Positions 1 through 64,000 of a DNA stretch of 64,000 nt are shown one piece after another. The notes beneath the pieces were generated by a model, which was not told the DNA's origin, ran no database searches, and worked only from the letters and a program-made list of their open reading frames with translations. Position 1 is the first letter of the stretch, and every line of letters begins with the position of its first letter. The stretch comes from Pseudotabrizicola algicola (GTDB lineage: Bacteria > Pseudomonadota > Alphaproteobacteria > Rhodobacterales > Rhodobacteraceae): NCBI RefSeq assembly GCF_010915705.1, contig NZ_JAAIKE010000001.1, forward strand, positions 248,001 to 312,000. The letters run 5' to 3'. Made by a program: the position numbers and the translations under genes.

Positions 1-265
1 AGCGGCCGCGCGACAGCACACGGGTGCCGACCTTGGCCCGCGCCTCGACCAGCCCTTTCGCCTCCAGCGTCTTGAGCGCCTCGCGCAGCACGGTGCGCGA
101 CACGCCGAAGCTGTCCATCATCTCGGCATCATTGGGCAGGATCGACCCCACGGCAAAGCGCCCCGAGGCGATGCCCAGACCGACCTCGGAAATCACATAG
201 GAATGGTAGTTCCGCGCCGTCTGCCGCCCGGAGAGCGCGCGCACCAAACTCCCCGGTTCGCTCAT
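1..265 (-). CDS. GntR/FadR-family transcriptional regulator (N-terminal part)
   Basis: The first 88 codons are visible and the gene runs off the left edge. They encode a winged helix-turn-helix typical of GntR/FadR regulators: a helix with SEVGLGIASGRFAVGSILPN, then DSFGVSRTVLREALKTLEAK, then the wing segment ending in GTRVLSR. The ligand-binding domain (FCD or UTRA) lies outside the window, so the subfamily is inferred only from the DNA-binding part. The ATG is one base after the TGA of the preceding permease gene, so it is almost certainly the last gene of the sugar-importer transcript. It is the natural candidate for the regulator of that operon, responding to the sugar or a metabolite of it. 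Confidence 0.85.
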   Translation of the reverse strand, partial: MSEPGSLVRALSGRQTARNYHSYVISEVGLGIASGRFAVGSILPNDAEMMDSFGVSRTVLREALKTLEAKGLVEARAKVGTRVLSRGR

Positions 266-266
266 G

Positions 267-1244
267 TCAGGATTTCCTAAACGCCTTTTTTCGTGGGGAT
301 GAGGCCGAGAACACCAGTCTTTGCAACAGAATGAACAAAAAGAGAAGCCCGCCGATCACGATCTTGGTCCACCAGCTCGACAAGGTGCCGTCAAAGACGA
401 TGTAGGTCTGCACCAGACCTTGCAGCATCACCCCGATGAAGGTGCCCGCCACAAAGCCGTAGCCGCCCGTCAGCAGGGTGCCGCCGATGACCACGGCAGC
501 GATGGCATCAAGCTCTACCCCCAGTGCCGACAGGGAATAACCCGCCGATGTATAGAGCGAGAACACGATCCCGGCGATCCCGGCCAGGGTGGAGGACAGG
601 GTATAGACAAGAATGGTCGTGCGCGCCACGGGAACCCCCATCAGCGCGGCCGAGGTCTCGTTGCCCCCCAGCGCATAGACGTAAGAGCCAAAGCGGGTGC
701 GATGCGCAAGGATGATGCCCAGCACAAAGACCGCCAGCATGATCATCGCAATCACGGTCAGACGCCCGCCGCCCGGCAGCAGGATGTAGCTGCGCGAGAT
801 GTTGGTATAAAGGTCGTGCTTGATGCCGATGCTGTCGGGCGACAGCACCGAGGCCCCGCCGCGCGCCAGAAACATCCCCGCCAGCGTCACGATGAAAGAA
901 GGCACCTTCAGGTAATGGATGGCCGCCCCCATCACCGCGCCGAATGCCGCCGAGATCACCAGCGTGATGGCAAAGGCCAGCAGCGGGTGCAGGCCCGCCC
1001 ACATGATCAGCGTCGCGATCAGCACGGTGGAAAAGCCGATCACCGCCCCCACCGACAGATCGATCCCGCCCGAGAGGATCACAAAAGTCATCCCCACCGC
1101 CGCAATTCCCAGAAAAGCGTTGTCGGTCAGGAAGTTGCCCAGCACGCGGGTTGACAGCATCGACGGGTATTGCAGCACCGCCGCAATATAGGCGAGCAGG
1201 AAGATGGCGGTGGTCGCCAGCAGGGGGCGCAGCGCGCGGTTCAT
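267..1244 (-). CDS. yjfF: Sugar ABC transporter permease, YjfF-type
   Basis: Inner-membrane permease of 325 residues, second of two different permeases in this operon. It is strongly hydrophobic with about eight to ten membrane segments. It carries signatures of the ribose/galactofuranose permease family (BPD_transp_2): GMTFVILSGGIDLSVGAV near residue 60, and an EAA-like loop with GGTLLTGGYGFVAGTFIGV near residue 265. The ATG at 1244 overlaps the stop of the preceding permease by four bases (ATGA) and has GGAG upstream. An upstream in-frame start would add 18 residues with no family support. Two unlike permeases with one double ATPase is the arrangement of E. coli ytfQRT-yjfF, so galactofuranose-like sugar import is likely but unproven. 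Confidence 0.88.
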   Translation of the reverse strand: MNRALRPLLATTAIFLLAYIAAVLQYPSMLSTRVLGNFLTDNAFLGIAAVGMTFVILSGGIDLSVGAVIGFSTVLIATLIMWAGLHPLLAFAITLVISAAFGAVMGAAIHYLKVPSFIVTLAGMFLARGGASVLSPDSIGIKHDLYTNISRSYILLPGGGRLTVIAMIMLAVFVLGIILAHRTRFGSYVYALGGNETSAALMGVPVARTTILVYTLSSTLAGIAGIVFSLYTSAGYSLSALGVELDAIAAVVIGGTLLTGGYGFVAGTFIGVMLQGLVQTYIVFDGTLSSWWTKIVIGGLLFLFILLQRLVFSASSPRKKAFRKS

Positions 1245-2257
1245 TTGGCGCTCCTGTTGCGGGGCGAGGTGAGGAAAGACAGATGGCGGCCCATCCACTG
1301 GGCGGCCATTGGCGATTGCAGCACAAGGATCAGGATGATGACCCCCGATTTGACCACAAGGTTGAATTGCGGCGAAAAGCCGGAAATCAGGATGCCCGTG
1401 TTCATCGCCTGAATGATCAGGGCACCCACCACCGACATCGGGATCGAAAAGCGCCCGCCCAAAAGCGAGGTGCCGCCCAGAACCACGGCCAGAATTGCAT
1501 CCAGTTCCAGCCAGAGGCCCGCGTTATTGGCATCGGCGCCGCGAATGTCGCCCGCGACGATCAGCCCCGCGATGGCGGCGCAGACCCCGGCAAAGCTGTA
1601 GACGAGCAGCAGCAGCAAGCGGCTGGAAATGCCCGCAAAACGCGCGGCAGAGCGGTTCACCCCCACCGCCTCGATCAGCAGTCCAAGCGCCGTGCGCCGC
1701 ACCGCCAAGGTGGCCCCGACCATCAGCACCAGTGCAATCACCACCGGCATCGGCAACCCAAGGAATGCTCCGGTGCCGATGAAGCTGAGGAGCGGGTCGG
1801 AAAAGGTGACGATAGAGCCTTCCGTGATCAACTGCGCCAGCCCGCGTCCGGCCACCATCAGCACCAGCGTGGCGATGATCGGCTGAATGTCGAGATAGGT
1901 CACCAGCACCCCGTTCCAGAAGCCACAGACCAGCCCCGCCAGCAGCGCCACCGGAATCGCGATCGTGGCAGGTGTGCCGCTAGAGACCATCACCGCCGCG
2001 ACCGCGCCGGAAATGGCCATCACGGCGCCCACCGAAAGGTCAACACCCTTGGTCGCGATCACCGCGGTGACGCCAATCGCCAGAATGGCCACGGGCGCAC
2101 CGCGGTTCAGCACATCGATAAGGCTGCCGAAAAGGCGTCCATCTTGCCAAGTTATGGTGAAAAAGCCCGGAAACAGCAGCCAGTTGATGAACAAGACCGC
2201 CGCCAGCGCGGCAAATTGCGGGCGCAGCAGCGCGGCAGTCAGAGGATGCCGTTTCAT
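1241..2257 (-). CDS. ytfT: Sugar ABC transporter permease, YtfT-type
   Basis: Inner-membrane permease of 338 residues from the same family as the next gene but clearly not a duplicate. The conserved segment VIATKGVDLSVGAVMAISGA lies near residue 65, and the C-terminal loop reads GGTSLLGGRFSIPMSVVGA. It begins with a short cationic N-terminus followed by a membrane segment. The start overlaps the end of the ATPase gene by four bases, and its stop overlaps the next permease, so the three are translationally coupled. Expected role: with YjfF it forms the heterodimeric channel for a furanose sugar captured by YtfQ. Confidence 0.88.
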   Translation of the reverse strand: MKRHPLTAALLRPQFAALAAVLFINWLLFPGFFTITWQDGRLFGSLIDVLNRGAPVAILAIGVTAVIATKGVDLSVGAVMAISGAVAAVMVSSGTPATIAIPVALLAGLVCGFWNGVLVTYLDIQPIIATLVLMVAGRGLAQLITEGSIVTFSDPLLSFIGTGAFLGLPMPVVIALVLMVGATLAVRRTALGLLIEAVGVNRSAARFAGISSRLLLLLVYSFAGVCAAIAGLIVAGDIRGADANNAGLWLELDAILAVVLGGTSLLGGRFSIPMSVVGALIIQAMNTGILISGFSPQFNLVVKSGVIILILVLQSPMAAQWMGRHLSFLTSPRNRSAK

Positions 2258-3780
2258 ATCCTGGCCTCCGCAGAACCTGTGTTGTCGGCAATGGCGGCGA
2301 CGATCACCGCCGGTGTGATGTCGGCGCCGTGCAACTCGGCGACCATCTGGCGGTCGCGCATCACCACCACGCGGTTTGAATAGGCCACCACCTCATCCAG
2401 TTCGGACGAGATCACCAGAAGCGCCAGCCCTTCCTCGCGCAATCGGTTGATGGTGCGCACGATTTCGGCATGGGCGCCCACGTCGATGCCGCGCGTGGGT
2501 TCGTCCAGGATCAGGAAGGTCGGGTCATTGGCCAGCCAGCGGGCAAGGATCACCTTCTGCTGATTCCCCCCCGACAAGAGCTTGACCGGCATGTCATGGC
2601 TGGCCGCGCGGATGTCGAGATCATCGGCATAGCGCCCGGCAATCTCGTCCTGCTCGTCCCGGTGCAGCGCGCGGAACCAGCCCAGTTTGGCCTGCAGGGC
2701 GATGATGATGTTCTCGCGCACAGAGAGTTCACCGAATATCCCGTCCAGCTTGCGGTCTTCGGGGCAAAAGCCGAATCCCGCCATGACCGCCTGTGCGGGG
2801 TTGCGGATTTTCAACGGCTTGCCAGACACCATGATCTCGCCCTCATCCGCCGTGTCCACGCCGAACATGAGCCGCGCCATCTCGGTCCGGCCAGAGCCGA
2901 GCAGTCCGGCCACGCCCACCACCTCGCCTTCGTGCAGGGACAGCGTGAAGGGGGCCACACGGCCCGCGCGGCCAAGGCCGGTAAAGGTCACCTTGACGGG
3001 GCCCTTGGCGGCCTCGGCGACCGGCAGCGTGCTGTGACCATAGGCCAGATCCTTGCCCAGCATCATGCGCACCACCTCGGTTGCCGTCAGTTCGCGCAGA
3101 TCGCGGGTGCCGATCAACTGGCCATTGCGCAGGATCGTGACCCGATCAGCCAGAGCAAAGACCTGATCCAGAAAATGGGTGATGAAGATGATGCCAAGCC
3201 CGCGCGCCTTGAGCTTGGCCACCACTTCGAACAGCTTTTCCACCTCGTTACGGTCAAGGCTCGCCGTGGGTTCGTCCAGCACCAAGACCTTGCCCGACAG
3301 TTCCACCGCCCGCGCGATCGCCACAATCTGCTGCACGGCCACGGAAAAGCTGCCCAGCTCTGCACGCACATCGATATCAAGCCCGTAAGCCGCCATCAGC
3401 GCGGTGGCCTCCGTCACGATCGCCTTGCGCTGCACAAGGCCGAACCGCGTCGGCTGACGGCCCAGAAACAGGTTTTCGGCGACAGACCGGTTGGGCAGAA
3501 GATTGACCTCCTGATAGACGGTGCCGATCCCCGCGCCCTGCGCATTCAGCGGATCGGTAAAGCGGATCGGCGCGCCCTCCAGCACAATCTCGCCGCCATC
3601 GGGCTGATAGGCACCGGTGAGTATCTTGATGAGTGTGGATTTGCCCGCGCCGTTCTCACCCAGAAGCGCATGCACCTCGCCGGGGCGCACCGCGAAATCG
3701 ACGCCGTCCAGCGCCCTGTGCTGGCCAAAGATCTTGGTGATCCCACGCGCCTCCAGCACCGGAGTTTCTCCGTCTGCCAT
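2254..3780 (-). CDS. ytfR: Sugar ABC transporter ATP-binding protein, YtfR-type (two nucleotide-binding domains)
   Basis: Tandem ABC ATPase of 508 residues, as in RbsA/MglA/YtfR. Domain 1 has Walker A GENGAGKST and Walker B VLVLDEPTASLD. Domain 2 has a degenerate Walker A (GLLGSGRTE), signature LSGGNQQKV and Walker B LILDEPTRGID. A degenerate P-loop in the second half is normal for this family. The start at 3780 (MADGETPV) was chosen because it lies just before the first conserved strand. An in-frame ATG at 3828 would add 16 residues of low-complexity N-terminus. About 100 bases with a stem-loop separate it from the binding-protein gene. Confidence 0.9.
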   Translation of the reverse strand: MADGETPVLEARGITKIFGQHRALDGVDFAVRPGEVHALLGENGAGKSTLIKILTGAYQPDGGEIVLEGAPIRFTDPLNAQGAGIGTVYQEVNLLPNRSVAENLFLGRQPTRFGLVQRKAIVTEATALMAAYGLDIDVRAELGSFSVAVQQIVAIARAVELSGKVLVLDEPTASLDRNEVEKLFEVVAKLKARGLGIIFITHFLDQVFALADRVTILRNGQLIGTRDLRELTATEVVRMMLGKDLAYGHSTLPVAEAAKGPVKVTFTGLGRAGRVAPFTLSLHEGEVVGVAGLLGSGRTEMARLMFGVDTADEGEIMVSGKPLKIRNPAQAVMAGFGFCPEDRKLDGIFGELSVRENIIIALQAKLGWFRALHRDEQDEIAGRYADDLDIRAASHDMPVKLLSGGNQQKVILARWLANDPTFLILDEPTRGIDVGAHAEIVRTINRLREEGLALLVISSELDEVVAYSNRVVVMRDRQMVAELHGADITPAVIVAAIADNTGSAEARI

Positions 3781-3841
3781 GTCCTGCCCCCCGTTTCCTG
3801 CCTGCCACAGTTCTGCTTTTGACTGCATAAAGCAATTCCGC

Positions 3842-3861
3842 CGGCGGGATTATTCCCGCCG
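3842..3861 (-). other. Intra-operon stem-loop between ytfQ and ytfR
   Basis: A perfect 8-bp inverted repeat (CGGCGGGA / TCCCGCCG) with a 4-base loop lies in the 100-base gap between the binding-protein gene and the ATPase gene, without a T-run behind it. Hairpins here in binding-protein operons commonly protect the upstream mRNA or attenuate read-through, giving more binding protein than transporter. That role is inferred. Confidence 0.6.
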
Positions 3862-3880
3862 ACGGATGCTTGCGAGGGTG

Positions 3881-4852
3881 TCAGTAACCCAGACCCTTGC
3901 GGCGATCATATTCGCCCTGCGGGTCATCGGCGGGGGTGTAGAGTTTGGACTCGGTGATGATGAACTTCTCCGGCACCGTGCCCGCGTTCAGATAGGCATC
4001 CAGCGCGGCAAAGGCCGGACCGGCCATGTTCGGCGTCAGTTCCACCGTGGCATTCGCCTCACCGCTGACCATCGCGGCAAAGATATCCGGCACGGCGTCG
4101 ATCGACACGACCAGAATGTCGCTGCCCGGTTTCAGGCCTGCATCTTTGATCGCCTGGATGGCCCCCACCGCCATGTCGTCATTATGCGCATAGACCGCGC
4201 AGATACCGGCCCCACCGCCTTCGGCCTTCAGGAAGCCTTCCATCACCTCCTTGCCCTTCGAGCGGGTGAAATCGCCGGTCTGGCTGCGGATGATCGAGAT
4301 GTTGGACGCGCTTGCGATGCCTTCTTCAAAGCCCTGTTTGCGGTTGATGGCGGGGGATGACCCGACGGTGCCTTGCAGTTCCACCACCTTGCACTCGCGA
4401 TCCCCCACGGTGCTGACCAGCCATTCGCCTGCAACCCGGCCTTCCTTCACCTGATCCGAGGCGACCGACGTCAGGTAAAGGTCTTCGGGTGCGTCGATGC
4501 CGCGGTCCAGCAGCACCACGGGAATCTCTGCGTCCTTGGCCTCGGTCAGCACCTCTTCCCAGCCGGTCGACACCACGGGGGCGATCAGGATGGCATCGAC
4601 ACCTTGCGCGATAAAGCCGCGCAGGGCCTTGATCTGGTTTTCCTGCTTTTGTTGCGCATCGGCAAACTTCAGGTCAACGCCCAGACGCTCCGCCTCGGCC
4701 TTTGTCACCGAGGTTTCCGCGGCGCGCCAGCCGGATTCCGACCCGATCTGCGAGAACCCGATCACCTTGCCTGCCAGTCCCTCGGCATAAGCCGTTGAAG
4801 ACATGAGTGCGCCGATACCCGCGACCAGCGCGAGTTTCTTGATAATGGACAT
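3881..4852 (-). CDS. ytfQ: Periplasmic sugar-binding protein, YtfQ-type
   Basis: Periplasmic binding protein of 323 residues, family Peripla_BP_4. A Sec signal peptide (MSIIKKLALVAGIGALMSS, cleavage after AYA) is followed by the mature domain. Close similarity to E. coli YtfQ is visible across the chain: GFSQIGSESGWRAAET, AQQKQENQIKA, APVVSTGWE, VVELQGTVGSSPA, RSQTGDFTRSKGKEVME, VYAHNDDMAVGAIQAI and VELTPNMAGPAF. It should capture galactofuranose or a related furanose and deliver it to YtfT/YjfF. Start 4852 has a good Shine-Dalgarno AGGGAGGG eight bases upstream. A longer in-frame reading upstream has no family similarity and was dropped. First gene of the operon. Confidence 0.92.
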   Translation of the reverse strand: MSIIKKLALVAGIGALMSSTAYAEGLAGKVIGFSQIGSESGWRAAETSVTKAEAERLGVDLKFADAQQKQENQIKALRGFIAQGVDAILIAPVVSTGWEEVLTEAKDAEIPVVLLDRGIDAPEDLYLTSVASDQVKEGRVAGEWLVSTVGDRECKVVELQGTVGSSPAINRKQGFEEGIASASNISIIRSQTGDFTRSKGKEVMEGFLKAEGGGAGICAVYAHNDDMAVGAIQAIKDAGLKPGSDILVVSIDAVPDIFAAMVSGEANATVELTPNMAGPAFAALDAYLNAGTVPEKFIITESKLYTPADDPQGEYDRRKGLGY

Positions 4853-4923
4853 GAATCCCTCCCTAGGATTGTGCGGCAGACGTCTCCTCCCGTCGACCTG
4901 ACAGGAGGCTAGCAAAAGTAATA

Positions 4924-4944
4924 CTATATGTAAAATTCTATATG
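4924..4944 (-). promoter_or_regulatory. AT-rich direct repeat (CATATAG x2) upstream of ytfQ, candidate operator/promoter
   Basis: On the coding (minus) strand two CATATAG heptamers stand 14 bases apart, separated by AATTTTA, about 75 bases before the ytfQ start. The tract is strikingly AT-rich in a GC-rich chromosome. It contains TATAGT, a plausible -10, but no convincing -35 is visible. It may be the site of the GntR regulator encoded at the end of the same operon; this is inference. Confidence 0.45.
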
Positions 4945-5353
4945 CAGCGCACGGAATTGACATCAAACCGGGCCTGCGGGCGCGGAGCGGGCGGTCTTTC
5001 CCGATCTGGAAAACAAGGTTAGAATGCCCTCTTAAATACATGTTTTCGTTATGCTTTGTGTCCGAGGTCGAGCGCGGGCCGAAGGTGCCAGACGCGCGCT
5101 GCATGACAAACCGACTTCGGTGGCAATCCTGCGGGCAATCCGCCCCGCGACCCGCTGCCAGCCCGATCCTCGGGGTGCGGGATTGCACCCGCGTCTCCTC
5201 GCGCTCCGCCTTTTTTGCCCGCCTGATCGAATCATCATCTGACGGCTGTTCATCCGCTTGGCAGGTTTTGAACGCGGAAGCCTTGCGCAGGCAAAGTGCC
5301 ATGTGAAATGCTGGCATCATGGTGCATCCTCGCCGCGCCTCTGGAGTGATCTG
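4945..5353. other. Intergenic region between divergent ytf operon and glycosyltransferase operon
   Basis: About 410 bases without a convincing gene. Short open frames on both strands are arginine-rich and have no ribosome-binding site, so they look spurious. An AT-richer patch near 5020-5050 (TTAAATACATG) may belong to the promoter of the rightward glycosyltransferase genes, but no clean -35/-10 pair was recognised. Confidence 0.5.
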
Positions 5354-6397
5354 TTGAAAATCCTTGCCTTCACCTGCGTCAAGAATGAAGGCCCGTTCCT
5401 GCTGGAGTGGCTTGCCTATAACCGCTTGATTGGAGTGACAGATTTTGTCGTCTTTTCTAATGATTGCGAGGACGGGACAGATAAGTTGCTGACCGGCTTG
5501 GCCGAACAGGGCGTGTTGCGCCACATTCCGCATCGCGCCCCACCTGACAAAAGCGTGCAATGGCAGGCCTTGCAAAAGGTGGTCAAGGACGACCTTACAG
5601 CGGGCTACGACTGGGCGGTGTTTCTTGACGTCGACGAGTTTCCGATGATCCACGCGGGCCAGCATCGGTTGGCCGATGCTTTCGCCGCATTGCCGCCGAA
5701 TGCCGATGCGCTTGCAATGCCTTGGCGTCTCTTCGGGGCGAACGGCCATGTGCGCTTTGACGATCAGCCGGTTACGGCGCAGTTCTTGCGCTCGGCGCCG
5801 GAGGATCTGTTCCACCCGATTGCCGGCCGATACATCAAGACGCTGTATCGGCCCTCCCGCTTTCAAAAGCCCGGCGTTCACCGGCCCAAGCGGCGGGTGG
5901 CGGACGCGCTGCCGAACTGGTTTGACGGCGCAGGCCAGCCCTTGCCTCCCGAGTTCGCCGCCCGCGACGGGCAAATCGCCTTACCCACCCTCACAACGGG
6001 GCGCAGCCTGATCGAGTTGAACCATTATTCCCTGCGGTCGGTGGAAAGTTTCATCGTCAAGACCGCCCGCGGCCTCGCGAACCGCCGCGTCAAGACGATC
6101 GACCTCGGCTATTGGGTGGAGCGCAATTTCAACACCGTCGAGAACAGCGCGATAACCCTGTGGTCCGCCGCATTGGCGCAGGAAATCGCGGCATTGCGGG
6201 CCTTGCCGCGCATCGAGTCGCTGCACCAGCAAAGCTGCGACTGGCACCGCGCGCGTGCAGCCAGCCTCATTCGCACCGAAGAGGGGTATCGTCTCTACTG
6301 CGACTGCCTCCATGCGGCAGATTCGGCGGTGCTGTCTCGGCGTCTCGCGCTCCATCTCTATTCGGTTTTTGCCGAGTTGCGCGCGCAGGAGCGGTGA
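5354..6397 (+). CDS. Glycosyltransferase family 2 protein (Glyco_tranf_2_4 type)
   Basis: Protein of 347 residues starting at TTG 5354, with GGAG seven bases upstream. The chain then begins directly with the first beta-strand and motif KILAFTCVKNEGPFLLEWLA, typical of this family. An upstream in-frame start would add 32 residues of unrelated sequence. The nucleotide-sugar/metal motif is FLDVDEF near residue 98. No membrane segment is seen, so it probably works at the cytoplasmic face of the membrane. First of three glycosyltransferase genes; its stop abuts the next ATG without a gap, indicating coupling. Probable role: assembly of a cell-surface polysaccharide. Donor and acceptor are unknown. 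Confidence 0.85.
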   Translation: MKILAFTCVKNEGPFLLEWLAYNRLIGVTDFVVFSNDCEDGTDKLLTGLAEQGVLRHIPHRAPPDKSVQWQALQKVVKDDLTAGYDWAVFLDVDEFPMIHAGQHRLADAFAALPPNADALAMPWRLFGANGHVRFDDQPVTAQFLRSAPEDLFHPIAGRYIKTLYRPSRFQKPGVHRPKRRVADALPNWFDGAGQPLPPEFAARDGQIALPTLTTGRSLIELNHYSLRSVESFIVKTARGLANRRVKTIDLGYWVERNFNTVENSAITLWSAALAQEIAALRALPRIESLHQQSCDWHRARAASLIRTEEGYRLYCDCLHAADSAVLSRRLALHLYSVFAELRAQER

Positions 6398-8695
6398 ATG
6401 GCGCTGCGCCTGCACATCGGTCTGAACGCCCGCCGGGCCAATGCCGAAAGCTGGGGCGATCTGGGGTATGCGCGGTGCCTTGCCGCCGCTTTCGAGCGGA
6501 TCGGCCATGACTGCACGCTGTTCTTCCGGGACGAGCGGCCGCAGCTTTCGGGGCGGGATGAGGTGGTGCTGCGCATCGTCGGGCCGCATCTCGATGATCC
6601 GGTGCCGGGTGTTCCGAACCTGCTCTGGATCATCAGCCCGCCCAATCACGCCGCCTTGGCTCATCTTGCGCGCTATCAGGCGGTGTTCATCGCCTCTGCC
6701 ACGCTGGCCGCGCGCTGTTCTGCCCTGGGGCAAGAGGCGCGGTTTCTGCCGCAAGCCACCGATCCGGCACTTTTCAACCCCGAGGCGCGCGGCGGATATC
6801 CGGTTGATCTTCAGGTCAGCTTTGTCGGCAACCTTGCCCCGAGGGTGCCCCGCAGCGCTGTCTTGGCCGCCATCGCACAAGGCTTTGATGTGCATATCTG
6901 GGGGCAGGGCTGGGAAGGGGCGGTGCCACAGCGCCACATCCGCAGCGAAAGGCTCGAGATTGACGGCTTGGCGCAGGTCTATGCCCGCTCTGCCGTGGTC
7001 CTGAACAGCCACATGTCCAACATGGCCGAACTGGGCTTCATGTCCAACCGCAGCTTTGACGCTCTGGCCTGCGGGGCGCAAGTGCTGTCGGACCGCGTGC
7101 AAGGGTTTGCCGATGAGTCCCTGTCGGCGCTGGTGCAGGTCGATGCGCCTGCCGATGTCGGTCCGGCGCTGTCCGCGCTTTTGTCGGCACAGCCGGATCG
7201 GCGCCATATCGCAGGGCTGATGCGCAGCAGGTTCAGCTTTGCCGCCCGTGCGCGTATCCTTGCCGATGCGGCACAGCAGCTCTTGGCCCTTGGCATGCGG
7301 GCCGAGCCTGCCTTTGCGCCGCGTCCTGCCCACCCCCTGCGCGGCGATGTGTTGCGGCTGGAGCTGACCGATTGCCCCGAGACGGATGCGCCCGATCTCG
7401 CCGCATGGCTGGATGGCTTGATGCAGCAGCACCGGTTGGAGGTGACGCTGCATTTGACCGACCCGAGCACAACCCCCGAGGGCATGTCGGTGGAAATGGC
7501 GATGCAGCGCGCGGCTTTTGCGGTGTTGCGCATCGGCGCGGTGATGGCCCGCCGCTCTTCTTTCGCGGCATTGAATGTGCGCGCCGCCCCGTCCGAGGCG
7601 CGCAGCGGCGTGATCCATGCCGCGATGATCGACCACCGCGAGGCGCAAGCCGCCGCCCTAGCCCCCGATGCCCCCGCAACTCTGGCCGTGCTGGAACGGG
7701 TTTGTGCCCGTGCGCGCAGGCTGCTGGATTGCGCCGATGACATGCTGCTCGACCTCGCCGCGCCTGACACCTTGCTTGATCCGGTGCAGGCTCGCATCCG
7801 TCTTCTGGGCAACCGCCCCTTTTATCCCCACACTCCGGAAGGCTTTTCGCGGGATCGTCAGAAGCGCCATCTGCGCCTGTGGCCCCGTAATTCTGGCGTC
7901 AGGATCGACCGGCCCATCGGGGTGTTCCTGCATCTCTATTATGCTGACCTTGCGGCCTGCTTTCGGGATCGCCTGCAGGCGCTGGACCTGCCGCACCGCC
8001 TCTATGTCTCGACCGATAGTGACGACAAGGCGGCGCAGATCGCCGCCGTTCTGCCCTCGGCGAAGGTAAGGGTGGTCGCGAACAGGGGCCGCGATGTGCA
8101 TGGCAAGCTTTGCGGTTTTGCCGATGCCCATGCGGGCCATGACCTTGTCCTGCATCTGCATGGCAAGAAATCGCCTCATTCCGGGGGGTTGGACCAATGG
8201 CTCGATCACTGCCTGACCTGCCTGCTGCCAAGCCGTGAGGAAGTCTTGCGCATCGTGTCCTTGTTCCAGTCCATCCCCGATCTGGGCATGGTGGCTCCGC
8301 TGACCTTCAGATCGGTTCTTGCGGCGGCGCATTGGGGGGACAATCTGGACATCGCGCGCGAACTTGTTGCGCGTCTGCCTGCGCCATGCGCCTTGCCCGC
8401 CGATGCCGATCTGGAGTTTCCTGTCGGCTCGATGTTCTGGGCGCGCCGGCTGGTGCTGCAGCCCTTGCTTGGTCTTGGTCTGAACAGCGGGCACTTCCCG
8501 CCGGAAACAGGGCAGGTGGATGCCACCCCCGCCCATGCGATAGAGCGTTTGTTCGGAGTGCTGTGTCAGGCGAGCGGGCATCGCATGATCCGTGTGGCTC
8601 CGGCCAGCAGCACCCAGCACAAATCCCGCCAGATCGCCGCGCGGCGCAACGAGGACGTACGCAAGGCGTTGCAAGAAGGACAGTTCCAGCAATGA
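6398..8695 (+). CDS. Two-domain glycosyltransferase: GT1/CgeB-like N-terminus plus RgpF (rhamnan synthesis F) C-terminus
   Basis: Large protein of 765 residues. Residues 1-300 resemble the CgeB/Glyco_trans_1_2 group: DLGYARCLAAAFERIGHDCT, LLWIISPPNH, FVGNLAPRVPRSA, and SNRSFDALACGAQVLSD, the usual donor-binding region. Residues about 505-745 match the rhamnan-synthesis protein F family: GVFLHLYYADL, LYVSTDSDDKAAQ, VVANRGRDVHGKL, LHLHGKKSPHSG and EFPVGSMFWAR. RgpF proteins act in rhamnose-rich or related surface polysaccharide assembly. The middle, about 300-480, is not recognised. ATG follows the upstream stop directly, and its own stop overlaps the next start (ATGA). Confidence 0.82.
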   Translation: MALRLHIGLNARRANAESWGDLGYARCLAAAFERIGHDCTLFFRDERPQLSGRDEVVLRIVGPHLDDPVPGVPNLLWIISPPNHAALAHLARYQAVFIASATLAARCSALGQEARFLPQATDPALFNPEARGGYPVDLQVSFVGNLAPRVPRSAVLAAIAQGFDVHIWGQGWEGAVPQRHIRSERLEIDGLAQVYARSAVVLNSHMSNMAELGFMSNRSFDALACGAQVLSDRVQGFADESLSALVQVDAPADVGPALSALLSAQPDRRHIAGLMRSRFSFAARARILADAAQQLLALGMRAEPAFAPRPAHPLRGDVLRLELTDCPETDAPDLAAWLDGLMQQHRLEVTLHLTDPSTTPEGMSVEMAMQRAAFAVLRIGAVMARRSSFAALNVRAAPSEARSGVIHAAMIDHREAQAAALAPDAPATLAVLERVCARARRLLDCADDMLLDLAAPDTLLDPVQARIRLLGNRPFYPHTPEGFSRDRQKRHLRLWPRNSGVRIDRPIGVFLHLYYADLAACFRDRLQALDLPHRLYVSTDSDDKAAQIAAVLPSAKVRVVANRGRDVHGKLCGFADAHAGHDLVLHLHGKKSPHSGGLDQWLDHCLTCLLPSREEVLRIVSLFQSIPDLGMVAPLTFRSVLAAAHWGDNLDIARELVARLPAPCALPADADLEFPVGSMFWARRLVLQPLLGLGLNSGHFPPETGQVDATPAHAIERLFGVLCQASGHRMIRVAPASSTQHKSRQIAARRNEDVRKALQEGQFQQ

Positions 8696-10248
8696 TGCGC
8701 CCCCTGCCTTGTGCGGGATTTTTTGATCCGGCCTATTATCAAAGCCAGCTTTCCGCGCCCGTGCCAGATGCCTTGGCGCATTTTCGTGCCGAGGGGGATC
8801 GTCTGGGGCTGGACCCGTCCCCCTATTTCTCAACGCGCTTCTACAAGCAGCAGCACCCCGATTGGGCGACGCGCGGCAAGCCGACGGCTCTCGATGACTA
8901 TCTGGCGCAAGATGTCGGCCCCGTGTGGCTCCGTCCGCATCCGATGATCGACCCTGACTTCTATTTGCAGCGCTATCCCGATGTGGCGGCGTCGGGCATG
9001 TCGCCGGGCGGGCATTTCGCGCGTCATGGAGATGCCGAAGGTCGTAGCCCCTCGGGCGAATTCGATGCCGTCTTCTACCGCCGCTGCTATCTTCGCTTGG
9101 AAGAGACGGGGGCCTTTGCCCATTTCATGGGCGGCGGCAAGGCTGCGGGCCATTTGCCAAAGCCCGCCCCGCGCAGCGCCGTTCAATCAGCAAAAGCGAT
9201 GGCCGACACGGCGCTTGCGCTGAACAATCCCATCCTGCTTGCCGCGCATGATGCGCAAGAGGCGGGCGTTCCGCTTCTGCTGCTGGATCTTGCGCGCGAT
9301 CTGGCAAAGCGCGGATTTTCTCCGATCTTCGTGCTGCAAGACGGGGGGCCGTTGGTTACGCCTCTGCGCCGGATTGGCACCGTGTTTGTGCTTGCGGAAG
9401 GGTGGCACGCGGCGGGGCTTTGTTCGGGGGTGCCCGCCGGAGTGCCGGTGATCGTGAGCAGCGCGGTTGCCGCCCCGATGGCAGAGGCCAGTGCGCGGGC
9501 CGGGTTGCGCACGCTTTTGCTGGTGCACGAAATGCGCGGCTATCTTGAGGCGCAGGGCCTGATCCCCGCACTGGTCGATGCGCAGCGGGCAGGGGCGCGG
9601 TTGATCGCCTCTTTCCCGCGCATGGCCGAAGCGCTGGAGCAAGACCTTGGCCCGCTGCCCGTGGTTCGCCCCGGTGTGGTGCTGCCAGTCACGCCGCTGG
9701 ACGAATTCCGGCTGCGCCGCCGCTCCAGACTGGGCAGGCACATGTTCATCGGGGCGGGGCATGCAGACAGACGCAAGGGGTTTGATCTGTTTCTTGCCGC
9801 AGCGCATGAGATTGCCACCCAGCTGCCGCAGGCGCGCTTTGTCTGGCTCGGGGCGCTCGATCCTTGGGCGCGGCAACTGGCCGGTCAGGCACAGGCAAGC
9901 GGCTTGCCCCTTACGCTGCCCGGATTTGTCGCGCAGCCGCTGGGATGGTATGGCGCAGCGTCGGTTTATCTGCTGACCTCGCGGGAAGATGCGGGGCCGA
10001 CAACCCTGATCCATGCCGCGGCCACCGGCACCCCTTTCGTGGGGTATGCCGCCGACATCGGCTTGCAAGGCATTGCAGACCCTTTGGGGCGCTTTGTGGC
10101 AAGCGGAGATCAGCCGGGTTTTGTCGCGGCAGCGCTTGATTTTGCCCGCAGCGATACGCCGCGCGCGCGCCACAACCGCCGCGCCCTGCTGCGCCCGCAT
10201 CTGGGGCTTGCCCGCTATTGCGACGAACTGCTCAGCGCGCTCGCCTGA
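8692..10248 (+). CDS. Glycosyltransferase family 4/1 protein with N-terminal D-x-x-(F/Y)-Y repeats
   Basis: Protein of 518 residues. The first 165 residues hold four repeats of about 38-40 residues, each opening with a variant of (F/I)-D-P-x-(F/Y)-Y: FDPAYYQSQL, FSTRFYKQQHPDW, IDPDFYLQRYPDV and FDAVFYRRCY. Some end in HF-x-x-x-G-x-x-x-G-x-x-P. The rest is a GT-B fold: HEMRGYLEAQGLIPAL, FIGAGHADRRKGFDLFL, FVWLGALDPWA, LPGFVAQPLGWYGAASVYLLTSREDAGPTTL-like donor site (split here by description) and the E-x7-E region DAGPTTLIHAAATGTPFV. Two adjacent ATGs (8692, 8695) are possible starts. Its 3' end overlaps the convergent acyltransferase gene by 17 bases. Confidence 0.83.
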   Translation: MMRPLPCAGFFDPAYYQSQLSAPVPDALAHFRAEGDRLGLDPSPYFSTRFYKQQHPDWATRGKPTALDDYLAQDVGPVWLRPHPMIDPDFYLQRYPDVAASGMSPGGHFARHGDAEGRSPSGEFDAVFYRRCYLRLEETGAFAHFMGGGKAAGHLPKPAPRSAVQSAKAMADTALALNNPILLAAHDAQEAGVPLLLLDLARDLAKRGFSPIFVLQDGGPLVTPLRRIGTVFVLAEGWHAAGLCSGVPAGVPVIVSSAVAAPMAEASARAGLRTLLLVHEMRGYLEAQGLIPALVDAQRAGARLIASFPRMAEALEQDLGPLPVVRPGVVLPVTPLDEFRLRRRSRLGRHMFIGAGHADRRKGFDLFLAAAHEIATQLPQARFVWLGALDPWARQLAGQAQASGLPLTLPGFVAQPLGWYGAASVYLLTSREDAGPTTLIHAAATGTPFVGYAADIGLQGIADPLGRFVASGDQPGFVAAALDFARSDTPRARHNRRALLRPHLGLARYCDELLSALA

Positions 10249-10957
10249 CCAAAGCCTGCATGCGCGCCCAGTCGCGGGTGGTCATCGCCGGATTGCCTAC
10301 CATCCGCGCCCCTGCCGCAACATCGCGCATCACCACCGCTCCCGCGCCGATCACCGCGCCATCCCCGATCCGCAAGGGTCTGCCGGGGCGGCCGTTGTTT
10401 ATGATCGCACCGGCCCCGATGCTGACCTGCCGGCCCATCTCGACATGGCCGTTGACCACGGCGCCATAGGCCAGCGTGCTGTAGGCCCCGATGGTCACAT
10501 CATGGCCGATTGCCGCTGCAAGGACCTGCACACCGGCGCCAAGCGTGACATTGGGGCTGATCAGCGTCGCCGGGTTCAGGATGCAGCCCGCGCCGATCTG
10601 TGCATCGGGCGCAATGCTTTCGGGCCTGCGGTGCAGGGCGCTCGCCAGCACCGCGCCTTCTGCGGCAAGCCGAGCCGCGATCCGCGCGCGCAGGGCACCA
10701 TCGCCCATCGACAGCAGGACAGGCACATCGGCGAACCGCAGCAAGCGTTCGCCGCCCGATATCACCGGCACGCCCAAGGCCGGATGGTCAAACCCGTTTT
10801 CCAGATCGTCGATCACTGCCCGAAGCTGGGCGCGCCCCTGCCAGATGCCCTGCAAAACCTGCCAGATCATCTGGCTGTGCCCGCGGCTGCCGTAAAGCAC
10901 GATCTGGTCAAATGCCTCGACCCCGCCGATCCTCTCCTCAGGGGGCTTTGCGATCAT
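10232..10957 (-). CDS. NeuD/PglD-like sugar O/N-acyltransferase
   Basis: Protein of 241 residues. The N-terminal Rossmann-like domain opens with QIVLYGSRGHSQMI, the counterpart of the GAGGHA motif that binds the nucleotide sugar in NeuD/PglD. Residues about 110-225 form a left-handed beta-helix of hexapeptide repeats (IAPDAQIGAGCILNPATLIS, VTIGAYSTLAYGAVV, VSIGAGAIINNG, VIGAGAVVMRDV). These enzymes transfer an acetyl or similar group from acyl-CoA to an amino or hydroxyl group of a sugar. It overlaps by four bases with the upstream DegT aminotransferase gene, matching the PglE-PglD order of transamination then N-acylation. The exact sugar and acyl group are unknown. Confidence 0.85.
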   Translation of the reverse strand: MIAKPPEERIGGVEAFDQIVLYGSRGHSQMIWQVLQGIWQGRAQLRAVIDDLENGFDHPALGVPVISGGERLLRFADVPVLLSMGDGALRARIAARLAAEGAVLASALHRRPESIAPDAQIGAGCILNPATLISPNVTLGAGVQVLAAAIGHDVTIGAYSTLAYGAVVNGHVEMGRQVSIGAGAIINNGRPGRPLRIGDGAVIGAGAVVMRDVAAGARMVGNPAMTTRDWARMQALVRRAR

Positions 10958-12081
10958 TCCAGCGCCCTCCCCAGCGCAGTCGCGGCCCGTGCCATGTCCG
11001 AAGGCTGCATGTCTCCGTGAAGCGGCAACGAAAGAAAGCTGCCCGCCACATCCGCAACCACGACCGCGCCGCTGCCGCTATGGATCGGCGCGCCATCATG
11101 GGTGGTTCCCGGCCCGCACAGCAGATCAAACGGCACGCGAGGCATGATCCCTTCACGCTCCAGCGCCGCAATCATGCTGGCACGCCGGACAGGCGGCACC
11201 TGCAACGTGTAATAGATATGGCTTTCGCTGCTGTCGGGGCGAGGCGCCAGCACTTTGACAGGCAAACCGGAAAGCGCCTCATCATACCAGCGGCGAACCT
11301 CGGCCCGAGCGCGCAACTCGGCTTTTAGCCGCGGCAGAACTGCCAGTCCGAAGGCGGCATGAACCTCGGACAATTTCCCGTTGATGCCGGGGCCGGTCGG
11401 GCGGCCCCCCTCGAGACCAAAGTTGCGCATGCGTGCCAGCCTCTCCGCGTGATCCTGACTGCGCACCACCACCGCGCCGCCCTCCGCCGTCGTCAGAAGC
11501 TTGGTCGCATGGAGCGACATCGCGCTTGCATCCCCCGCAAGACAAAGGCTTTTGCCCTGCCACGTCAGATCGGGCGCCTGCGCCGCATCAAACACAAGCC
11601 AAAGCCCGTGCGCGCGCGCAATCCGCTCCAGCGCGTCCACGTCGCAGGCGATCCCCTGAAAATGCACGCCCAGAATCGCCACCGTCTGCGGCGAGATCGC
11701 GCGTTCCACCGCTTTCGGGCAAAGCGTGCCGAACTCGGGCTCCACATCGGCAAACACAGGGCGCAGGCCGCACCAGTCGATCGCCTGCACCGACGCCGCA
11801 AAACTGAGCGGCGAGGTAATCACCTCGCCCCCTGCAGGCAATCCGCCCAAACGCAAGGCCAGCATCACCGCCATCGTTCCTGACGAAGTCAGCCGGAGCG
11901 GGCCGCCGATCTGTAGCTCCAGTTCCGCCTCCAGCCTTGCGTGCAAGGGGCCGCCATTCGTCAGACGTCCGCTGCGCAGAACCTCTGCCATCAGGCGCAG
12001 CAACTCGGCCTCATCCGGCATCACCGGTTGGCCAAAGCGGAGTGTTGCAGGCTCGGGTATCGTTGTCATGCGCTCTGTCAT
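10954..12081 (-). CDS. DegT/DnrJ/EryC1/StrS-family PLP aminotransferase
   Basis: Sugar aminotransferase of 375 residues. Visible family features are RLTNGGPLHARLEAEL, LTSSGTMAVMLAL (phosphate-binding), VITSPLSFAASVQAI, the acidic FADVEPEFGTL, FDAAQAPDLTW with the PLP-contacting Asp, and SLHATKLLTTAEGG, where K is the Schiff-base lysine. The usual reaction moves an amino group from glutamate to a 3- or 4-keto nucleotide sugar. It is followed in the same operon by an N-acyltransferase, so the pair probably makes an N-acylated amino-deoxysugar for the neighbouring glycosyltransferases. No 4,6-dehydratase is seen in the window. ATG 12081 has AGGGG nine bases upstream; ATG 12069 is the alternative. 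Confidence 0.9.
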   Translation of the reverse strand: MTERMTTIPEPATLRFGQPVMPDEAELLRLMAEVLRSGRLTNGGPLHARLEAELELQIGGPLRLTSSGTMAVMLALRLGGLPAGGEVITSPLSFAASVQAIDWCGLRPVFADVEPEFGTLCPKAVERAISPQTVAILGVHFQGIACDVDALERIARAHGLWLVFDAAQAPDLTWQGKSLCLAGDASAMSLHATKLLTTAEGGAVVVRSQDHAERLARMRNFGLEGGRPTGPGINGKLSEVHAAFGLAVLPRLKAELRARAEVRRWYDEALSGLPVKVLAPRPDSSESHIYYTLQVPPVRRASMIAALEREGIMPRVPFDLLCGPGTTHDGAPIHSGSGAVVVADVAGSFLSLPLHGDMQPSDMARAATALGRALE

Positions 12082-12141
12082 AGCGCTAATCCCCTGTCAG
12101 TGCAGGCAAAAACGCAAATACAAAGCGAAAGGAAAGTATCA

Positions 12142-12215
12142 TGGAGGCGGGTATCGGAATCGAACCGATCTTCACGGATTTGCAATCCGGTGCATAGCCT
12201 GCCTGCCCACCCGCC
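12142..12215 (-). tRNA. tRNA-Cys(GCA)
   Basis: The minus strand folds as a cloverleaf: acceptor GGCGGGT/ACCCGCC, D arm with GGCAGGCAGGCTATGC, anticodon loop TTGCAAA with GCA, T arm ATCGG-TTCGATT-CCGAT, discriminator T, and encoded CCA. The outermost anticodon-stem pair looks mismatched (C/T). The top scoring feature is the Cys anticodon with the U73 discriminator that cysteinyl-tRNA synthetase requires. Confidence 0.93.
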
Positions 12216-12228
12216 TCGTGATGGGCGT

Positions 12229-12257
12229 CGAATAGCGCAGCTTGGCAGGGCATGCAA
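12229..12257 (-). promoter_or_regulatory. Predicted sigma-70 promoter of tRNA-Cys
   Basis: On the minus strand TTGCAT (12257-12252) and TATTCG (12234-12229) are separated by exactly 17 bases. The mature tRNA begins 13 bases after the -10 hexamer. Confidence 0.55.
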
Positions 12258-12325
12258 GGCCTGTGTTGCATACTGGTCTGTGACGGCGGCCGCGTGCTAA
12301 GGCGGGGCAAAACGTGGGGGCGTGC

Positions 12326-13291
12326 ATGATCCTTGGTTATCAACATCGCGATGGACGGCTGATCCGCATCGAAGAAGGTTTGCCCGAGGACGCGCTCTGG
12401 CTTGATCTTATGCGCCCCGAGGGCAATGAAGAGGCGATGCTTGAAGCCGCGCTCGGGCTGGACCTGCCCACGCGCGAGGATATGGATGAAATCGAGCAAT
12501 CCTCGCGGCTATATGCCGAAGACGGTGCCTTGTTCATGACGGTGACACTGCCTGCACAAACCGAAGGCGACGTTCCGGAAGTTGCGCCGGTAACCCTTGT
12601 GTTGACCCAGAAGCAACTGGTGACAGTGCGCTATCACAGCCCCAAGGCCTTCGAGATGTTCATGCAGCGCGCGGCCAGGGGCGGGTTGCCTTGCGCCACC
12701 GCCGAAGCTGTCACCCTGTCCTTGCTCGAGGTGATGGTGGACCGGCTGGCAGATGTGCTTGAACGCGTCGCCCGCGACATCGAGGTGATTTCGCGCAATA
12801 TCTTCGCCAAGAATGGCGCACAGGCCCGAAAGGGCAGCGGCTGGCGGGCGGTGCTGGAAGAAATCGGGCGCAAGGGCGATCTGGTGTCGACCTTGCGCGA
12901 CAGTCTGGGCACGATCGACCGCCTGACCGTGTTCTGGGGCCAGCGCTTGCGCGATGCGCCCGATACCAAGGAACTGCGCGCAAGGCTCAAGGATTTGACC
13001 TCGGATGTGCGCGGGCTCGAAGATCATTCCGCCTTCATGTCGCAAAAGATCGGCTTTCTGATGGATGCCACGATGGGTCTGATCGGCATCGAGCAGAACG
13101 GCATCATCAAGATTTTCTCGGTGGCCTCGGTGGTGTTTCTGCCCCCGACGCTCATCGCATCCATTTACGGTATGAACTTTGAGGTGATGCCGGAACTTGC
13201 ACAGCCCTATGGCTATCCCGTGGCCTTGCTGGCCATGGTCCTGTCTGCCGTGATGCCCTATCTTTATTTCAAACACCGCGGCTGGCTCTGA
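12326..13291 (+). CDS. CorA-family divalent-cation transporter
   Basis: Protein of 321 residues with the CorA plan: a large cytoplasmic N-terminal domain with long helices, then two C-terminal membrane segments. The hallmark GMN motif is present as YGMNFEVMPEL between them, and the chain ends in the basic YLYFKHRGWL. CorA pentamers import Mg2+ (or Co2+/Ni2+; ZntB relatives transport Zn2+), and the YGMNFEVMPEL form favours Mg2+ import. ATG 12326 was chosen; a GTG at 12314 is also in frame behind weak sequence. It stands alone between tRNA-Cys and the efflux operon. Confidence 0.88.
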   Translation: MILGYQHRDGRLIRIEEGLPEDALWLDLMRPEGNEEAMLEAALGLDLPTREDMDEIEQSSRLYAEDGALFMTVTLPAQTEGDVPEVAPVTLVLTQKQLVTVRYHSPKAFEMFMQRAARGGLPCATAEAVTLSLLEVMVDRLADVLERVARDIEVISRNIFAKNGAQARKGSGWRAVLEEIGRKGDLVSTLRDSLGTIDRLTVFWGQRLRDAPDTKELRARLKDLTSDVRGLEDHSAFMSQKIGFLMDATMGLIGIEQNGIIKIFSVASVVFLPPTLIASIYGMNFEVMPELAQPYGYPVALLAMVLSAVMPYLYFKHRGWL

Positions 13292-13378
13292 TCTGCAGAA
13301 AAATGCAGCAGTCGGCGGACTGCGGTAAGGGTGTGTGTTTTTGCAGGGAATTCTTGCCCTTTGGTTGCGTCCCCAGAC

Positions 13379-13396
13379 TTGAACTTGTCGGTTCAA
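13379..13396 (+). promoter_or_regulatory. Inverted repeat TTGAAC-N6-GTTCAA, candidate operator of the RND efflux operon
   Basis: A perfect 6-bp dyad with a 6-base centre lies about 80 bases before the membrane-fusion gene, inside the only intergenic region upstream of that operon. Efflux operons of this type are commonly repressed by TetR- or MarR-family proteins that bind such dyads. No such regulator gene is adjacent, so the binding protein is unknown. Confidence 0.4.
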
Positions 13397-13475
13397 AGGT
13401 TCACTAAACATAAAAGTTTGTATGCCGCGCACGACTGTTCGAGCGCGCACCACGGTTTGGATACGGGGCTTTCCG

Positions 13476-14573
13476 ATGGCAAAACGCCTTTTCATTGCGA
13501 TCATTCTGCTTGGCCTCGTTGTGGGCGGGATCGTCTGGTTCAAGTTCTTCCGCGATGACATGATCGCGCAGTTCATGGCGGGGCGGGTGCCGCCGCCGGT
13601 GCCGGTCACCGTGCAAACCGTCGAACCGGTGACTTGGACGCCGGGGATCGACGCGGTCGGGACCGCGATTTCCGGTCGTGGTGTCGATCTGGCGATCGAG
13701 TCTGGCGGACTGGTGCGTGCCATCGGATTTGCCTCGAACGAGCGGGTCTCCGAAGGTCAGGTTCTGCTCCAGATCAACGATGACAGCGAGCGTGCGGCCC
13801 TTGCCGCCGCCGAGGCGGCCTTGGGCGTTACCCAGACCGAGGCGCTACGTGCTGCCACCCTGACAGAACGCGGCGTCGGCACCGCCAACTCGGTGGAAAC
13901 CGCGCAGGCCCAAGAACAAAGCGCGCGCGCACAGGTTGCGCAGGTGCAGACGGCGCTTGATGCCAAGACCCTGACCGCTCCGTTCGAAGGGGTGATCGGA
14001 ATTCCGCGGGTCGAGGTCGGACAATATGTCAGCCCCGGCACCATCTATGCCACCTTGCAAGACCTTGACCGGATGTTTGTCGACTTCACCGTGCCAGAGC
14101 AGCAGATCGGCGCGCTGGATCTCGGCCGCTCGGTCAGCGTCAGCACCGATGTGGGGGCCTTTGATGCCTCGGGCCGCATCACCGGGATCGAGCCGCAGGT
14201 GGACCCCAGAACACGCCTCGTTTCGGTTCGGGCCGAGGTCGAGAATCCCGGCGCACGCCTGTTTCCGGGCCAGTTCCTGCGGGTCCGCGTGGCTCTCCCC
14301 GCCGAGGAAGGCGTTATCACCGTGCCGCAAACCGCTGTGATCTCAAGTCTTTACGGCGACTCCATCTATGTGGTGAAACCTGATGGTGACGGGCTCAAGG
14401 TGGAACAGGTGTTCGTCACCCTTGGCCGCCGCTCGGCAGACCGTATCGAGGTTGTCAGCGGTATTGCGGCGGGCGACCAGATCGTCACGTCGGGTCAGAA
14501 CCGTCTGTCCAATCAGGCGAAGGTGGTGATCGACACATCGGTGGACCTCTCGTCGCCAGCGGCCAGCGAATAG
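13476..14573 (+). CDS. RND efflux periplasmic adaptor (membrane fusion protein, HlyD/AcrA family)
   Basis: Adaptor of 365 residues. An N-terminal membrane anchor (FIAIILLGLVVGGIVWFKFF) is followed by a lipoyl/barrel-sandwich half (ESGGLVRAIGFASNERVSEG), a short helical hairpin (about 110-165) and the second lipoyl half (LTAPFEGVIGIPRVEVGQYV). A beta-barrel and a membrane-proximal domain follow. The helical hairpin is short compared with AcrA, as in many alphaproteobacterial adaptors. The start MAKRLF at 13476 places the anchor at the N-terminus; an in-frame ATG at 13422 would add 18 residues. Seven bases separate it from the pump gene, so the two are co-transcribed. No outer-membrane factor gene follows, so a shared TolC-like channel is expected. 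Confidence 0.9.
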   Translation: MAKRLFIAIILLGLVVGGIVWFKFFRDDMIAQFMAGRVPPPVPVTVQTVEPVTWTPGIDAVGTAISGRGVDLAIESGGLVRAIGFASNERVSEGQVLLQINDDSERAALAAAEAALGVTQTEALRAATLTERGVGTANSVETAQAQEQSARAQVAQVQTALDAKTLTAPFEGVIGIPRVEVGQYVSPGTIYATLQDLDRMFVDFTVPEQQIGALDLGRSVSVSTDVGAFDASGRITGIEPQVDPRTRLVSVRAEVENPGARLFPGQFLRVRVALPAEEGVITVPQTAVISSLYGDSIYVVKPDGDGLKVEQVFVTLGRRSADRIEVVSGIAAGDQIVTSGQNRLSNQAKVVIDTSVDLSSPAASE

Positions 14574-14580
14574 GGGGCGT

Positions 14581-17500
14581 ATGATGCATTTCTCCGAGCT
14601 TTTCATCCGCCGCCCTGTCCTGTCCAGCGTGCTGGCGGCCCTGATCCTGTTTCTGGGTCTTGCCGCGATGGTCAACCTTCCCGTGCGCCAGTATCCCGAG
14701 GTTCAGGAAAGCGTTATCACCATCACCACGATCTACCCCGGTGCCGCGCCCGAACTGATCCAGGGCTTTGTCACCGCGCCCATTGCCGCGGCGGTTTCGA
14801 CCACGGAGAACCTCGACTATGTGACCAGCGAGTCGCGCCCCTCCGCCTCTGTGGTCACCGTGCAGATGAAACTGGGGGCCGATCCCGACACCGCCTTGAC
14901 GGAAGTGATGTCCAAGGTCCAGCAGGTGCGGGGCCAGTTGCCGCAGGATACCGAGGACCCGGTGATCGCCAAGGGCACGGGCATGACCTTTGCCCTGATG
15001 TATCTGGCGGTGCAAAACCCCAACATGACGCCCGAGCAACTGACCGAATATCTGGAACGCGTGGTGCGGCCGCGCGTCACCAATATTCAGGGCGTCGCGC
15101 AGATGGAGATCCTGGGCGCGCAGAAATATGCCATGCGCATCTGGCTGGACCCGCTCTTGCTGTCGGCACGCGGGGTGACTGCTTCGGAAGTGCTGGGCGC
15201 GATCCGCTCGTCCAACTTCCTGTCGGCACCGGGGCGGACCGAAAACGACTATTTCACCTATTCTCTCACCCTCGATTCCACCATCCAGACGCCCGAAGCC
15301 TTTGGCGCCCTGCCGATTGGCCAAGGCGAAAGCGGTGTGGTGCGGTTGCGCGACGTGGCGCGGGTGGAACTGGCCTCGGGGTCCAGCGACGCGATTGTCA
15401 CCTTCGCGGGCCAGCCCGGCATTTTCATCGGCATCATCCCGTCTCCGGGCGAGAACCAGCTTGATGTGGCGGCCAACGTGCGTGACGCGCTGCCCGCGCT
15501 GGAACAGACCCTGCCCAGCGGTATGACCGTTGATCTGGTCTACGATTCGACCGAGACGATTGCCGCCTCGATTTCCGAAGTGTTCAAGACCATCGCCGAA
15601 GCCGTTCTGATCGTCGTGGTGGTGATCTTGCTGTTCCTCGGCTCGTTCCGCTCGGTGCTGATGCCCATCGTCACCATCCCGCTGTCGCTGATCGGGGTGT
15701 GCAGCGTCATGCTGGTGCTGGGCTACTCGATCAACCTGCTGACCCTTCTTGCGATGGTTCTGGCGATCGGTCTGGTGGTGGATGATGCCATCGTGGTCGT
15801 CGAGAACATCCACCGGCACATAGACGAGGGCATGACCCCCGCGGCTGCCTCGATCAAGGGGATGAAGGAAATCACCGGCCCCGTGATCGCCATGACCATC
15901 ACGCTGGCCGCCGTGCTGGCCCCCTTGGCCTTTACCGGCGGGCTGACGGGCGCGCTCTTTGCCGAATTTGCGCTTACCCTTGCCGGCTCGGTGGTGATCT
16001 CCGGCATCGTCGCGCTTACCATCACACCCGCAATGTCGGCGCGCCTTCTGAATCACGGAGCGCCGGGGCGCTTCCAGCGCATCGTGGACCGCACCTTGGG
16101 CGGGCTGGCCAACTGGTATGAACGGCGGGTGGCGTCCTCGCTCGATTACAGGCCCGTGACGTTCCTCATGGTGATCTCGCTTCTGGGCGCGACCGGATTC
16201 ATGTTCATGAACACCTCGTCCGAACTCGCACCCGAGGAAGACAGCGGCGCCCTGTTCGCCATCATGAGCGGCCCGCGCTATGCGACGCTGGAATACACCG
16301 ATGCCTTCACCCAAGAGGTCAGCCGCCGCGCGGCAGGGATCGAAGAGGTTCAGACCTCGTTCTCGGTGGCCGGGATGGGCGGGGCCGGCAATACCGGCTT
16401 CTACATCTGGGCGCTCAAGGACTGGGCCAGCCGCACGCGCGGTCAGGCCGAGATTCAGGCACAGCTTCAGGGCATTCTCGATGGCACGCCGGGCCTGCAA
16501 AGCTATGTCTTCGCGCCGCCCTCGCTCCCCGGCGCGGGTGGTGGTCTGCCGATTTCGATGATCGTCCAGTCGATCCATGCGCCTGAACGGGTGGTCGAGA
16601 TCGCCGAAGAAATCCGCATGCGCGCCATGCAGTCGGGCATGTTCATCGTGGTGCAGAACAGCCTGTCCTTCGATGCGCCACAGGTGCGGATCGTCATCGA
16701 TCGTGACCGCGCCGCCCAGCTTGGTGTCGCGGTCAGCGATATTGGGGCCACCTTGGGCCTTCTGGTCGGCGGCGGCGCGGTTGCGCAGTTCGACCGCGAT
16801 TCGAACAGCTATGACGTGATCACCCAAGTCCCGCGCGAATGGCGCGACAACCCCGAACGTCTGGGCGAGTTCTTCGTGCGCTCCGGCACCGGGGTGATGG
16901 TGCCGCTGTCCTCGGTGGTGAGCCTGATGCCGACGGTGTCTGCCGCCTCGATCTCGCAGTTCAACCAGCTCAATTCGGCCACGCTGTCCGCCATGCCGAT
17001 GATCGGCCTGTCTACAGGCGTGGCTTTGGCCGAGCTGGAGCGCATCGCCGCCGAAGTCCTGCCCGACGGGTTCTTCATTGATTACTCCGGCCAGTCTCGG
17101 CTGGAGAAATCCGAAGGCAGCACGATCATTCTGGCCTTCGCCGCCGCCATCGTGGTGATCTATCTGGTGCTGGCCGCGCAGTTTGAAAGTTTCCGCGACC
17201 CGTTCATCATTCTGATGTCGGTGCCCCTGTCGATCTTCGGGGCGATGCTGCCGCTCTATCTGGGGGCGGGAACTCTGAACATCTACACGCAGGTCGGGCT
17301 GATTACCCTGATCGGCCTGATCACCAAGCACGGCATCCTGATGGTGGAATTCGCCAACCAGCAGCGGGAAGAGCATGGATTGTCGCGGCGTCAGGCCATC
17401 GTGGCCGCCGCCAAAACGCGGTTGCGGCCCATTCTGATGACGACCTTTGCCATGGTTCTGGCCGTCGTGCCGCTGATCATCGCGGATGGCGCCGGGGCGG

Positions 17501-17670
17501 CGGCGCGGCAGGCGATGGGTCTGGTGATCTTTACCGGCCTGCTGATCGGCACGATCTTCACGCTGTTCGTGGTGCCGGCATTCTACACGCTGATCTCGCT
17601 GAGCGACGCGGGTTATCTGCTGCAAAAACGCAAGGTAGAGCAGCAGTTCGGCGCGGCGAAGGTGCATTGA
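14581..17670 (+). CDS. RND multidrug efflux transporter (HAE1/AcrB-like)
   Basis: Inner-membrane proton-driven pump of 1029 residues with the AcrB plan: one membrane helix (RRPVLSSVLAALILFLGLAA), porter domain, helices 2-6, helix 7, second porter domain and helices 8-12. Conserved pieces are the start FIRRPVLSS, LPVRQYPEV, YPGAAPELI, and the proton-relay motif GLVVDDAIVVVENIHRH with the Asp pair at about 401-402. SVPLSIFGAMLPLYL and GLITLIGLITKHGILMVEF follow in the second half. It exports small toxic molecules with the adaptor upstream; the substrate cannot be read from sequence. It ends at a strong hairpin shared with the convergent arginase gene. Confidence 0.93.
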   Translation: MMHFSELFIRRPVLSSVLAALILFLGLAAMVNLPVRQYPEVQESVITITTIYPGAAPELIQGFVTAPIAAAVSTTENLDYVTSESRPSASVVTVQMKLGADPDTALTEVMSKVQQVRGQLPQDTEDPVIAKGTGMTFALMYLAVQNPNMTPEQLTEYLERVVRPRVTNIQGVAQMEILGAQKYAMRIWLDPLLLSARGVTASEVLGAIRSSNFLSAPGRTENDYFTYSLTLDSTIQTPEAFGALPIGQGESGVVRLRDVARVELASGSSDAIVTFAGQPGIFIGIIPSPGENQLDVAANVRDALPALEQTLPSGMTVDLVYDSTETIAASISEVFKTIAEAVLIVVVVILLFLGSFRSVLMPIVTIPLSLIGVCSVMLVLGYSINLLTLLAMVLAIGLVVDDAIVVVENIHRHIDEGMTPAAASIKGMKEITGPVIAMTITLAAVLAPLAFTGGLTGALFAEFALTLAGSVVISGIVALTITPAMSARLLNHGAPGRFQRIVDRTLGGLANWYERRVASSLDYRPVTFLMVISLLGATGFMFMNTSSELAPEEDSGALFAIMSGPRYATLEYTDAFTQEVSRRAAGIEEVQTSFSVAGMGGAGNTGFYIWALKDWASRTRGQAEIQAQLQGILDGTPGLQSYVFAPPSLPGAGGGLPISMIVQSIHAPERVVEIAEEIRMRAMQSGMFIVVQNSLSFDAPQVRIVIDRDRAAQLGVAVSDIGATLGLLVGGGAVAQFDRDSNSYDVITQVPREWRDNPERLGEFFVRSGTGVMVPLSSVVSLMPTVSAASISQFNQLNSATLSAMPMIGLSTGVALAELERIAAEVLPDGFFIDYSGQSRLEKSEGSTIILAFAAAIVVIYLVLAAQFESFRDPFIILMSVPLSIFGAMLPLYLGAGTLNIYTQVGLITLIGLITKHGILMVEFANQQREEHGLSRRQAIVAAAKTRLRPILMTTFAMVLAVVPLIIADGAGAAARQAMGLVIFTGLLIGTIFTLFVVPAFYTLISLSDAGYLLQKRKVEQQFGAAKVH

Positions 17671-17674
17671 GACG

Positions 17675-17706
17675 CCTCCCCGCGCGCTTGCGGGCGCGCG
17701 GGGAGG
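17675..17706. terminator. Bidirectional hairpin between RND pump and arginase genes
   Basis: A perfect 13-bp GC-rich inverted repeat (CCTCCCCGCGCGC / GCGCGCGGGGAGG) with a 6-base loop fills the 42-base gap between convergent genes. There is no clear T-run on either side, so termination efficiency is uncertain. Confidence 0.65.
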
Positions 17707-17712
17707 GCCGCC

Positions 17713-18636
17713 TCATTTGGCGCGGGTGGGGCGGTCGAAGACCTTGCGGCCCATCAGGCTGCCGACCAGATCGACCATCAGCCGCGCGGTCATCCCGCGA
17801 TCATCCAGAAACGGGTTCAGTTCGACCAGATCGAGGCTGGTGACCAGCCCGGATTCATGCAGCAGTTCCATCACCAGATGCGCCTCGCGGAAGGTGGTGC
17901 CGCCGGGGACGGTGGTGCCGACGGCGGGGGCGATGGCGGGGTCGAGGAAATCGACGTCGAGGCTGACATGTAGCATCCCGCCTGCTGCCGCCACCTGTTC
18001 CAGAAAGGCGCGCAAGGGGGCGACCACGCCGTGCTCGTCCAGCACCCGCATGTCGTTGATGGCGATGTCATGGTCCAGCAGGGCCGCGTGTTCGGCGGGG
18101 TCGACGGAGCGGATGCCGTAGAGGCAGATCCGGTCTGCGGGGAGAGGGGCGGGGAAGGGGGGGAAGGCATCGAACCCCGCGCGGCCCGCGATATAGGCGA
18201 CGGGCGTGCCATGCAGGTTGCCGCTGGTGGTGGTGAGGGGGGTATGGAAATCGGAATGGGCGTCGAGCCAGAGCAGGAACAGCGGCCGGCCCGCGCGGGC
18301 GGCGTGGGTGGCAGCCCCCGCGACCGAGCCGAGGGCAAGCGAATGATCGCCCCCGAGGACCACGGGCATCGCCCCCTCGTCCAGCGCGGCGGCGACCCGC
18401 CCCGACAGGACTTGTGTCCAGCCCAGCACCTCGGCCAGCGAATGGACGGCGGGGTTGGGGCAGGGGGGCGCTGCGACCTCGGGGCAGGCCAGATCGCCCC
18501 AGTCGGTCACGGCGTGGCCCAGCCCTGCGATGGCCTGGGCGAGGCCAGCGACCCGGTAGGCCGCGGGCCCCATGAGGCAGCCGGGGCGGCGCTGGCCTGC
18601 GTCGATGGGGGCGCCGATGAGGATGGTCTTGGGCAT
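17713..18636 (-). CDS. rocF: Arginase
   Basis: Ureohydrolase of 307 residues, predicted to cleave L-arginine to ornithine and urea. The di-manganese ligands are all visible: GGDHS (H98), DAHSDFH (D125, H127, D129) and SLDVDFLDP (D227, D229). SGNLHG (138-143) is the substrate-carboxylate loop that marks true arginases rather than agmatinases, and SLDLVELNP supplies the catalytic-region Glu. Length is normal for bacterial arginase. It is transcribed alone and leftward. No ornithine cyclodeaminase or arginine transporter gene is adjacent. Confidence 0.9.
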   Translation of the reverse strand: MPKTILIGAPIDAGQRRPGCLMGPAAYRVAGLAQAIAGLGHAVTDWGDLACPEVAAPPCPNPAVHSLAEVLGWTQVLSGRVAAALDEGAMPVVLGGDHSLALGSVAGAATHAARAGRPLFLLWLDAHSDFHTPLTTTSGNLHGTPVAYIAGRAGFDAFPPFPAPLPADRICLYGIRSVDPAEHAALLDHDIAINDMRVLDEHGVVAPLRAFLEQVAAAGGMLHVSLDVDFLDPAIAPAVGTTVPGGTTFREAHLVMELLHESGLVTSLDLVELNPFLDDRGMTARLMVDLVGSLMGRKVFDRPTRAK

Positions 18637-18931
18637 GGGGTATCCTTTTTTCTTGGCCGATCATGGCCCAGATGGGCGGAGAATTCACCCCAAAACTCGC
18701 CCGCGCTCCCCCGCTGTGTTACACCGCTGCGTCTTCAATGAAATCAATGGCTTGACCCCGCGGAATTTACCGGGCGTTAACCTGTTAACGGGGCGGGCGC
18801 GGCGCCGGGGGTGCTGCGCGCGGCTGGCGCTGCGGGCGCGGCAAACCGCCCGCGGGGCAGGGCTGGCGCGCGCCGGCGGATGCGGCGGCGGGGTCTTGTG
18901 CAACGGAATCCACAAGGGACAACTTTCCTGC
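18637..18931. other. Intergenic region upstream of arginase and tRNA-Asp
   Basis: About 300 bases of very GC-rich sequence between the arginase start and the tRNA-Asp promoter. The only clear structure is the TTAAC palindrome listed separately. Open frames here are proline/arginine-rich and lack ribosome-binding sites. Confidence 0.5.
18775..18790. promoter_or_regulatory. Perfect 16-bp palindrome CGTTAACCTGTTAACG
   Basis: Two GTTAAC hexamers separated by CT form a 7-bp dyad with a 2-base centre, unusual in this GC-rich stretch. It sits about 140 bases upstream of the arginase start. The TTAAC half-sites resemble CtrA half-sites, but the TTAA spacing is 4, not 7, so CtrA binding is not predicted. 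Confidence 0.35.
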
Positions 18932-18960
18932 TTGACGCCCCTTTGGCCACGGGCTATCAG
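18932..18960 (+). promoter_or_regulatory. Predicted sigma-70 promoter of tRNA-Asp
   Basis: TTGACG and TATCAG are separated by 17 bases, and the mature tRNA begins 12 bases after the -10 hexamer. This is the clearest promoter in the window. Confidence 0.75.
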
Positions 18961-18971
18961 CCCCATATCGC

Positions 18972-19048
18972 GCGGTTGTAGCTCAGTTGGTTAGAGTACC
19001 GGCCTGTCACGCCGGGGGTCGCGGGTTCGAGCCCCGTCAACCGCGCCA
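18972..19048 (+). tRNA. tRNA-Asp(GTC)
   Basis: 77 bases including encoded CCA. The acceptor stem is GCGGTTG/CAACCGC, the D arm GCTCAGTTGGTTAGAGT, the anticodon loop CTGTCAC with GTC, and the T arm GCGGG-TTCGAGC-CCCGT. Discriminator G as expected for aspartate. Confidence 0.96.
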
Positions 19049-19142
19049 CTTATTCGCTTAAGCGCAAGACGCCTGCACCTTGACCGTGCGGGCGTTTTGC
19101 GTTTCGGGGGCTCTCCACAGCCGTGCAGGGGAAAACAGGCCG

Positions 19143-19934
19143 ATGACCGAGGTTTTGCAATCATCCTTGCCCTTTGCGCCCTGGGCCGATCCGCGCACGC
19201 GGCGCTTGCCGGGGATTGTGCCGCTGGACATGGGCGATTGGCTGCGGGTGGATGATGCCTATGCCGGACAGATGCGCCTGCGCGATGCGCTGATCGCCGC
19301 GCGCGAGGCCGAGGTGGTGGCCGCGCTGCCCGAAGCCGCCGAGGCGGTGGCGGAGCTTTATGCCTTTACCCTTGCCCGCCTGCCCGCAGGCTTTGCCCGC
19401 GAGGGCAGCACGATCACCCGCCCCGACGGGGTGCGGGTGGCGCTGGATGCGTCGCGCCCGCTGCAGACGCTGGGGCGGCTGGTGCAGGAAGACCTGTGCC
19501 TGATGCAGGAGCGCGCGCCGGGGGTGCACGGGTTGACGGCGGCGGTGCTGTGCTTTCCCGCCGGATGGACGCTGGCGGAAAAGCTGGGGCGGCCCCTGAT
19601 GCTGATGCACAAGCCGGTGGCGAGCTATACCGAGGAGATGGGCCGACGCGTGCAGCGCCTGATGGACGGCGTGCGCGAGGAGGCGCCGCTGTGGCGCGCC
19701 AATGCGCACCATTCGCGCGCGCCGCTGTTCAACCCGCTGCGCGAGGATGCGCCCAAGGACACCGTGCAGCAGGGCGAGATGCCGTTCATACGGTCGGAGC
19801 GGCAATGCCTGATCCGACTGCCTGTGAGCCGCGCGGTGCTGTTCTCGATCCACACCTATGTGGTGCGGCGCGAGCATCTGACGGCGGAGCAGGCGGCGGC
19901 GCTGGCGGAGTTTCCCATTCACCGCGCGCTTTAA
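19143..19934 (+). CDS. DUF3445 / heme-dependent oxidative N-demethylase-like protein
   Basis: Cytoplasmic protein of 263 residues with no signal peptide or membrane segment. The N-terminal block PGIVPLDMGDWLRVDDAYAG followed by RLRDALI is the signature of the DUF3445 family, whose characterised member HODM is a heme protein that removes methyl groups from secondary amines. Other conserved blocks are LVQEDLCLMQE, LTAAVLCFPAGWTLAEKLG and RSERQCLIRLP with VLFSIHTY near the C-terminus. Whether it binds heme or demethylates amines here is not shown. ATG 19143 was preferred over an upstream in-frame start that begins close to tRNA-Asp. Confidence 0.75.
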   Translation: MTEVLQSSLPFAPWADPRTRRLPGIVPLDMGDWLRVDDAYAGQMRLRDALIAAREAEVVAALPEAAEAVAELYAFTLARLPAGFAREGSTITRPDGVRVALDASRPLQTLGRLVQEDLCLMQERAPGVHGLTAAVLCFPAGWTLAEKLGRPLMLMHKPVASYTEEMGRRVQRLMDGVREEAPLWRANAHHSRAPLFNPLREDAPKDTVQQGEMPFIRSERQCLIRLPVSRAVLFSIHTYVVRREHLTAEQAAALAEFPIHRAL

Positions 19935-19965
19935 GCGCGCGGTGCAAGCGTTTGACGCCAAAGGA

Positions 19966-19991
19966 AAAGGCCGCCCCGAGGGGCGGCCTTT
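19966..19991. terminator. Bidirectional terminator between DUF3445 gene and glnA
   Basis: An 11-bp stem (AAAGGCCGCCC / GGGCGGCCTTT) with loop CGAG. On the minus strand it is followed by TTTTCC, so it fits best as the glnA terminator while also stopping the rightward gene. Confidence 0.8.
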
Positions 19992-20009
19992 GTGTTCGCT
20001 GTGCTGCGA

Positions 20010-21419
20010 TCAGCAGGAGTAATACATCGCGTATTCGATCGGGTGGGGCGTATGCTCGTAGGCATAGACCTCTTCCCACTTCAGCGCCATGTAGCCTTCG
20101 AGCTGGTCACGGGTGAACACGTCACCTGCGAGCAGGAAGTCCATGTCTTTTTCCAGCTCTTCCAGTGCCTCGCGGAGCGAGCCGCAGACGGTGGGGATTG
20201 CTGCCAGTTCTTCCGGCGGCAGATCATAGAGGTCCTTGTCGGATGCCGGACCCGGATCGATCTTGTTGTTGATGCCGTCGAGGCCAGCCATCAGCAGGGC
20301 TGCGAAGGCCAGATAGGGGTTGGCTGCCGGATCGGGGAAGCGGGCTTCCACGCGCTTGGCTTTGGGCGATTCCGTCCACGGAATACGGACGCAGCCCGAG
20401 CGGTTGCGGGCGGAATACGCGCGCAGGACCGGTGCTTCGAAGCCCGGGATCAGGCGCTTGTAGCTGTTGGTCGACGGGTTGGTCAGGGCGTTCAGCGCCT
20501 TGGCATGTTTCAGGATGCCACCGATGAACCACAGCGCCTCTTGGCTGAGGTCGGCATATTTGTCGCCTGCGAACAGCGGCTTGCCGTCCTTCCAGATCGA
20601 CATGTTGACGTGCATCCCCGAGCCGTTGTCGCCCTTCATGGGCTTGGGCATGAAGGTGACGGTCTTGCCATAGGCGGCCGCCACGTTGTGGATAACGTAT
20701 TTGTATTTCTGGATGTTGTCGGCCTGTTCGGTGAGGCCACCAAAGATCATGCCGAGTTCGTGCTGGCAGGTTGCGACTTCGTGGTGGTGCTTGTCGACCT
20801 TGATGCCCATGCGCTTCATGGTCGAGAGCATTTCGCCCCGGATGTCCTGCGCCTCGTCAATCGGGTTGACGGGGAAATAGCCGCCCTTGTGGGCTGCGCG
20901 GTGGGCGAGGTTGCCACCTTCCATTTCGGCATCGGTGTTCCAGGCTGCGGCTTCGGCGTCGATCTGGAACGACACCTTTTGCGGCGTGACCGAGTAGCGC
21001 ACGTCGTCGAACAGGAAGAATTCGGCTTCGGGTCCGCAGTAGAAGGCGTCGCCGATGCCCGAGGATTTCAGGTAGGCTTCGGCCTTCAGCGCGGTGCCGC
21101 GCGGGTCGCGGCTGTAGGATTCGCCGGTGTCGGGTTCGACCACGGTGCAATGCACGCACATGGTTTTTTCAGCATAGAACGGGTCGATATAGACCGAACC
21201 CGCGTCGGGGATCAGTTTCATGTCGGATTGGTCGATCGACTTCCAGCCGGCGATGGACGATCCGTCGAACATGAAGCCTTCCTCGAAGAAGTCTTCGTCG
21301 ACCAGATCCGCCACCAGCGTCACGTGCTGGAGCTTGCCTTTGACGTCGGTGAAGCGGATGTCGACATATTCGACCTCTTCATCCTTCATCAGTTTCAGAG
21401 CTTTTTGAATCGCGCTCAT
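20010..21419 (-). CDS. glnA: Glutamine synthetase, type I
   Basis: Dodecameric GSI of 469 residues: ATP + glutamate + ammonia to glutamine. Visible signatures are [23 protein letters not shown] (metal-binding Glu), [16 protein letters not shown] (KPxxGSGxHxH-type ATP region, here [14 protein letters not shown]), [17 protein letters not shown] and the adenylylation-site loop [11 protein letters not shown] with Tyr at about 397. The Tyr implies control by GlnE adenylylation, in turn by PII. Two consecutive ATGs occur (21422, 21419); the second is better spaced from AAAGG. It lies 65 bases downstream of glnB in the same direction, the classic glnBA operon of alphaproteobacteria. Confidence 0.97.
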
Positions 21420-21484
21420 CATGCTGCCTTTCGGTTTTTGGGTGTTACAGTGCAGGCCAAGCGGGCCTGATGTTCGGGGGCGGG

Positions 21485-21889
<405 letters not shown>

Positions 21890-21995
21890 CTAAGGTTTAA
21901 GCAGCGGGCGGGAGGGGGCGAATTTGGCTGCTACGATTAAAAATTAGGCAAGTCGGCGCGGGATTGGGCGGTTTGAGAACGATTTGGAGGCGAAA

Positions 21996-23558
21996 GTGAC
22001 GGAACTGCTGACATCTGCCCAAATGCGCGCCATCGAGGCGGCGGCAATCGCCTCGGGCAAGGTCACGGGGCTGGCGCTGATGGAGCGGGCCGGGGCGGGC
22101 GTGGTGGAGGCGGTTTTCGCGGCCTGGCCGGAGCTGGCGGCGGCCAAGCGGCGGGCGGCGGTGCTGTGCGGGCCGGGGAACAATGGCGGTGACGGCTTCG
22201 TGGTGGCGCGGCTGTTGCGGGAGGCCGGATGGGAGGTGCAGGTTTTCCTGCCGGGTGATCCGGCGCGGCTGCCTGCGGATGCGCGGGCGAATTATGAGTG
22301 CTGGTGCGGCATGGGGGAGGTGCGGGCGCTGCCGGGGCCGGAGGAGGGGTATGACCCTTGGGGCGTCGATCTGGTGATCGATGCGCTGTTCGGCATCGGG
22401 CTGTCGCGGCCGCTGGAGGATGTCGCGGGTCTGGCGCGCCTGCTGCCGGAGCGGGAGGCGCGCGGCGAGTCCGGCTGTCCGCGGGTCGTGGCGGTGGATG
22501 TGCCGTCTGGCCTTTGCGCGGACAGCGGGCGGCGGCTGGGGGGCAGGGCGCTGTGGGCCGATCTGACGGTGACCTTTCACCGCGCCAAGACCGGACATTA
22601 TCTGGCCGAGGGGCCGTTTTGCTGCGGAAAGCTGCGGGTGGTTCCCATCGGGCTGGAGGGCATGGGCGAGGCGACGGGACTGGTGGGCGCGGAAGCGGCG
22701 GGGCGGCTGACCAAGGCGGACCCTTTCGGGCGCGAGGGGCACAAGTTTGTGCATGGTCATGCGCTGATCCTGTCGGGGCCTGCGGGGCGCGGGGGCGCGG
22801 CGCGGCTGGCGGCGCGGGGGGCGCTGCGGATCGGGGCGGGGCTGGTGACGGTGGGCTGTGCGCCCGCCGCGATGGCGGAACATGCGGCGCGGCTTGATGC
22901 GGTGATGCTGCGCGAGGTCGCGGATGCGGCGGCGCTGGCGGCGGCGCTGGAGGACAGGCGGATCACCGCGCTGTGCCTCGGGCCCGGGATGGGGCTTGGC
23001 GCGCGGGAAGCGGACCTGCTGGCGGCGGCGCTGCGGGGCGGCGGCGCGCCCCACCCTGCGCTGGTGCTGGATGCGGATGCGCTGACGCTTGTCGCGCGGG
23101 ATCAGGCGCTGTTCGCCGCGCTGCACGCTGCCTGCGTGCTGACGCCCCATGCAGGGGAGTTTGCGCGGCTGTTTCCCGATCTTGCCGGGCGGCTGGCCGC
23201 GCCTGCGGCGGCGGGGCCAGCGTTTTCCAAACTGGATGCCGCCCGCGCGGCGGCGGCTCGGGCGGGTTGCGTGGTGGTGTTCAAGGGGCCGGATACGGTG
23301 ATCGCGGGGCCGGACGGGCGCTGTGCGCTGCACGCGGCGCAGTATGAACGGGCTGCGCCCTGGCTGGCAACCGCAGGCAGTGGCGATGTGCTGGCGGGGT
23401 TCATCTGCGGGCTGCTCGCGCGCGGGTTTTCTCCGTTTGACGCGGCCTGCACGGCGGTGTGGCTGCATGTGGAGGCGGCGCGGGCCTTCGGGCCGGGGCT
23501 GATTGCCGAAGACCTGCCCGAAACCTTGCCGCAGGTGCTGCGCGCCCTCGGGCTTTAG
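21996..23558 (+). CDS. nnr: Bifunctional NAD(P)HX epimerase / ADP-dependent NAD(P)HX dehydratase
   Basis: Repair enzyme of 520 residues. The N-terminal YjeF domain (1-205) is the epimerase, with VLCGPGNNGGDGFVVARLL and VDLVIDALFGIGL. The C-terminal ribokinase-like domain (about 225-515) is the dehydratase, with KFVHGHALILSG, CLGPGMGLG, VLDADALTL, LTPHAGEFARL, VVVFKGPDTVI and the catalytic ATAGSGDVLAG. It restores hydrated NADH/NADPH to usable cofactor. The start GTG 21996 has GGAGG five bases upstream; a TTG at 21984 is also in frame but lies inside that signal. It is transcribed divergently from glnB, and ends at a hairpin shared with the Hint gene. Confidence 0.93.
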   Translation: MTELLTSAQMRAIEAAAIASGKVTGLALMERAGAGVVEAVFAAWPELAAAKRRAAVLCGPGNNGGDGFVVARLLREAGWEVQVFLPGDPARLPADARANYECWCGMGEVRALPGPEEGYDPWGVDLVIDALFGIGLSRPLEDVAGLARLLPEREARGESGCPRVVAVDVPSGLCADSGRRLGGRALWADLTVTFHRAKTGHYLAEGPFCCGKLRVVPIGLEGMGEATGLVGAEAAGRLTKADPFGREGHKFVHGHALILSGPAGRGGAARLAARGALRIGAGLVTVGCAPAAMAEHAARLDAVMLREVADAAALAAALEDRRITALCLGPGMGLGAREADLLAAALRGGGAPHPALVLDADALTLVARDQALFAALHAACVLTPHAGEFARLFPDLAGRLAAPAAAGPAFSKLDAARAAAARAGCVVVFKGPDTVIAGPDGRCALHAAQYERAAPWLATAGSGDVLAGFICGLLARGFSPFDAACTAVWLHVEAARAFGPGLIAEDLPETLPQVLRALGL

Positions 23559-23586
23559 ACGGGGCGGGCCGTGTGGCGGCCATGAA

Positions 23587-23610
23587 AAAGGCCGCCCGGA
23601 GGCGACCTTT
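23587..23610. terminator. Terminator between nnr and Hint-protein genes
   Basis: A 10-bp stem with one C/A mismatch (AAAGGCCGCC / GGCGACCTTT) and loop CGGA. Read leftward it ends in TTTTT, so it best serves the leftward Hint gene. Confidence 0.65.
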
Positions 23611-23632
23611 GGCACATCAGGAGCGCGCGCGA

Positions 23633-24118
23633 TCAGGCGGCGGGGGGAGAGGTTTCGCAGCCCAGTTCCAGCCCGCCTGCGAAGATTACCTGCGGGTCGG
23701 CGAAGTGCAGCGTGACCATCCGCGCCTCGGGCAGGGTTTCGAGACGGATGTATTCGCCGTCCACGAGGCGTTCGGCGGCCATCACCGCGCGCACCAGACC
23801 GGACATCGCCTTGGCGCGCCAGTCACGGATCAGCAGCGGTTGGCGGGGCGAGACATGCATGTCGGCCTCGGGGCGGTCCTTGCCGAGCACGCCCTGCGAG
23901 ATGCGGATCACCTGTGCGTCTTGCACCACGGCGATTTCGACGGCGGTGACGGTGCGTGCGCCCGAGCGGGTGATGACCTTGTCACCGGGCGCGATGAATT
24001 CCACCGGCATCACGCCGGCGAGGGTGAGGATCATGGTGCCGGAGGCGATGCCGCACTGGGGCATGGTGGTGCCCGCGTCAACGCGGCCTGCGGTCATGCC
24101 TTGGGTTAGGTCTGCCAT
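23633..24118 (-). CDS. Stand-alone Hint (hedgehog/intein) domain protein
   Basis: Protein of 161 residues that is almost entirely one Hint_2-type domain. It has CGIASGTMILTLAGVMPVEF (in place of the usual C-F-x-x-G-T start), LAPGDKV-like IAPGDKVITRSG, VTAVEIAVV, and the block-F-like SPRQPLLI with a His upstream (MHVSPRQ). In inteins and hedgehog proteins this fold cleaves or splices itself, but many short Rhodobacterales Hint proteins have no flanking protein to process. The canonical C-terminal HN is not seen, so splicing is not expected. Start 24118 has AGGAG six bases upstream; an ATG at 24139 lies before that signal. Confidence 0.75.
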   Translation of the reverse strand: MADLTQGMTAGRVDAGTTMPQCGIASGTMILTLAGVMPVEFIAPGDKVITRSGARTVTAVEIAVVQDAQVIRISQGVLGKDRPEADMHVSPRQPLLIRDWRAKAMSGLVRAVMAAERLVDGEYIRLETLPEARMVTLHFADPQVIFAGGLELGCETSPPAA

Positions 24119-24403
24119 AACGGTCTCCTGTGCCAACATCGTCTCTGCCTCGCATTTTGTTTTTTGACGCAGACTATGGCAGAAACAGGGCAGGCGCGCG
24201 ACATTTCCCGCTCGGGTCTGCGGCAACTGTGGCGCGCCGTGGCACGAATGCCATGCGCGCCCCGCGTGTGCAGGCGGCACGGGTGCGGGGGCGTCGGCCT
24301 GCTGTCGTTTTTGCCCTCGCCAGCCGCACGCGGCTTTGCTAGAAGGCGCGGCATGTGGGGGGCCTTGCCTGCCGCAAGGAGGCGGGCTTGCCCGTTCGGG
24401 AAT
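24119..24403. other. Intergenic region between Hint gene and tRNA-Leu
   Basis: About 285 bases that hold the promoter side of the leftward Hint gene and the leader of tRNA-Leu. No clear promoter pair, operator or credible short gene was recognised. Confidence 0.5.
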
Positions 24404-24488
24404 GCGGGTGTGGCGAAATTGGCAGACGCACCAGATTTAGGTTCTGGCGCCGCAAGGCGTGGGGGTTCAAGTCCCTCCACCCGCACCA
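24404..24488 (+). tRNA. tRNA-Leu(TAG)
   Basis: 85 bases including CCA. The acceptor is GCGGGTG/CACCCGC, and the class II D arm is GGCGAAATTGGCAGACGC. The anticodon arm is CCAGA-TTTAGGT-TCTGG with anticodon TAG. A long variable arm follows (GCGCCGCAAGGCGT), then the T arm GGGGG-TTCAAGT-CCCTC and discriminator A. Confidence 0.95.
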
Positions 24489-24676
24489 TTCCCCGATCAG
24501 GGCCGCCGCGCCGAGCGCGCCAAGACGCTTTGGCCTGCGCGGAATTTCCCCTTTGTGCGGAACATTCAGGCGCGAAAGCGCCATTCGGGCTTGCAAGCCG
24601 CCCTGCGGATTAATAGGAGAGGCGGGAAAGTTTTGACTGCCGCCTGTTCTGGCGGCCCAACCGATATGGGGAAAAT

Positions 24677-26011
24677 ATGCAAGTCACCGAGACCCTGAAC
24701 GAAGGGCTGAAGCGCGGCTACACCATCACCGTGACCGCCGCCGAACTGGAAGCCAAGGTTCAGGAAAAGCTGGTCGAGGCGCAGCCCGAGATCGAGATGA
24801 AGGGCTTCCGCAAGGGCAAGGTGCCGATGGCGATCCTGCGCAAGCAGTTTGGCCCGCGCCTGCTGGGCGATGCGATGCAGGACGCCATCGACGGCGCGAT
24901 GAAGGGCCATTTCGAGGCCACCGGCGACCGTCCGGCGCTGCAGCCCGAAGTGAAGATGCAGGGCGGCGAGTCCTGGTCCGAGGGGCAGGATGTGGTGGTC
25001 GAGATGACCTATGACTGCCTGCCGCCGATTCCGGAACTGGATGCGGGCAAGATCACGCTGGAGCGTCTGGTGGTGAAGGCTGACGACGCTTCGGTGGAAG
25101 AGGCCCTGAAGAACCTTGCCGCCACCGCGCAATCCTTCGAGGACCGCAAGAAGGGCGCCAAGGCCAAGGACGGCGACCAGATCACGATCGACTTCAAGGG
25201 CTCGGTCGACGGTGACTATTTCGAGGGCGGCACGGCGGAAGATTATCCGCTGGTTCTGGGCTCGAACTCGTTCATTCCGGGCTTCGAGGCACAGCTGGTC
25301 GGCGCCAAGGTGGGCGACGAGGTGAAGGTGGAGGTGACCTTCCCCGAGGCTTACGGTGCAGCGCATCTGGCGGGCAAGGCTGCGGTGTTCGAATGCACCG
25401 TGAAGGCGGTGAAGGAGCCGAAGGCAGCCGAGCTGGATGACGAGCTGGCCAAGAAATACGGGGCCGAGGATCTGGCCGCGCTGAAGGGCCAGATCGCCGA
25501 GCGTCTGGGCGTGGAATATCAGGGTGCGAGCCGCGCGATCCTGAAGCGGTCCTTGCTGGACCAGCTGGACGGGATGGTGAAGTTCGACCTGCCGGCGGCA
25601 TTGGTGGACGCCGAGGCCGGGCAGATCGCGCATCAGCTGTGGCACGAGGAAAACCCCGACGTGCAGGGCCATAACCACGATGCCATCGAGCCGACCGCCG
25701 AGCACAAGGCGCTGGCCGAGCGCCGGGTACGTCTGGGGCTGCTGCTGGCCGAGATCGGTCGCAAGGCCGAGATCACCGTGTCGGATGCCGAGATGACGCA
25801 GGCCGTGCTGAACGCCGCGCGCCAGTATCCGGGGCAGGAGCGCCAGTTCTTCGAATTCGTGCAGAAGAACCCGCAGATGCAGCAGCAGCTGCGCGCGCCG
25901 CTGTTCGAGGACAAGGTTGTGGACCATATCGTGGCGCAGGCGACCGTGACCGAGAAAGAGGTCGACAAGGACGCGCTGCAGAAGGCGATCGACGCGCTGG
26001 ACGAGATCTGA
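24677..26011 (+). CDS. tig: Trigger factor (ribosome-associated chaperone)
   Basis: Protein of 444 residues. The N-terminal ribosome-binding domain contains the signature [19 protein letters not shown]. The FKBP-type peptidyl-prolyl isomerase domain spans about 155-245 ([37 protein letters not shown]), and the C-terminal helical chaperone domain follows. It binds L23 at the exit tunnel and shields nascent chains. The 5' leader carries a small hairpin (GCCGCC/GGCGGC at 24639-24656) shortly before the start. It ends with a rho-independent terminator. Confidence 0.96.
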
Positions 26012-26036
26012 GCGCAGGATCTTCCGCAAGCGATCG

Positions 26037-26065
26037 GGGCCGCGCCGCTGGGTGCGGCCCTTTTT
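26037..26065 (+). terminator. Rho-independent terminator of tig
   Basis: GGGCCGC and GCGGCCC form a 7-bp stem around a 10-base loop, followed immediately by TTTTT. Confidence 0.8.
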
Positions 26066-26085
26066 CTTTCCCGATGGGGGTGACC

Positions 26086-26832
26086 ATGCCGGATTTTCTT
26101 CCTGATCTGCCCGAGGCGCGCATTCTGGAGGCGTTGCAGCGCGCGCCCGGAAACGAGCTGCGGTCGGGCAAGTTCGATGCGGCGGAGTCCTCTGCGGCGC
26201 TGGTGGCCAATGCCTTTGGCTGGTTTCTGGAGCGCCCCGCCGCCTTGCCGCCGCTGCCAGGCGTGCCGGCGGGGGCGGTGCAGGCGGTGGAGCTGGAGAT
26301 GGAGATGCGGTTCCCCTGGTCGGGGGGACGGCATCCGTGGCTGGACGTGGGCGTGGTGACGCATACGACGCTGGTGGGCATCGAGAGCAAACGCTACGAG
26401 CCGTTCCGTCCGGCCAAGCAGACCGGATTTTCCGATGTCTATGACCGGCCGGTCTGGGGGCCGAACATGGCGCGCTACACCGCGATGGCGCAGGCGCTGA
26501 TTGCGGGCGAGGCGGAGTACCGCTGTCTGGACGCGGCGCAACTGGTCAAGCACGCCTATGGCATCCGCACGCGGGCGGAGAAGCGGGCCGTGGGGTCGGT
26601 GCTGGTGTATCTTTATGCCGAGCCTGCGGTCTGGGCCTCGGGCAAGCCGGTGGATGCGGCGCGCAAGGCGCAGCACCGGGCGGAGGTCGCGCGCTTTGCG
26701 GCGGTGGTGGCGGGGGACGAGGTGGTGTTCGTGCCGCTGTGCTGGGGCGATCTGCTGCGCCAGTGGGAGGCGGAGCCTGCCTTGCGCGCCCACGTGGCGG
26801 CGATCCGGGCGCGTTTCGGTGATCTGGGCTAG
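26086..26832 (+). CDS. Putative PD-(D/E)XK nuclease-fold protein (PGN_0703-like), function unknown
   Basis: Cytoplasmic protein of 248 residues. Around residues 85-110 it reads WLDVGVVTHTTLVGIESKRY, that is D-x10-E-S-K on adjacent strands, the arrangement of a PD-(D/E)XK active site (Asp, Glu, Lys). Upstream, LRSGKFDAAESSAALVANAF could supply the N-terminal helix. This layout resembles the PGN_0703 group of putative restriction-endonuclease-like proteins. There is no methyltransferase or DNA-specificity gene nearby, so it is not part of a visible restriction system. It sits alone between tig and a CHAP lipoprotein. ATG 26074 (four residues longer) is the alternative start. Confidence 0.6.
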   Translation: MPDFLPDLPEARILEALQRAPGNELRSGKFDAAESSAALVANAFGWFLERPAALPPLPGVPAGAVQAVELEMEMRFPWSGGRHPWLDVGVVTHTTLVGIESKRYEPFRPAKQTGFSDVYDRPVWGPNMARYTAMAQALIAGEAEYRCLDAAQLVKHAYGIRTRAEKRAVGSVLVYLYAEPAVWASGKPVDAARKAQHRAEVARFAAVVAGDEVVFVPLCWGDLLRQWEAEPALRAHVAAIRARFGDLG

Positions 26833-26859
26833 CGGGCCGCGGGGCTGGCCCCTTGCGGG

Positions 26860-27447
26860 TCAGCTTGCGGCGTCGGCGGCGGCGGTCGCGCCGATCTTGC
26901 GCGGGTAGACGAATCCGCGCAGCGGGCGCGGGCTGCCCAGCACGCCGGGGGTCGCCTCGACCTGCACGCGGGACCAGTCGCCCTTTTCCGACACGTCGAT
27001 CACCGGCATTTTCAGAGAAATCTGGTTGCGGTGCCAGTTGGCGTGGTCGATCAGCACCTTGCGGTCGGAGATCACCTCGGAGACCACGGCGACATGGCCG
27101 AGGCGGCTGCTGGAATGGGGAGCGAAGACCATGACCGCGCCTTCTTCGGGCGTGCTGCCGCGATAGTATTTGCCCTTGGCAGCGGCAAACCATGTGCCGG
27201 CATTGCCCTGCAGGTCGATCCCCGAGGCGGTGCGGGCGAAGGGCACGCACCAGACGCGCGCGCCGCGGGCCTGCTTTGCCTTGACCTCGGCAATGGCCTG
27301 CGCTTGCAGCATCGGATTGAAGGAGGAGGGGGCCGGAGCGCTCATCGTCGACTTGGTGAGCGTGTCGCCACAAGCGGTCAGAAGCCCGAAGCTGGCACAA
27401 AGAAAGAGAGCGCGTGCAAAGCCGCGTGTCTGCAGTGTGAAAGTCAA
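26860..27447 (-). CDS. CHAP-domain lipoprotein, putative peptidoglycan amidase/endopeptidase
   Basis: Protein of 195 residues. The N-terminus is a lipoprotein signal with lipobox FGLLTAC, so the mature protein would be lipid-anchored at Cys26. The C-terminal domain fits CHAP (NlpC/P60 relatives): catalytic Cys in VWCVPFARTASGI, His in RLGHVAVVSEV, and the third polar residue in HANWHRNQ. CHAP enzymes cleave peptidoglycan stem peptides or glutathionylspermidine; an envelope location favours peptidoglycan. It is transcribed alone, convergent with the PD-(D/E)XK gene. Confidence 0.8.
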   Translation of the reverse strand: MTFTLQTRGFARALFLCASFGLLTACGDTLTKSTMSAPAPSSFNPMLQAQAIAEVKAKQARGARVWCVPFARTASGIDLQGNAGTWFAAAKGKYYRGSTPEEGAVMVFAPHSSSRLGHVAVVSEVISDRKVLIDHANWHRNQISLKMPVIDVSEKGDWSRVQVEATPGVLGSPRPLRGFVYPRKIGATAAADAAS

Positions 27448-27563
27448 GATTACCGTCCCCAGCCCTTGTTTTCAGGCTTTCTACACCATGTTTCAGCGGG
27501 TGAAAGGTGGCGTGATCGGGGGGTGGCGGAAACCTGCCAACGCGCGGGAAAATCCGCCGATGG

Positions 27564-28502
27564 TCAGGAACCCTTTTGCAACTGGCGTTCCCGCCACAGC
27601 ACATAGAGCCCTGCGGTGACGATGATGGCGATGCCGGACCATGCCACCGCGTCGGGCCATTCGGCAAAGAAGGCCCAGCCCCAGAGCACGCCCCAGAGCA
27701 TCGCGCTGTATTCGAAGGGCGTGACCGCATTGGCATCGGCGATGCGGTAGGCCTGGGTGAGCAGGGTCAGCCCCAGCGCGGCGATGACGCCGCATCCGGC
27801 CATCAGCGTCGCATCGAGCGCGGTGGGCCAGACCCATGCGCGCAGGAGAAAGGCCAGCGAGGGGTGCAGATCGGGGGCGGTGCTGCCGCCGAAGGCCAAG
27901 GCCATCAGGCTGGCGATGGCCAGAAACACCAGATTGCCCCAGAAGGCCATTGCCGCCGCACTTTCATGCGCGCCGAGTTTGCGCGCAAAGATCATCGACA
28001 GGCCATAGCAGAGGCCCGACAGGACCGGCAGCAGGGCCGCGATCTCGAACACCCCCGCGCCGGGGCGCAGGATGATGAGAACGCCGCCGAATCCCGCCAG
28101 CACCGCCGCGCCGCGCCGCCAGCCCACGGTTTCGCCCAGCATCGGCACCGAGAGAATCGTGATGAACAGCGGGGCCGAGAAGTAAAGCGCCACCACGCTG
28201 GCCAGAGGCAGCGCGGGCAGCGCGAGGTAATAGGCGGCATAGGCCACGAACATGACCAGCCCGCGCCCGATCATCGCCTTGGTGCCGGGGGTGAACAGGG
28301 TGCCAAGCCCGCCGTCGCGCGCCGCGAGCAACAAGAGCAGCGGCAGGGCGGTGAGGCTGCGGAAGACCATCGCCTGCGAGAGCGGGTAGCTGCCCGAGAG
28401 CAGCTTCAGAATCAGGTCCTGCACCGAGAACAGCCCCAGACCGGCACAGAGGCACAAGATGCCGAGGCTGGAGTCTTGGCGCGGGCGGGGCAGGGATGTC
28501 AT
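27564..28502 (-). CDS. EamA/DMT-superfamily transporter
   Basis: Inner-membrane protein of 312 residues with ten predicted helices arranged as two EamA halves. The segments LILKLLSGSYPLSQAMVFRS in the first half and ALGLTLLTQAYRIADANAVTP in the second are typical of RhaT/RarD-like drug-metabolite transporters. Substrate is unknown; relatives export amino acids, nucleobases or other metabolites. A second, only distantly similar DMT transporter lies at 45307-46194. Confidence 0.85.
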   Translation of the reverse strand: MTSLPRPRQDSSLGILCLCAGLGLFSVQDLILKLLSGSYPLSQAMVFRSLTALPLLLLLAARDGGLGTLFTPGTKAMIGRGLVMFVAYAAYYLALPALPLASVVALYFSAPLFITILSVPMLGETVGWRRGAAVLAGFGGVLIILRPGAGVFEIAALLPVLSGLCYGLSMIFARKLGAHESAAAMAFWGNLVFLAIASLMALAFGGSTAPDLHPSLAFLLRAWVWPTALDATLMAGCGVIAALGLTLLTQAYRIADANAVTPFEYSAMLWGVLWGWAFFAEWPDAVAWSGIAIIVTAGLYVLWRERQLQKGS

Positions 28503-28622
28503 GCAGGGCCTTGGCTTCTGGTCTGCCTGACCTGACCATGCGCCACGGCGTGCCGCGCTTCCGGGGCCGACATGCAGGGTGTCGGAGATGGGCCAGAGGG
28601 GGCGGGCGCTGCCCTATGGGCG

Positions 28623-28880
28623 TCAGTTTGACGGGGGCGCCTTGACGAAGCGGGCGCCCTGGGGCGTCCGGCTTGGCGCAAGGTTGATGCGCGGGGTCGC
28701 GGGGGCCGAGGTCTCGACAGCGACGGGCGCGAAACCGGCAGGCTCTGGCGCGACGGCGGGGCGGTCCTCGCCCGCGAAGGGTTGCAGATGCGCGAAAGTA
28801 TCGCCCTGCAACTGGCCATAGCTGAGATAGGCCGAAAGGCCGAGGAGGCAGAAGCCGAGAAGCAGGAGAATCGGGCGCAT
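28623..28880 (-). CDS. Small single-pass membrane protein, unknown function
   Basis: Protein of 85 residues: an N-terminal membrane segment (RPILLLLGFCLLGLSAYLSY), then a proline/alanine-rich tail predicted to be periplasmic and disordered. The ATG at 28880 places the membrane helix at the N-terminus; a longer in-frame reading adds a basic, low-complexity stretch. No recognised domain. It follows the rpsF-rpsR-rplI unit in the same direction but is separated from it by a strong terminator, so it probably has its own promoter. Confidence 0.55.
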   Translation of the reverse strand: MRPILLLLGFCLLGLSAYLSYGQLQGDTFAHLQPFAGEDRPAVAPEPAGFAPVAVETSAPATPRINLAPSRTPQGARFVKAPPSN

Positions 28881-28984
28881 GGTCGTATCCGTGTGGCAGG
28901 TGTGCTGCCCTGTGCCATACGACTGTGGCAGAGGTTTGGCGCGCAGGCCGCCGGCGCGCAGGAGTGACGGGCGGCGCGCAGGAA

Positions 28985-29016
28985 AAAGGCCGCGCAGAAG
29001 CATCTGCGCGGCCTTT
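28985..29016 (-). terminator. Rho-independent terminator of the rpsF-rpsR-rplI operon
   Basis: A perfect 14-bp stem (AAAGGCCGCGCAGA / TCTGCGCGGCCTTT) with a 4-base loop, followed on the minus strand by TTTTTCC, 30 bases after the rplI stop. Confidence 0.9.
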
Positions 29017-29046
29017 GGATTTGCGGGTCTGGCGCCTGGCCCGACC

Positions 29047-29616
29047 TTATTCTTCCTGCGCGGCGCCGCCGATATCGTCGAAGAGTTCGGCGATCTCGAA
29101 ATCGGCTGCGGCTTCGGCTTCGGCGGCGAGTTCCTGAATGGATTTGCCCGACGCTTGCAGTTCAGCCTCTTCCACCGAACGGGCGACGTTCAGGTTGATG
29201 CGCACGCTGACTTCCGGGTGCAGGACCACGGAAACCGGGTGGATGCCGAGGTCTTTGATCGGCTTGTCCAGCACGACCTGACCGCGGCTGACGGTGAACC
29301 CGCCCTCGGTTGCGACTTCGGCGGCGTCACGGGTGGTGACGGAGCCGTAGAGCGCGCCCGAATCGGAGGCCGAGCGGATGATGACGAAGGTCTGGCCATC
29401 GAGCTTGGCGGCGACGGCTTCGGCTTCTTTCTTGGTTTCGAGGTTCTGCGCTTCCAGCTGGGCCTTCTTGGCCTCGAAGGATTTGATGTTGCCATCATTG
29501 GCGCGCAGCGCCTTGCCCTGCGGCAGCAGGTAGTTGCGGGCGTAACCGTCCTTGACGTTCACGACTTCGCCCATCTGGCCCAGCTTGGCCACGCGCTGGA
29601 GAAGGATCACTTGCAT
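29047..29616 (-). CDS. rplI: 50S ribosomal protein L9
   Basis: L9 of 189 residues. The N-terminal domain is diagnostic: [40 protein letters not shown] connecting helix ([20 protein letters not shown]) and the C-terminal RNA-binding domain follow. It is longer than the usual 149 residues because of an acidic, alanine/glutamate-rich extension over about the last 35 residues, a feature seen in several alphaproteobacteria. Third gene of the S6-S18-L9 operon. Confidence 0.96.
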
Positions 29617-29629
29617 GTTCGTGTGCTCC

Positions 29630-29857
29630 TTATTTCACGGCATAGGGCAGCAGGGCGAGGAAGCGGGCGCGCTTGATCGCACGGGCCAGCTCACGCTGCT
29701 TGATTGCGGAAACTGCGGTGATGCGCGACGGCACGATCTTGCCACGTTCGGAGATGTAGCGCTGCAGCAGACGCGTGTCTTTGTAGTCGATCGCCGGAGC
29801 GTTGTCGCCCGAGAAGGGGCAAACCTTGCGACGGCGGAAAAATGGTTTGTTCGCCAT
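29630..29857 (-). CDS. rpsR: 30S ribosomal protein S18
   Basis: S18 of 75 residues, with [40 protein letters not shown] and [13 protein letters not shown], all family hallmarks. It binds the 30S platform with S6, encoded just upstream. Spacing is 13 bases to rplI and 29 bases from rpsF. Confidence 0.97.
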
Positions 29858-29886
29858 GATTTATGGTCCTTTCCTGAGACTTTGGA

Positions 29887-30336
29887 TCAACGACGCGGGC
29901 CGCGGTCTGCACCGCGGTCGCCACCGAAGCCGCCACGGTCGCCACCGCGCTCGGGACGGTCGCCGCCGAAGGCCGGACGCTCGCGGCGCTCGCCACGCTC
30001 GCCGTCACGGTCATCGCGCTTTTGCATCTGCACGGAAGGGCCGTCGTTGTGGGCGTCGACCTTGATGGTCAGGACGCGCATGACGTCATCATGCAGGCGC
30101 ATCAGGCGTTCCATTTCCTGCACGGCGGCCGGAGGGGCATCCGATTTCAGGAAGGCGTAATGGCCCTTGCGGTTCTTGTTGATCTTGTAGGCCATCGTCT
30201 TGACGCCCCAGTATTCCGATTCAACGACTTTGCCGCCGTTGTCCGAAAGCACTGCGGTGAAATGTTCGACAAGGCCTTCGGCCTGCGTGTTGGAAAGATC
30301 CTGACGCGCAATAAAGACATGCTCATACAGTGGCAT
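29887..30336 (-). CDS. rpsF: 30S ribosomal protein S6 with charged C-terminal tail
   Basis: S6 of 149 residues. The ferredoxin-like core (1-95) has [35 protein letters not shown] and [20 protein letters not shown]. The last ~50 residues are low complexity, rich in Arg, Gly and Asp ([20 protein letters not shown]), replacing the Glu tail that RimK extends in E. coli. First gene of the operon, with a good promoter about 110 bases upstream. Confidence 0.96.
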
Positions 30337-30445
30337 GTATCGTCCTTTTCGTCTCGGGCGGCTTCAAAGACCAACGGCATTTGGCCTTTCCGCGGCCGGG
30401 TCACGAGAGGCATCGCCATTAAGAGGAATGCGGAAAGGATGGGGC

Positions 30446-30473
30446 CTTATACAGAAAGGCGGGACGGATGCAA
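30446..30473 (-). promoter_or_regulatory. Predicted sigma-70 promoter of rpsF-rpsR-rplI
   Basis: On the minus strand TTGCAT and TATAAG are separated by 16 bases, about 110 bases upstream of the rpsF start. The long leader could host ribosomal-protein feedback control, which is not demonstrated here. Confidence 0.6.
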
Positions 30474-30622
30474 GCGCGGCGGATGCGTGCGCGACCGGCT
30501 GGCCGACTGTGCGAATCCGCGCAAGTTTTGTTCGCGGGCCGTGAATTGTGCAAGAGCAGCACAATCGGCAGAGTCCGCCACGAGTGCGGGCCGTGGTGGC
30601 CTGCCAGACCGGAGTGTTACAG

Positions 30623-31198
30623 ATGACCCGCATTGCCCCGCTTGCCCTGATCGCCGCGCTTGCCGCAGCGCCTGCCTTTGCCGAAGCCGAGAAATACACC
30701 GTCGACGCCAGCCATGCGCAGATCGTGTTCAGCTACAACCACCTTGGCTTCTCGACCGGCTATGGCATGTTCTCGGGCTATGAAGGCGAGATCATGTTCG
30801 ATCAGGCCAATCCGGCCGCGTCGTCGGTGACGGTGTCCTTCCCCGTGCGTTCGATGCTGACGGGTTGGGAAGCGCGGTTCGAGCATTTCATGTCGCCCGA
30901 CTTCTTCGATGCCGCCGAGGATGAGATGGTGACCTTCACCTCGACTGCGATCGAAGTGACCGGCGAGACCACCGCCAAGATCACCGGCGATCTGACGCTG
31001 AACGATGTGACGAAATCGGTGGTGCTGGATGCGGTGCTGAACCAGGCGGGCGATCACCCGATGGAGAACAAGCCCTGGGCCGGGTTCAGCGCGACCACCA
31101 CGCTGCTGCGGTCGGACTTCAACCTTGGCGCCTTCGCCCCGTTCATCAGCGATGAAGTGAATGTGGAAATCTCGCTGGAGGCGATGAAGGCCGAATAA
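30623..31198 (+). CDS. Secreted YceI-family protein
   Basis: Periplasmic protein of 191 residues. A Sec signal peptide (IAPLALIAALAAAPAFAEA, cleavage near AFA) leads a single YceI lipocalin-like beta-barrel: YTVDASHAQIVFSYNHLGFS, SVTVSFPVRSMLTG, MSPDFFDAAEDEMVTFTST, ITGDLTLNDVTKSVVLD and FSATTTLLRSDFNLG. YceI proteins bind polyisoprenoids such as ubiquinone-like lipids. The next gene, convergent across a terminator, fuses another YceI domain to cytochrome b561, supporting a shared quinone-linked role. ATG 30623 was chosen because it heads the signal peptide. Confidence 0.88.
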   Translation: MTRIAPLALIAALAAAPAFAEAEKYTVDASHAQIVFSYNHLGFSTGYGMFSGYEGEIMFDQANPAASSVTVSFPVRSMLTGWEARFEHFMSPDFFDAAEDEMVTFTSTAIEVTGETTAKITGDLTLNDVTKSVVLDAVLNQAGDHPMENKPWAGFSATTTLLRSDFNLGAFAPFISDEVNVEISLEAMKAE

Positions 31199-31220
31199 GC
31201 CTTCCGCAGAGGGAATGACG

Positions 31221-31248
31221 AAGGCCGCCGGAGTGATCCGGCGGCCTT
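31221..31248 (+). terminator. Terminator of the yceI-type gene
   Basis: A perfect 12-bp stem (AAGGCCGCCGGA / TCCGGCGGCCTT) with loop GTGA, followed by TATCTTT. It lies between convergent genes and may act in both directions. Confidence 0.8.
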
Positions 31249-31277
31249 TATCTTTGCAGCGCCCCTTGCGGCGGGCG

Positions 31278-32477
31278 TCAGGGGCGGGTGGCGGTGAGCG
31301 CCACATCGACCGTGACACCGAAGCCGACCGAGGATTCATCGGCATAGCTTTGCCCCATGCCGAAGGCGCGGCGGTCGAGCGTGGTCTGGCCTTCCATCGT
31401 GGCGGTGTCGCCGTCGATGGCGAGGGTGAAGGGCAGGGAGACCGGCACTTCGGCCCCGCGCAGGGACAGGGTGCCGCGCGCCTCGTAGCCCTCGGCGGCG
31501 GGGAGGATGTCGGCGGTGAACACCGCCTGCGGATGCGTGGCGACATCGAAGAAATCCGCCGATTTGGCCTGCTGGGTGACAGAGCCGAGGGTGAGCGAGG
31601 CGGTATCTATGGTGACGGTCACCTGCCCGTGGCGGCCATCGGTCGGCACCTCGTCAAAGCGGATGTCGGCGGACCATGTGGCAAAGCTGCCGCCGACCGT
31701 CTGGCCCATCTGCGCAACCGAAAAGGCGAGCGTGCCTTCGGCGACCTGCCAGTTGCCGTTTGCGGGCGCGGTGGCGGTGGCGGTTGCCAGCGGTGTTGAC
31801 GTGAGCGGCTCGCCGCGCGGCAGGGCGGCGACGCCCGCGCCAAGGCCGAAGAGCGCCAGTGCCGCAAGGAGCGGGATGCGCGAGGCGCGGTTGGCCGTGG
31901 GGGTGGCGGGCGCGGGGGTGCCGCGCGTCATCCGGCGCAGCGTGTCGTCGCGGTCGAGCAGATGGTGTTTCAGCGCGCCCGCGATGTGCAGCAGGATCGA
32001 GACGATCATCAGCTTGGTGAACACCCAATGCGCCGCCCCCGCGGCCTGAGCCACGGATTCCGACTGCGGCACGAAGGGCAGGGTCTGGCCGAAGGGCCAC
32101 CAGATCGGCGCAAAGCCGGTGACGGCGGCATGATGCACCCATCCGGTGAGCGGCACGGCGACGAGACTGATGTAGAGCATCCAGTGGACAAGGCTGGCCA
32201 GCCAGACCTCGGCCCGCCGTTGGGGGTGCAGCGGCACCGGATGCGGCTGCGTCAGCGCCCAGAGGATGCGGCCGATCGCCACGAAGAACACCAGCACGCC
32301 GAGCGTCTTGTGGATGGAAAACAGTTGCGCCTTGCGCGCCAGCGCCTCGGCGGTGTCATAGGGCAGGCGGTTGGCGATGACGCCGAGCGGAAAGGCCAGA
32401 AAGATCAGGGCGGCGGTCGTCCAGTGGAAGAGGCGCGCGACCTTTCCGTAAGAGACGGGCGAATTGCGGGCGGACAT
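31278..32477 (-). CDS. Cytochrome b561 - YceI fusion protein
   Basis: Two-domain membrane protein of 399 residues. Residues 1-185 are a four-helix di-heme cytochrome b561 of the bacterial CybB type, with candidate heme ligands in ARLFHWTTAAL, FSIHKTLGVL, LVHWMLYIS and LLHIAGALKHHLL. A linker and a further membrane anchor (about 197-220) lead to a periplasmic YceI domain (about 240-399) with SVAQMGQTVGGSFATWSADI, KSADFFDVATHPQAVF, RGTLSLRGAEVPVSLPF and LDRRAFGMGQS. CybB-type proteins exchange electrons with ubiquinone, while YceI binds polyisoprenoid lipids, so the fusion suggests a quinone-handling redox module, perhaps superoxide or excess-electron related. That role is inference. Confidence 0.88.
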   Translation of the reverse strand: MSARNSPVSYGKVARLFHWTTAALIFLAFPLGVIANRLPYDTAEALARKAQLFSIHKTLGVLVFFVAIGRILWALTQPHPVPLHPQRRAEVWLASLVHWMLYISLVAVPLTGWVHHAAVTGFAPIWWPFGQTLPFVPQSESVAQAAGAAHWVFTKLMIVSILLHIAGALKHHLLDRDDTLRRMTRGTPAPATPTANRASRIPLLAALALFGLGAGVAALPRGEPLTSTPLATATATAPANGNWQVAEGTLAFSVAQMGQTVGGSFATWSADIRFDEVPTDGRHGQVTVTIDTASLTLGSVTQQAKSADFFDVATHPQAVFTADILPAAEGYEARGTLSLRGAEVPVSLPFTLAIDGDTATMEGQTTLDRRAFGMGQSYADESSVGFGVTVDVALTATRP

Positions 32478-32640
32478 GGGAAAACTCCGGTCAATGGTCT
32501 TGGGTCAGGCTACTGCCATTCTACGCCGAAGGCAGTCCCTTCCGGCGCACAGCGGCTGTGCAGGCTGCCTCGATCGGGCGCGGTGATTGCGCTTGAGGCG
32601 GCGGCGCGTTATCTGGACCTAGGATCAGACGGGAGGCAAC

Positions 32641-33570
32641 ATGGGCCGCGCATTTGTATTTCCGGGCCAGGGCGCCCAAACCATCGGGATGGGGCGCGCG
32701 CTTGCCGACGCCTATCCGGCGGCGCGGGCGGTGTTCGACGAGGTGGATGACGCGCTTGGCGAGTCGCTGTCGGCGTTGATCTGGGAGGGTGACATCGCCG
32801 AGTTGACGCTGACGCAGAACGCGCAGCCCGCGCTGATGGCGACATCCATCGCGGCCTTGCGCGCGATGGATGCGGAAGGCTTTGGCATGGACAAGGCCGA
32901 TTTCGTGGCCGGGCATTCCTTGGGCGAGTATTCGGCGCTCTGTGCGGCGGGGGCCTTGAGCCTTGCCGATACCGCGCGGCTGCTGCGCATCCGCGGGGCT
33001 GCGATGCAGGAAGCGGTGCCGGTGGGCGTGGGCGCGATGGCGGCGATTCTGGGCCTTGATTTCGAGGCGGTGGCCGCGATTGCCGCCGAGGCGGCGGGCG
33101 ACGAGGTGTGTCAGGCCGCCAATGACAATGATCCGGCGCAGGTGGTGATTTCGGGCCACAAGGCGGCGGTGGAGCGGGCAATGGCGCTGGCCAAGGAGCG
33201 GGGCGCGAAACGCGCGCTGCCGCTGCCGGTGTCGGCCCCCTTCCATTGCGCGCTGATGGCGCCGGCCGCGCATGTGATGACCGAGGCCTTTGCCGCCGTG
33301 GTGATCTCGAAACCCGTTTGCCCCGTGGTGGTGAACGTGCGGGCCGAGGCGGTGGAAGAGCCCGACCGTTTCCGCGATCTGCTGGTCGCGCAGGTCACCG
33401 GATCGGTGCGCTGGCGCGAGAGCATGCTGTGGATGGAGCGGGCCGGCGTGACCGAGTTCTGGGAGATCGGGGCGGGCAAGGCGCTGTCTGGCATGATCAA
33501 GCGGATCGTGCCGGGGGCCGAGACGCGGGCCATCGGCGTGCCGGCGGATATTGCGGCGCTGCAGGGCTGA
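32641..33570 (+). CDS. fabD: Malonyl-CoA:ACP transacylase
   Basis: Enzyme of 309 residues that loads malonate onto acyl carrier protein. Motifs are FVFPGQGAQTIGMG, GHSLGEYSALCAAG with nucleophile Ser93, and PLPVSAPFHCALM with the catalytic His at about 201. GGGAGG lies before the ATG. First of fabD-fabG-acpP, in the usual order except that fabF does not follow acpP here. An 85-base gap containing repeat copy 1 separates it from fabG. Confidence 0.96.
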   Translation: MGRAFVFPGQGAQTIGMGRALADAYPAARAVFDEVDDALGESLSALIWEGDIAELTLTQNAQPALMATSIAALRAMDAEGFGMDKADFVAGHSLGEYSALCAAGALSLADTARLLRIRGAAMQEAVPVGVGAMAAILGLDFEAVAAIAAEAAGDEVCQAANDNDPAQVVISGHKAAVERAMALAKERGAKRALPLPVSAPFHCALMAPAAHVMTEAFAAVVISKPVCPVVVNVRAEAVEEPDRFRDLLVAQVTGSVRWRESMLWMERAGVTEFWEIGAGKALSGMIKRIVPGAETRAIGVPADIAALQG

Positions 33571-33590
33571 GGGCGTGCCCGGGGCTGACC

Positions 33591-33650
33591 CCGGGGGGCT
33601 GTCTGCCCCCCGGACCCCCCGAGGATATTTTTGGACAGAAAATGAGGGCA
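33591..33650 (+). repeat. Dispersed hairpin-GAGGATATTT repeat, copy 1 (upstream of fabG)
   Basis: A 9-bp stem CCGGGGGGC / GCCCCCCGG with loop TGTCT (33591-33613) is followed by ACCCCCC, then GAGGATATTT, TTGGACAGAA and AATGAGGGC. It fills most of the fabD-fabG gap, so the fabG leader is largely made of this element. The same layout occurs at 36409-36462 and, inverted, at 49876-49931. Confidence 0.8.
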
Positions 33651-33655
33651 GGGTC

Positions 33656-34393
33656 ATGTTTGATCTGACGGGGAAGACGGCACTGGTGACGGGGGCTTCG
33701 GGCGGGATCGGGGCCGAGATCGCGCGGGTGCTGCATGGCGCGGGGGCCACGGTGGCGCTGTCGGGCACGCGGGTGGCACCCCTGGAGGCGCTGGCGGCAG
33801 AGCTGGGCGGGCGGGCGCATGTGCTGGTGTGCAACCTGTCGGACCCGGCCGAGGTCGAAGGGCTGGTGAAGCGGGCCGCGGAGGCGATGGGCTCGGTCGA
33901 TGTGCTGGTCAACAATGCCGGGATCACCAAGGACGGTCTGGCGATGCGGATGTCGGACGAGGACTGGCAATCGGTGATCGATGTCAACCTGACCGCGACC
34001 TTCCGGCTGTGCCGCGCGGCCTTGCGCGGGATGATGAAGGCGCGCTGGGGCCGGATCGTGAACATCAGCTCGGTCGTCGGGACCACCGGTAATGGCGGGC
34101 AGGTGAACTATGCCGCCAGCAAGGCCGGGATGGTGGGCCTGTCGAAATCGCTGGCGGCGGAAGTGGCGAGCCGGGGAATCACGGTCAATTGCGTCGCACC
34201 CGGCTTTATCGAGACCGCGATGACCGAGAAGCTGAACGAGGCGCAGCGCGGGGCGATTCTGGGCGCGGTTCCGGCGGGCCGGATGGGCAGCGCGCAGGAG
34301 ATCGCGGCGGCGGTGCTGTATCTGGCCTCGGCCGAGGCAGGTTATGTGACCGGCGCCACCTTGCATGTGAATGGCGGCATGGCCATGATATAG
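33656..34393 (+). CDS. fabG: 3-oxoacyl-ACP reductase
   Basis: Short-chain dehydrogenase of 245 residues that reduces 3-ketoacyl-ACP with NADPH. It has the cofactor motif TGASGGIG (12-19), VLVNNAGITKDGL, NISSVVG with catalytic Ser, YAASKAG with Tyr152 and Lys156, and VNCVAPGFIETAMT. The ATG at 33656 begins the standard MFDLTGKTALVTG N-terminus. Longer in-frame readings would translate the repeat and were rejected. Confidence 0.95.
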   Translation: MFDLTGKTALVTGASGGIGAEIARVLHGAGATVALSGTRVAPLEALAAELGGRAHVLVCNLSDPAEVEGLVKRAAEAMGSVDVLVNNAGITKDGLAMRMSDEDWQSVIDVNLTATFRLCRAALRGMMKARWGRIVNISSVVGTTGNGGQVNYAASKAGMVGLSKSLAAEVASRGITVNCVAPGFIETAMTEKLNEAQRGAILGAVPAGRMGSAQEIAAAVLYLASAEAGYVTGATLHVNGGMAMI

Positions 34394-34438
34394 GCGCGGG
34401 CGTGGCGGCCAAGGCTGCGCACGGTCTTGTGAAAGCGT

Positions 34439-34467
34439 TTGCCTAAGCGTGCCACCCTTGCTATAGG
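34439..34467 (+). promoter_or_regulatory. Predicted sigma-70 promoter of acpP
   Basis: TTGCCT and TATAGG are separated by 17 bases, starting 45 bases after the fabG stop. It gives acpP its own promoter and a leader of about 105 bases, consistent with the very high ACP level cells need. Confidence 0.6.
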
Positions 34468-34579
34468 CGCGCTGGAAATCGCCGGTTCAGCCCGGTGTCG
34501 TCGCTGTCGCGGCGGAATCGCCCCGCGAGGGGTAAGGAAAGTGACGGGAAGCCCTCCCGCTGATATAAGAGGAAGTGAC

Positions 34580-34813
34580 ATGAGCGACATCGCTGACCGC
34601 GTGAAGAAGATCGTCGTTGAGCATCTGGGCGTTGAAGAGGACAAGGTCACCGAGACCGCCTCCTTCATCGACGATCTGGGCGCGGACTCGCTCGACACTG
34701 TCGAACTGGTCATGGCGTTCGAGGAAGAGTTCGGGATCGAGATTCCGGATGATGCTGCCGAGACCATCCAGACCTTCGGCGATGCGGTGAAATTCATCAC
34801 CGAAGCCGCCTGA
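34580..34813 (+). CDS. acpP: Acyl carrier protein
   Basis: ACP of 77 residues. It is acidic and all-helical, with the phosphopantetheine attachment Ser37 in [20 protein letters not shown]. Length and sequence are standard. A ribosome-binding site (AGAGGAAGT) precedes the ATG. A strong terminator follows, so fabF must be elsewhere or separately transcribed. Confidence 0.97.
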
Positions 34814-34843
34814 TCTTCGCGCAAGGTCGGACAGAACGGAACG

Positions 34844-34868
34844 GGCACCCCTTTGCGGGTGCCTTTTT
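34844..34868 (+). terminator. Rho-independent terminator of acpP
   Basis: GGCACCC and GGGTGCC form a 7-bp stem with a 6-base loop, followed directly by TTTTT. Confidence 0.88.
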
Positions 34869-34914
34869 CGTTTCGGGGCGGCGGATGAGGGGTGCGGGGC
34901 TTGGCTGGCGCCGG

Positions 34915-34943
34915 AAAAAGCCCCAGTCGCGGGACCGGGGCTT
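34915..34943 (-). terminator. Rho-independent terminator of ssb
   Basis: On the minus strand AAGCCCC / GGGGCTT plus an inner 3-bp segment form the stem, followed by TTTTTCC, 10 bases downstream of the ssb stop. Confidence 0.75.
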
Positions 34944-34952
34944 CGGGGCAGA

Positions 34953-35474
34953 TCAGAACGGGATTTCGTCGTCGAGGTCGGAGCGGCCCGCCGGGGCACC
35001 GCGCCCGCCGCCCATGCCGCCGCCACCGCCCATGCTGCTGCCGCCCGAGGGGCCGCTGCCGTAATCATCATAGCCGCCACGGTCATCATAGCCGCCTTGT
35101 CCGCCGCCGCCGCCGCCTTCGCCGCGCCCGCCGAGCAAGGTAAGCTCGCCCCGGTACTGGCGCAGGACGATTTCGGTGGTGTAGCGGTCGGCGCCCGACT
35201 GGTCCTGCCATTTGCGGGTTTCGAGCTGGCCTTCGATATAGACGGTGGAGCCCTTGCGCAGATATTGTTCGGCGATCCGTGCCAGACTTTCGTTGAAGAT
35301 CGCGACCGAATGCCATTCGGTGCGTTCCTTGCGTTCGCCCGTCTGCTTGTCACGCCAGTTTTCCGAGGTGGCGATGCGCAGGTTCACCACCTTGCCGCCA
35401 TTGGCAAAGCTGCGCACTTCGGGGTCGCGGCCAAGATTGCCGACGATGATGACCTTGTTGACCGAGCCTGCCAT
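34953..35474 (-). CDS. ssb: Single-stranded DNA-binding protein
   Basis: SSB of 173 residues. The OB-fold (1-112) has [51 protein letters not shown] and [17 protein letters not shown] glycine-rich linker with repeated GGYDD follows. The acidic tip DDEIPF recruits replication and repair partners. Divergent from the lytic transglycosylase gene. Confidence 0.97.
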
Positions 35475-35690
35475 TGGGTTCTCCGCTTGTCTGCTGTTGT
35501 CATGGGTCCGGCACCGGGCCGGGGATCACCGGAGCCTGTCCGGTCTTGGTTAAGAAACCTCTAGCGCACCTATACCGAGGCGCGGGCGGGCCTGCAATGC
35601 GGCGGCGGCTGACAAAGCGCGCGAGGGCGCAGGGCGGGCGGGCAAGAAACCGCCGAAATGCCCGCAAGGCCGTGGCGGCGCATCTGGGCT

Positions 35691-35719
35691 CTGGCATGGC
35701 GCGCGATTTTGCCTATAGT
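35691..35719 (+). promoter_or_regulatory. Predicted sigma-70 promoter of the lytic transglycosylase gene
   Basis: CTGGCA and TATAGT are separated by 17 bases, 32 bases before the ATG. Confidence 0.5.
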
Positions 35720-35751
35720 CGCGGTGGTCTGAGGCAAGCCGGAACCGATCC

Positions 35752-36369
35752 ATGAAGCAAAGCAGCGCGCTCTTGTCTGTCTCTCTGGTGCTGGCGCTTG
35801 CGTGTCTGTCGCCTGCGGCGGCGGTGGCCGAGGGGTTGAACCTTTCTGGGTCGAGCAAGAGCCGGGCTTCGCTGTTCAATTCGCAGAAGAAGCTGCTCGA
35901 CGGGCGGCTGGCCAAGCAATACGAGGCGTCGGTCCGGCTGACGCCCAAGGGCAAGGCGGCGGCCAGCGCGGCCCCCGAAGCCGCGGCGCCGCGTTATTCG
36001 GGGCGTTACAAGGGCGAGTATCTGGCGGTGGCGCGTGCCATGGCCAATCGCCACGGCATTCCCGAAGACCTGTTCCTGCGGCTGGTGCAGCAGGAATCGG
36101 GGTGGAACCCGTCGGCGGTGTCGCACAAGGGCGCGACGGGGCTGGCGCAGCTGATGCCGGGGACGGCGCAGAAGCTGGGGGTGGATATCAACGATCCGCA
36201 CCAGAACCTCGAGGGCGGGGCGCGCTATCTCAGGATGATGTACAACAGGTTCGGCAGCTGGCGGCTGGCCTTGGCCGCCTATAACGCGGGGCCGGGGGCG
36301 GTGGAAAAGCACAATGGCATTCCGCCCTATGCCGAGACGGTGAATTACGTGAAGGCGATTCTGGGCTGA
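35752..36369 (+). CDS. Periplasmic lytic transglycosylase (SLT domain)
   Basis: Protein of 205 residues with a Sec signal peptide ([20 protein letters not shown]) and a C-terminal goose-lysozyme-like SLT domain (about 85-200). The motifs are [20 protein letters not shown] with the catalytic Glu, [28 protein letters not shown] and [13 protein letters not shown]. It cuts peptidoglycan glycan strands with 1,6-anhydro-muramic acid formation. At about 20 kDa it is a minimal member of the family. Its terminator is probably the hairpin in repeat copy 2. Confidence 0.9.
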
Positions 36370-36408
36370 GGGCGCGGGGCCTTCGCGCACGGCGCCTTTG
36401 GCCAGCCG

Positions 36409-36462
36409 CCGGGGGACTTCGCGTCCCCCGGACCCCCTGCGGGATATTTGTGAACAGATGAA
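36409..36462 (+). repeat. Dispersed hairpin-GGATATTT repeat, copy 2
   Basis: The stem CCGGGGGAC / GTCCCCCGG with loop TTCGC (36409-36431) is followed by ACCCCCTGC, GGGATATTTG, TGAACAGATGAA. Compared with copy 1 the stem has a paired G-to-A and C-to-T change that keeps base pairing. It lies between convergent genes (transglycosylase and aldo/keto reductase) and could terminate either. Confidence 0.75.
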
Positions 36463-36499
36463 GGGGGCGGCGCATGCGGGAGGCGCCGCCTTTTCGATT

Positions 36500-37498
36500 T
36501 TACCACAGATGCGCGACGTGGGGGGCGATCAGGCGGGTGTAGACGTCACGCGCGGCCTGCATCTGTCCGGCGCTTAGGGCGGGCAGATCGGCGGCGGCGG
36601 CATTGGCGCGCGCCTGCGCCGGGGTCTTTGCGCCCGGAATCACCACGGTGACGGCCTGTTCCATCAGGATCCAGCGCAGGGCGAAGGCGGCCATCGGCGT
36701 GCCTTGCGGCACGAGGGGGCGCAGCGCCTCGACCGCTTCGAGCGCCACGTCGAAGGGAACGCCGCTGAAGGTTTCGCCCTTGTCGAAGGCCTCGCCGTTG
36801 CGGTTGAAGGCGCGGTGGTCGTCGGCGGCGAACTGGCTGTCGGGGCCCATCTTGCCGGTGAGCAGGCCGGAGGCCAGCGGCACGCGGGCGATGATGGCGA
36901 CATCTTTCGCGCGGGCCTCGGCAAAGAAGCGGTCGGCGGGCTTCATGCGGAACAGGTTGTAGATGATCTGCACCGAGACCACGCCGGGGTGCTGGATGGC
37001 GGTCAGCGCCTCATCGATCGTTTCGACCGAGACGCCATAGTGGGCGATCTTGCCCTTGGCCCTGATCGCGTCGAGCGCGTCAAACATCGCGGGATTGCTG
37101 TAGACCGGCGTCGGCGGGCAGTGCAGTTGCACGAGGTCGAGGCAATCGACGCGCAGGTTCTTCAGGCTGCGGTCGATGAAGGATTCGATGGCGGCACCCG
37201 TGTAGGCTTCGGCGGTGTGCGGGTTCAGGCGGCGGCCGGCCTTGGTGGCGACGAAGGGGCGGGGGCCCTGGCCGGCCTGCGCCCGTTCTGCCAGCACCTC
37301 GGCGATGATCTGTTCGGACCGGCCGTCGCCATAGACATCGGCGGTGTCGATGAAGGTCATGCCGGCATCGAGGGCCGCGTGGAGCGTGGCCTTGGCATCG
37401 TCCCAGCTGACCTCTCCCCATGTGCCGCCGATGGCCCATGCGCCAAAGCCGATCGGGGTGGTGCTGTGGCCAGTGCGGCCAAAATCGCGGGTCTGCAT
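36500..37498 (-). CDS. Aldo/keto reductase
   Basis: TIM-barrel oxidoreductase of 332 residues, NADPH-dependent in most relatives. The tetrad can be placed at Asp/Tyr in FIDTADVYGDGRSE, Lys in VATKAGRR and His in LVQLHCPP. C-terminal cofactor-binding sequence is TVVIPGAKTPAQARANAAA. It is related to the general stress/YajO-type group; the physiological substrate is unknown. The ATG at 37498 begins MQTRDFGRTG, the standard start; a longer in-frame reading antisense to ccmA is spurious. Divergent from ccmABCDG. Confidence 0.88.
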   Translation of the reverse strand: MQTRDFGRTGHSTTPIGFGAWAIGGTWGEVSWDDAKATLHAALDAGMTFIDTADVYGDGRSEQIIAEVLAERAQAGQGPRPFVATKAGRRLNPHTAEAYTGAAIESFIDRSLKNLRVDCLDLVQLHCPPTPVYSNPAMFDALDAIRAKGKIAHYGVSVETIDEALTAIQHPGVVSVQIIYNLFRMKPADRFFAEARAKDVAIIARVPLASGLLTGKMGPDSQFAADDHRAFNRNGEAFDKGETFSGVPFDVALEAVEALRPLVPQGTPMAAFALRWILMEQAVTVVIPGAKTPAQARANAAAADLPALSAGQMQAARDVYTRLIAPHVAHLW

Positions 37499-37602
37499 CT
37501 TATGTCCTCCGGTTTGTGGCGGCAGTTTACGGCGGGCGGGCGGGGATTGCCACGGTGACGCAGGCCCTTTTCGGCGGGCAGCGGCTGCGCTAGGGGTTGG
37601 GG

Positions 37603-38223
37603 ATGGAATTGGTGGTGGACAAACTGGCGGTGGCGCGGGGCGGTGTGACGCTGCTCGAAGGGGTGAGCTTTGCGCTTGCGCCCGGGCGGGCGCTGATCTT
37701 GCGCGGGCCGAACGGGGTGGGCAAGACGACGCTGTTGCGCACGCTGGCGGGGCTGCAGCCGGCGGTGGCGGGCCGCGTGAGCGCGCCGCCCGAAAGCCTG
37801 ACCTATGCCGCCCATGCCGACGGGCTGAAGGCGGTGCTGACGGTGGAGGAGAATCTGGGCTTCTGGGCCGCGATCCACGGGGTTGGCGGTGTCGGTGACG
37901 CGATGGCGCGGATGAACCTGCTCGATCTGCGGGACCGCCGTGCCGCCAATCTTTCGGCGGGGCAGAAGCGGCGGCTGGGTCTGGCGCGTCTGTTGGTGAC
38001 GGGGCGGCCGATCTGGGTGCTGGACGAGCCGACGGTCTCGCTCGATGTGGCATCGGTGGCGCTGTTTGCGGGGGTGGTGCGGGGGCATCTGGCGCAGGGC
38101 GGCATGGCACTGATCGCCACCCATATCGATCTGGGGCTGGACGAGGCGGCGGTGCTGGACCTTGCGCCGTTCAAGGCGCGGGTGACGGTTGGCTCTGGCG
38201 GATTTGACGAGGCCTTTGCATGA
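37603..38223 (+). CDS. ccmA: Heme exporter ATP-binding protein CcmA
   Basis: ABC ATPase of 206 residues for cytochrome c maturation. It has Walker [18 protein letters not shown], signature [15 protein letters not shown] and Walker [12 protein letters not shown]. With CcmB and CcmC it releases holo-CcmE from the CcmC-heme complex. The start ATG 37603 has AGGGG six bases upstream. It overlaps ccmB by four bases. First gene of ccmABCDG; ccmE, ccmF, ccmH and ccmI are not in this window. Confidence 0.95.
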
Positions 38224-38876
38224 GGGCGCTTTTGCTGCGCGACTTGCGGCTGGCGTTTCGCGCCGGGGGCGGCTTCGGGCTGGGGCTGGCGTTCTTTCTG
38301 CTGGTGGCGGTGCTGGTGCCGCTGGGCGTGGGGCCGGAGCCTGCGACGCTGGCGAAGATCGCGCCCGGTATCTTGTGGGTGGGGGCGCTGCTGGCCTGCC
38401 TTCTGTCGCTGGACCGGATCTTTGCGCTGGATTTCGAGGATGGCTCGCTGGACCTGCTGGCGACCTCGCCGATTCCGCTGGAAGGGGTGGTGGCGGTCAA
38501 GGCCTTCGCGCATTGGCTGGTGACGGGCCTGCCGCTGACGCTGGTGGCACCCGTGCTGGGGGTGCTGCTCAACCTGCCGGGGCCGGGCTATCTGTGGCTG
38601 GTGGCGAGTCTTGCGGCCGGCACGCCCGCGCTGTCGGTGATCGGGGCCTTTGGCGCGGCGCTGACGGTGGGGATCAAGCGGGGCGGGCTGCTGTTGTCGC
38701 TGCTGGTCTTGCCCCTCTATGTGCCGACGCTGATCTTTGGCGCCGAGGTTGTGAAGCGCGGGGCGGCGGGGGCCGAGGTTTCGGTGCCGCTGCTGCTGCT
38801 GGCGGGGATCACGGCGGGGGCGCTGGCGCTGCTGCCTTTTGCGGCGGCTGCGGCAATCCGCGTCAATCTGCGTTGA
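38220..38876 (+). CDS. ccmB: Heme exporter membrane protein CcmB
   Basis: Inner-membrane protein of 218 residues with six predicted helices. It begins [20 protein letters not shown] and contains [20 protein letters not shown], both typical of CcmB. It forms the membrane part of the CcmAB(C) complex. ATGA overlap with ccmA. Confidence 0.94.
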
Positions 38877-38930
38877 TGTTTGACATGATAGTGACTTGAG
38901 ACGCGTTATGAGAGAGGTTAGGCCAGCCTG

Positions 38931-39662
38931 ATGTCGTTGTGGGAATATGCCAACCCGAAGAAGTTCATGCAGCTCTCGGCCGGGGTTCTGCCCTGGGTGG
39001 GGGGGCTGACGGCGGTTTGCCTGATTGTCGGGCTGGTCTGGGGGTTCTTCCTGACCCCGGATGATTTCCGGCAAGGTTCGACGGTGAAGATCATCTTCCT
39101 GCACGTGCCAAGCGCGATGATGGCGATCAATGCCTGGGTGATGATGCTGGTGGCAAGCCTGATCTGGCTGATCAGGCGGCACCATGTGAGCGCGCTGGCC
39201 GCCAAGGCGGCGGCCCCGGTGGGGCTGACCTTTACCGCGATCGCGCTGGTGACGGGCGCGCTGTGGGGCCAGCCGATGTGGGGCACCTGGTGGGCCTGGG
39301 ACCCGCGGCTGACCGCCTTCCTGATCCTTGCGCTGTTCTATCTGGGCTATATCGCGCTGTGGCAGGCGGTGGAGGACCCCGACACGGCGGCCGATCTGAC
39401 GGCGGTGCTGTGCATGGTGGGCTCTGTCTTCGCGGTCCTGTCGCGCTATGCGGTGAAGTTCTGGAATCAGGGGCTGCATCAGGATTCGACCATCCTGAAG
39501 GTGGGCGAGAAAGACCCGATCGCCCCCGCCTTCTATGTCCCGCTGGTGGTCTGCATCGCGGGGTTTGTGTTGCTGTTCGTGCTGCTGGTGCTGATGCGCA
39601 CCCGCACGGAAATTCGCGCGCGGCGTCTGTCGGCGCTGCTGGCACGGGAGCGTTTGGCATGA
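38931..39662 (+). CDS. ccmC: Heme-handling protein CcmC
   Basis: Inner-membrane protein of 243 residues with six helices. It has the tryptophan-rich heme-binding WWD motif (GTWWAWDPRLTAFLIL, about 119-134) and flanking periplasmic histidines (FLHVPSAMMAIN and KFWNQGLHQDSTI). It presents heme to CcmE. 54 bases after ccmB; overlaps ccmD. Confidence 0.95.
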   Translation: MSLWEYANPKKFMQLSAGVLPWVGGLTAVCLIVGLVWGFFLTPDDFRQGSTVKIIFLHVPSAMMAINAWVMMLVASLIWLIRRHHVSALAAKAAAPVGLTFTAIALVTGALWGQPMWGTWWAWDPRLTAFLILALFYLGYIALWQAVEDPDTAADLTAVLCMVGSVFAVLSRYAVKFWNQGLHQDSTILKVGEKDPIAPAFYVPLVVCIAGFVLLFVLLVLMRTRTEIRARRLSALLARERLA

Positions 39663-39832
39663 TGCCGGATCTGGGGCGCTATGCGGTGGCGGTGCTGTCA
39701 TCCTACGGGGCGACGCTGGCCCTTCTGGCGGCGCTTCTGGCGCTGACGGTCTGGCGCGGGCGGCGCGTCAAGCGCCAGTTGGCCGAGGTGGAGGCGCGGC
39801 AGGCCCGCGCCCCGACAGAAGGAGAGCGGTAA
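39659..39832 (+). CDS. ccmD: Heme exporter small subunit CcmD
   Basis: Protein of 57 residues with one membrane helix (YGATLALLAALLALTVWRG) and a basic, helical cytoplasmic tail, the CcmD plan. It starts in an ATGA overlap with ccmC and its stop shares a base with the ccmG start (TAATG). CcmD is needed to release holo-CcmE from CcmC. Identification rests on position, size and topology more than on sequence. Confidence 0.88.
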   Translation: MMPDLGRYAVAVLSSYGATLALLAALLALTVWRGRRVKRQLAEVEARQARAPTEGER

Positions 39833-40377
39833 TGGCCCGATGGTTGATGGTGCTGCCGCCCGTGCTGTTTGCGGGGCTGGCGGGGGCGTTCTATTTTGGC
39901 ATGATGAACAACAACCCCAATGACATGCCGACCGCCTTTCAGGACAGGGCGGCCCCGGTGGTGCCCGTGACCGGGCTGGCGGGCGTGGCGCAACTGACCG
40001 ATGCCGATCTGCGCACGGGGCAGGTGACGGTGGTGAACTTCTTTGCCACATGGTGCCCGCCCTGCCGTGCCGAGCATCCGGTGCTGCTGGAGATGGCGGC
40101 GGCGGGCGTGCGGGTGGCGGGCATCAACATCATGGATGATGATGCCAAGGCGATTGCCTATCTGGCCGAGGACGGGAACCCGTTCTTTGCGGTGGCAACC
40201 GATCCGCAGGGGCGCAACCGTGTGGAATGGGGGGTGACCGCGCCGCCCGAGACCTTCATCATCCGCGGGGATGGCACGGTGGCCTTGCGCTTCATCGGGC
40301 CGTTGATCGGGACGGATTACGAGAACCGTTTCAAGCCTGCGCTGGCGGCGGCCCTGGCCGCCGAGGTGCAAAGCTAG
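39832..40377 (+). CDS. ccmG: Thiol:disulfide interchange protein CcmG/DsbE
   Basis: Membrane-anchored periplasmic thioredoxin of 181 residues. It has an N-terminal anchor (LMVLPPVLFAGLAGAFYFGM), active site FFATWCPPCRAEHP with Cys75 and Cys78, and VTAPPETFIIRGDG with the cis-Pro and a CcmG-type acidic environment. It reduces apocytochrome c or CcmH before heme ligation. Last gene of the ccm unit here. Confidence 0.94.
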   Translation: MARWLMVLPPVLFAGLAGAFYFGMMNNNPNDMPTAFQDRAAPVVPVTGLAGVAQLTDADLRTGQVTVVNFFATWCPPCRAEHPVLLEMAAAGVRVAGINIMDDDAKAIAYLAEDGNPFFAVATDPQGRNRVEWGVTAPPETFIIRGDGTVALRFIGPLIGTDYENRFKPALAAALAAEVQS

Positions 40378-40499
40378 GCCAAGAGCAGCAGGCCAAGGAA
40401 GGCGAGCAACCCCAGTTCCGGCAAGGGCAGGGGCGGAAGGACCCGTTGCTGCGGTCTGGCGGGGGGCTGCGGGGCAAGCGGCGGGAAGCGGTGGGGCAT
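40374..40499 (-). CDS. Possible 41-residue proline-rich peptide with C-terminal hydrophobic tail
   Basis: A short frame on the minus strand starts at ATG 40499 and encodes a Pro/Arg-rich N-half followed by LGLLAFLGLLLLA. It overlaps the last bases of ccmG in the convergent direction and lies downstream of aconitase beyond its terminator. The hydrophobic tail could be a membrane tail anchor. There is no clear ribosome-binding site and GC-rich sequence produces such frames by chance, so this is tentative. Confidence 0.2.
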   Translation of the reverse strand: MPHRFPPLAPQPPARPQQRVLPPLPLPELGLLAFLGLLLLA

Positions 40500-40568
40500 G
40501 GGGTGGCATCCTGTGTTCTGGGTGCCATGACTGTGGCACAGAGGTCTGAACAGAAGATTGCCGATGAA
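40378..40568. other. Convergent intergenic region between ccmG and acnA
   Basis: The 312 bases between the ccmG stop and the aconitase stop contain only the tentative 41-residue frame and the acnA terminator. Nothing else was recognised. Confidence 0.5.
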
Positions 40569-40598
40569 AAAGGCCCGGTCCTTGCGGATCGGGCCTTT
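40569..40598 (-). terminator. Rho-independent terminator of acnA
   Basis: A 13-bp stem with one G-T pair (AAAGGCCCGGTCC / GGATCGGGCCTTT) and loop TTGC. On the minus strand it is followed by TTTTTC, 92 bases after the acnA stop. Confidence 0.82.
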
Positions 40599-40689
40599 CC
40601 TGTCTGTGTGGCTCTGCCTTGGGCCTCATCCCTTCCTTGCGGGCGGTCTTCGGAGCGAAGACGCCCGCAAGGGCGGAGGAGCGGCCGGG

Positions 40690-43464
<2,775 letters not shown>

Positions 43465-43539
43465 TTTGGGCCTCTTGGCTAGGGGAACGGGAATGGCTTA
43501 AGGTCGTCTCCGGCCGCTTGTGCCGGGGAATCGCTGGCT

Positions 43540-43555
43540 TTGTATACAATTGTAT
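43540..43555. promoter_or_regulatory. Overlapping palindromes TTGTATACAA / ATACAATTGTAT in the acnA promoter
   Basis: Two perfect palindromes (10 and 12 bp) overlap at 43540-43549 and 43544-43555, about 80 bases upstream of the acnA start and about 145 upstream of the divergent gene. TTGTATACAA-like sites are typical of GntR-family regulators. The tract is AT-rich against its surroundings. The regulator is unknown. Confidence 0.45.
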
Positions 43556-43697
43556 GCCAAGAATCCAGCCCTCGTTTCAGTGAACTTGTGTCGATCTTGC
43601 CATGAACCGGGGCGTGATGGGAATTCATCTTGGCCTCGCAAAACCTTGATTGGCGGCTCCACAGTCGCGTCTGTAAAACGAAAGGGCAAGTTTGGGG

Positions 43698-44411
43698 ATG
43701 ACAGCAGTGACAAAGCGAGATTTGGTCAGCGCGGCGTTCGGGCTTTGGATTGGCATGTCCGGTGCGGCACTGGCGCAGAGCGCGCCCGTTGTGGTGGAGC
43801 TTTACACCTCGCAAGGCTGTTCGTCCTGCCCGCCCGCCGATGCCTTCATGGAAGAGCTTGTCAAAAGCCCCGATGTGATCGCGCTGTCGCTGCATGTCGA
43901 CTACTGGGATTACATCGGCTGGCGCGATACCTTTGCCAGCCCGCATTTCACCCAGCGCCAGAAAGCCTATGCCAAGGCGGTCGGCAGCCGGATGATCTAC
44001 ACGCCGCAGATGATCGTGGGCGGGCTTGACCGGGTGGAGGGCAATGATCCGGCGCAGGTGTCCGAGGCGATCCGCCGCCATCAGGCGCAGACCAGTCCGG
44101 TGCGGCTTGTGGTGACGCGGGAGGGCGATCAGATCACCATCCGCGCCGAGGCCGATCCGCCGCTGACCAAGCCCGCGCGCATCCAGCTTGTGCGCTATCT
44201 GCCCGAGGCGACGGTTGCCATCGGGCGCGGCGAGAATGAAGGGCGCGAGGTGAAATACACTAATATCGTGACCGACTGGCAGTCGGTTGCGACCTGGCCC
44301 GGTGTGGACCCGTTCGAGATGACGGCCTCTGTCGCGGGGCCTGACCCTGTGGTGGTGATCGTGCAGACCGAGGGGCCTGCCGATGTGCTGGCGGCGGCGC
44401 AGATCAGGTAA
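43698..44411 (+). CDS. DUF1223 secreted thioredoxin-like protein
   Basis: Protein of 237 residues with a signal peptide (about 1-27, ending ALAQS) and an N-terminal thioredoxin-like motif VVVELYTSQGCSSCPPADAF. HVDYWDYIGWRDTFASPHFT and TPQMIVGGLDRVEG follow; all three blocks define the DUF1223 family. The Cys-x-x-Cys suggests a periplasmic thiol function, but no activity is established. It converges with the acyltransferase gene three bases apart. Confidence 0.85.
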   Translation: MTAVTKRDLVSAAFGLWIGMSGAALAQSAPVVVELYTSQGCSSCPPADAFMEELVKSPDVIALSLHVDYWDYIGWRDTFASPHFTQRQKAYAKAVGSRMIYTPQMIVGGLDRVEGNDPAQVSEAIRRHQAQTSPVRLVVTREGDQITIRAEADPPLTKPARIQLVRYLPEATVAIGRGENEGREVKYTNIVTDWQSVATWPGVDPFEMTASVAGPDPVVVIVQTEGPADVLAAAQIR

Positions 44412-44414
44412 GGC

Positions 44415-45296
44415 TCAGGGTTTCCAGCGGCGGTGAATCCAGAACCACTGGTCGGGATAGCGCCGGATCAGCCGTTCCAGATTGTCGTTGAGCGCCTGTG
44501 TCATCGCCTCGGGCGTGCCGTGCGGGATCGGGGCGTCGACGATGATCTGGAAGGACAGGCCATCGGGCTGGCGGATGGCATAGGTCGGGATCAGCTCGGC
44601 ATCATATTTCAGGGCCATGTCGGCTGCGGACAGCGCGGTGAGCGCCTCTTGCCCGAAGAACGTCAGCTTCACGCCCTTTTGCATGCGCTGGTCGGGCAGG
44701 ATGCCGAGCATGCCGCCGCCGCGCAGGTGTTTGAGCATCTGCCCCATGCCCGCGCGCCCGCGTTCGAAGATCGGCTGGCCGATGGTGCCGATGGCCTGCA
44801 CATAGTGATCGTTGAACCAGGGGTTCGACATCGGGCGATAGAGCGCGCCCAAGGGATAGCCGCGCGCGATGAGCGCCGCGCGCACCGCATCGTAATTGCC
44901 GAAATGGCCGGTGGCGAGGATGACGGGGCGCCTTGCCGCATGGGCCGCCTCGAGGGCCGCGACGCCATCGCCTGTCAGCGGCAGTTCGGTGGTGCGGGCG
45001 ATGAATTCGGCGCCGGAATAGATCTCGATCACCGTGCGGCCGATGTTTTCGGGCACGCGCGCGACCATGCGGTCGATCTGGTCGGCGGGCAGGTCGGGGA
45101 GCGTCAGCGCCAGATTGTCGCGGATGCGCTTGGGCCAGCCCGCGAGCGGCGCCACGATGCGCGCCATCACCCAGCCACAGAGCGGCACGCGCCAGCGGTA
45201 GGGCAGCGCGAGCAGCAGCCAGAGCACCGTGCGGATGGCGCGGTCAGACAGCCATTGGCCCCAGGTGCCGGTTTTGTGCGCGGTCGTGTCGGTCAT
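44415..45296 (-). CDS. LpxL/HtrB-family lipid A acyltransferase
   Basis: Lysophospholipid acyltransferase family protein of 293 residues with one N-terminal membrane anchor (TVLWLLLALPYRWRVPLCGW). The catalytic H-x4-D motif is ATGHFGNYDAVRAAL near residue 130, with GALYRPMSNPWFNDHY and GILPDQRMQKGVKLTFFGQ matching substrate-binding blocks. It should add a secondary acyl chain to lipid A on the inner membrane. The start MTDTTAHK at 45296 was chosen; an in-frame ATG upstream would overlap the preceding transporter gene by 50 bases. Ten bases after the DMT gene, so co-transcribed. Confidence 0.86.
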   Translation of the reverse strand: MTDTTAHKTGTWGQWLSDRAIRTVLWLLLALPYRWRVPLCGWVMARIVAPLAGWPKRIRDNLALTLPDLPADQIDRMVARVPENIGRTVIEIYSGAEFIARTTELPLTGDGVAALEAAHAARRPVILATGHFGNYDAVRAALIARGYPLGALYRPMSNPWFNDHYVQAIGTIGQPIFERGRAGMGQMLKHLRGGGMLGILPDQRMQKGVKLTFFGQEALTALSAADMALKYDAELIPTYAIRQPDGLSFQIIVDAPIPHGTPEAMTQALNDNLERLIRRYPDQWFWIHRRWKP

Positions 45297-45306
45297 CCGG
45301 TCCGTT

Positions 45307-46194
45307 TTACAGGCTTTTGGATGCGCCATGCACCCGTGTTTCGCGGTGCCAGACATAGAGACCCGCCAGCACGATCACAAGCGCACCGATGATCGTCGGC
45401 AGATCCGGCACCTCGTCATAGAGGATATACCCCCAGCCGGTGGCGAAGATCAGCCCGACATAGGCGAAGGGCGCGACGCTCCCCGCCTCGGCCAGCGTGA
45501 AGGCGCGGATCAGGAAGAGTTGCGCGACCGTGCCAAGCACCCCGATCAGAGCGAATTGCGGCCAATCAGCCATCGGCACCGGCACCCAGACAAAGGGCAG
45601 GGCGGCGCTGGTGACCGCCATGCCGAAGAGGGCGGCAAGGATCATCGGTGTCCATGCGGTTTCATGCGGGCCGAGGCGACGCGTGAGCAGGGCGTTGATG
45701 GAATAGAACACCGCCGCCGCCAGCGGCAGCAGGGCGGCAGGGGTGAACACCGACAGGCCGGGGCGGATGATGATGAGCGCGCCGATCAGCGCCGCGATCA
45801 CGCCTGCGAGGCGGCGGGGGCCAAGCCGTTCGCCCAGAAACAGCGCCGCGCCCAACGTGATGAGCACGGGGTTCAGATCGCCCAGAGCGGTCGCCTCGGC
45901 CAGACCGATATAGGGAAGCGCCGAGAAGAAGCAGGCAATCGCACCAAGCTGGCAGGCCGAGCGCACCAGATGCAGCACGGGCCATTGCGTGCGCAGCATC
46001 TGCGGCAGGCGGGGGCCGAGCAGCAGTGCCACGATCAGCACCTGACCCGCAAAGCGCGCCCAGATCACCTGCGGCACCGGATAGCGCGCGATCAGCCCCT
46101 TGGCGGCGGCATCCATTGCGGCAAAGCAGAAAATCGCCAGCACCATCAGGAGAATGCCGCTTTTGGTGTCTTTGAGGGTGGGGGGTGTCATCAT
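45307..46194 (-). CDS. EamA/DMT-superfamily transporter
   Basis: Inner-membrane protein of 295 residues with ten predicted helices in two EamA repeats: ILLMVLAIFCFAAMDAAAKG, LIARYPVPQVIWARFAGQVL, ALGDLNPVLITLGAALFLGE and the C-terminal LYDEVPDLPTIIGALVIVLA. Substrate unknown. It precedes the LpxL-like gene by ten bases, which may reflect only shared transcription. Confidence 0.86.
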   Translation of the reverse strand: MMTPPTLKDTKSGILLMVLAIFCFAAMDAAAKGLIARYPVPQVIWARFAGQVLIVALLLGPRLPQMLRTQWPVLHLVRSACQLGAIACFFSALPYIGLAEATALGDLNPVLITLGAALFLGERLGPRRLAGVIAALIGALIIIRPGLSVFTPAALLPLAAAVFYSINALLTRRLGPHETAWTPMILAALFGMAVTSAALPFVWVPVPMADWPQFALIGVLGTVAQLFLIRAFTLAEAGSVAPFAYVGLIFATGWGYILYDEVPDLPTIIGALVIVLAGLYVWHRETRVHGASKSL

Positions 46195-46283
46195 CCGTCC
46201 TTTGCGGAGCGGACGCTAGCCTGCGCGGATGCGGTTCACAAGCCATTGGATGCCGCGCCCCGCCATCGGGACGCGGGGGGCTG

Positions 46284-47366
46284 TCATTCCTCTTCGCGGT
46301 TCATCACGACTTCGCCCGCGCCTTCCAGCTGGCGGATGGTGGTGACGATGGCTGTCATCGCCTCTTCGGCGTCTTTCTCGCGCACCTTGCCGCGGCTGGC
46401 CATGTCTTCCCGCAGGGATTGCGCCATGCGCTGCGACATGTTGGCCAGAAAAAACTCCACCGTTTTGGCCTGTGCGGGATGGCTTTGCGCGGCGGTGAAG
46501 GCCGTGACAAGCTGCGCGGTGTCGACCATGCGCACGATTTTCGGAATGTCGCGCGGCATGATCCGCGCCGGAATATGCGAGAAGGTGAAGATCGCCTTGC
46601 GCACCTGTTCGGCGAATTCGGCATCTTCGGCATCGAGCCCCATCAGCACGTCATCGCGCGTCGCCGCCGTAGAGACGTTCAGGATGGCCCCCACCCGTTC
46701 CACCGGGCCTGCGTCAAAGGCGCGGGCCGGCTGGGCATCAAGCTGCGCCGCAAGGGACAGGCCGATGCGGCGCACGGTATCGGGGGCGACATTGCCGGTC
46801 ATCGAGACGGCATAGGCGACGCGGCGGGCCTTTTCCCCCGGCAGACGGCCAAGGAGTTCTGCCGCCTTCGGCACCGGCAGCTTGGAGAGCATGACAGCCG
46901 CCACCTCCACGCTTTCCACCTCCAGCACGGGCAGGATGCGGTCTGCGGGCAGGGTCGTCAGCCTGTCCCACGGGTCCGCCTTGCCCGAGGCGCCCGCCAG
47001 CCTGCGCAGGCGGTTGGCGGCGGTGGGGCTGATGTGCCCGTCCATCATGGAGAGCGCGCCATCAATGCCGCCGGGAAAGGACAGCCCCACCTCTTCCAGT
47101 TCGGTCATGAATTCTTCGACCACCTGCGCCAGCGTCGCGCGGTCGACCAGACGCATCTGGCCGATCTGTTCGGTCAGCGCAGCCTGCATGTGTTCGGGCA
47201 AGGCAGAGACGGGCAAGGTCGCCCCCTCCGCCAGCAAAAGCCGCACGATGATGGCCGCCTTTTCGCGCGGAGTGGGTGCCCGCCTCTCTCCGTGGCTGCC
47301 GCCCAAGGAAACGGCGCGCTGCACCGGAGTGATGCGCGCCAGAGCATGGCCAAACTGATCCGACAT
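46284..47366 (-). CDS. fliG: Flagellar motor switch protein FliG (divergent, orphan)
   Basis: Protein of 360 residues that fits FliG along its length. The N-domain has TPREKAAIIVRLLLAEG, and the middle domain DRLTTLPADRILPVLEVES with RLPGEKARRVAYAV. The C-terminal motor domain has FTFSHIPARIMPRDIPKIVR, LVTAFTAAQ, FFLANMSQRMAQSLREDM and VREKDAEEAMTAIVTTIRQL. The conserved middle-domain EHPQ motif is absent (VESVEVAAV at that place). FliG forms the C-ring torque interface with MotA and FliM. No other flagellar gene is in the window, and a CtrA-type box lies 47 bases upstream. The start 47366 (MSDQFG) follows family length. Confidence 0.85.
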   Translation of the reverse strand: MSDQFGHALARITPVQRAVSLGGSHGERRAPTPREKAAIIVRLLLAEGATLPVSALPEHMQAALTEQIGQMRLVDRATLAQVVEEFMTELEEVGLSFPGGIDGALSMMDGHISPTAANRLRRLAGASGKADPWDRLTTLPADRILPVLEVESVEVAAVMLSKLPVPKAAELLGRLPGEKARRVAYAVSMTGNVAPDTVRRIGLSLAAQLDAQPARAFDAGPVERVGAILNVSTAATRDDVLMGLDAEDAEFAEQVRKAIFTFSHIPARIMPRDIPKIVRMVDTAQLVTAFTAAQSHPAQAKTVEFFLANMSQRMAQSLREDMASRGKVREKDAEEAMTAIVTTIRQLEGAGEVVMNREEE

Positions 47367-47413
47367 CCGATTCCCCGTTCTGGTGGTCCTGCACGGGCAG
47401 GGTGTCACGTCGG

Positions 47414-47430
47414 GGTTAACGGTGGCTTAC
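47414..47430 (-). promoter_or_regulatory. CtrA-type box GTAA-N7-TTAACC upstream of fliG
   Basis: On the coding strand the sequence is GTAAGCCACCGTTAACC, one base off the TTAA-N7-TTAA consensus, 47 bases before the fliG ATG. The box upstream of ctrA has the same form and nearly the same distance. CtrA control of flagellar genes is established in Caulobacter and Rhodobacter capsulatus; binding here is predicted. Confidence 0.6.
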
Positions 47431-47436
47431 GTCCGG

Positions 47437-47598
47437 TCAGGTGGTCGGGGCAGGGATGCACTCGCCCTTGGCCTGATCCCAGGTCATCCCCTCCTTGCAG
47501 GACGAGGCGGTGATTTCTTTCATGCCCGAGCACTGGGCCATCGACATCGACGGCAGCAGCATGAGCGCGATGACGGCAGTGGTGATCGTTGTCTTCAT
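47437..47598 (-). CDS. Small secreted cysteine-containing peptide (53 residues)
   Basis: The precursor begins MKTTITTAVIALMLLPSMSM with predicted cleavage after MAQ, leaving about 32 residues with three Cys (23, 34, 47 of the precursor) in CSGMKEITASSCKEGMTWD and KGECIPAP. AAGGA lies eight bases before the ATG. Size, signal peptide and Cys spacing (x10 and x12) suggest a small periplasmic or secreted protein with one disulfide plus a free Cys or an intermolecular bond. No family was recognised. It lies between purB and fliG in the same direction; the CtrA box of fliG begins just after its stop. Confidence 0.72.
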   Translation of the reverse strand: MKTTITTAVIALMLLPSMSMAQCSGMKEITASSCKEGMTWDQAKGECIPAPTT

Positions 47599-47670
47599 CA
47601 GTCGTCCTTCCCATGAAAGTTGTCAGTCTTGCAAAGGTAGCACAGGACGGCCCGAATCAAGCCTGCTTTC

Positions 47671-47692
47671 CGGCGGCCTGCGAGGGCCGCCG
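47671..47692 (-). terminator. Hairpin downstream of purB
   Basis: An 8-bp stem (CGGCGGCC / GGCCGCCG) with a 6-base loop, 35 bases after the purB stop. No T-run follows, so it may be a weak or factor-assisted terminator. Confidence 0.4.
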
Positions 47693-47726
47693 GTCACGCT
47701 TCTGTTATGCGCCCAAAAGCCGGGCG

Positions 47727-49031
47727 TCAGGCGCCAAACACGCGGGCGAAGATCGTATCGACATGCTTGGTGTGATAGCCAAGGTCGAACTTTTCCTCGA
47801 TCTGGGCCGGGGTGAGCGCGGCGAGCACCTCGGCGTCATTCAGGAGTTCCGTTTTGAAATCAGCGCCTTGTTCCCAGACCTTCATGGCGTTTCTCTGCAC
47901 CAGACGATAGCTGTCCTCGCGCGAGACCCCCGCCTGCGTCAGCGCCAGCAGCACCCGCTGGCTCATCACCAGACCGCGGAACTTGTTCATGTTCTGCATC
48001 ATGTTCTCGGGGTAAACCACGAGTTTCTCGACAACTCCGGCCAGACGGTGCAGCGCGAAATCCAGCGTGATGGTGGCATCGGGGCCGATGGCGCGCTCGA
48101 CGCTCGAATGGCTGATGTCGCGCTCGTGCCAGAGCGCGACATTCTCCAGCGCCGGCACCACCGCCATGCGCACCAGCCGCGCAAGGCCGGTCAGGTTCTC
48201 GGTCAGCACCGGGTTGCGCTTGTGCGGCATCGCGCTCGAGCCCTTCTGGCCGGGACTGAAGAATTCCTCGGCCTCCAGCACCTCGGTGCGCTGCATGTGG
48301 CGGAATTCGGTGGCGATGTTCTCGATGCTGCTGGCGATGACGCCAAGGGTGGCAAAGAACATGGCATGACGGTCGCGCGGGATCACTTGCGTCGAGATCG
48401 GTTCGGGCGTCAGGCCCAGCTTGGCGCAGACATGCTCTTCCACGCGCGGGTCGATATTGGCAAAGGTGCCGACCGCGCCCGAGATCGCCCCCGTCGCAAC
48501 TTCCGCCCGCGCATTGACCAGCCGCGCCCGCCCGCGCGCCATCTCGGCATAGAACCGCGCAAAGGTCAGGCCCATCGTGGTCGGCTCGGCATGGATGCCG
48601 TGGCTGCGCCCGATGCGCACGGTGTCCTTGTGCTCGTAGGCGCGGGCCTTCAGCGCGGCCAGAACCCGGTCCATCCCCGCCAGCAGCAGATCGGCGGCGC
48701 GCACCAGTTGCACGTTCAATGTGGTGTCCAGAACGTCGGAACTGGTCATGCCCTGATGCACGAAGCGCGCGTCATCGCTGCCGATATGCTCGGCCAGATG
48801 GGTCAGGAAGGCGATGACATCATGCTTGGTGACCGCCTCGATCTCGTCGATGCGGGCCACGTCGAACTCCACATCCTTGGCGCGCCAGACCGCTTCGGCA
48901 TTGGCGCGCGGGATCACGCCCAGATCGGCCATCGCATCGCAGGCATGTGCCTCGATTTCATACCAGATGCGGAATTTTGTGGCGGGCGACCAGAGGGCAA
49001 CCATCTCGGGGCGGGAATAACGTGGGATCAT
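47727..49031 (-). CDS. purB: Adenylosuccinate lyase
   Basis: Fumarase/aspartase-superfamily enzyme of 434 residues acting at two steps of purine synthesis (SAICAR to AICAR, and adenylosuccinate to AMP). It starts MIPRYSRPEMVALWS, typical of the 430-residue type. The superfamily signature is GQKGSSAMPHKRNPV with the catalytic Ser loop, preceded by MTSSDVLDTTLNVQL and GRSHGIHAEPTTMG containing the catalytic His. An upstream in-frame start adds residues with no similarity and was not used. Confidence 0.96.
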   Translation of the reverse strand: MIPRYSRPEMVALWSPATKFRIWYEIEAHACDAMADLGVIPRANAEAVWRAKDVEFDVARIDEIEAVTKHDVIAFLTHLAEHIGSDDARFVHQGMTSSDVLDTTLNVQLVRAADLLLAGMDRVLAALKARAYEHKDTVRIGRSHGIHAEPTTMGLTFARFYAEMARGRARLVNARAEVATGAISGAVGTFANIDPRVEEHVCAKLGLTPEPISTQVIPRDRHAMFFATLGVIASSIENIATEFRHMQRTEVLEAEEFFSPGQKGSSAMPHKRNPVLTENLTGLARLVRMAVVPALENVALWHERDISHSSVERAIGPDATITLDFALHRLAGVVEKLVVYPENMMQNMNKFRGLVMSQRVLLALTQAGVSREDSYRLVQRNAMKVWEQGADFKTELLNDAEVLAALTPAQIEEKFDLGYHTKHVDTIFARVFGA

Positions 49032-49109
49032 CACGAACCTATCATTGGAAAGGGGGTGCGCGGCCCCCTTAGACTGCGCACATGCATGACGCAAGGCAAA
49101 GGGGACCGG

Positions 49110-49433
49110 ATGCTGCGTTTCGGGGTGGTCTTGATGCTTTGGTCGGGTCCGGGGCTGGCCGCAGACTGGCAGACGCTGACCGGCGACCAGATCAGCGCGG
49201 CGCTGACCGCGCGTGTCGTGGTGTTTCCCGAAGGGGTCGCGCAGTATTTCCTCGAGGACGGGCGCACCATCCGTGCCGGATCCTGGGGCGAATGGCGGGT
49301 CGACAGTGACCGCTACTGCGAAAGCTGGTCGGGCAAGCGCCCGATCTGCGCCGAGGTCGACAGCGACGGCATCGACCTGCGCTTCCGCGAGGACAGCGGC
49401 TTCGTGCGCGCGGGGCGCTATGGCGACCTATAG
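49110..49433 (+). CDS. Small secreted protein, unknown function
   Basis: Protein of 107 residues with a signal peptide (MLRFGVVLMLWSGPGLAA, cleavage near LAA). The mature domain of about 88 residues has YFLEDGRTIRAGSWGEWRVD, then DRYCESWSGKRPICAEVDSD with two Cys 10 residues apart, possibly a disulfide. The layout recalls small periplasmic beta-rich proteins of Rhodobacterales, but no family could be assigned confidently. Its end overlaps the convergent GNAT gene by six bases. Confidence 0.7.
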   Translation: MLRFGVVLMLWSGPGLAADWQTLTGDQISAALTARVVVFPEGVAQYFLEDGRTIRAGSWGEWRVDSDRYCESWSGKRPICAEVDSDGIDLRFREDSGFVRAGRYGDL

Positions 49434-49880
49434 GGTCATCCGATAGCGGATGTGGCCATCCTCGGTGCAAAAGCTGTCATAAAGCCGCCGTGCCTGCGCA
49501 TTGTCGCGCGCGGTGTTCCAGTAGAGCCGGTGCCACGCCCGCGCGCGGCCGATGGCGATCAGATCCTCGATCAGCGCCCGCCCCACGCCGCGCCCGCGCG
49601 CGTCAGGGGCGACGAACAGGTCTTCCAGATAGACATCATCCCCCGCCACCCATGTCGAACAATGCGGATGGTGGATGGCAAAGCCCAAGGCCAAATCGCC
49701 CTCGAAGGCCATCCGGCAGGTCATCAGATGCCCCGGATCGGCAATCCGCGCCCAGGTCGCCGCCGTCACCGCAGGGTCCAGCGTCACATCGTAATAGGCC
49801 AGAAACCCGTCCCATAGCCTGCGCCACGCCGCTTCATCCGCTGCTTCTGCCGTCCTGATCTGCACGACCGCCCCATTCAT
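49428..49880 (-). CDS. GNAT-family N-acetyltransferase
   Basis: Protein of 150 residues spanning one GNAT fold: IRTAEAADEAAWRRLWDGFL, then LALGFAIHHP, the core strand VYLEDLFVAPDARGRGVGRA with the acetyl-CoA pyrophosphate-binding R-G-x-G-x-G/A, and WNTARDNAQARRLYDSF. Substrate unknown. The start codon lies inside repeat copy 3 (ACAGATGAA), so the 5' leader of this gene is the repeat. The position just downstream of an M20 peptidase gene suggests possible co-transcription. Confidence 0.88.
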   Translation of the reverse strand: MNGAVVQIRTAEAADEAAWRRLWDGFLAYYDVTLDPAVTAATWARIADPGHLMTCRMAFEGDLALGFAIHHPHCSTWVAGDDVYLEDLFVAPDARGRGVGRALIEDLIAIGRARAWHRLYWNTARDNAQARRLYDSFCTEDGHIRYRMTL

Positions 49881-49931
49881 CTGTTTCTAAATATCCTCGG
49901 GGGGGTCCGGGGGGGCAGACAGCCCCCCCGG
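49876..49931 (-). repeat. Dispersed hairpin-GAGGATATTT repeat, copy 3 (contains GNAT start codon)
   Basis: Read on the minus strand: stem CCGGGGGGGC / GCCCCCCCGG with loop TGTCT (49931-49907), then ACCCCCCC, GAGGATATTT, AGAAACAGATGAA. The loop is identical to that of copy 1, and the ACAGATGAA end matches copy 2. The ATG of the GNAT gene (49880) is the ATG of this trailer. Confidence 0.8.
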
Positions 49932-49961
49932 CCTTTGCCGCAAAAGTGACGCCGGCCCGCC

Positions 49962-51332
49962 TCAGACCAGCTTCGCCAGCACCCGCGCCCAGGACCGGAT
50001 GCCCTTCTGGAAACATTCGAGGTCGTATTTCTCGTTCGGGCTATGGATCTGGTCATCGTCGCGGCCAAAACCGATCAGCATGGCATCCATGTCGAGATAG
50101 GTCTTGAAATATCCGGCAATCGGGATCGATCCGCCGCAGCCGACGAAGGCGGCGGGTTTGCCCCATTCTTCGCCAAGCGCGGCGCGGGCAGCGTCGAAGG
50201 CGGGGGCCTCGACCGACATCACGCCGGCAGGGCCGTTGCCGTGGCCGTGGAATTCGACCCGGCAATCGGCGGGCAACTGCTCTTGCACCCAGGCACGGAA
50301 ATGGCCGCGCAACACATCGGGGTCCTGGCCTGCCACCAGGCGGAACGAGATTTTCGCATGGGCCTCGGCGGGCAGCACGGTCTTGAAGCCCTGTCCGGTA
50401 TAGCCGCCCCAGATGCCGTTGATCTCGGCGGTGGGGCGTGACCAGAGCATTTCGAGGGGCGTGCGGTCCTGCTCGCCCGCAGGAACCGACAGGCCGACAT
50501 CGCCGAGGAACTTGGCGTGATCGAAGGCCAGTGCCTGCCATTGCGCGCGGATGGCGTCGGGCAATTCCTGCACGCCATCGTAGAAATGCGGCACCGTCAC
50601 CCGGCCCGTCTCGTCGTGCAGATTGCCGAGGATCTTGGTCAGAACGCGGATCGGGTTGATCGCCGCGCCGCCATACATGCCGGAATGGAGATCCTTGTCG
50701 GGACCATAAACGGTGATCTCTTCCCCCAGCAGCCCGCGCAGCATGGTGACGATGGCGGGGGTAGTATCCTCGAACATGCCGGTGTCGCAGATCAGCGCGA
50801 TGTCGGCTTTCAACTCGGCGGCGTTATCCTGCATGAAAGGGATCAGGCTGGGCGAGCCGGATTCTTCCTCGCCCTCGAGAAAGATCGTCAGCTTGCCGGG
50901 CAAGCTGCCATGCACCGCTTTCCAGGCGCGGCAGGCCTCGATGAAGGTCATCAGCTGGCCCTTGTCATCGGCCGATCCGCGCCCGCGGATCACCCGGCCC
51001 TTGGCGGTGTCCTGCACCTCGGGGTCGAACGGGTCGCGGTCCCACAGGTCGAGCGGATCGACGGGCTGCACATCGTAATGGCCGTAAAAGAGCAGGTGCC
51101 GCTCGCCCGTGCCACCATGCGCCACCACCATCGGATGGCCTGGGGTCGGGCGGCTGGAGGCGTCAAAGCCGAGGGTCTTGAGATCCTCCACCAGCCAGTC
51201 GGCGGCGCGGGCGCAATCTGATTTATAGGCCGGATCGGTGGAAATCGAGGGGATGCGCAGCAGGTCCAGCAGCCGGTTCACCGATTGGTCAAGATCAGCG
51301 TCAATTTTCGCGAGAACTTTGTCCAGAGACAT
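49962..51332 (-). CDS. M20-family metallopeptidase (dipeptidase/ArgE-DapE-CPG2 group)
   Basis: Zinc peptidase of 456 residues. Metal ligands are visible: LLFYGHYDVQPVDPL (His, then catalytic Asp two residues on), RGSADDKGQL (bridging Asp), LEGEEESGSPSL (catalytic Glu pair), ICDTGM (Asp), and DDQIHSPNEKYDL (C-terminal His). The insert between the halves is the dimerisation lid domain. The 450-residue length and GHYDVQP form match the M20 dipeptidase subgroup rather than DapE or ArgE. It probably hydrolyses dipeptides or acylated amino acids in the cytoplasm. Substrate unknown. Confidence 0.88.
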   Translation of the reverse strand: MSLDKVLAKIDADLDQSVNRLLDLLRIPSISTDPAYKSDCARAADWLVEDLKTLGFDASSRPTPGHPMVVAHGGTGERHLLFYGHYDVQPVDPLDLWDRDPFDPEVQDTAKGRVIRGRGSADDKGQLMTFIEACRAWKAVHGSLPGKLTIFLEGEEESGSPSLIPFMQDNAAELKADIALICDTGMFEDTTPAIVTMLRGLLGEEITVYGPDKDLHSGMYGGAAINPIRVLTKILGNLHDETGRVTVPHFYDGVQELPDAIRAQWQALAFDHAKFLGDVGLSVPAGEQDRTPLEMLWSRPTAEINGIWGGYTGQGFKTVLPAEAHAKISFRLVAGQDPDVLRGHFRAWVQEQLPADCRVEFHGHGNGPAGVMSVEAPAFDAARAALGEEWGKPAAFVGCGGSIPIAGYFKTYLDMDAMLIGFGRDDDQIHSPNEKYDLECFQKGIRSWARVLAKLV

Positions 51333-51464
51333 GATTTCTTTCGCTTCTCTACATAAAGTGAATGATGGACCGACCGTAACAGGATGCTAGGCACTGTCCA
51401 GAGGCCCGCCCGTGCGTTACATGGCAGCGGGACAGAACAGTGCCTGACAGGCAAAGGAGGACAC

Positions 51465-51878
51465 ATGGGCCTGAATTCCATGACGAGGGCAGGTGGCGCG
51501 GCGGCGCTCCTGGTGCTGGCCGCAGGATTTGCGCAGGCGCAAAGCGTGCCGGTGGAAACCGGGGTCAACGGCGGCTCTGCCGTGAGCCTGCATCTGCACC
51601 CGTTCCTGACGCCCGAAGAACTGACGACGCTGCGTCTGGTCGCCTCGAACGATCAGGCGTTGTCGCTGTTCGTGACCAGCCGCAGCGGCCATGCCGCAAT
51701 GGCGATGTCGCCGGACGAAGGCTTTGTGCGTAACGGATCGCCCGTGCCCTCGGCGGTGGCTTTGGGCGATCTGCCCGATGCGGCGGCGGCGCGCACGGCG
51801 GCCTTGGCCGAATGTGACAAATTGCGCAAGGCCAAGGCCCCTTGCGTTGTGGTGCTGGAAGTCGCACCTTCCCCCTGA
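51465..51878 (+). CDS. Small secreted protein, unknown function, upstream of hemA
   Basis: Protein of 137 residues with a signal peptide (about MTRAGGAAALLVLAAGFAQA) and no membrane segment after it. The mature region of about 110 residues has HLHPFLTPEELTTLRLVASN and EGFVRNGSPVPSAVALGDLP, plus two Cys (AECDKLRKAKAPCVVVLE). A perfect AAAGGAGG lies four bases before ATG 51465. No family was recognised. It is 172 bases upstream of hemA in the same direction, with regulatory sequence between, so a joint transcript is possible but not needed. Confidence 0.75.
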   Translation: MGLNSMTRAGGAAALLVLAAGFAQAQSVPVETGVNGGSAVSLHLHPFLTPEELTTLRLVASNDQALSLFVTSRSGHAAMAMSPDEGFVRNGSPVPSAVALGDLPDAAAARTAALAECDKLRKAKAPCVVVLEVAPSP

Positions 51879-51911
51879 TCCGCCGTCTTGTCATGCGGCT
51901 GGCCGAGGGGC

Positions 51912-51922
51912 GTCAAATTGAC
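51912..51922 (+). promoter_or_regulatory. GTCAA-A-TTGAC palindrome upstream of hemA
   Basis: A perfect 11-base dyad 22 bases before the FNR-type box. The half-sites resemble the FNR half-site TTGAC/GTCAA but face each other with a 1-base gap, so a different binding mode or protein is likely. Confidence 0.35.
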
Positions 51923-51943
51923 CTGTTCCCAAAGGCCGCCGTC

Positions 51944-51957
51944 TTGATGCATGTCAA
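51944..51957 (+). promoter_or_regulatory. FNR/FnrL-type box TTGATGCATGTCAA upstream of hemA
   Basis: TTGAT-N4-GTCAA differs by one base from the TTGAT-N4-ATCAA consensus and ends 93 bases before the hemA ATG. FnrL control of hemA is established in Rhodobacter sphaeroides, which supports the call. Confidence 0.68.
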
Positions 51958-52050
51958 GGCAAGCCGCAGGTGTCTCGCCCCAGAAAGGGGCAAACCTGTA
52001 TGCCATCTTCCCTGTGCCGATCTCGCGCGGGGTGCCACGGAGAAGACCCG

Positions 52051-53280
52051 ATGCGTTATGAAGCCGCCCTCGATACTGCCCTTCAGCGTCTGCACGATGA
52101 AGGGCGCTATCGCACCTTTATCGATATCGAGCGGCAGAAGGGGCAGTTTCCCCATGCGGTCTGGACGCGGCCCGATGGCAGCAAGAAGGACATCACCGTC
52201 TGGTGCGGCAACGATTATCTCGGCATGGGCCAGCACCCTGTGGTGCTGGGCGCGATGCACGAGGCGTTGGATGCCACCGGCGCAGGGTCGGGCGGCACAC
52301 GGAACATCTCGGGCACCACGGTCTATCACAACCGGCTGGAGGCCGAACTGGCCGATCTGCACCGCAAGGAGGCCGCTCTGGTCTTCACCAGCGCCTATAT
52401 CGCCAATGATGCGACCCTGTCGGTGCTGCGGCAGATTTTCCCAGGCCTCATCATCTATTCGGACGCGCTCAACCACGCCAGCATGATCGAGGGCGTGCGG
52501 CGCGGCGGCGGGCTGAAGCGGATTTTCCGGCACAATGACGTGGCGCATCTGCGCGAATTGCTGGAGGCCGATGATCCGGAGGCGCCCAAGCTGATCGCTT
52601 TTGAATCGATCTATTCGATGGATGGCGATTTCGGCCCCATCGCCGCGATCTGCGATCTGGCTGACGAATTCGGGGCGCTTACCTATCTGGACGAAGTTCA
52701 TGCCGTAGGTATGTATGGGCCGCGCGGTGCCGGCGTGGCCGAACGTGACGGCCAGATGCATAGAATTGACATCATCAACGCCACGCTGGCCAAGGCTTAT
52801 GGCGTGTTTGGCGGCTATATTGCTGCAAGTGCGAAGATGGTGGATGCGGTGCGCAGCTATGCACCGGGCTTCATTTTCACCACATCGCTGCCGCCTGCCG
52901 TGGCGGCTGGCGCGGCGGCGAGCGTAAAGTTCCTCAAGACCGCAGAGGGGCAGAAACTGCGCGATTTGCAGCAATCGCATGCCCGCACCCTGAAGATGCG
53001 GCTCAAGGGTCTGGGCCTGCCGATCATCGATCACGGGTCGCATATTGTGCCTGTGCATGTCGGCAACCCCATCCATTGCAAGATGCTGTCCGATATGCTG
53101 CTGGACCAGTTCGGGGTTTACGTGCAGCCGATCAACTTCCCGACCGTGCCGCGCGGGACCGAGCGGCTGCGCTTTACCCCGTCGCCGGTGCATGATTTTG
53201 CACAGATCGATGCCCTGATCCGGGCGATGGATCAGCTCTGGGGACATTGTGCGCTGAATCGTGCCGAGGTCTCGGCGTAA
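52051..53280 (+). CDS. hemA: 5-aminolevulinate synthase
   Basis: PLP enzyme of 409 residues that condenses glycine and succinyl-CoA to 5-aminolevulinate, the first step of heme synthesis in alphaproteobacteria. It has [61 protein letters not shown] with the PLP-Asp, and [15 protein letters not shown] with Schiff-base Lys248. FIFTTSLPP and [19 protein letters not shown] follow. Length is that of HemA/HemT. The ATG at 52051 has GGAG eight bases upstream. Its promoter region holds an FNR-type box, implying oxygen control. Confidence 0.97.
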
Positions 53281-53396
53281 CGGTCTTCTCGCAGGTGCAA
53301 AAGACCTTGTGCTGTGGTAACGAATCCCTAATACGAAGAAAATGAGTCGTGATCGAAGCGACGACGGGGACATGGTACTATCATGGGGCAGAGCGC

Positions 53397-54620
53397 ATGA
53401 TCGGGCGGAGGGCAAAACCTTCGGAACCGGAGATGGAAAAGCCAAAGGGCTTTGATGACTTTGATCTGCGTCTGGGTGATCTGATGCGGGGCGAACGCGC
53501 CACGCTGGGCAAATCGCTTCTGGATGTGCAGCGCGAGTTGAAGATCAAGGCGGCCTATATCGCCGCGATCGAAAACGCGGATGTGTCGGCCTTTGAGACA
53601 CAGGGCTTTGTCGCGGGTTATGTGCGGTCTTACGCGCGCTATCTGGGCATGGACCCGGATATGGCTTTTGCGCGCTTTTCCAAGGAAGCCAATTTCGAGG
53701 TTGCGCACGGGATGAGCGCGGCGGCCTCGTCTTCGGGCATGACGGCGGCGCGCAGCCGCAGCACGCAGGTGTTCAGCGATCCGCTGGCCAACCCCAACGC
53801 AACCTTCATTCCGCGCGGCGAAAGCATGTTCGCGCGGGTGGAGCCGGGGGCTGTCGGCTCGCTTCTGGTGCTGGTCGCGCTGATCGGTGCCATCGGATAT
53901 GGCGGCTGGTCTGTGTTGCAGGAAGTGCAGCGCGTGCAACTGTCGCCGGTGGATCAGGCCCCCAGTGTGGTGGCCGAGATCGACCCGTTGGGCAATGTGA
54001 CGGGCGCCGCCCCGCTGGTGCGGTCGGCCCCTGCAGGGGAAGGCACCGCGCTTGCCGCTGCCGACCCCGTGCAGGAAAGCAGCGAGGCGGTGGGGCGTCT
54101 TTACCGCCCGCAGGCGCTCGATGTGCCGGTTCTGGTGTCGCGTGACGGGCCTATTGCCGGAATCAACCCGCGCCTGACCGCAACGGCCACCACGCCCGAC
54201 GCGGTGGCCGCCGCCGTGGCCGAAGCCTTGGCGCAGGACGAGCAGGCGGTGCAGGTTGTCGCCAATGCGCAGCCCGGTGTGGAATTGCTGGCCGTGCGCC
54301 CGTCTTGGGTGCGGGTTTCGGCCAAAGATGGCACGGTGCTGTTCGAGAAGATCCTCGATGCGGGCGAGCGTTGGGCCGTGCCGCAACTGGAAGAGGCGCC
54401 TGTGCTGCGCGCGGGCAATTCGGGTTCGGTCTATTTCGCGGTGAACGGGCAGACCTATGGTCCGGCCGCACCGGGGGCGCAGGTGGTGCGCAACTTGTCG
54501 CTGTCGCCCGAGGCGCTGACCGAGAAATTCGCCGTGGCCGATCTGAGCCGCGACGCCGATCTGGCGGCGATTGTGAATGTGGCCGATGCCTCGCAGGTTC
54601 TGACGCCGCCGTCGGAGTAA
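53397..54620 (+). CDS. RodZ-like protein (HTH_25 - membrane helix - DUF4115)
   Basis: Membrane protein of 407 residues. The N-terminal helix-turn-helix of the HTH_25 type has DLRLGDLMRGERATLGKSLL, DVQRELKIKAAYIAAIENAD and FVAGYVRSYARYLGMD. One membrane segment (GSLLVLVALIGAIGYGGW, about 160-180) and a variable linker come next. A C-terminal DUF4115 domain has SWVRVSAKDGTVLFEKILDA, ERWAVPQL and GNSGSVYFAVNGQTYG. This plan is that of RodZ, which links MreB to the envelope. A GTG at 53349 would add 16 residues. It precedes ispG, the same order as rodZ-ispG in many proteobacteria. Confidence 0.85.
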   Translation: MIGRRAKPSEPEMEKPKGFDDFDLRLGDLMRGERATLGKSLLDVQRELKIKAAYIAAIENADVSAFETQGFVAGYVRSYARYLGMDPDMAFARFSKEANFEVAHGMSAAASSSGMTAARSRSTQVFSDPLANPNATFIPRGESMFARVEPGAVGSLLVLVALIGAIGYGGWSVLQEVQRVQLSPVDQAPSVVAEIDPLGNVTGAAPLVRSAPAGEGTALAAADPVQESSEAVGRLYRPQALDVPVLVSRDGPIAGINPRLTATATTPDAVAAAVAEALAQDEQAVQVVANAQPGVELLAVRPSWVRVSAKDGTVLFEKILDAGERWAVPQLEEAPVLRAGNSGSVYFAVNGQTYGPAAPGAQVVRNLSLSPEALTEKFAVADLSRDADLAAIVNVADASQVLTPPSE

Positions 54621-54651
54621 GCGGGCCAGCGTAAATCTGTCACGCGTGATT

Positions 54652-54689
54652 GACAAAGCCGCCCCTGCCATTGCCGGGGCGGCTTTGTC
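54652..54689 (+). terminator. Strong hairpin between rodZ-like gene and ispG
   Basis: A perfect 14-bp stem (GACAAAGCCGCCCC / GGGGCGGCTTTGTC) with a 10-base loop, ending 39 bases before the ispG start. It probably reduces or stops transcription between the two genes, although no long T-run follows. Confidence 0.7.
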
Positions 54690-54728
54690 GTATTATCCAT
54701 GGGCAAACCGATGAGGACCCGTGCCGAG

Positions 54729-55868
54729 ATGAGCCACAATCCGATCCGCCCCTGGCGCAACATCTACCGCCGCAAGTCGCGCCAGATCCGCGTGGGCAAA
54801 GTGCTGGTGGGGGGCGATGCGCCGATTTCGGTGCAGACGATGACCAACACGCTGACCACCGATGTGGCGGCGACGCTGGAGCAGATCCAGCGCGCGGCGA
54901 TTGCGGGGGCCGATATCGTGCGGGTGTCGACGCCCGATCAGGAAAGCACGGCGGCGCTGCGCGAGATCGTGCGCGAGTCGCCGGTGCCGATCGTGGCCGA
55001 TATCCATTTCCACTACAAACGCGCGATCGAGGCTGCCGAGGCCGGAGCCGCCTGCCTGCGGATCAACCCCGGCAATATCGGCGATGCCAAGCGCGTGGCC
55101 GAGGTGGTGAAGGCCGCGCGCGATCATGGCTGTTCGATCCGGATCGGCGTCAATGCCGGCAGTCTGGAAAAGCACCTGTTGGACAAATATGGCGAGCCGT
55201 GTCCCGATGCGATGGTCGAGTCGGGCATGGACCATATCAAGCTGTTGCAGGACAACGATTTTCACGAGTTCAAGATCAGCGTGAAGGCCTCCGATGTCTT
55301 CATGGCCGCTGCCGCCTATCAGCAACTGGCGGATGCAACCGATGCGCCGATCCACTTGGGCATCACCGAGGCGGGCGGTCTGATGTCCGGCACGGTGAAA
55401 TCGGCCATCGGTCTGGGCAACCTGCTGTGGATGGGGATCGGCGATACCATCCGGGTGTCTCTGTCGGCGGACCCTGTCGAGGAGGTGAAGGTCGGCTTCG
55501 AGATCCTCAAGTCGCTCGGCCTGCGGCATCGGGGGGTGACGATAATCTCTTGCCCGTCCTGTGCGCGGCAGGGCTTTGACGTGATCAAGACGGTGAGCGC
55601 GCTGGAGGACCGGCTGGCCCATGTGACGACCAGCCTGTCGCTGTCGATCATCGGCTGCGTGGTCAACGGGCCGGGCGAGGCGCTGATGACCGACATCGGC
55701 TTTACCGGCGGCGGGGCCGGATCGGGGATGGTCTATCTCGCGGGCAAACAGAGCCACAAGCTCGGCAATGAGGCGATGATCGACCATATCGTCGAACTGG
55801 TCGAGAAAAAGGCTGCCGAGATCGAAGCGGCAGAGGCCGCGGCCGAAGCAGGGCAGGCGGCGGAGTGA
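54729..55868 (+). CDS. ispG: 4-hydroxy-3-methylbut-2-en-1-yl diphosphate synthase
   Basis: MEP-pathway [4Fe-4S] enzyme of 379 residues (GcpE). It has [72 protein letters not shown], and the cluster cysteines in [13 protein letters not shown] and [12 protein letters not shown]. The start [11 protein letters not shown] at 54729 was chosen; in-frame ATGs at 54711 and 54699 lie within the leader. Its TGA and the stop of the convergent mnmA share the palindrome TGATCA with no gap. Confidence 0.95.
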
Positions 55869-57005
55869 TCAGCGCCCGCGCCAGACCCAGCCGCCGCCCA
55901 GCACGCGGCTGCCTTCGGGCGCGTAGAAAACGCAGGCTTGCCCTGCACTGACGCCGTTTTCGGGATCAAGCAACTCCACCTCGGCCTCTGTCGCCGACAG
56001 GGGCCTGATAACCGCGGGGCGCGGCGGGCGGGTGGAGCGCACCTTGACATGGACATGCCATTCGGGTGCCGAGTCGAAGGGGGCGTCGCCCAGCCAGTTC
56101 ACCTCCCGCACGGGGACGGTGCGGGTGGCCAACGCCTCACGCGGGCCGACGATCACGCGGCGCGTTTCGGGATCGAGCCGCACCACGTAGAGCGGATCGC
56201 CAAGGCCCCCGATGCCCAAGCCCTTGCGCTGCCCGATGGTGTAATGGATCACCCCGCGGTGCTGGCCCAGAACGGTGCCATTCAGGTCAACGATCTCGCC
56301 CGGATCGGCGGCACCGGGGCGCAGCTTTTCGATCACCGCCGCGTAATTGCCGTTCGGCACGAAGCAGATGTCCTGGCTGTCGGGCTTGTCGGCCACGGGC
56401 AGGCCGTATTTCGCAGCCAGCGCGCGGGTTTCCGCCTTCGAGGCCAGATGGCCGAGCGGAAAGCGCAGGAAGGCAAGCTGTTCTGCCGTGGTCGAGAACA
56501 GGAAATAGCTTTGGTCGCGGTTGGCATCGGCCGCGGAATGCAGTTCCGGCCCCAGCTCGCCGGTCTTGCGCTGGATGTAATGGCCGGTCGCCATGCAATC
56601 GGCATCGAGATCGCGCGCGGTGGCCAAGAGGTCCTTGAACTTGACCCGTTCATTGCATCGGATGCACGGCACCGGAGTTGCGCCGGCCAGATAGGCGTCG
56701 GCGAATTCCTCGATCACCGCCTCGCGAAAGGTGTTTTCATAATCCAGCACGTAATGCGGAAAGCCCATCGTTTCGGCCACGCGGCGCGCGTCGTGAATGT
56801 CACGCCCCGCGCAGCAGGCGCCTTTCTTGGCCAGTGCCGCCCCGTGGTCATAGAGTTGCAGCGTGACGCCGACGACGTCATAGCCTTCTTCCTTGAGCAT
56901 CGCGGCGACGACGGATGAATCGACACCGCCCGACATGGCCACCACCACGCGGGTGGCGGATGGCGGCTTGGGCAGCCCCAGCGAGTTGAGCGGGTGATCC
57001 AGCAT
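55869..57005 (-). CDS. mnmA: tRNA-specific 2-thiouridylase
   Basis: Enzyme of 378 residues that thiolates U34 of tRNA-Lys, -Glu and -Gln. It has the PP-loop [20 protein letters not shown] (SGGVDSS at 25-31) and [17 protein letters not shown]. The catalytic cysteines are in [13 protein letters not shown] and [11 protein letters not shown], with [10 protein letters not shown] after them. AAAGG precedes the ATG at 57005 by seven bases; a longer in-frame reading begins upstream without similarity. Convergent with ispG, divergent from sciP. Confidence 0.95.
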
Positions 57006-57147
57006 GGTGTTACCTTTCCGGGATTGCGCGCAATATAGGAAAATGCGCGATACTCTCAACCCCTTGTCCTGCGCAACCTTCACCTTCGCTTAAGTCTGAT
57101 GGGTCACCCTCGCCGGTATCCGTGAGGACCAATGGGAAGTTTTGGCC

Positions 57148-57426
57148 ATGTATCTCAAACGTGTTGATGGCCCGCGACAGGTGACCTTGCCCGATGGCAG
57201 CATTCTGACACGGGCGGATTTGCCTGCGCCCGACACGCGCCGCTGGGTGGCCAGCCGCAAGGCGATCGTGGTGCGGGCGGTCGTGCATGGCCTGATCACC
57301 GAGGCGGAGGCGCTGGAGCGTTACGCCCTGTCGGAAGAGGAATTTGCGCTCTGGCGTCAGGCGGTTGCCCAGCATGGCGAGAAGGCTTTGAAGGTCACGA
57401 CTATCCAGAAGTATAGACAACTTTAA
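57148..57426 (+). CDS. sciP: CtrA inhibitor SciP (DUF1153)
   Basis: Helix-turn-helix protein of 92 residues that fits DUF1153/SciP from end to end: YLKRVDGPRQVTLPDGSILT, RRWVASRKAIVVRAVVHGLI, and ALERYALSEEEFALWRQAVA. In Caulobacter SciP binds CtrA and blocks transcription activation at CtrA targets; in Rhodobacterales it is coded next to ctrA, as here. ATG 57148 was chosen. Ninety-three bases containing CtrA-type sequence separate it from ctrA. Confidence 0.9.
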   Translation: MYLKRVDGPRQVTLPDGSILTRADLPAPDTRRWVASRKAIVVRAVVHGLITEAEALERYALSEEEFALWRQAVAQHGEKALKVTTIQKYRQL

Positions 57427-57453
57427 GTTGTTTTTGCTTCGCGCTCAGGCAGA

Positions 57454-57470
57454 GTAACGGTCAGTTAACC
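57454..57470 (+). promoter_or_regulatory. CtrA-type box GTAA-N7-TTAACC upstream of ctrA
   Basis: GTAACGGTCAGTTAACC is one base off the TTAA-N7-TTAA consensus, and the second half continues as TTAACCAT, the full extended CtrA half-site. It ends 49 bases before the ctrA ATG. A further GTTAAC stands at 57487-57492. CtrA autoregulation is known in Caulobacter; binding here is predicted. Confidence 0.68.
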
Positions 57471-57519
57471 ATTCAAGGTCAGTGTTGTTAACGAAGCTGG
57501 TTGTTGCGGAGTTTGAAAG

Positions 57520-62481
<4,962 letters not shown>

Positions 62482-62497
62482 CCAAAAATCTTAATTT

Positions 62498-62550
62498 GTT
62501 CCCGAATGTTCTTAAAAAGTTCTTTACAGACACGGGGAACGTGTGAGAAC
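62498..62550 (+). promoter_or_regulatory. LexA (SOS) box cluster upstream of the 39-residue membrane peptide
   Basis: GTTCTTAAAAAGTTC at 62508-62522 is an exact GTTC-N7-GTTC, the alphaproteobacterial LexA site. A further GTTC at 62498-62501 stands six bases before it, and two GAAC (62537-62540, 62547-62550) with 6-base spacing follow in opposite orientation. The cluster lies 30-80 bases before the preferred start codon and overlaps the likely promoter. Confidence 0.75.
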
Positions 62551-62580
62551 AATATGGCAACAAGCAAGCAGGAGGATGCC

Positions 62581-62700
62581 ATGGTTGCCCAAGTCAAGGA
62601 TATCGTCACCCGGTCCCGCGCGACGCTGATCGAAGATCTGGCGGGTGTCGCGGCCCTGTTTGCCACGCTTTTTGTCTGCCTGTCCTTTACCTCGTTCTGA
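62581..62700 (+). CDS. SOS-controlled small membrane protein (39 residues), SidA-like candidate
   Basis: A 39-residue protein: a short amphipathic, charged N-terminus (MVAQVKDIVTRSRATLIEDL) and one C-terminal membrane helix (AGVAALFATLFVCLSF). GGAGG lies five bases before ATG 62581. An in-frame ATG at 62554 would give 48 residues but has no ribosome-binding site. It is flanked by a LexA box cluster upstream and a perfect terminator downstream, so it is a self-contained SOS unit. Size, topology and control resemble Caulobacter SidA, a 29-residue inner-membrane division inhibitor. There is no proven homology, and a division role is inference. Confidence 0.72.
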   Translation: MVAQVKDIVTRSRATLIEDLAGVAALFATLFVCLSFTSF

Positions 62701-62781
62701 CACTGCCTGCGGTCTGCCCGATCGCGCGCCCCGCACCTGTCCCCAAGTGGTGCCCCTTGCGCGCAACAGACACGCCACTTG

Positions 62782-62814
62782 CCGCCGCATGTCACTGACA
62801 TGCGGCGGTTTTTT
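62782..62814 (+). terminator. Rho-independent terminator of the SOS micropeptide gene
   Basis: A perfect 13-bp inverted repeat (CCGCCGCATGTCA / TGACATGCGGCGG) centred on one base (effective loop about 7) is followed by TTTTTT. Confidence 0.92.
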
Positions 62815-62827
62815 CACTCAGGGGCCG

Positions 62828-64000
62828 TCATTCAAAGGCATAGGCCAGACGCAGGCCGCCCCAGTGCCGCCCCTTGACGCGGATCGGGGCGGAGACGTCT
62901 TTCATCATTGCAAACGTGCCGCCGCCCATGTCGCGGCGATAGACTTGCAGCAGGAAGGGTTCGGTATTGCGTCCGGCCCCCAGACCGACGCGGTCGTCGA
63001 AGATGCGGCGGTTGCGGCAATGGGCGGCGTTCCAGACTGGATCACGGCTTTGCGGGGCGCTGAACTTTGCGTTGTGGGTCGGCAGATAGCCGTTGCGGTC
63101 CACCGCCGCGCAGAACACGATTCGCGGGTCCATCGTCAGGACGGTTTCCTGCACCGCCGGGAAGAGCCTGTCCGTCAGATCGGTGAACGGGGCGAGCAAC
63201 TGTTCGGGGTTGGTGCCGGGGATCGGGCGATAGCGCTGGTCGAACAGGGTGGCGAGCGGGATCTCGCCGCTGTCAACGGCCGCGTCCAGCCGCGCGCCGA
63301 GTTGTCTGGCGGCGTCGCGCACAAGGTTGATCATCGGCCCGTCCGCCGAGCGCGCGCCCAGTTGCACCGCCTTTTGCACCAGCCTTTCGCTCAGCCCGAT
63401 CAGGCCCGAGGTTTGTTCGCGCGCGCGGGTCATGCCGGTGGCGGTGGTGTCGGACGCGGTCAGCAATGCGTCAAACAGGGGGGTGAAGGTGTCATTCGCG
63501 GCCTGCACCCTTGCGGCGGATTGCGCGATGCCTTGCGCCGCCATCTGTCCCGAGCGGACGCTTTGCGCGATGTCACCCAGCGCGGTGTCGATCCCTGCCG
63601 CGCCGGTCAGAGCATCGCCCGCCCGCACCGCCACCTGTTCCGCCTCGGTGCGCAGCCCGCCGATCCCGTTCGTCAGCCCGTCGATGGCATGGCGGATAGC
63701 CTCTGTCGCTTTTGCGGTGCGACGCGACAGGGCGTTGATTTCATCCGCAACCACGGCAAAGCCGCGACCGGCGCTGCCGGCATGGGCCGCTTCGATCTTG
63801 GCGTTGATGGCAAGGATGTTCACCTGCATGGCGATTTCACCAATCTGGTGCGCCGATTTCTGCATCTCGGTCAGGGTGCCCGCCACCGAGAGCATCCGCG
63901 CGGCCAGGGTCTGCACCCATTCGGCAACGTGCTGGCTTTCCACGTTGCTGTCGCGGATCTGGCGCGAGGAGTGTTCCACGCCTTCCAGCGTCTGCGCGAC
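62828..64000 (-). CDS. Methyl-accepting chemotaxis protein, cytoplasmic type (N-terminus cut by window edge)
   Basis: At least 390 residues are visible and the frame stays open to the right edge. The MCP signalling domain is unmistakable: [40 protein letters not shown] and [20 protein letters not shown], the hairpin tip that contacts CheA/CheW. It is followed, rather than preceded, by a C-terminal domain of about 130 residues with [60 protein letters not shown] and [12 protein letters not shown]. That domain appears in soluble alphaproteobacterial chemoreceptors and may sense redox state or a small ligand. No membrane segment is seen in the visible part. The true start lies beyond position 64000. 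Confidence 0.9.

Follow-up and report, generated by a model that had tools for sequence, protein, structure and literature searches.

A LexA-type box and a micropeptide gene form a conserved unit behind recG in Rhodobacteraceae: a candidate SOS-controlled membrane peptide

We examined the window, that is, the whole 64-kb stretch of DNA analysed here, and found an SOS-type unit at 62498-62814, which consists of a LexA-type box, a promoter, a ribosome site, a single-helix peptide (mostly of 36-42 residues in its family) and usually a terminator. This observation on the sequence is confirmed. As the best explanation of the whole, we lean towards a one-gene SOS unit, whose membrane micropeptide would pause division. 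Its parts, together with the upstream neighbour recG, are as follows.

60397..62481, + strand: recG (DNA helicase; NCBIfam NF008164, 1109 bits), the upstream neighbour, outside the unit proper
62498..62501, + strand: accessory GTTC half-site, 10 bp upstream of the main box
62508..62522, + strand: operator 1, the LexA-type box GTTC-N7-GTTC with an A-tract spacer, GTTCTTAAAAAGTTC
62523..62528, + strand: presumed -35, TTTACA, assigned from position and variation
62547..62561, + strand: putative operator 2, GAAC-N7-CAAC, inverted relative to operator 1 and covering the presumed -10 and transcription start
62570..62575, + strand: ribosome-binding site AGGAGG
62581 (ATG) to 62700 (TGA), + strand: 39-codon gene MVAQVKDIVTRSRATLIEDLAGVAALFATLFVCLSFTSF, with a predicted N-terminal helix (2-11) and a long membrane helix (13-38)
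62703..62716, + strand: 3' untranslated motif CTGCCTGCGGTCTG, found as CTGCCTGCG within 40 nt of the stop in 24 of the 30 best loci
62781-62809 with a T-run to 62814, + strand: intrinsic terminator, a hairpin with a 13-pair stem

The sequence-only reading had described an exact GTTC-N7-GTTC at 62508-62522 with extra GTTC/GAAC half-sites, and these are present (the extra ones at 62498, 62537 and 62547, the GAAC at 62537 standing besides that of operator 2). The 39-codon gene, the strong ribosome-binding site and the terminator of that reading were likewise all found in place (62570-62814). The box abuts the presumed -35, and 58 bp separate its end from the start codon. An earlier in-frame ATG at 62554 was dropped as the start, being missing in several relatives of the same genus. 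When the box is considered alone, its occurrence is about that of chance: the window contains 3 matches to GTTC-N7-GTTC against 1.0 expected, a number reached in 5 of 100 shuffles, and in the whole genome the motif is matched 56 times forward and 52 times in reverse, compared with 89 and 95 times for its reversed control. It is the conservation across relatives that led us to take the box as real.

In order to follow this conservation from the peptide side, we searched the 39-residue peptide on its own. At a threshold of E 1 the peptide matched 46 of 101 genomes, and it was found in all 15 other genomes of the same genus that were searched. Loss of the frame in close relatives, which had been named as evidence against the unit, was seen in none of the 15 same-genus genomes checked. 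Two class-level matches of this search lie inside long frames and look like chance. The best 30 loci were aligned blind to their promoters (the peptide-selected set), and operator 1 was present as the exact box upstream of the peptide in 30 of 30, so that peptide and GTTC-N7-GTTC are conserved jointly, a point that had been proposed as a check. With a profile made from a 48-member family alignment (A1), 137 of the 149 family genomes gave a match at a threshold of E 0.1, 126 of them at E 1e-4 or better, and reading of the DNA showed that 10 of the 11 weaker matches and two genomes without a match hold the unit, which in G185 and G016 was recognised by eye. By our own count from profile and DNA reading, the unit is present in 138 of 149 family genomes, normally behind recG, and the strong peptide match occurs once per genome throughout the family. 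G048 and G177 were left out of the DNA reading and are among the 11 genomes outside this count. No unit was read behind recG in G164, G023, G109 and G032, and neither recG nor the unit was detected in G044, G114 and G029. G145 holds a very divergent candidate unit, and G150 is cut at a contig end.

Strong matches of profile A1 in 289 genomes of the class were confined to the four that belong to the family; in the other 285, a sample that may not include Caulobacter, the best E was 0.0049 and the matches lay mostly inside long frames. We rejected a mobile origin, since the promoter string described below gave no match in viral contigs and one family peptide gave none in phages and plasmids. A suspected paralogue at C25:156848 is a weak piece (E 0.0099) within a 227-aa frame and was treated as chance.

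The promoter was searched as the string GTTC-N7-GTTCTTTAC-N12..22-GAACAA. It occurs exactly once in each of 95 of the 149 family genomes, with 0 occurrences of the reversed control among the matches listed. In 94 of those 95 genomes, a peptide match follows within 250 bp downstream on the same strand; the exception is G109, in which the string has an atypical spacer and no unit stands behind recG. The reading frame was present in all 30 loci fetched from the 95 string-bearing genomes. When the GTDB species collection was scanned with the same string, at least 118 stretches were obtained, and the 80 listed form the promoter-selected set. Among these listed matches, the titles are Rhodobacterales or unspecific alphaproteobacterial or pseudomonadotal ones, a script recovered the reading frame in 75 of 80, and two more were still coding at the end of the stretch. 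The remaining three are Paracoccus loci (L132, L186 and L207), where we observed 31-residue peptides without the N-terminal helix.

Comparison of these loci revealed several constant features of the promoter. First, the accessory GTTC is found in 27 of the 30 best peptide-selected loci and in 64 of the 80 promoter-selected loci among the matches listed. Second, a site of the operator 2 form GAAC-N7-nAAC lies between the box and the start codon in 30/30 best peptide-selected loci, and its AAC half, which is outside the searched string, is present in 80/80 promoter-selected loci among the matches listed (72 spelled CAAC, three GAAC, three AAAC and two TAAC); the background frequency of AAC at this distance after a GAAC is 111 of 2510 cases in the same 80 loci, units included. 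Several distant genomes carry an exact GAAC-N7-GAAC at this place. The putative second, inverted operator over the presumed -10/+1 is a new observation of this analysis. Third, among the units without the exact string, 29 of 36 keep an exact GTTC-N7-GTTC and seven have a degenerate operator 1 (the 36 are 40 fetched loci minus the profile false hits L335, L337 and L338 and minus L332, which has the exact promoter string). One of the seven reads GTTC-N7-GATC, which we take to be a Rhodobacter sphaeroides variant, and the lexA gene of that genome has an ordinary box. The -35 varies between genera (TTTACA, TTGACA, TTGCAT, TGGACA), and the presumed -10 is poor in sequence and unsure in placement. 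A consensus scan of 61900-63400 on both strands gave no sigma-70-like promoter by its own thresholds and missed the presumed promoter of the unit as well. A GGAG- or AAGG-like site precedes the ATG in most aligned loci when judged by eye.

We also considered a leader hairpin (GGCAAC/GUUGCC) that would mask the ribosome site, seen by eye in the same genus and in three Paracoccus loci. It was dropped because the presumed transcription start lies inside the hairpin and the minimum-energy fold pairs the region otherwise. The leaders of Paracoccus L132, L186 and L207 show by eye hairpin-like arms around the ribosome site, the letters of which differ between species.

GTTC-N7-GTTC has been described as the LexA motif of Alphaproteobacteria in the available text of two papers (PMC3323433; PMC8565304). 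This 11-bp direct repeat also stands no more than 80 bp upstream of lexA in every one of 27 readable family loci, which are what is left of 30 given loci after two from other families and one mis-positioned at a contig edge (L061) were set aside. At recA, an exact box within 300 bp upstream was found in 10 of 14 readable family loci and was absent in four. In the genome of the window itself, 20 chosen stretches were read out of 108 sites, with lexA and recA picked on purpose, and boxes adjoin lexA, recA, uvrA, a uvrD/pcrA-like helicase, an IMS-type polymerase and an SRAP gene, while several others adjoin genes without a known SOS role. The claim of an SOS unit is well supported by comparison, in that the box is conserved with the peptide, the same box stands at lexA, recA, uvrA and others, and the string occurs once per genome. 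Judged from this sequence evidence, regulation of the unit by LexA is very probable.

Genomes that lack the unit were compared at lexA in a second, hand-picked set with missing or divergent units, of which 10 of 13 have the lexA box. No lexA was found in G044 and only the C-terminal half in G114, and the unit is undetected in both; in G023 (82% complete) neither lexA nor the unit was found. The lexA genes of G164 (L385) and G032 (L390) have no exact GTTC/GAAC box in the 130 upstream bases, and the unit is undetected there too. G109 and G029 keep the lexA box while the unit was not found, which indicates that the unit is dispensable. Since recG was not detected in G044, G114 and G029 either, the loss of the unit there may be one event at the locus, and because these genomes were picked for a missing or divergent unit, we read the pattern of co-loss as support and not as a test.

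Other boxes in G000 drew our attention in passing. Two similar-looking reading frames of 98 and 101 codons, L369:832-1125 (-) and L370:841-1143 (-) on contigs C3 and C23, have an identical LexA-type box GTTCCTGTTATGTTC 36 and 26 bp upstream; one of them begins MESTTFALPSTPKQIAYARSLALRNQTLLPWEVQQDRR, neither belongs to a Pfam or NCBIfam family, and it is possible that they are further unannotated SOS genes. On contig C25, at L363:3132-3975 (+), GTTC-N7-GTTC overlaps the first listed codon of a Dam-type adenine methyltransferase frame, which may be SOS-controlled with a later true start or may be a chance case.

The DNA-damage context of the unit had been proposed from its place behind ligA and recG, and the recG part turned out to be sharper than claimed. 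In each of the 80 promoter-selected loci among the matches listed, the end of recG lies 5 to 545 bp before the box, and recG is present in 29 of the 30 best peptide-selected loci. From 99 class genomes with recG, we read 30 recG loci: the two family loci each show a LexA-type box in the 350 bp downstream of recG, and none of the 28 outside the family has one within this distance, one of the 28 having a box just upstream of recG instead. In G049, box, promoter and peptide stand together between unrelated genes away from recG, and nothing of the unit is left behind the recG of that genome. This arrangement is the best evidence that promoter and peptide constitute one functional cassette.

Three further genes of the window lie close to the unit. 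SciP (57142-57426, +) and CtrA (57520-58227, +) are encoded just upstream of a putative ligA frame (58169-60400) and recG, which places the micropeptide in a neighbourhood of cell-cycle and repair genes. On the other side, a convergent gene with a methyl-accepting chemotaxis signalling domain (62828-64000, -) runs off the window.

That the 39 codons are a translated gene, as had been claimed, is supported by selection and by a conserved start, ribosome site and length. The median dN/dS is 0.25 in 118 same-genus pairs, indicating purifying selection, and the differences by codon position number 1004, 714 and 1856; both point to coding selection, with the qualification that the dN/dS value and the helix-face test given below come from small samples of related sequences. 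The peptide set contains 138 coding sequences with 129 distinct peptides, 80 of which are 40 residues long, and the rough family pattern is M-x3-IK-x4-RS-x2-TL-x2-D-x2-G-x3-L-x3-L-x3-L-x2-P, with T in the window peptide where most members have P37. Since the choice of coding sequence at the promoter-selected loci demanded D-x-x-[GS], which inflates the conservation of D19 and G22, their constancy was taken from the 30 unbiased peptide-selected loci, where both are retained; by eye, E replaces D19 in two distant members. Within residues 15-37, conservation shows a helical periodicity (p=0.009), and hydrophobicity shows none that is significant (amphipathic moment, p=0.19). Net charge has a mode of 0 and a range of -3 to +3, and lies within 1 of zero in 110 of 129 peptides.

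The earlier claim of one membrane helix agrees with prediction. The AlphaFold2 model of the 39 residues has helices at 2-11 and 13-38 (mean pLDDT 87.9, pTM 0.48), and the mean is hydrophobic from about residue 20 to 36, so that membrane insertion of the peptide is well predicted. The window peptide has no match in Pfam or NCBIfam; searches with 48 members gave stray single-member matches only (best E 0.0034 in PHROGs and 0.024 in Pfam), and the best E in a search of the PDB was 0.62.

Downstream of the gene, CTGCCTGCG occurs within 40 nt of the stop in 24 of the 30 best peptide-selected loci, and a looser form in 46 of 75 promoter-selected loci among the matches listed. By regular expression, a GGCGG-like end with a T-run follows 29 of the 30 best peptide-selected frames, and a GC-rich hairpin with a T-run follows 64 of 75 readable promoter-selected loci among the matches listed. 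An RNA element as such was rejected, because Rfam gave nothing above gathering on the region and the transcript folds without excess stability (z -0.87; 34 of 200 shuffles fold as well); the 3' motif is kept as a side observation.

In SOS, DNA damage activates RecA and LexA is cleaved. We propose that, in undamaged cells, LexA would occupy two operators of opposite orientation, the first adjoining the -35 and the second covering the -10/+1, and would hold the promoter closed, a mode of repression suggested by sequence and conservation. Upon damage, active RecA and LexA cleavage would allow transcription of a short mRNA, which carries a strong ribosome site and in this genome ends at a terminator of its own. 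The peptide is then predicted to insert into the inner membrane, its basic N-terminal helix staying on the cytoplasmic side, and the conserved helix face formed by D19, G22, L26, L30 and L34 (and by P37 in most of the family, not in the window) would bind a specific membrane partner. This partner would most likely be the late divisome (FtsW/FtsI/FtsN), and septum synthesis would pause until repair is done, like the action of SidA in Caulobacter. We regard the peptide as a probable checkpoint effector of the SidA type that forms a separate sequence family; division as the target has in our estimate about an even chance.

If the partner is not the divisome, the LexA-controlled micropeptide might act on another inner-membrane machine, such as a respiratory or transport complex, DNA uptake, a protease or a sensor kinase. 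No computed result singles out a division protein; the conserved helix face argues for some specific partner and no finding names which, and the place behind recG, near ctrA and sciP, would suit several cell-cycle or DNA-uptake roles. We nevertheless consider this somewhat unlikely, since the small damage-induced single-helix peptides with known targets in the available text of PMC4211646 (SidA and the LexA-independent DidA) act on division.

It is improbable that the unit encodes a type I toxin of the TisB/DinQ kind, which would depolarise the membrane under SOS, slow the cell non-specifically and be held in check by an antisense RNA. Toxins of this kind have a cationic amphipathic helix, whereas the net charge here has its mode at 0 and residues 15-37 show no significant amphipathic moment (p=0.19). 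Further points against such a toxin are the single strong match per genome in 138 of 149 family genomes, the transcript folding without excess (z -0.87) and the absence of a promoter-like site on either strand in 61900-63400, by the scan that also missed the unit's own promoter. What the unit would share with DinQ (PMC3567139) is control by LexA, a small size and a single hydrophobic helix.

The half-sites could also be the target of a different regulator, such as an activator acting on a promoter whose -10 is poor, in which case the unit would not be under SOS control. They abut the -35, the A-tract spacer is unusually constant and a third half-site follows the 10-bp spacing; against this, the same half-sites stand as an 11-bp repeat before lexA in 27/27 readable loci and, in this genome, before other repair genes, and they match the LexA motif published for the class (PMC3323433; PMC8565304, in the text available), and we regard another regulator as quite improbable. 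Least probable of all is that the RNA is the working product, namely a small regulatory RNA marked by its conserved 3' motif and its terminator, with the peptide secondary or part of a dual function: the motif is frequent (24/30 best peptide-selected loci, loosely 46/75 promoter-selected ones among the matches listed), but codon positions (1004, 714, 1856) and dN/dS 0.25 reveal selection on the coding sequence, loci without the motif still have the peptide, e.g. Paracoccus L132, Rfam has no match above gathering and folding is no better than in shuffles.

Returning to the micropeptide that would pause division under LexA control, we tentatively extend it, with somewhat less than even confidence, to an SOS checkpoint effector of the whole Rhodobacteraceae, that is, an ancient unannotated micropeptide family, separate in origin from SidA, with a dual-operator LexA promoter about once per genome in a cassette tied to recG. 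If this is true, the helix face would reveal a new contact of the septal synthase or a new SOS target outside division. The unit is a concrete candidate for the division stop after damage, and as one strong copy per genome it can be deleted or induced in those standard laboratory strains, marine or phototrophic, in which it occurs. LexA has been linked to the gene-transfer agents and the CtrA circuit of this family, according to the available part of PMC6473078, and the unit is a further conserved candidate for an SOS gene there. Moreover, a short gene with a strongly conserved promoter can escape every annotation library used here.

What we consider new is a membrane micropeptide, very probably under SOS control, whose sequence family and promoter design are its own. 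The gene is undescribed in the open literature searched, in which no description of a Rhodobacterales protein that halts division after DNA damage was found either. LexA regulation of recG has been predicted in some alphaproteobacteria (PMC3323433, section 7), whereas the site described here lies downstream of recG and before a gene of its own, which that section does not mention; the predicted control of recG may partly reflect sites near recG.

Among known systems, SidA of Caulobacter crescentus, a 29-aa inner-membrane division inhibitor that is induced by SOS and acts on FtsW (PMC4211646, in the text available), is similar in its LexA-type control, its tiny single-helix membrane peptide and its alphaproteobacterial host, and it is plausible that the unit is a functional analogue. 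By description, SidA has 29 residues against 39 here, and the unit has its own pattern D-x-x-G-x(3)-L-x(3)-L-x(3)-L, most often with x-x-P after it, its usual place behind recG and two putative operators. DidA of the same species, which binds FtsN, is likewise a small single-helix membrane protein of the DNA-damage response, but it is longer (71 aa) and is induced by DriD independently of SOS (PMC4211646, same text). DinQ and TisB of Escherichia coli, which are toxic peptides induced by SOS and paired with antisense RNAs (PMC3567139, in the part available), resemble the unit in LexA control and in a tiny hydrophobic peptide. In contrast to them, no antisense partner was seen here by the promoter scan that also missed the unit's own promoter, and the unit is distinguished by near-neutral charge, family-wide conservation and one strong copy per genome.
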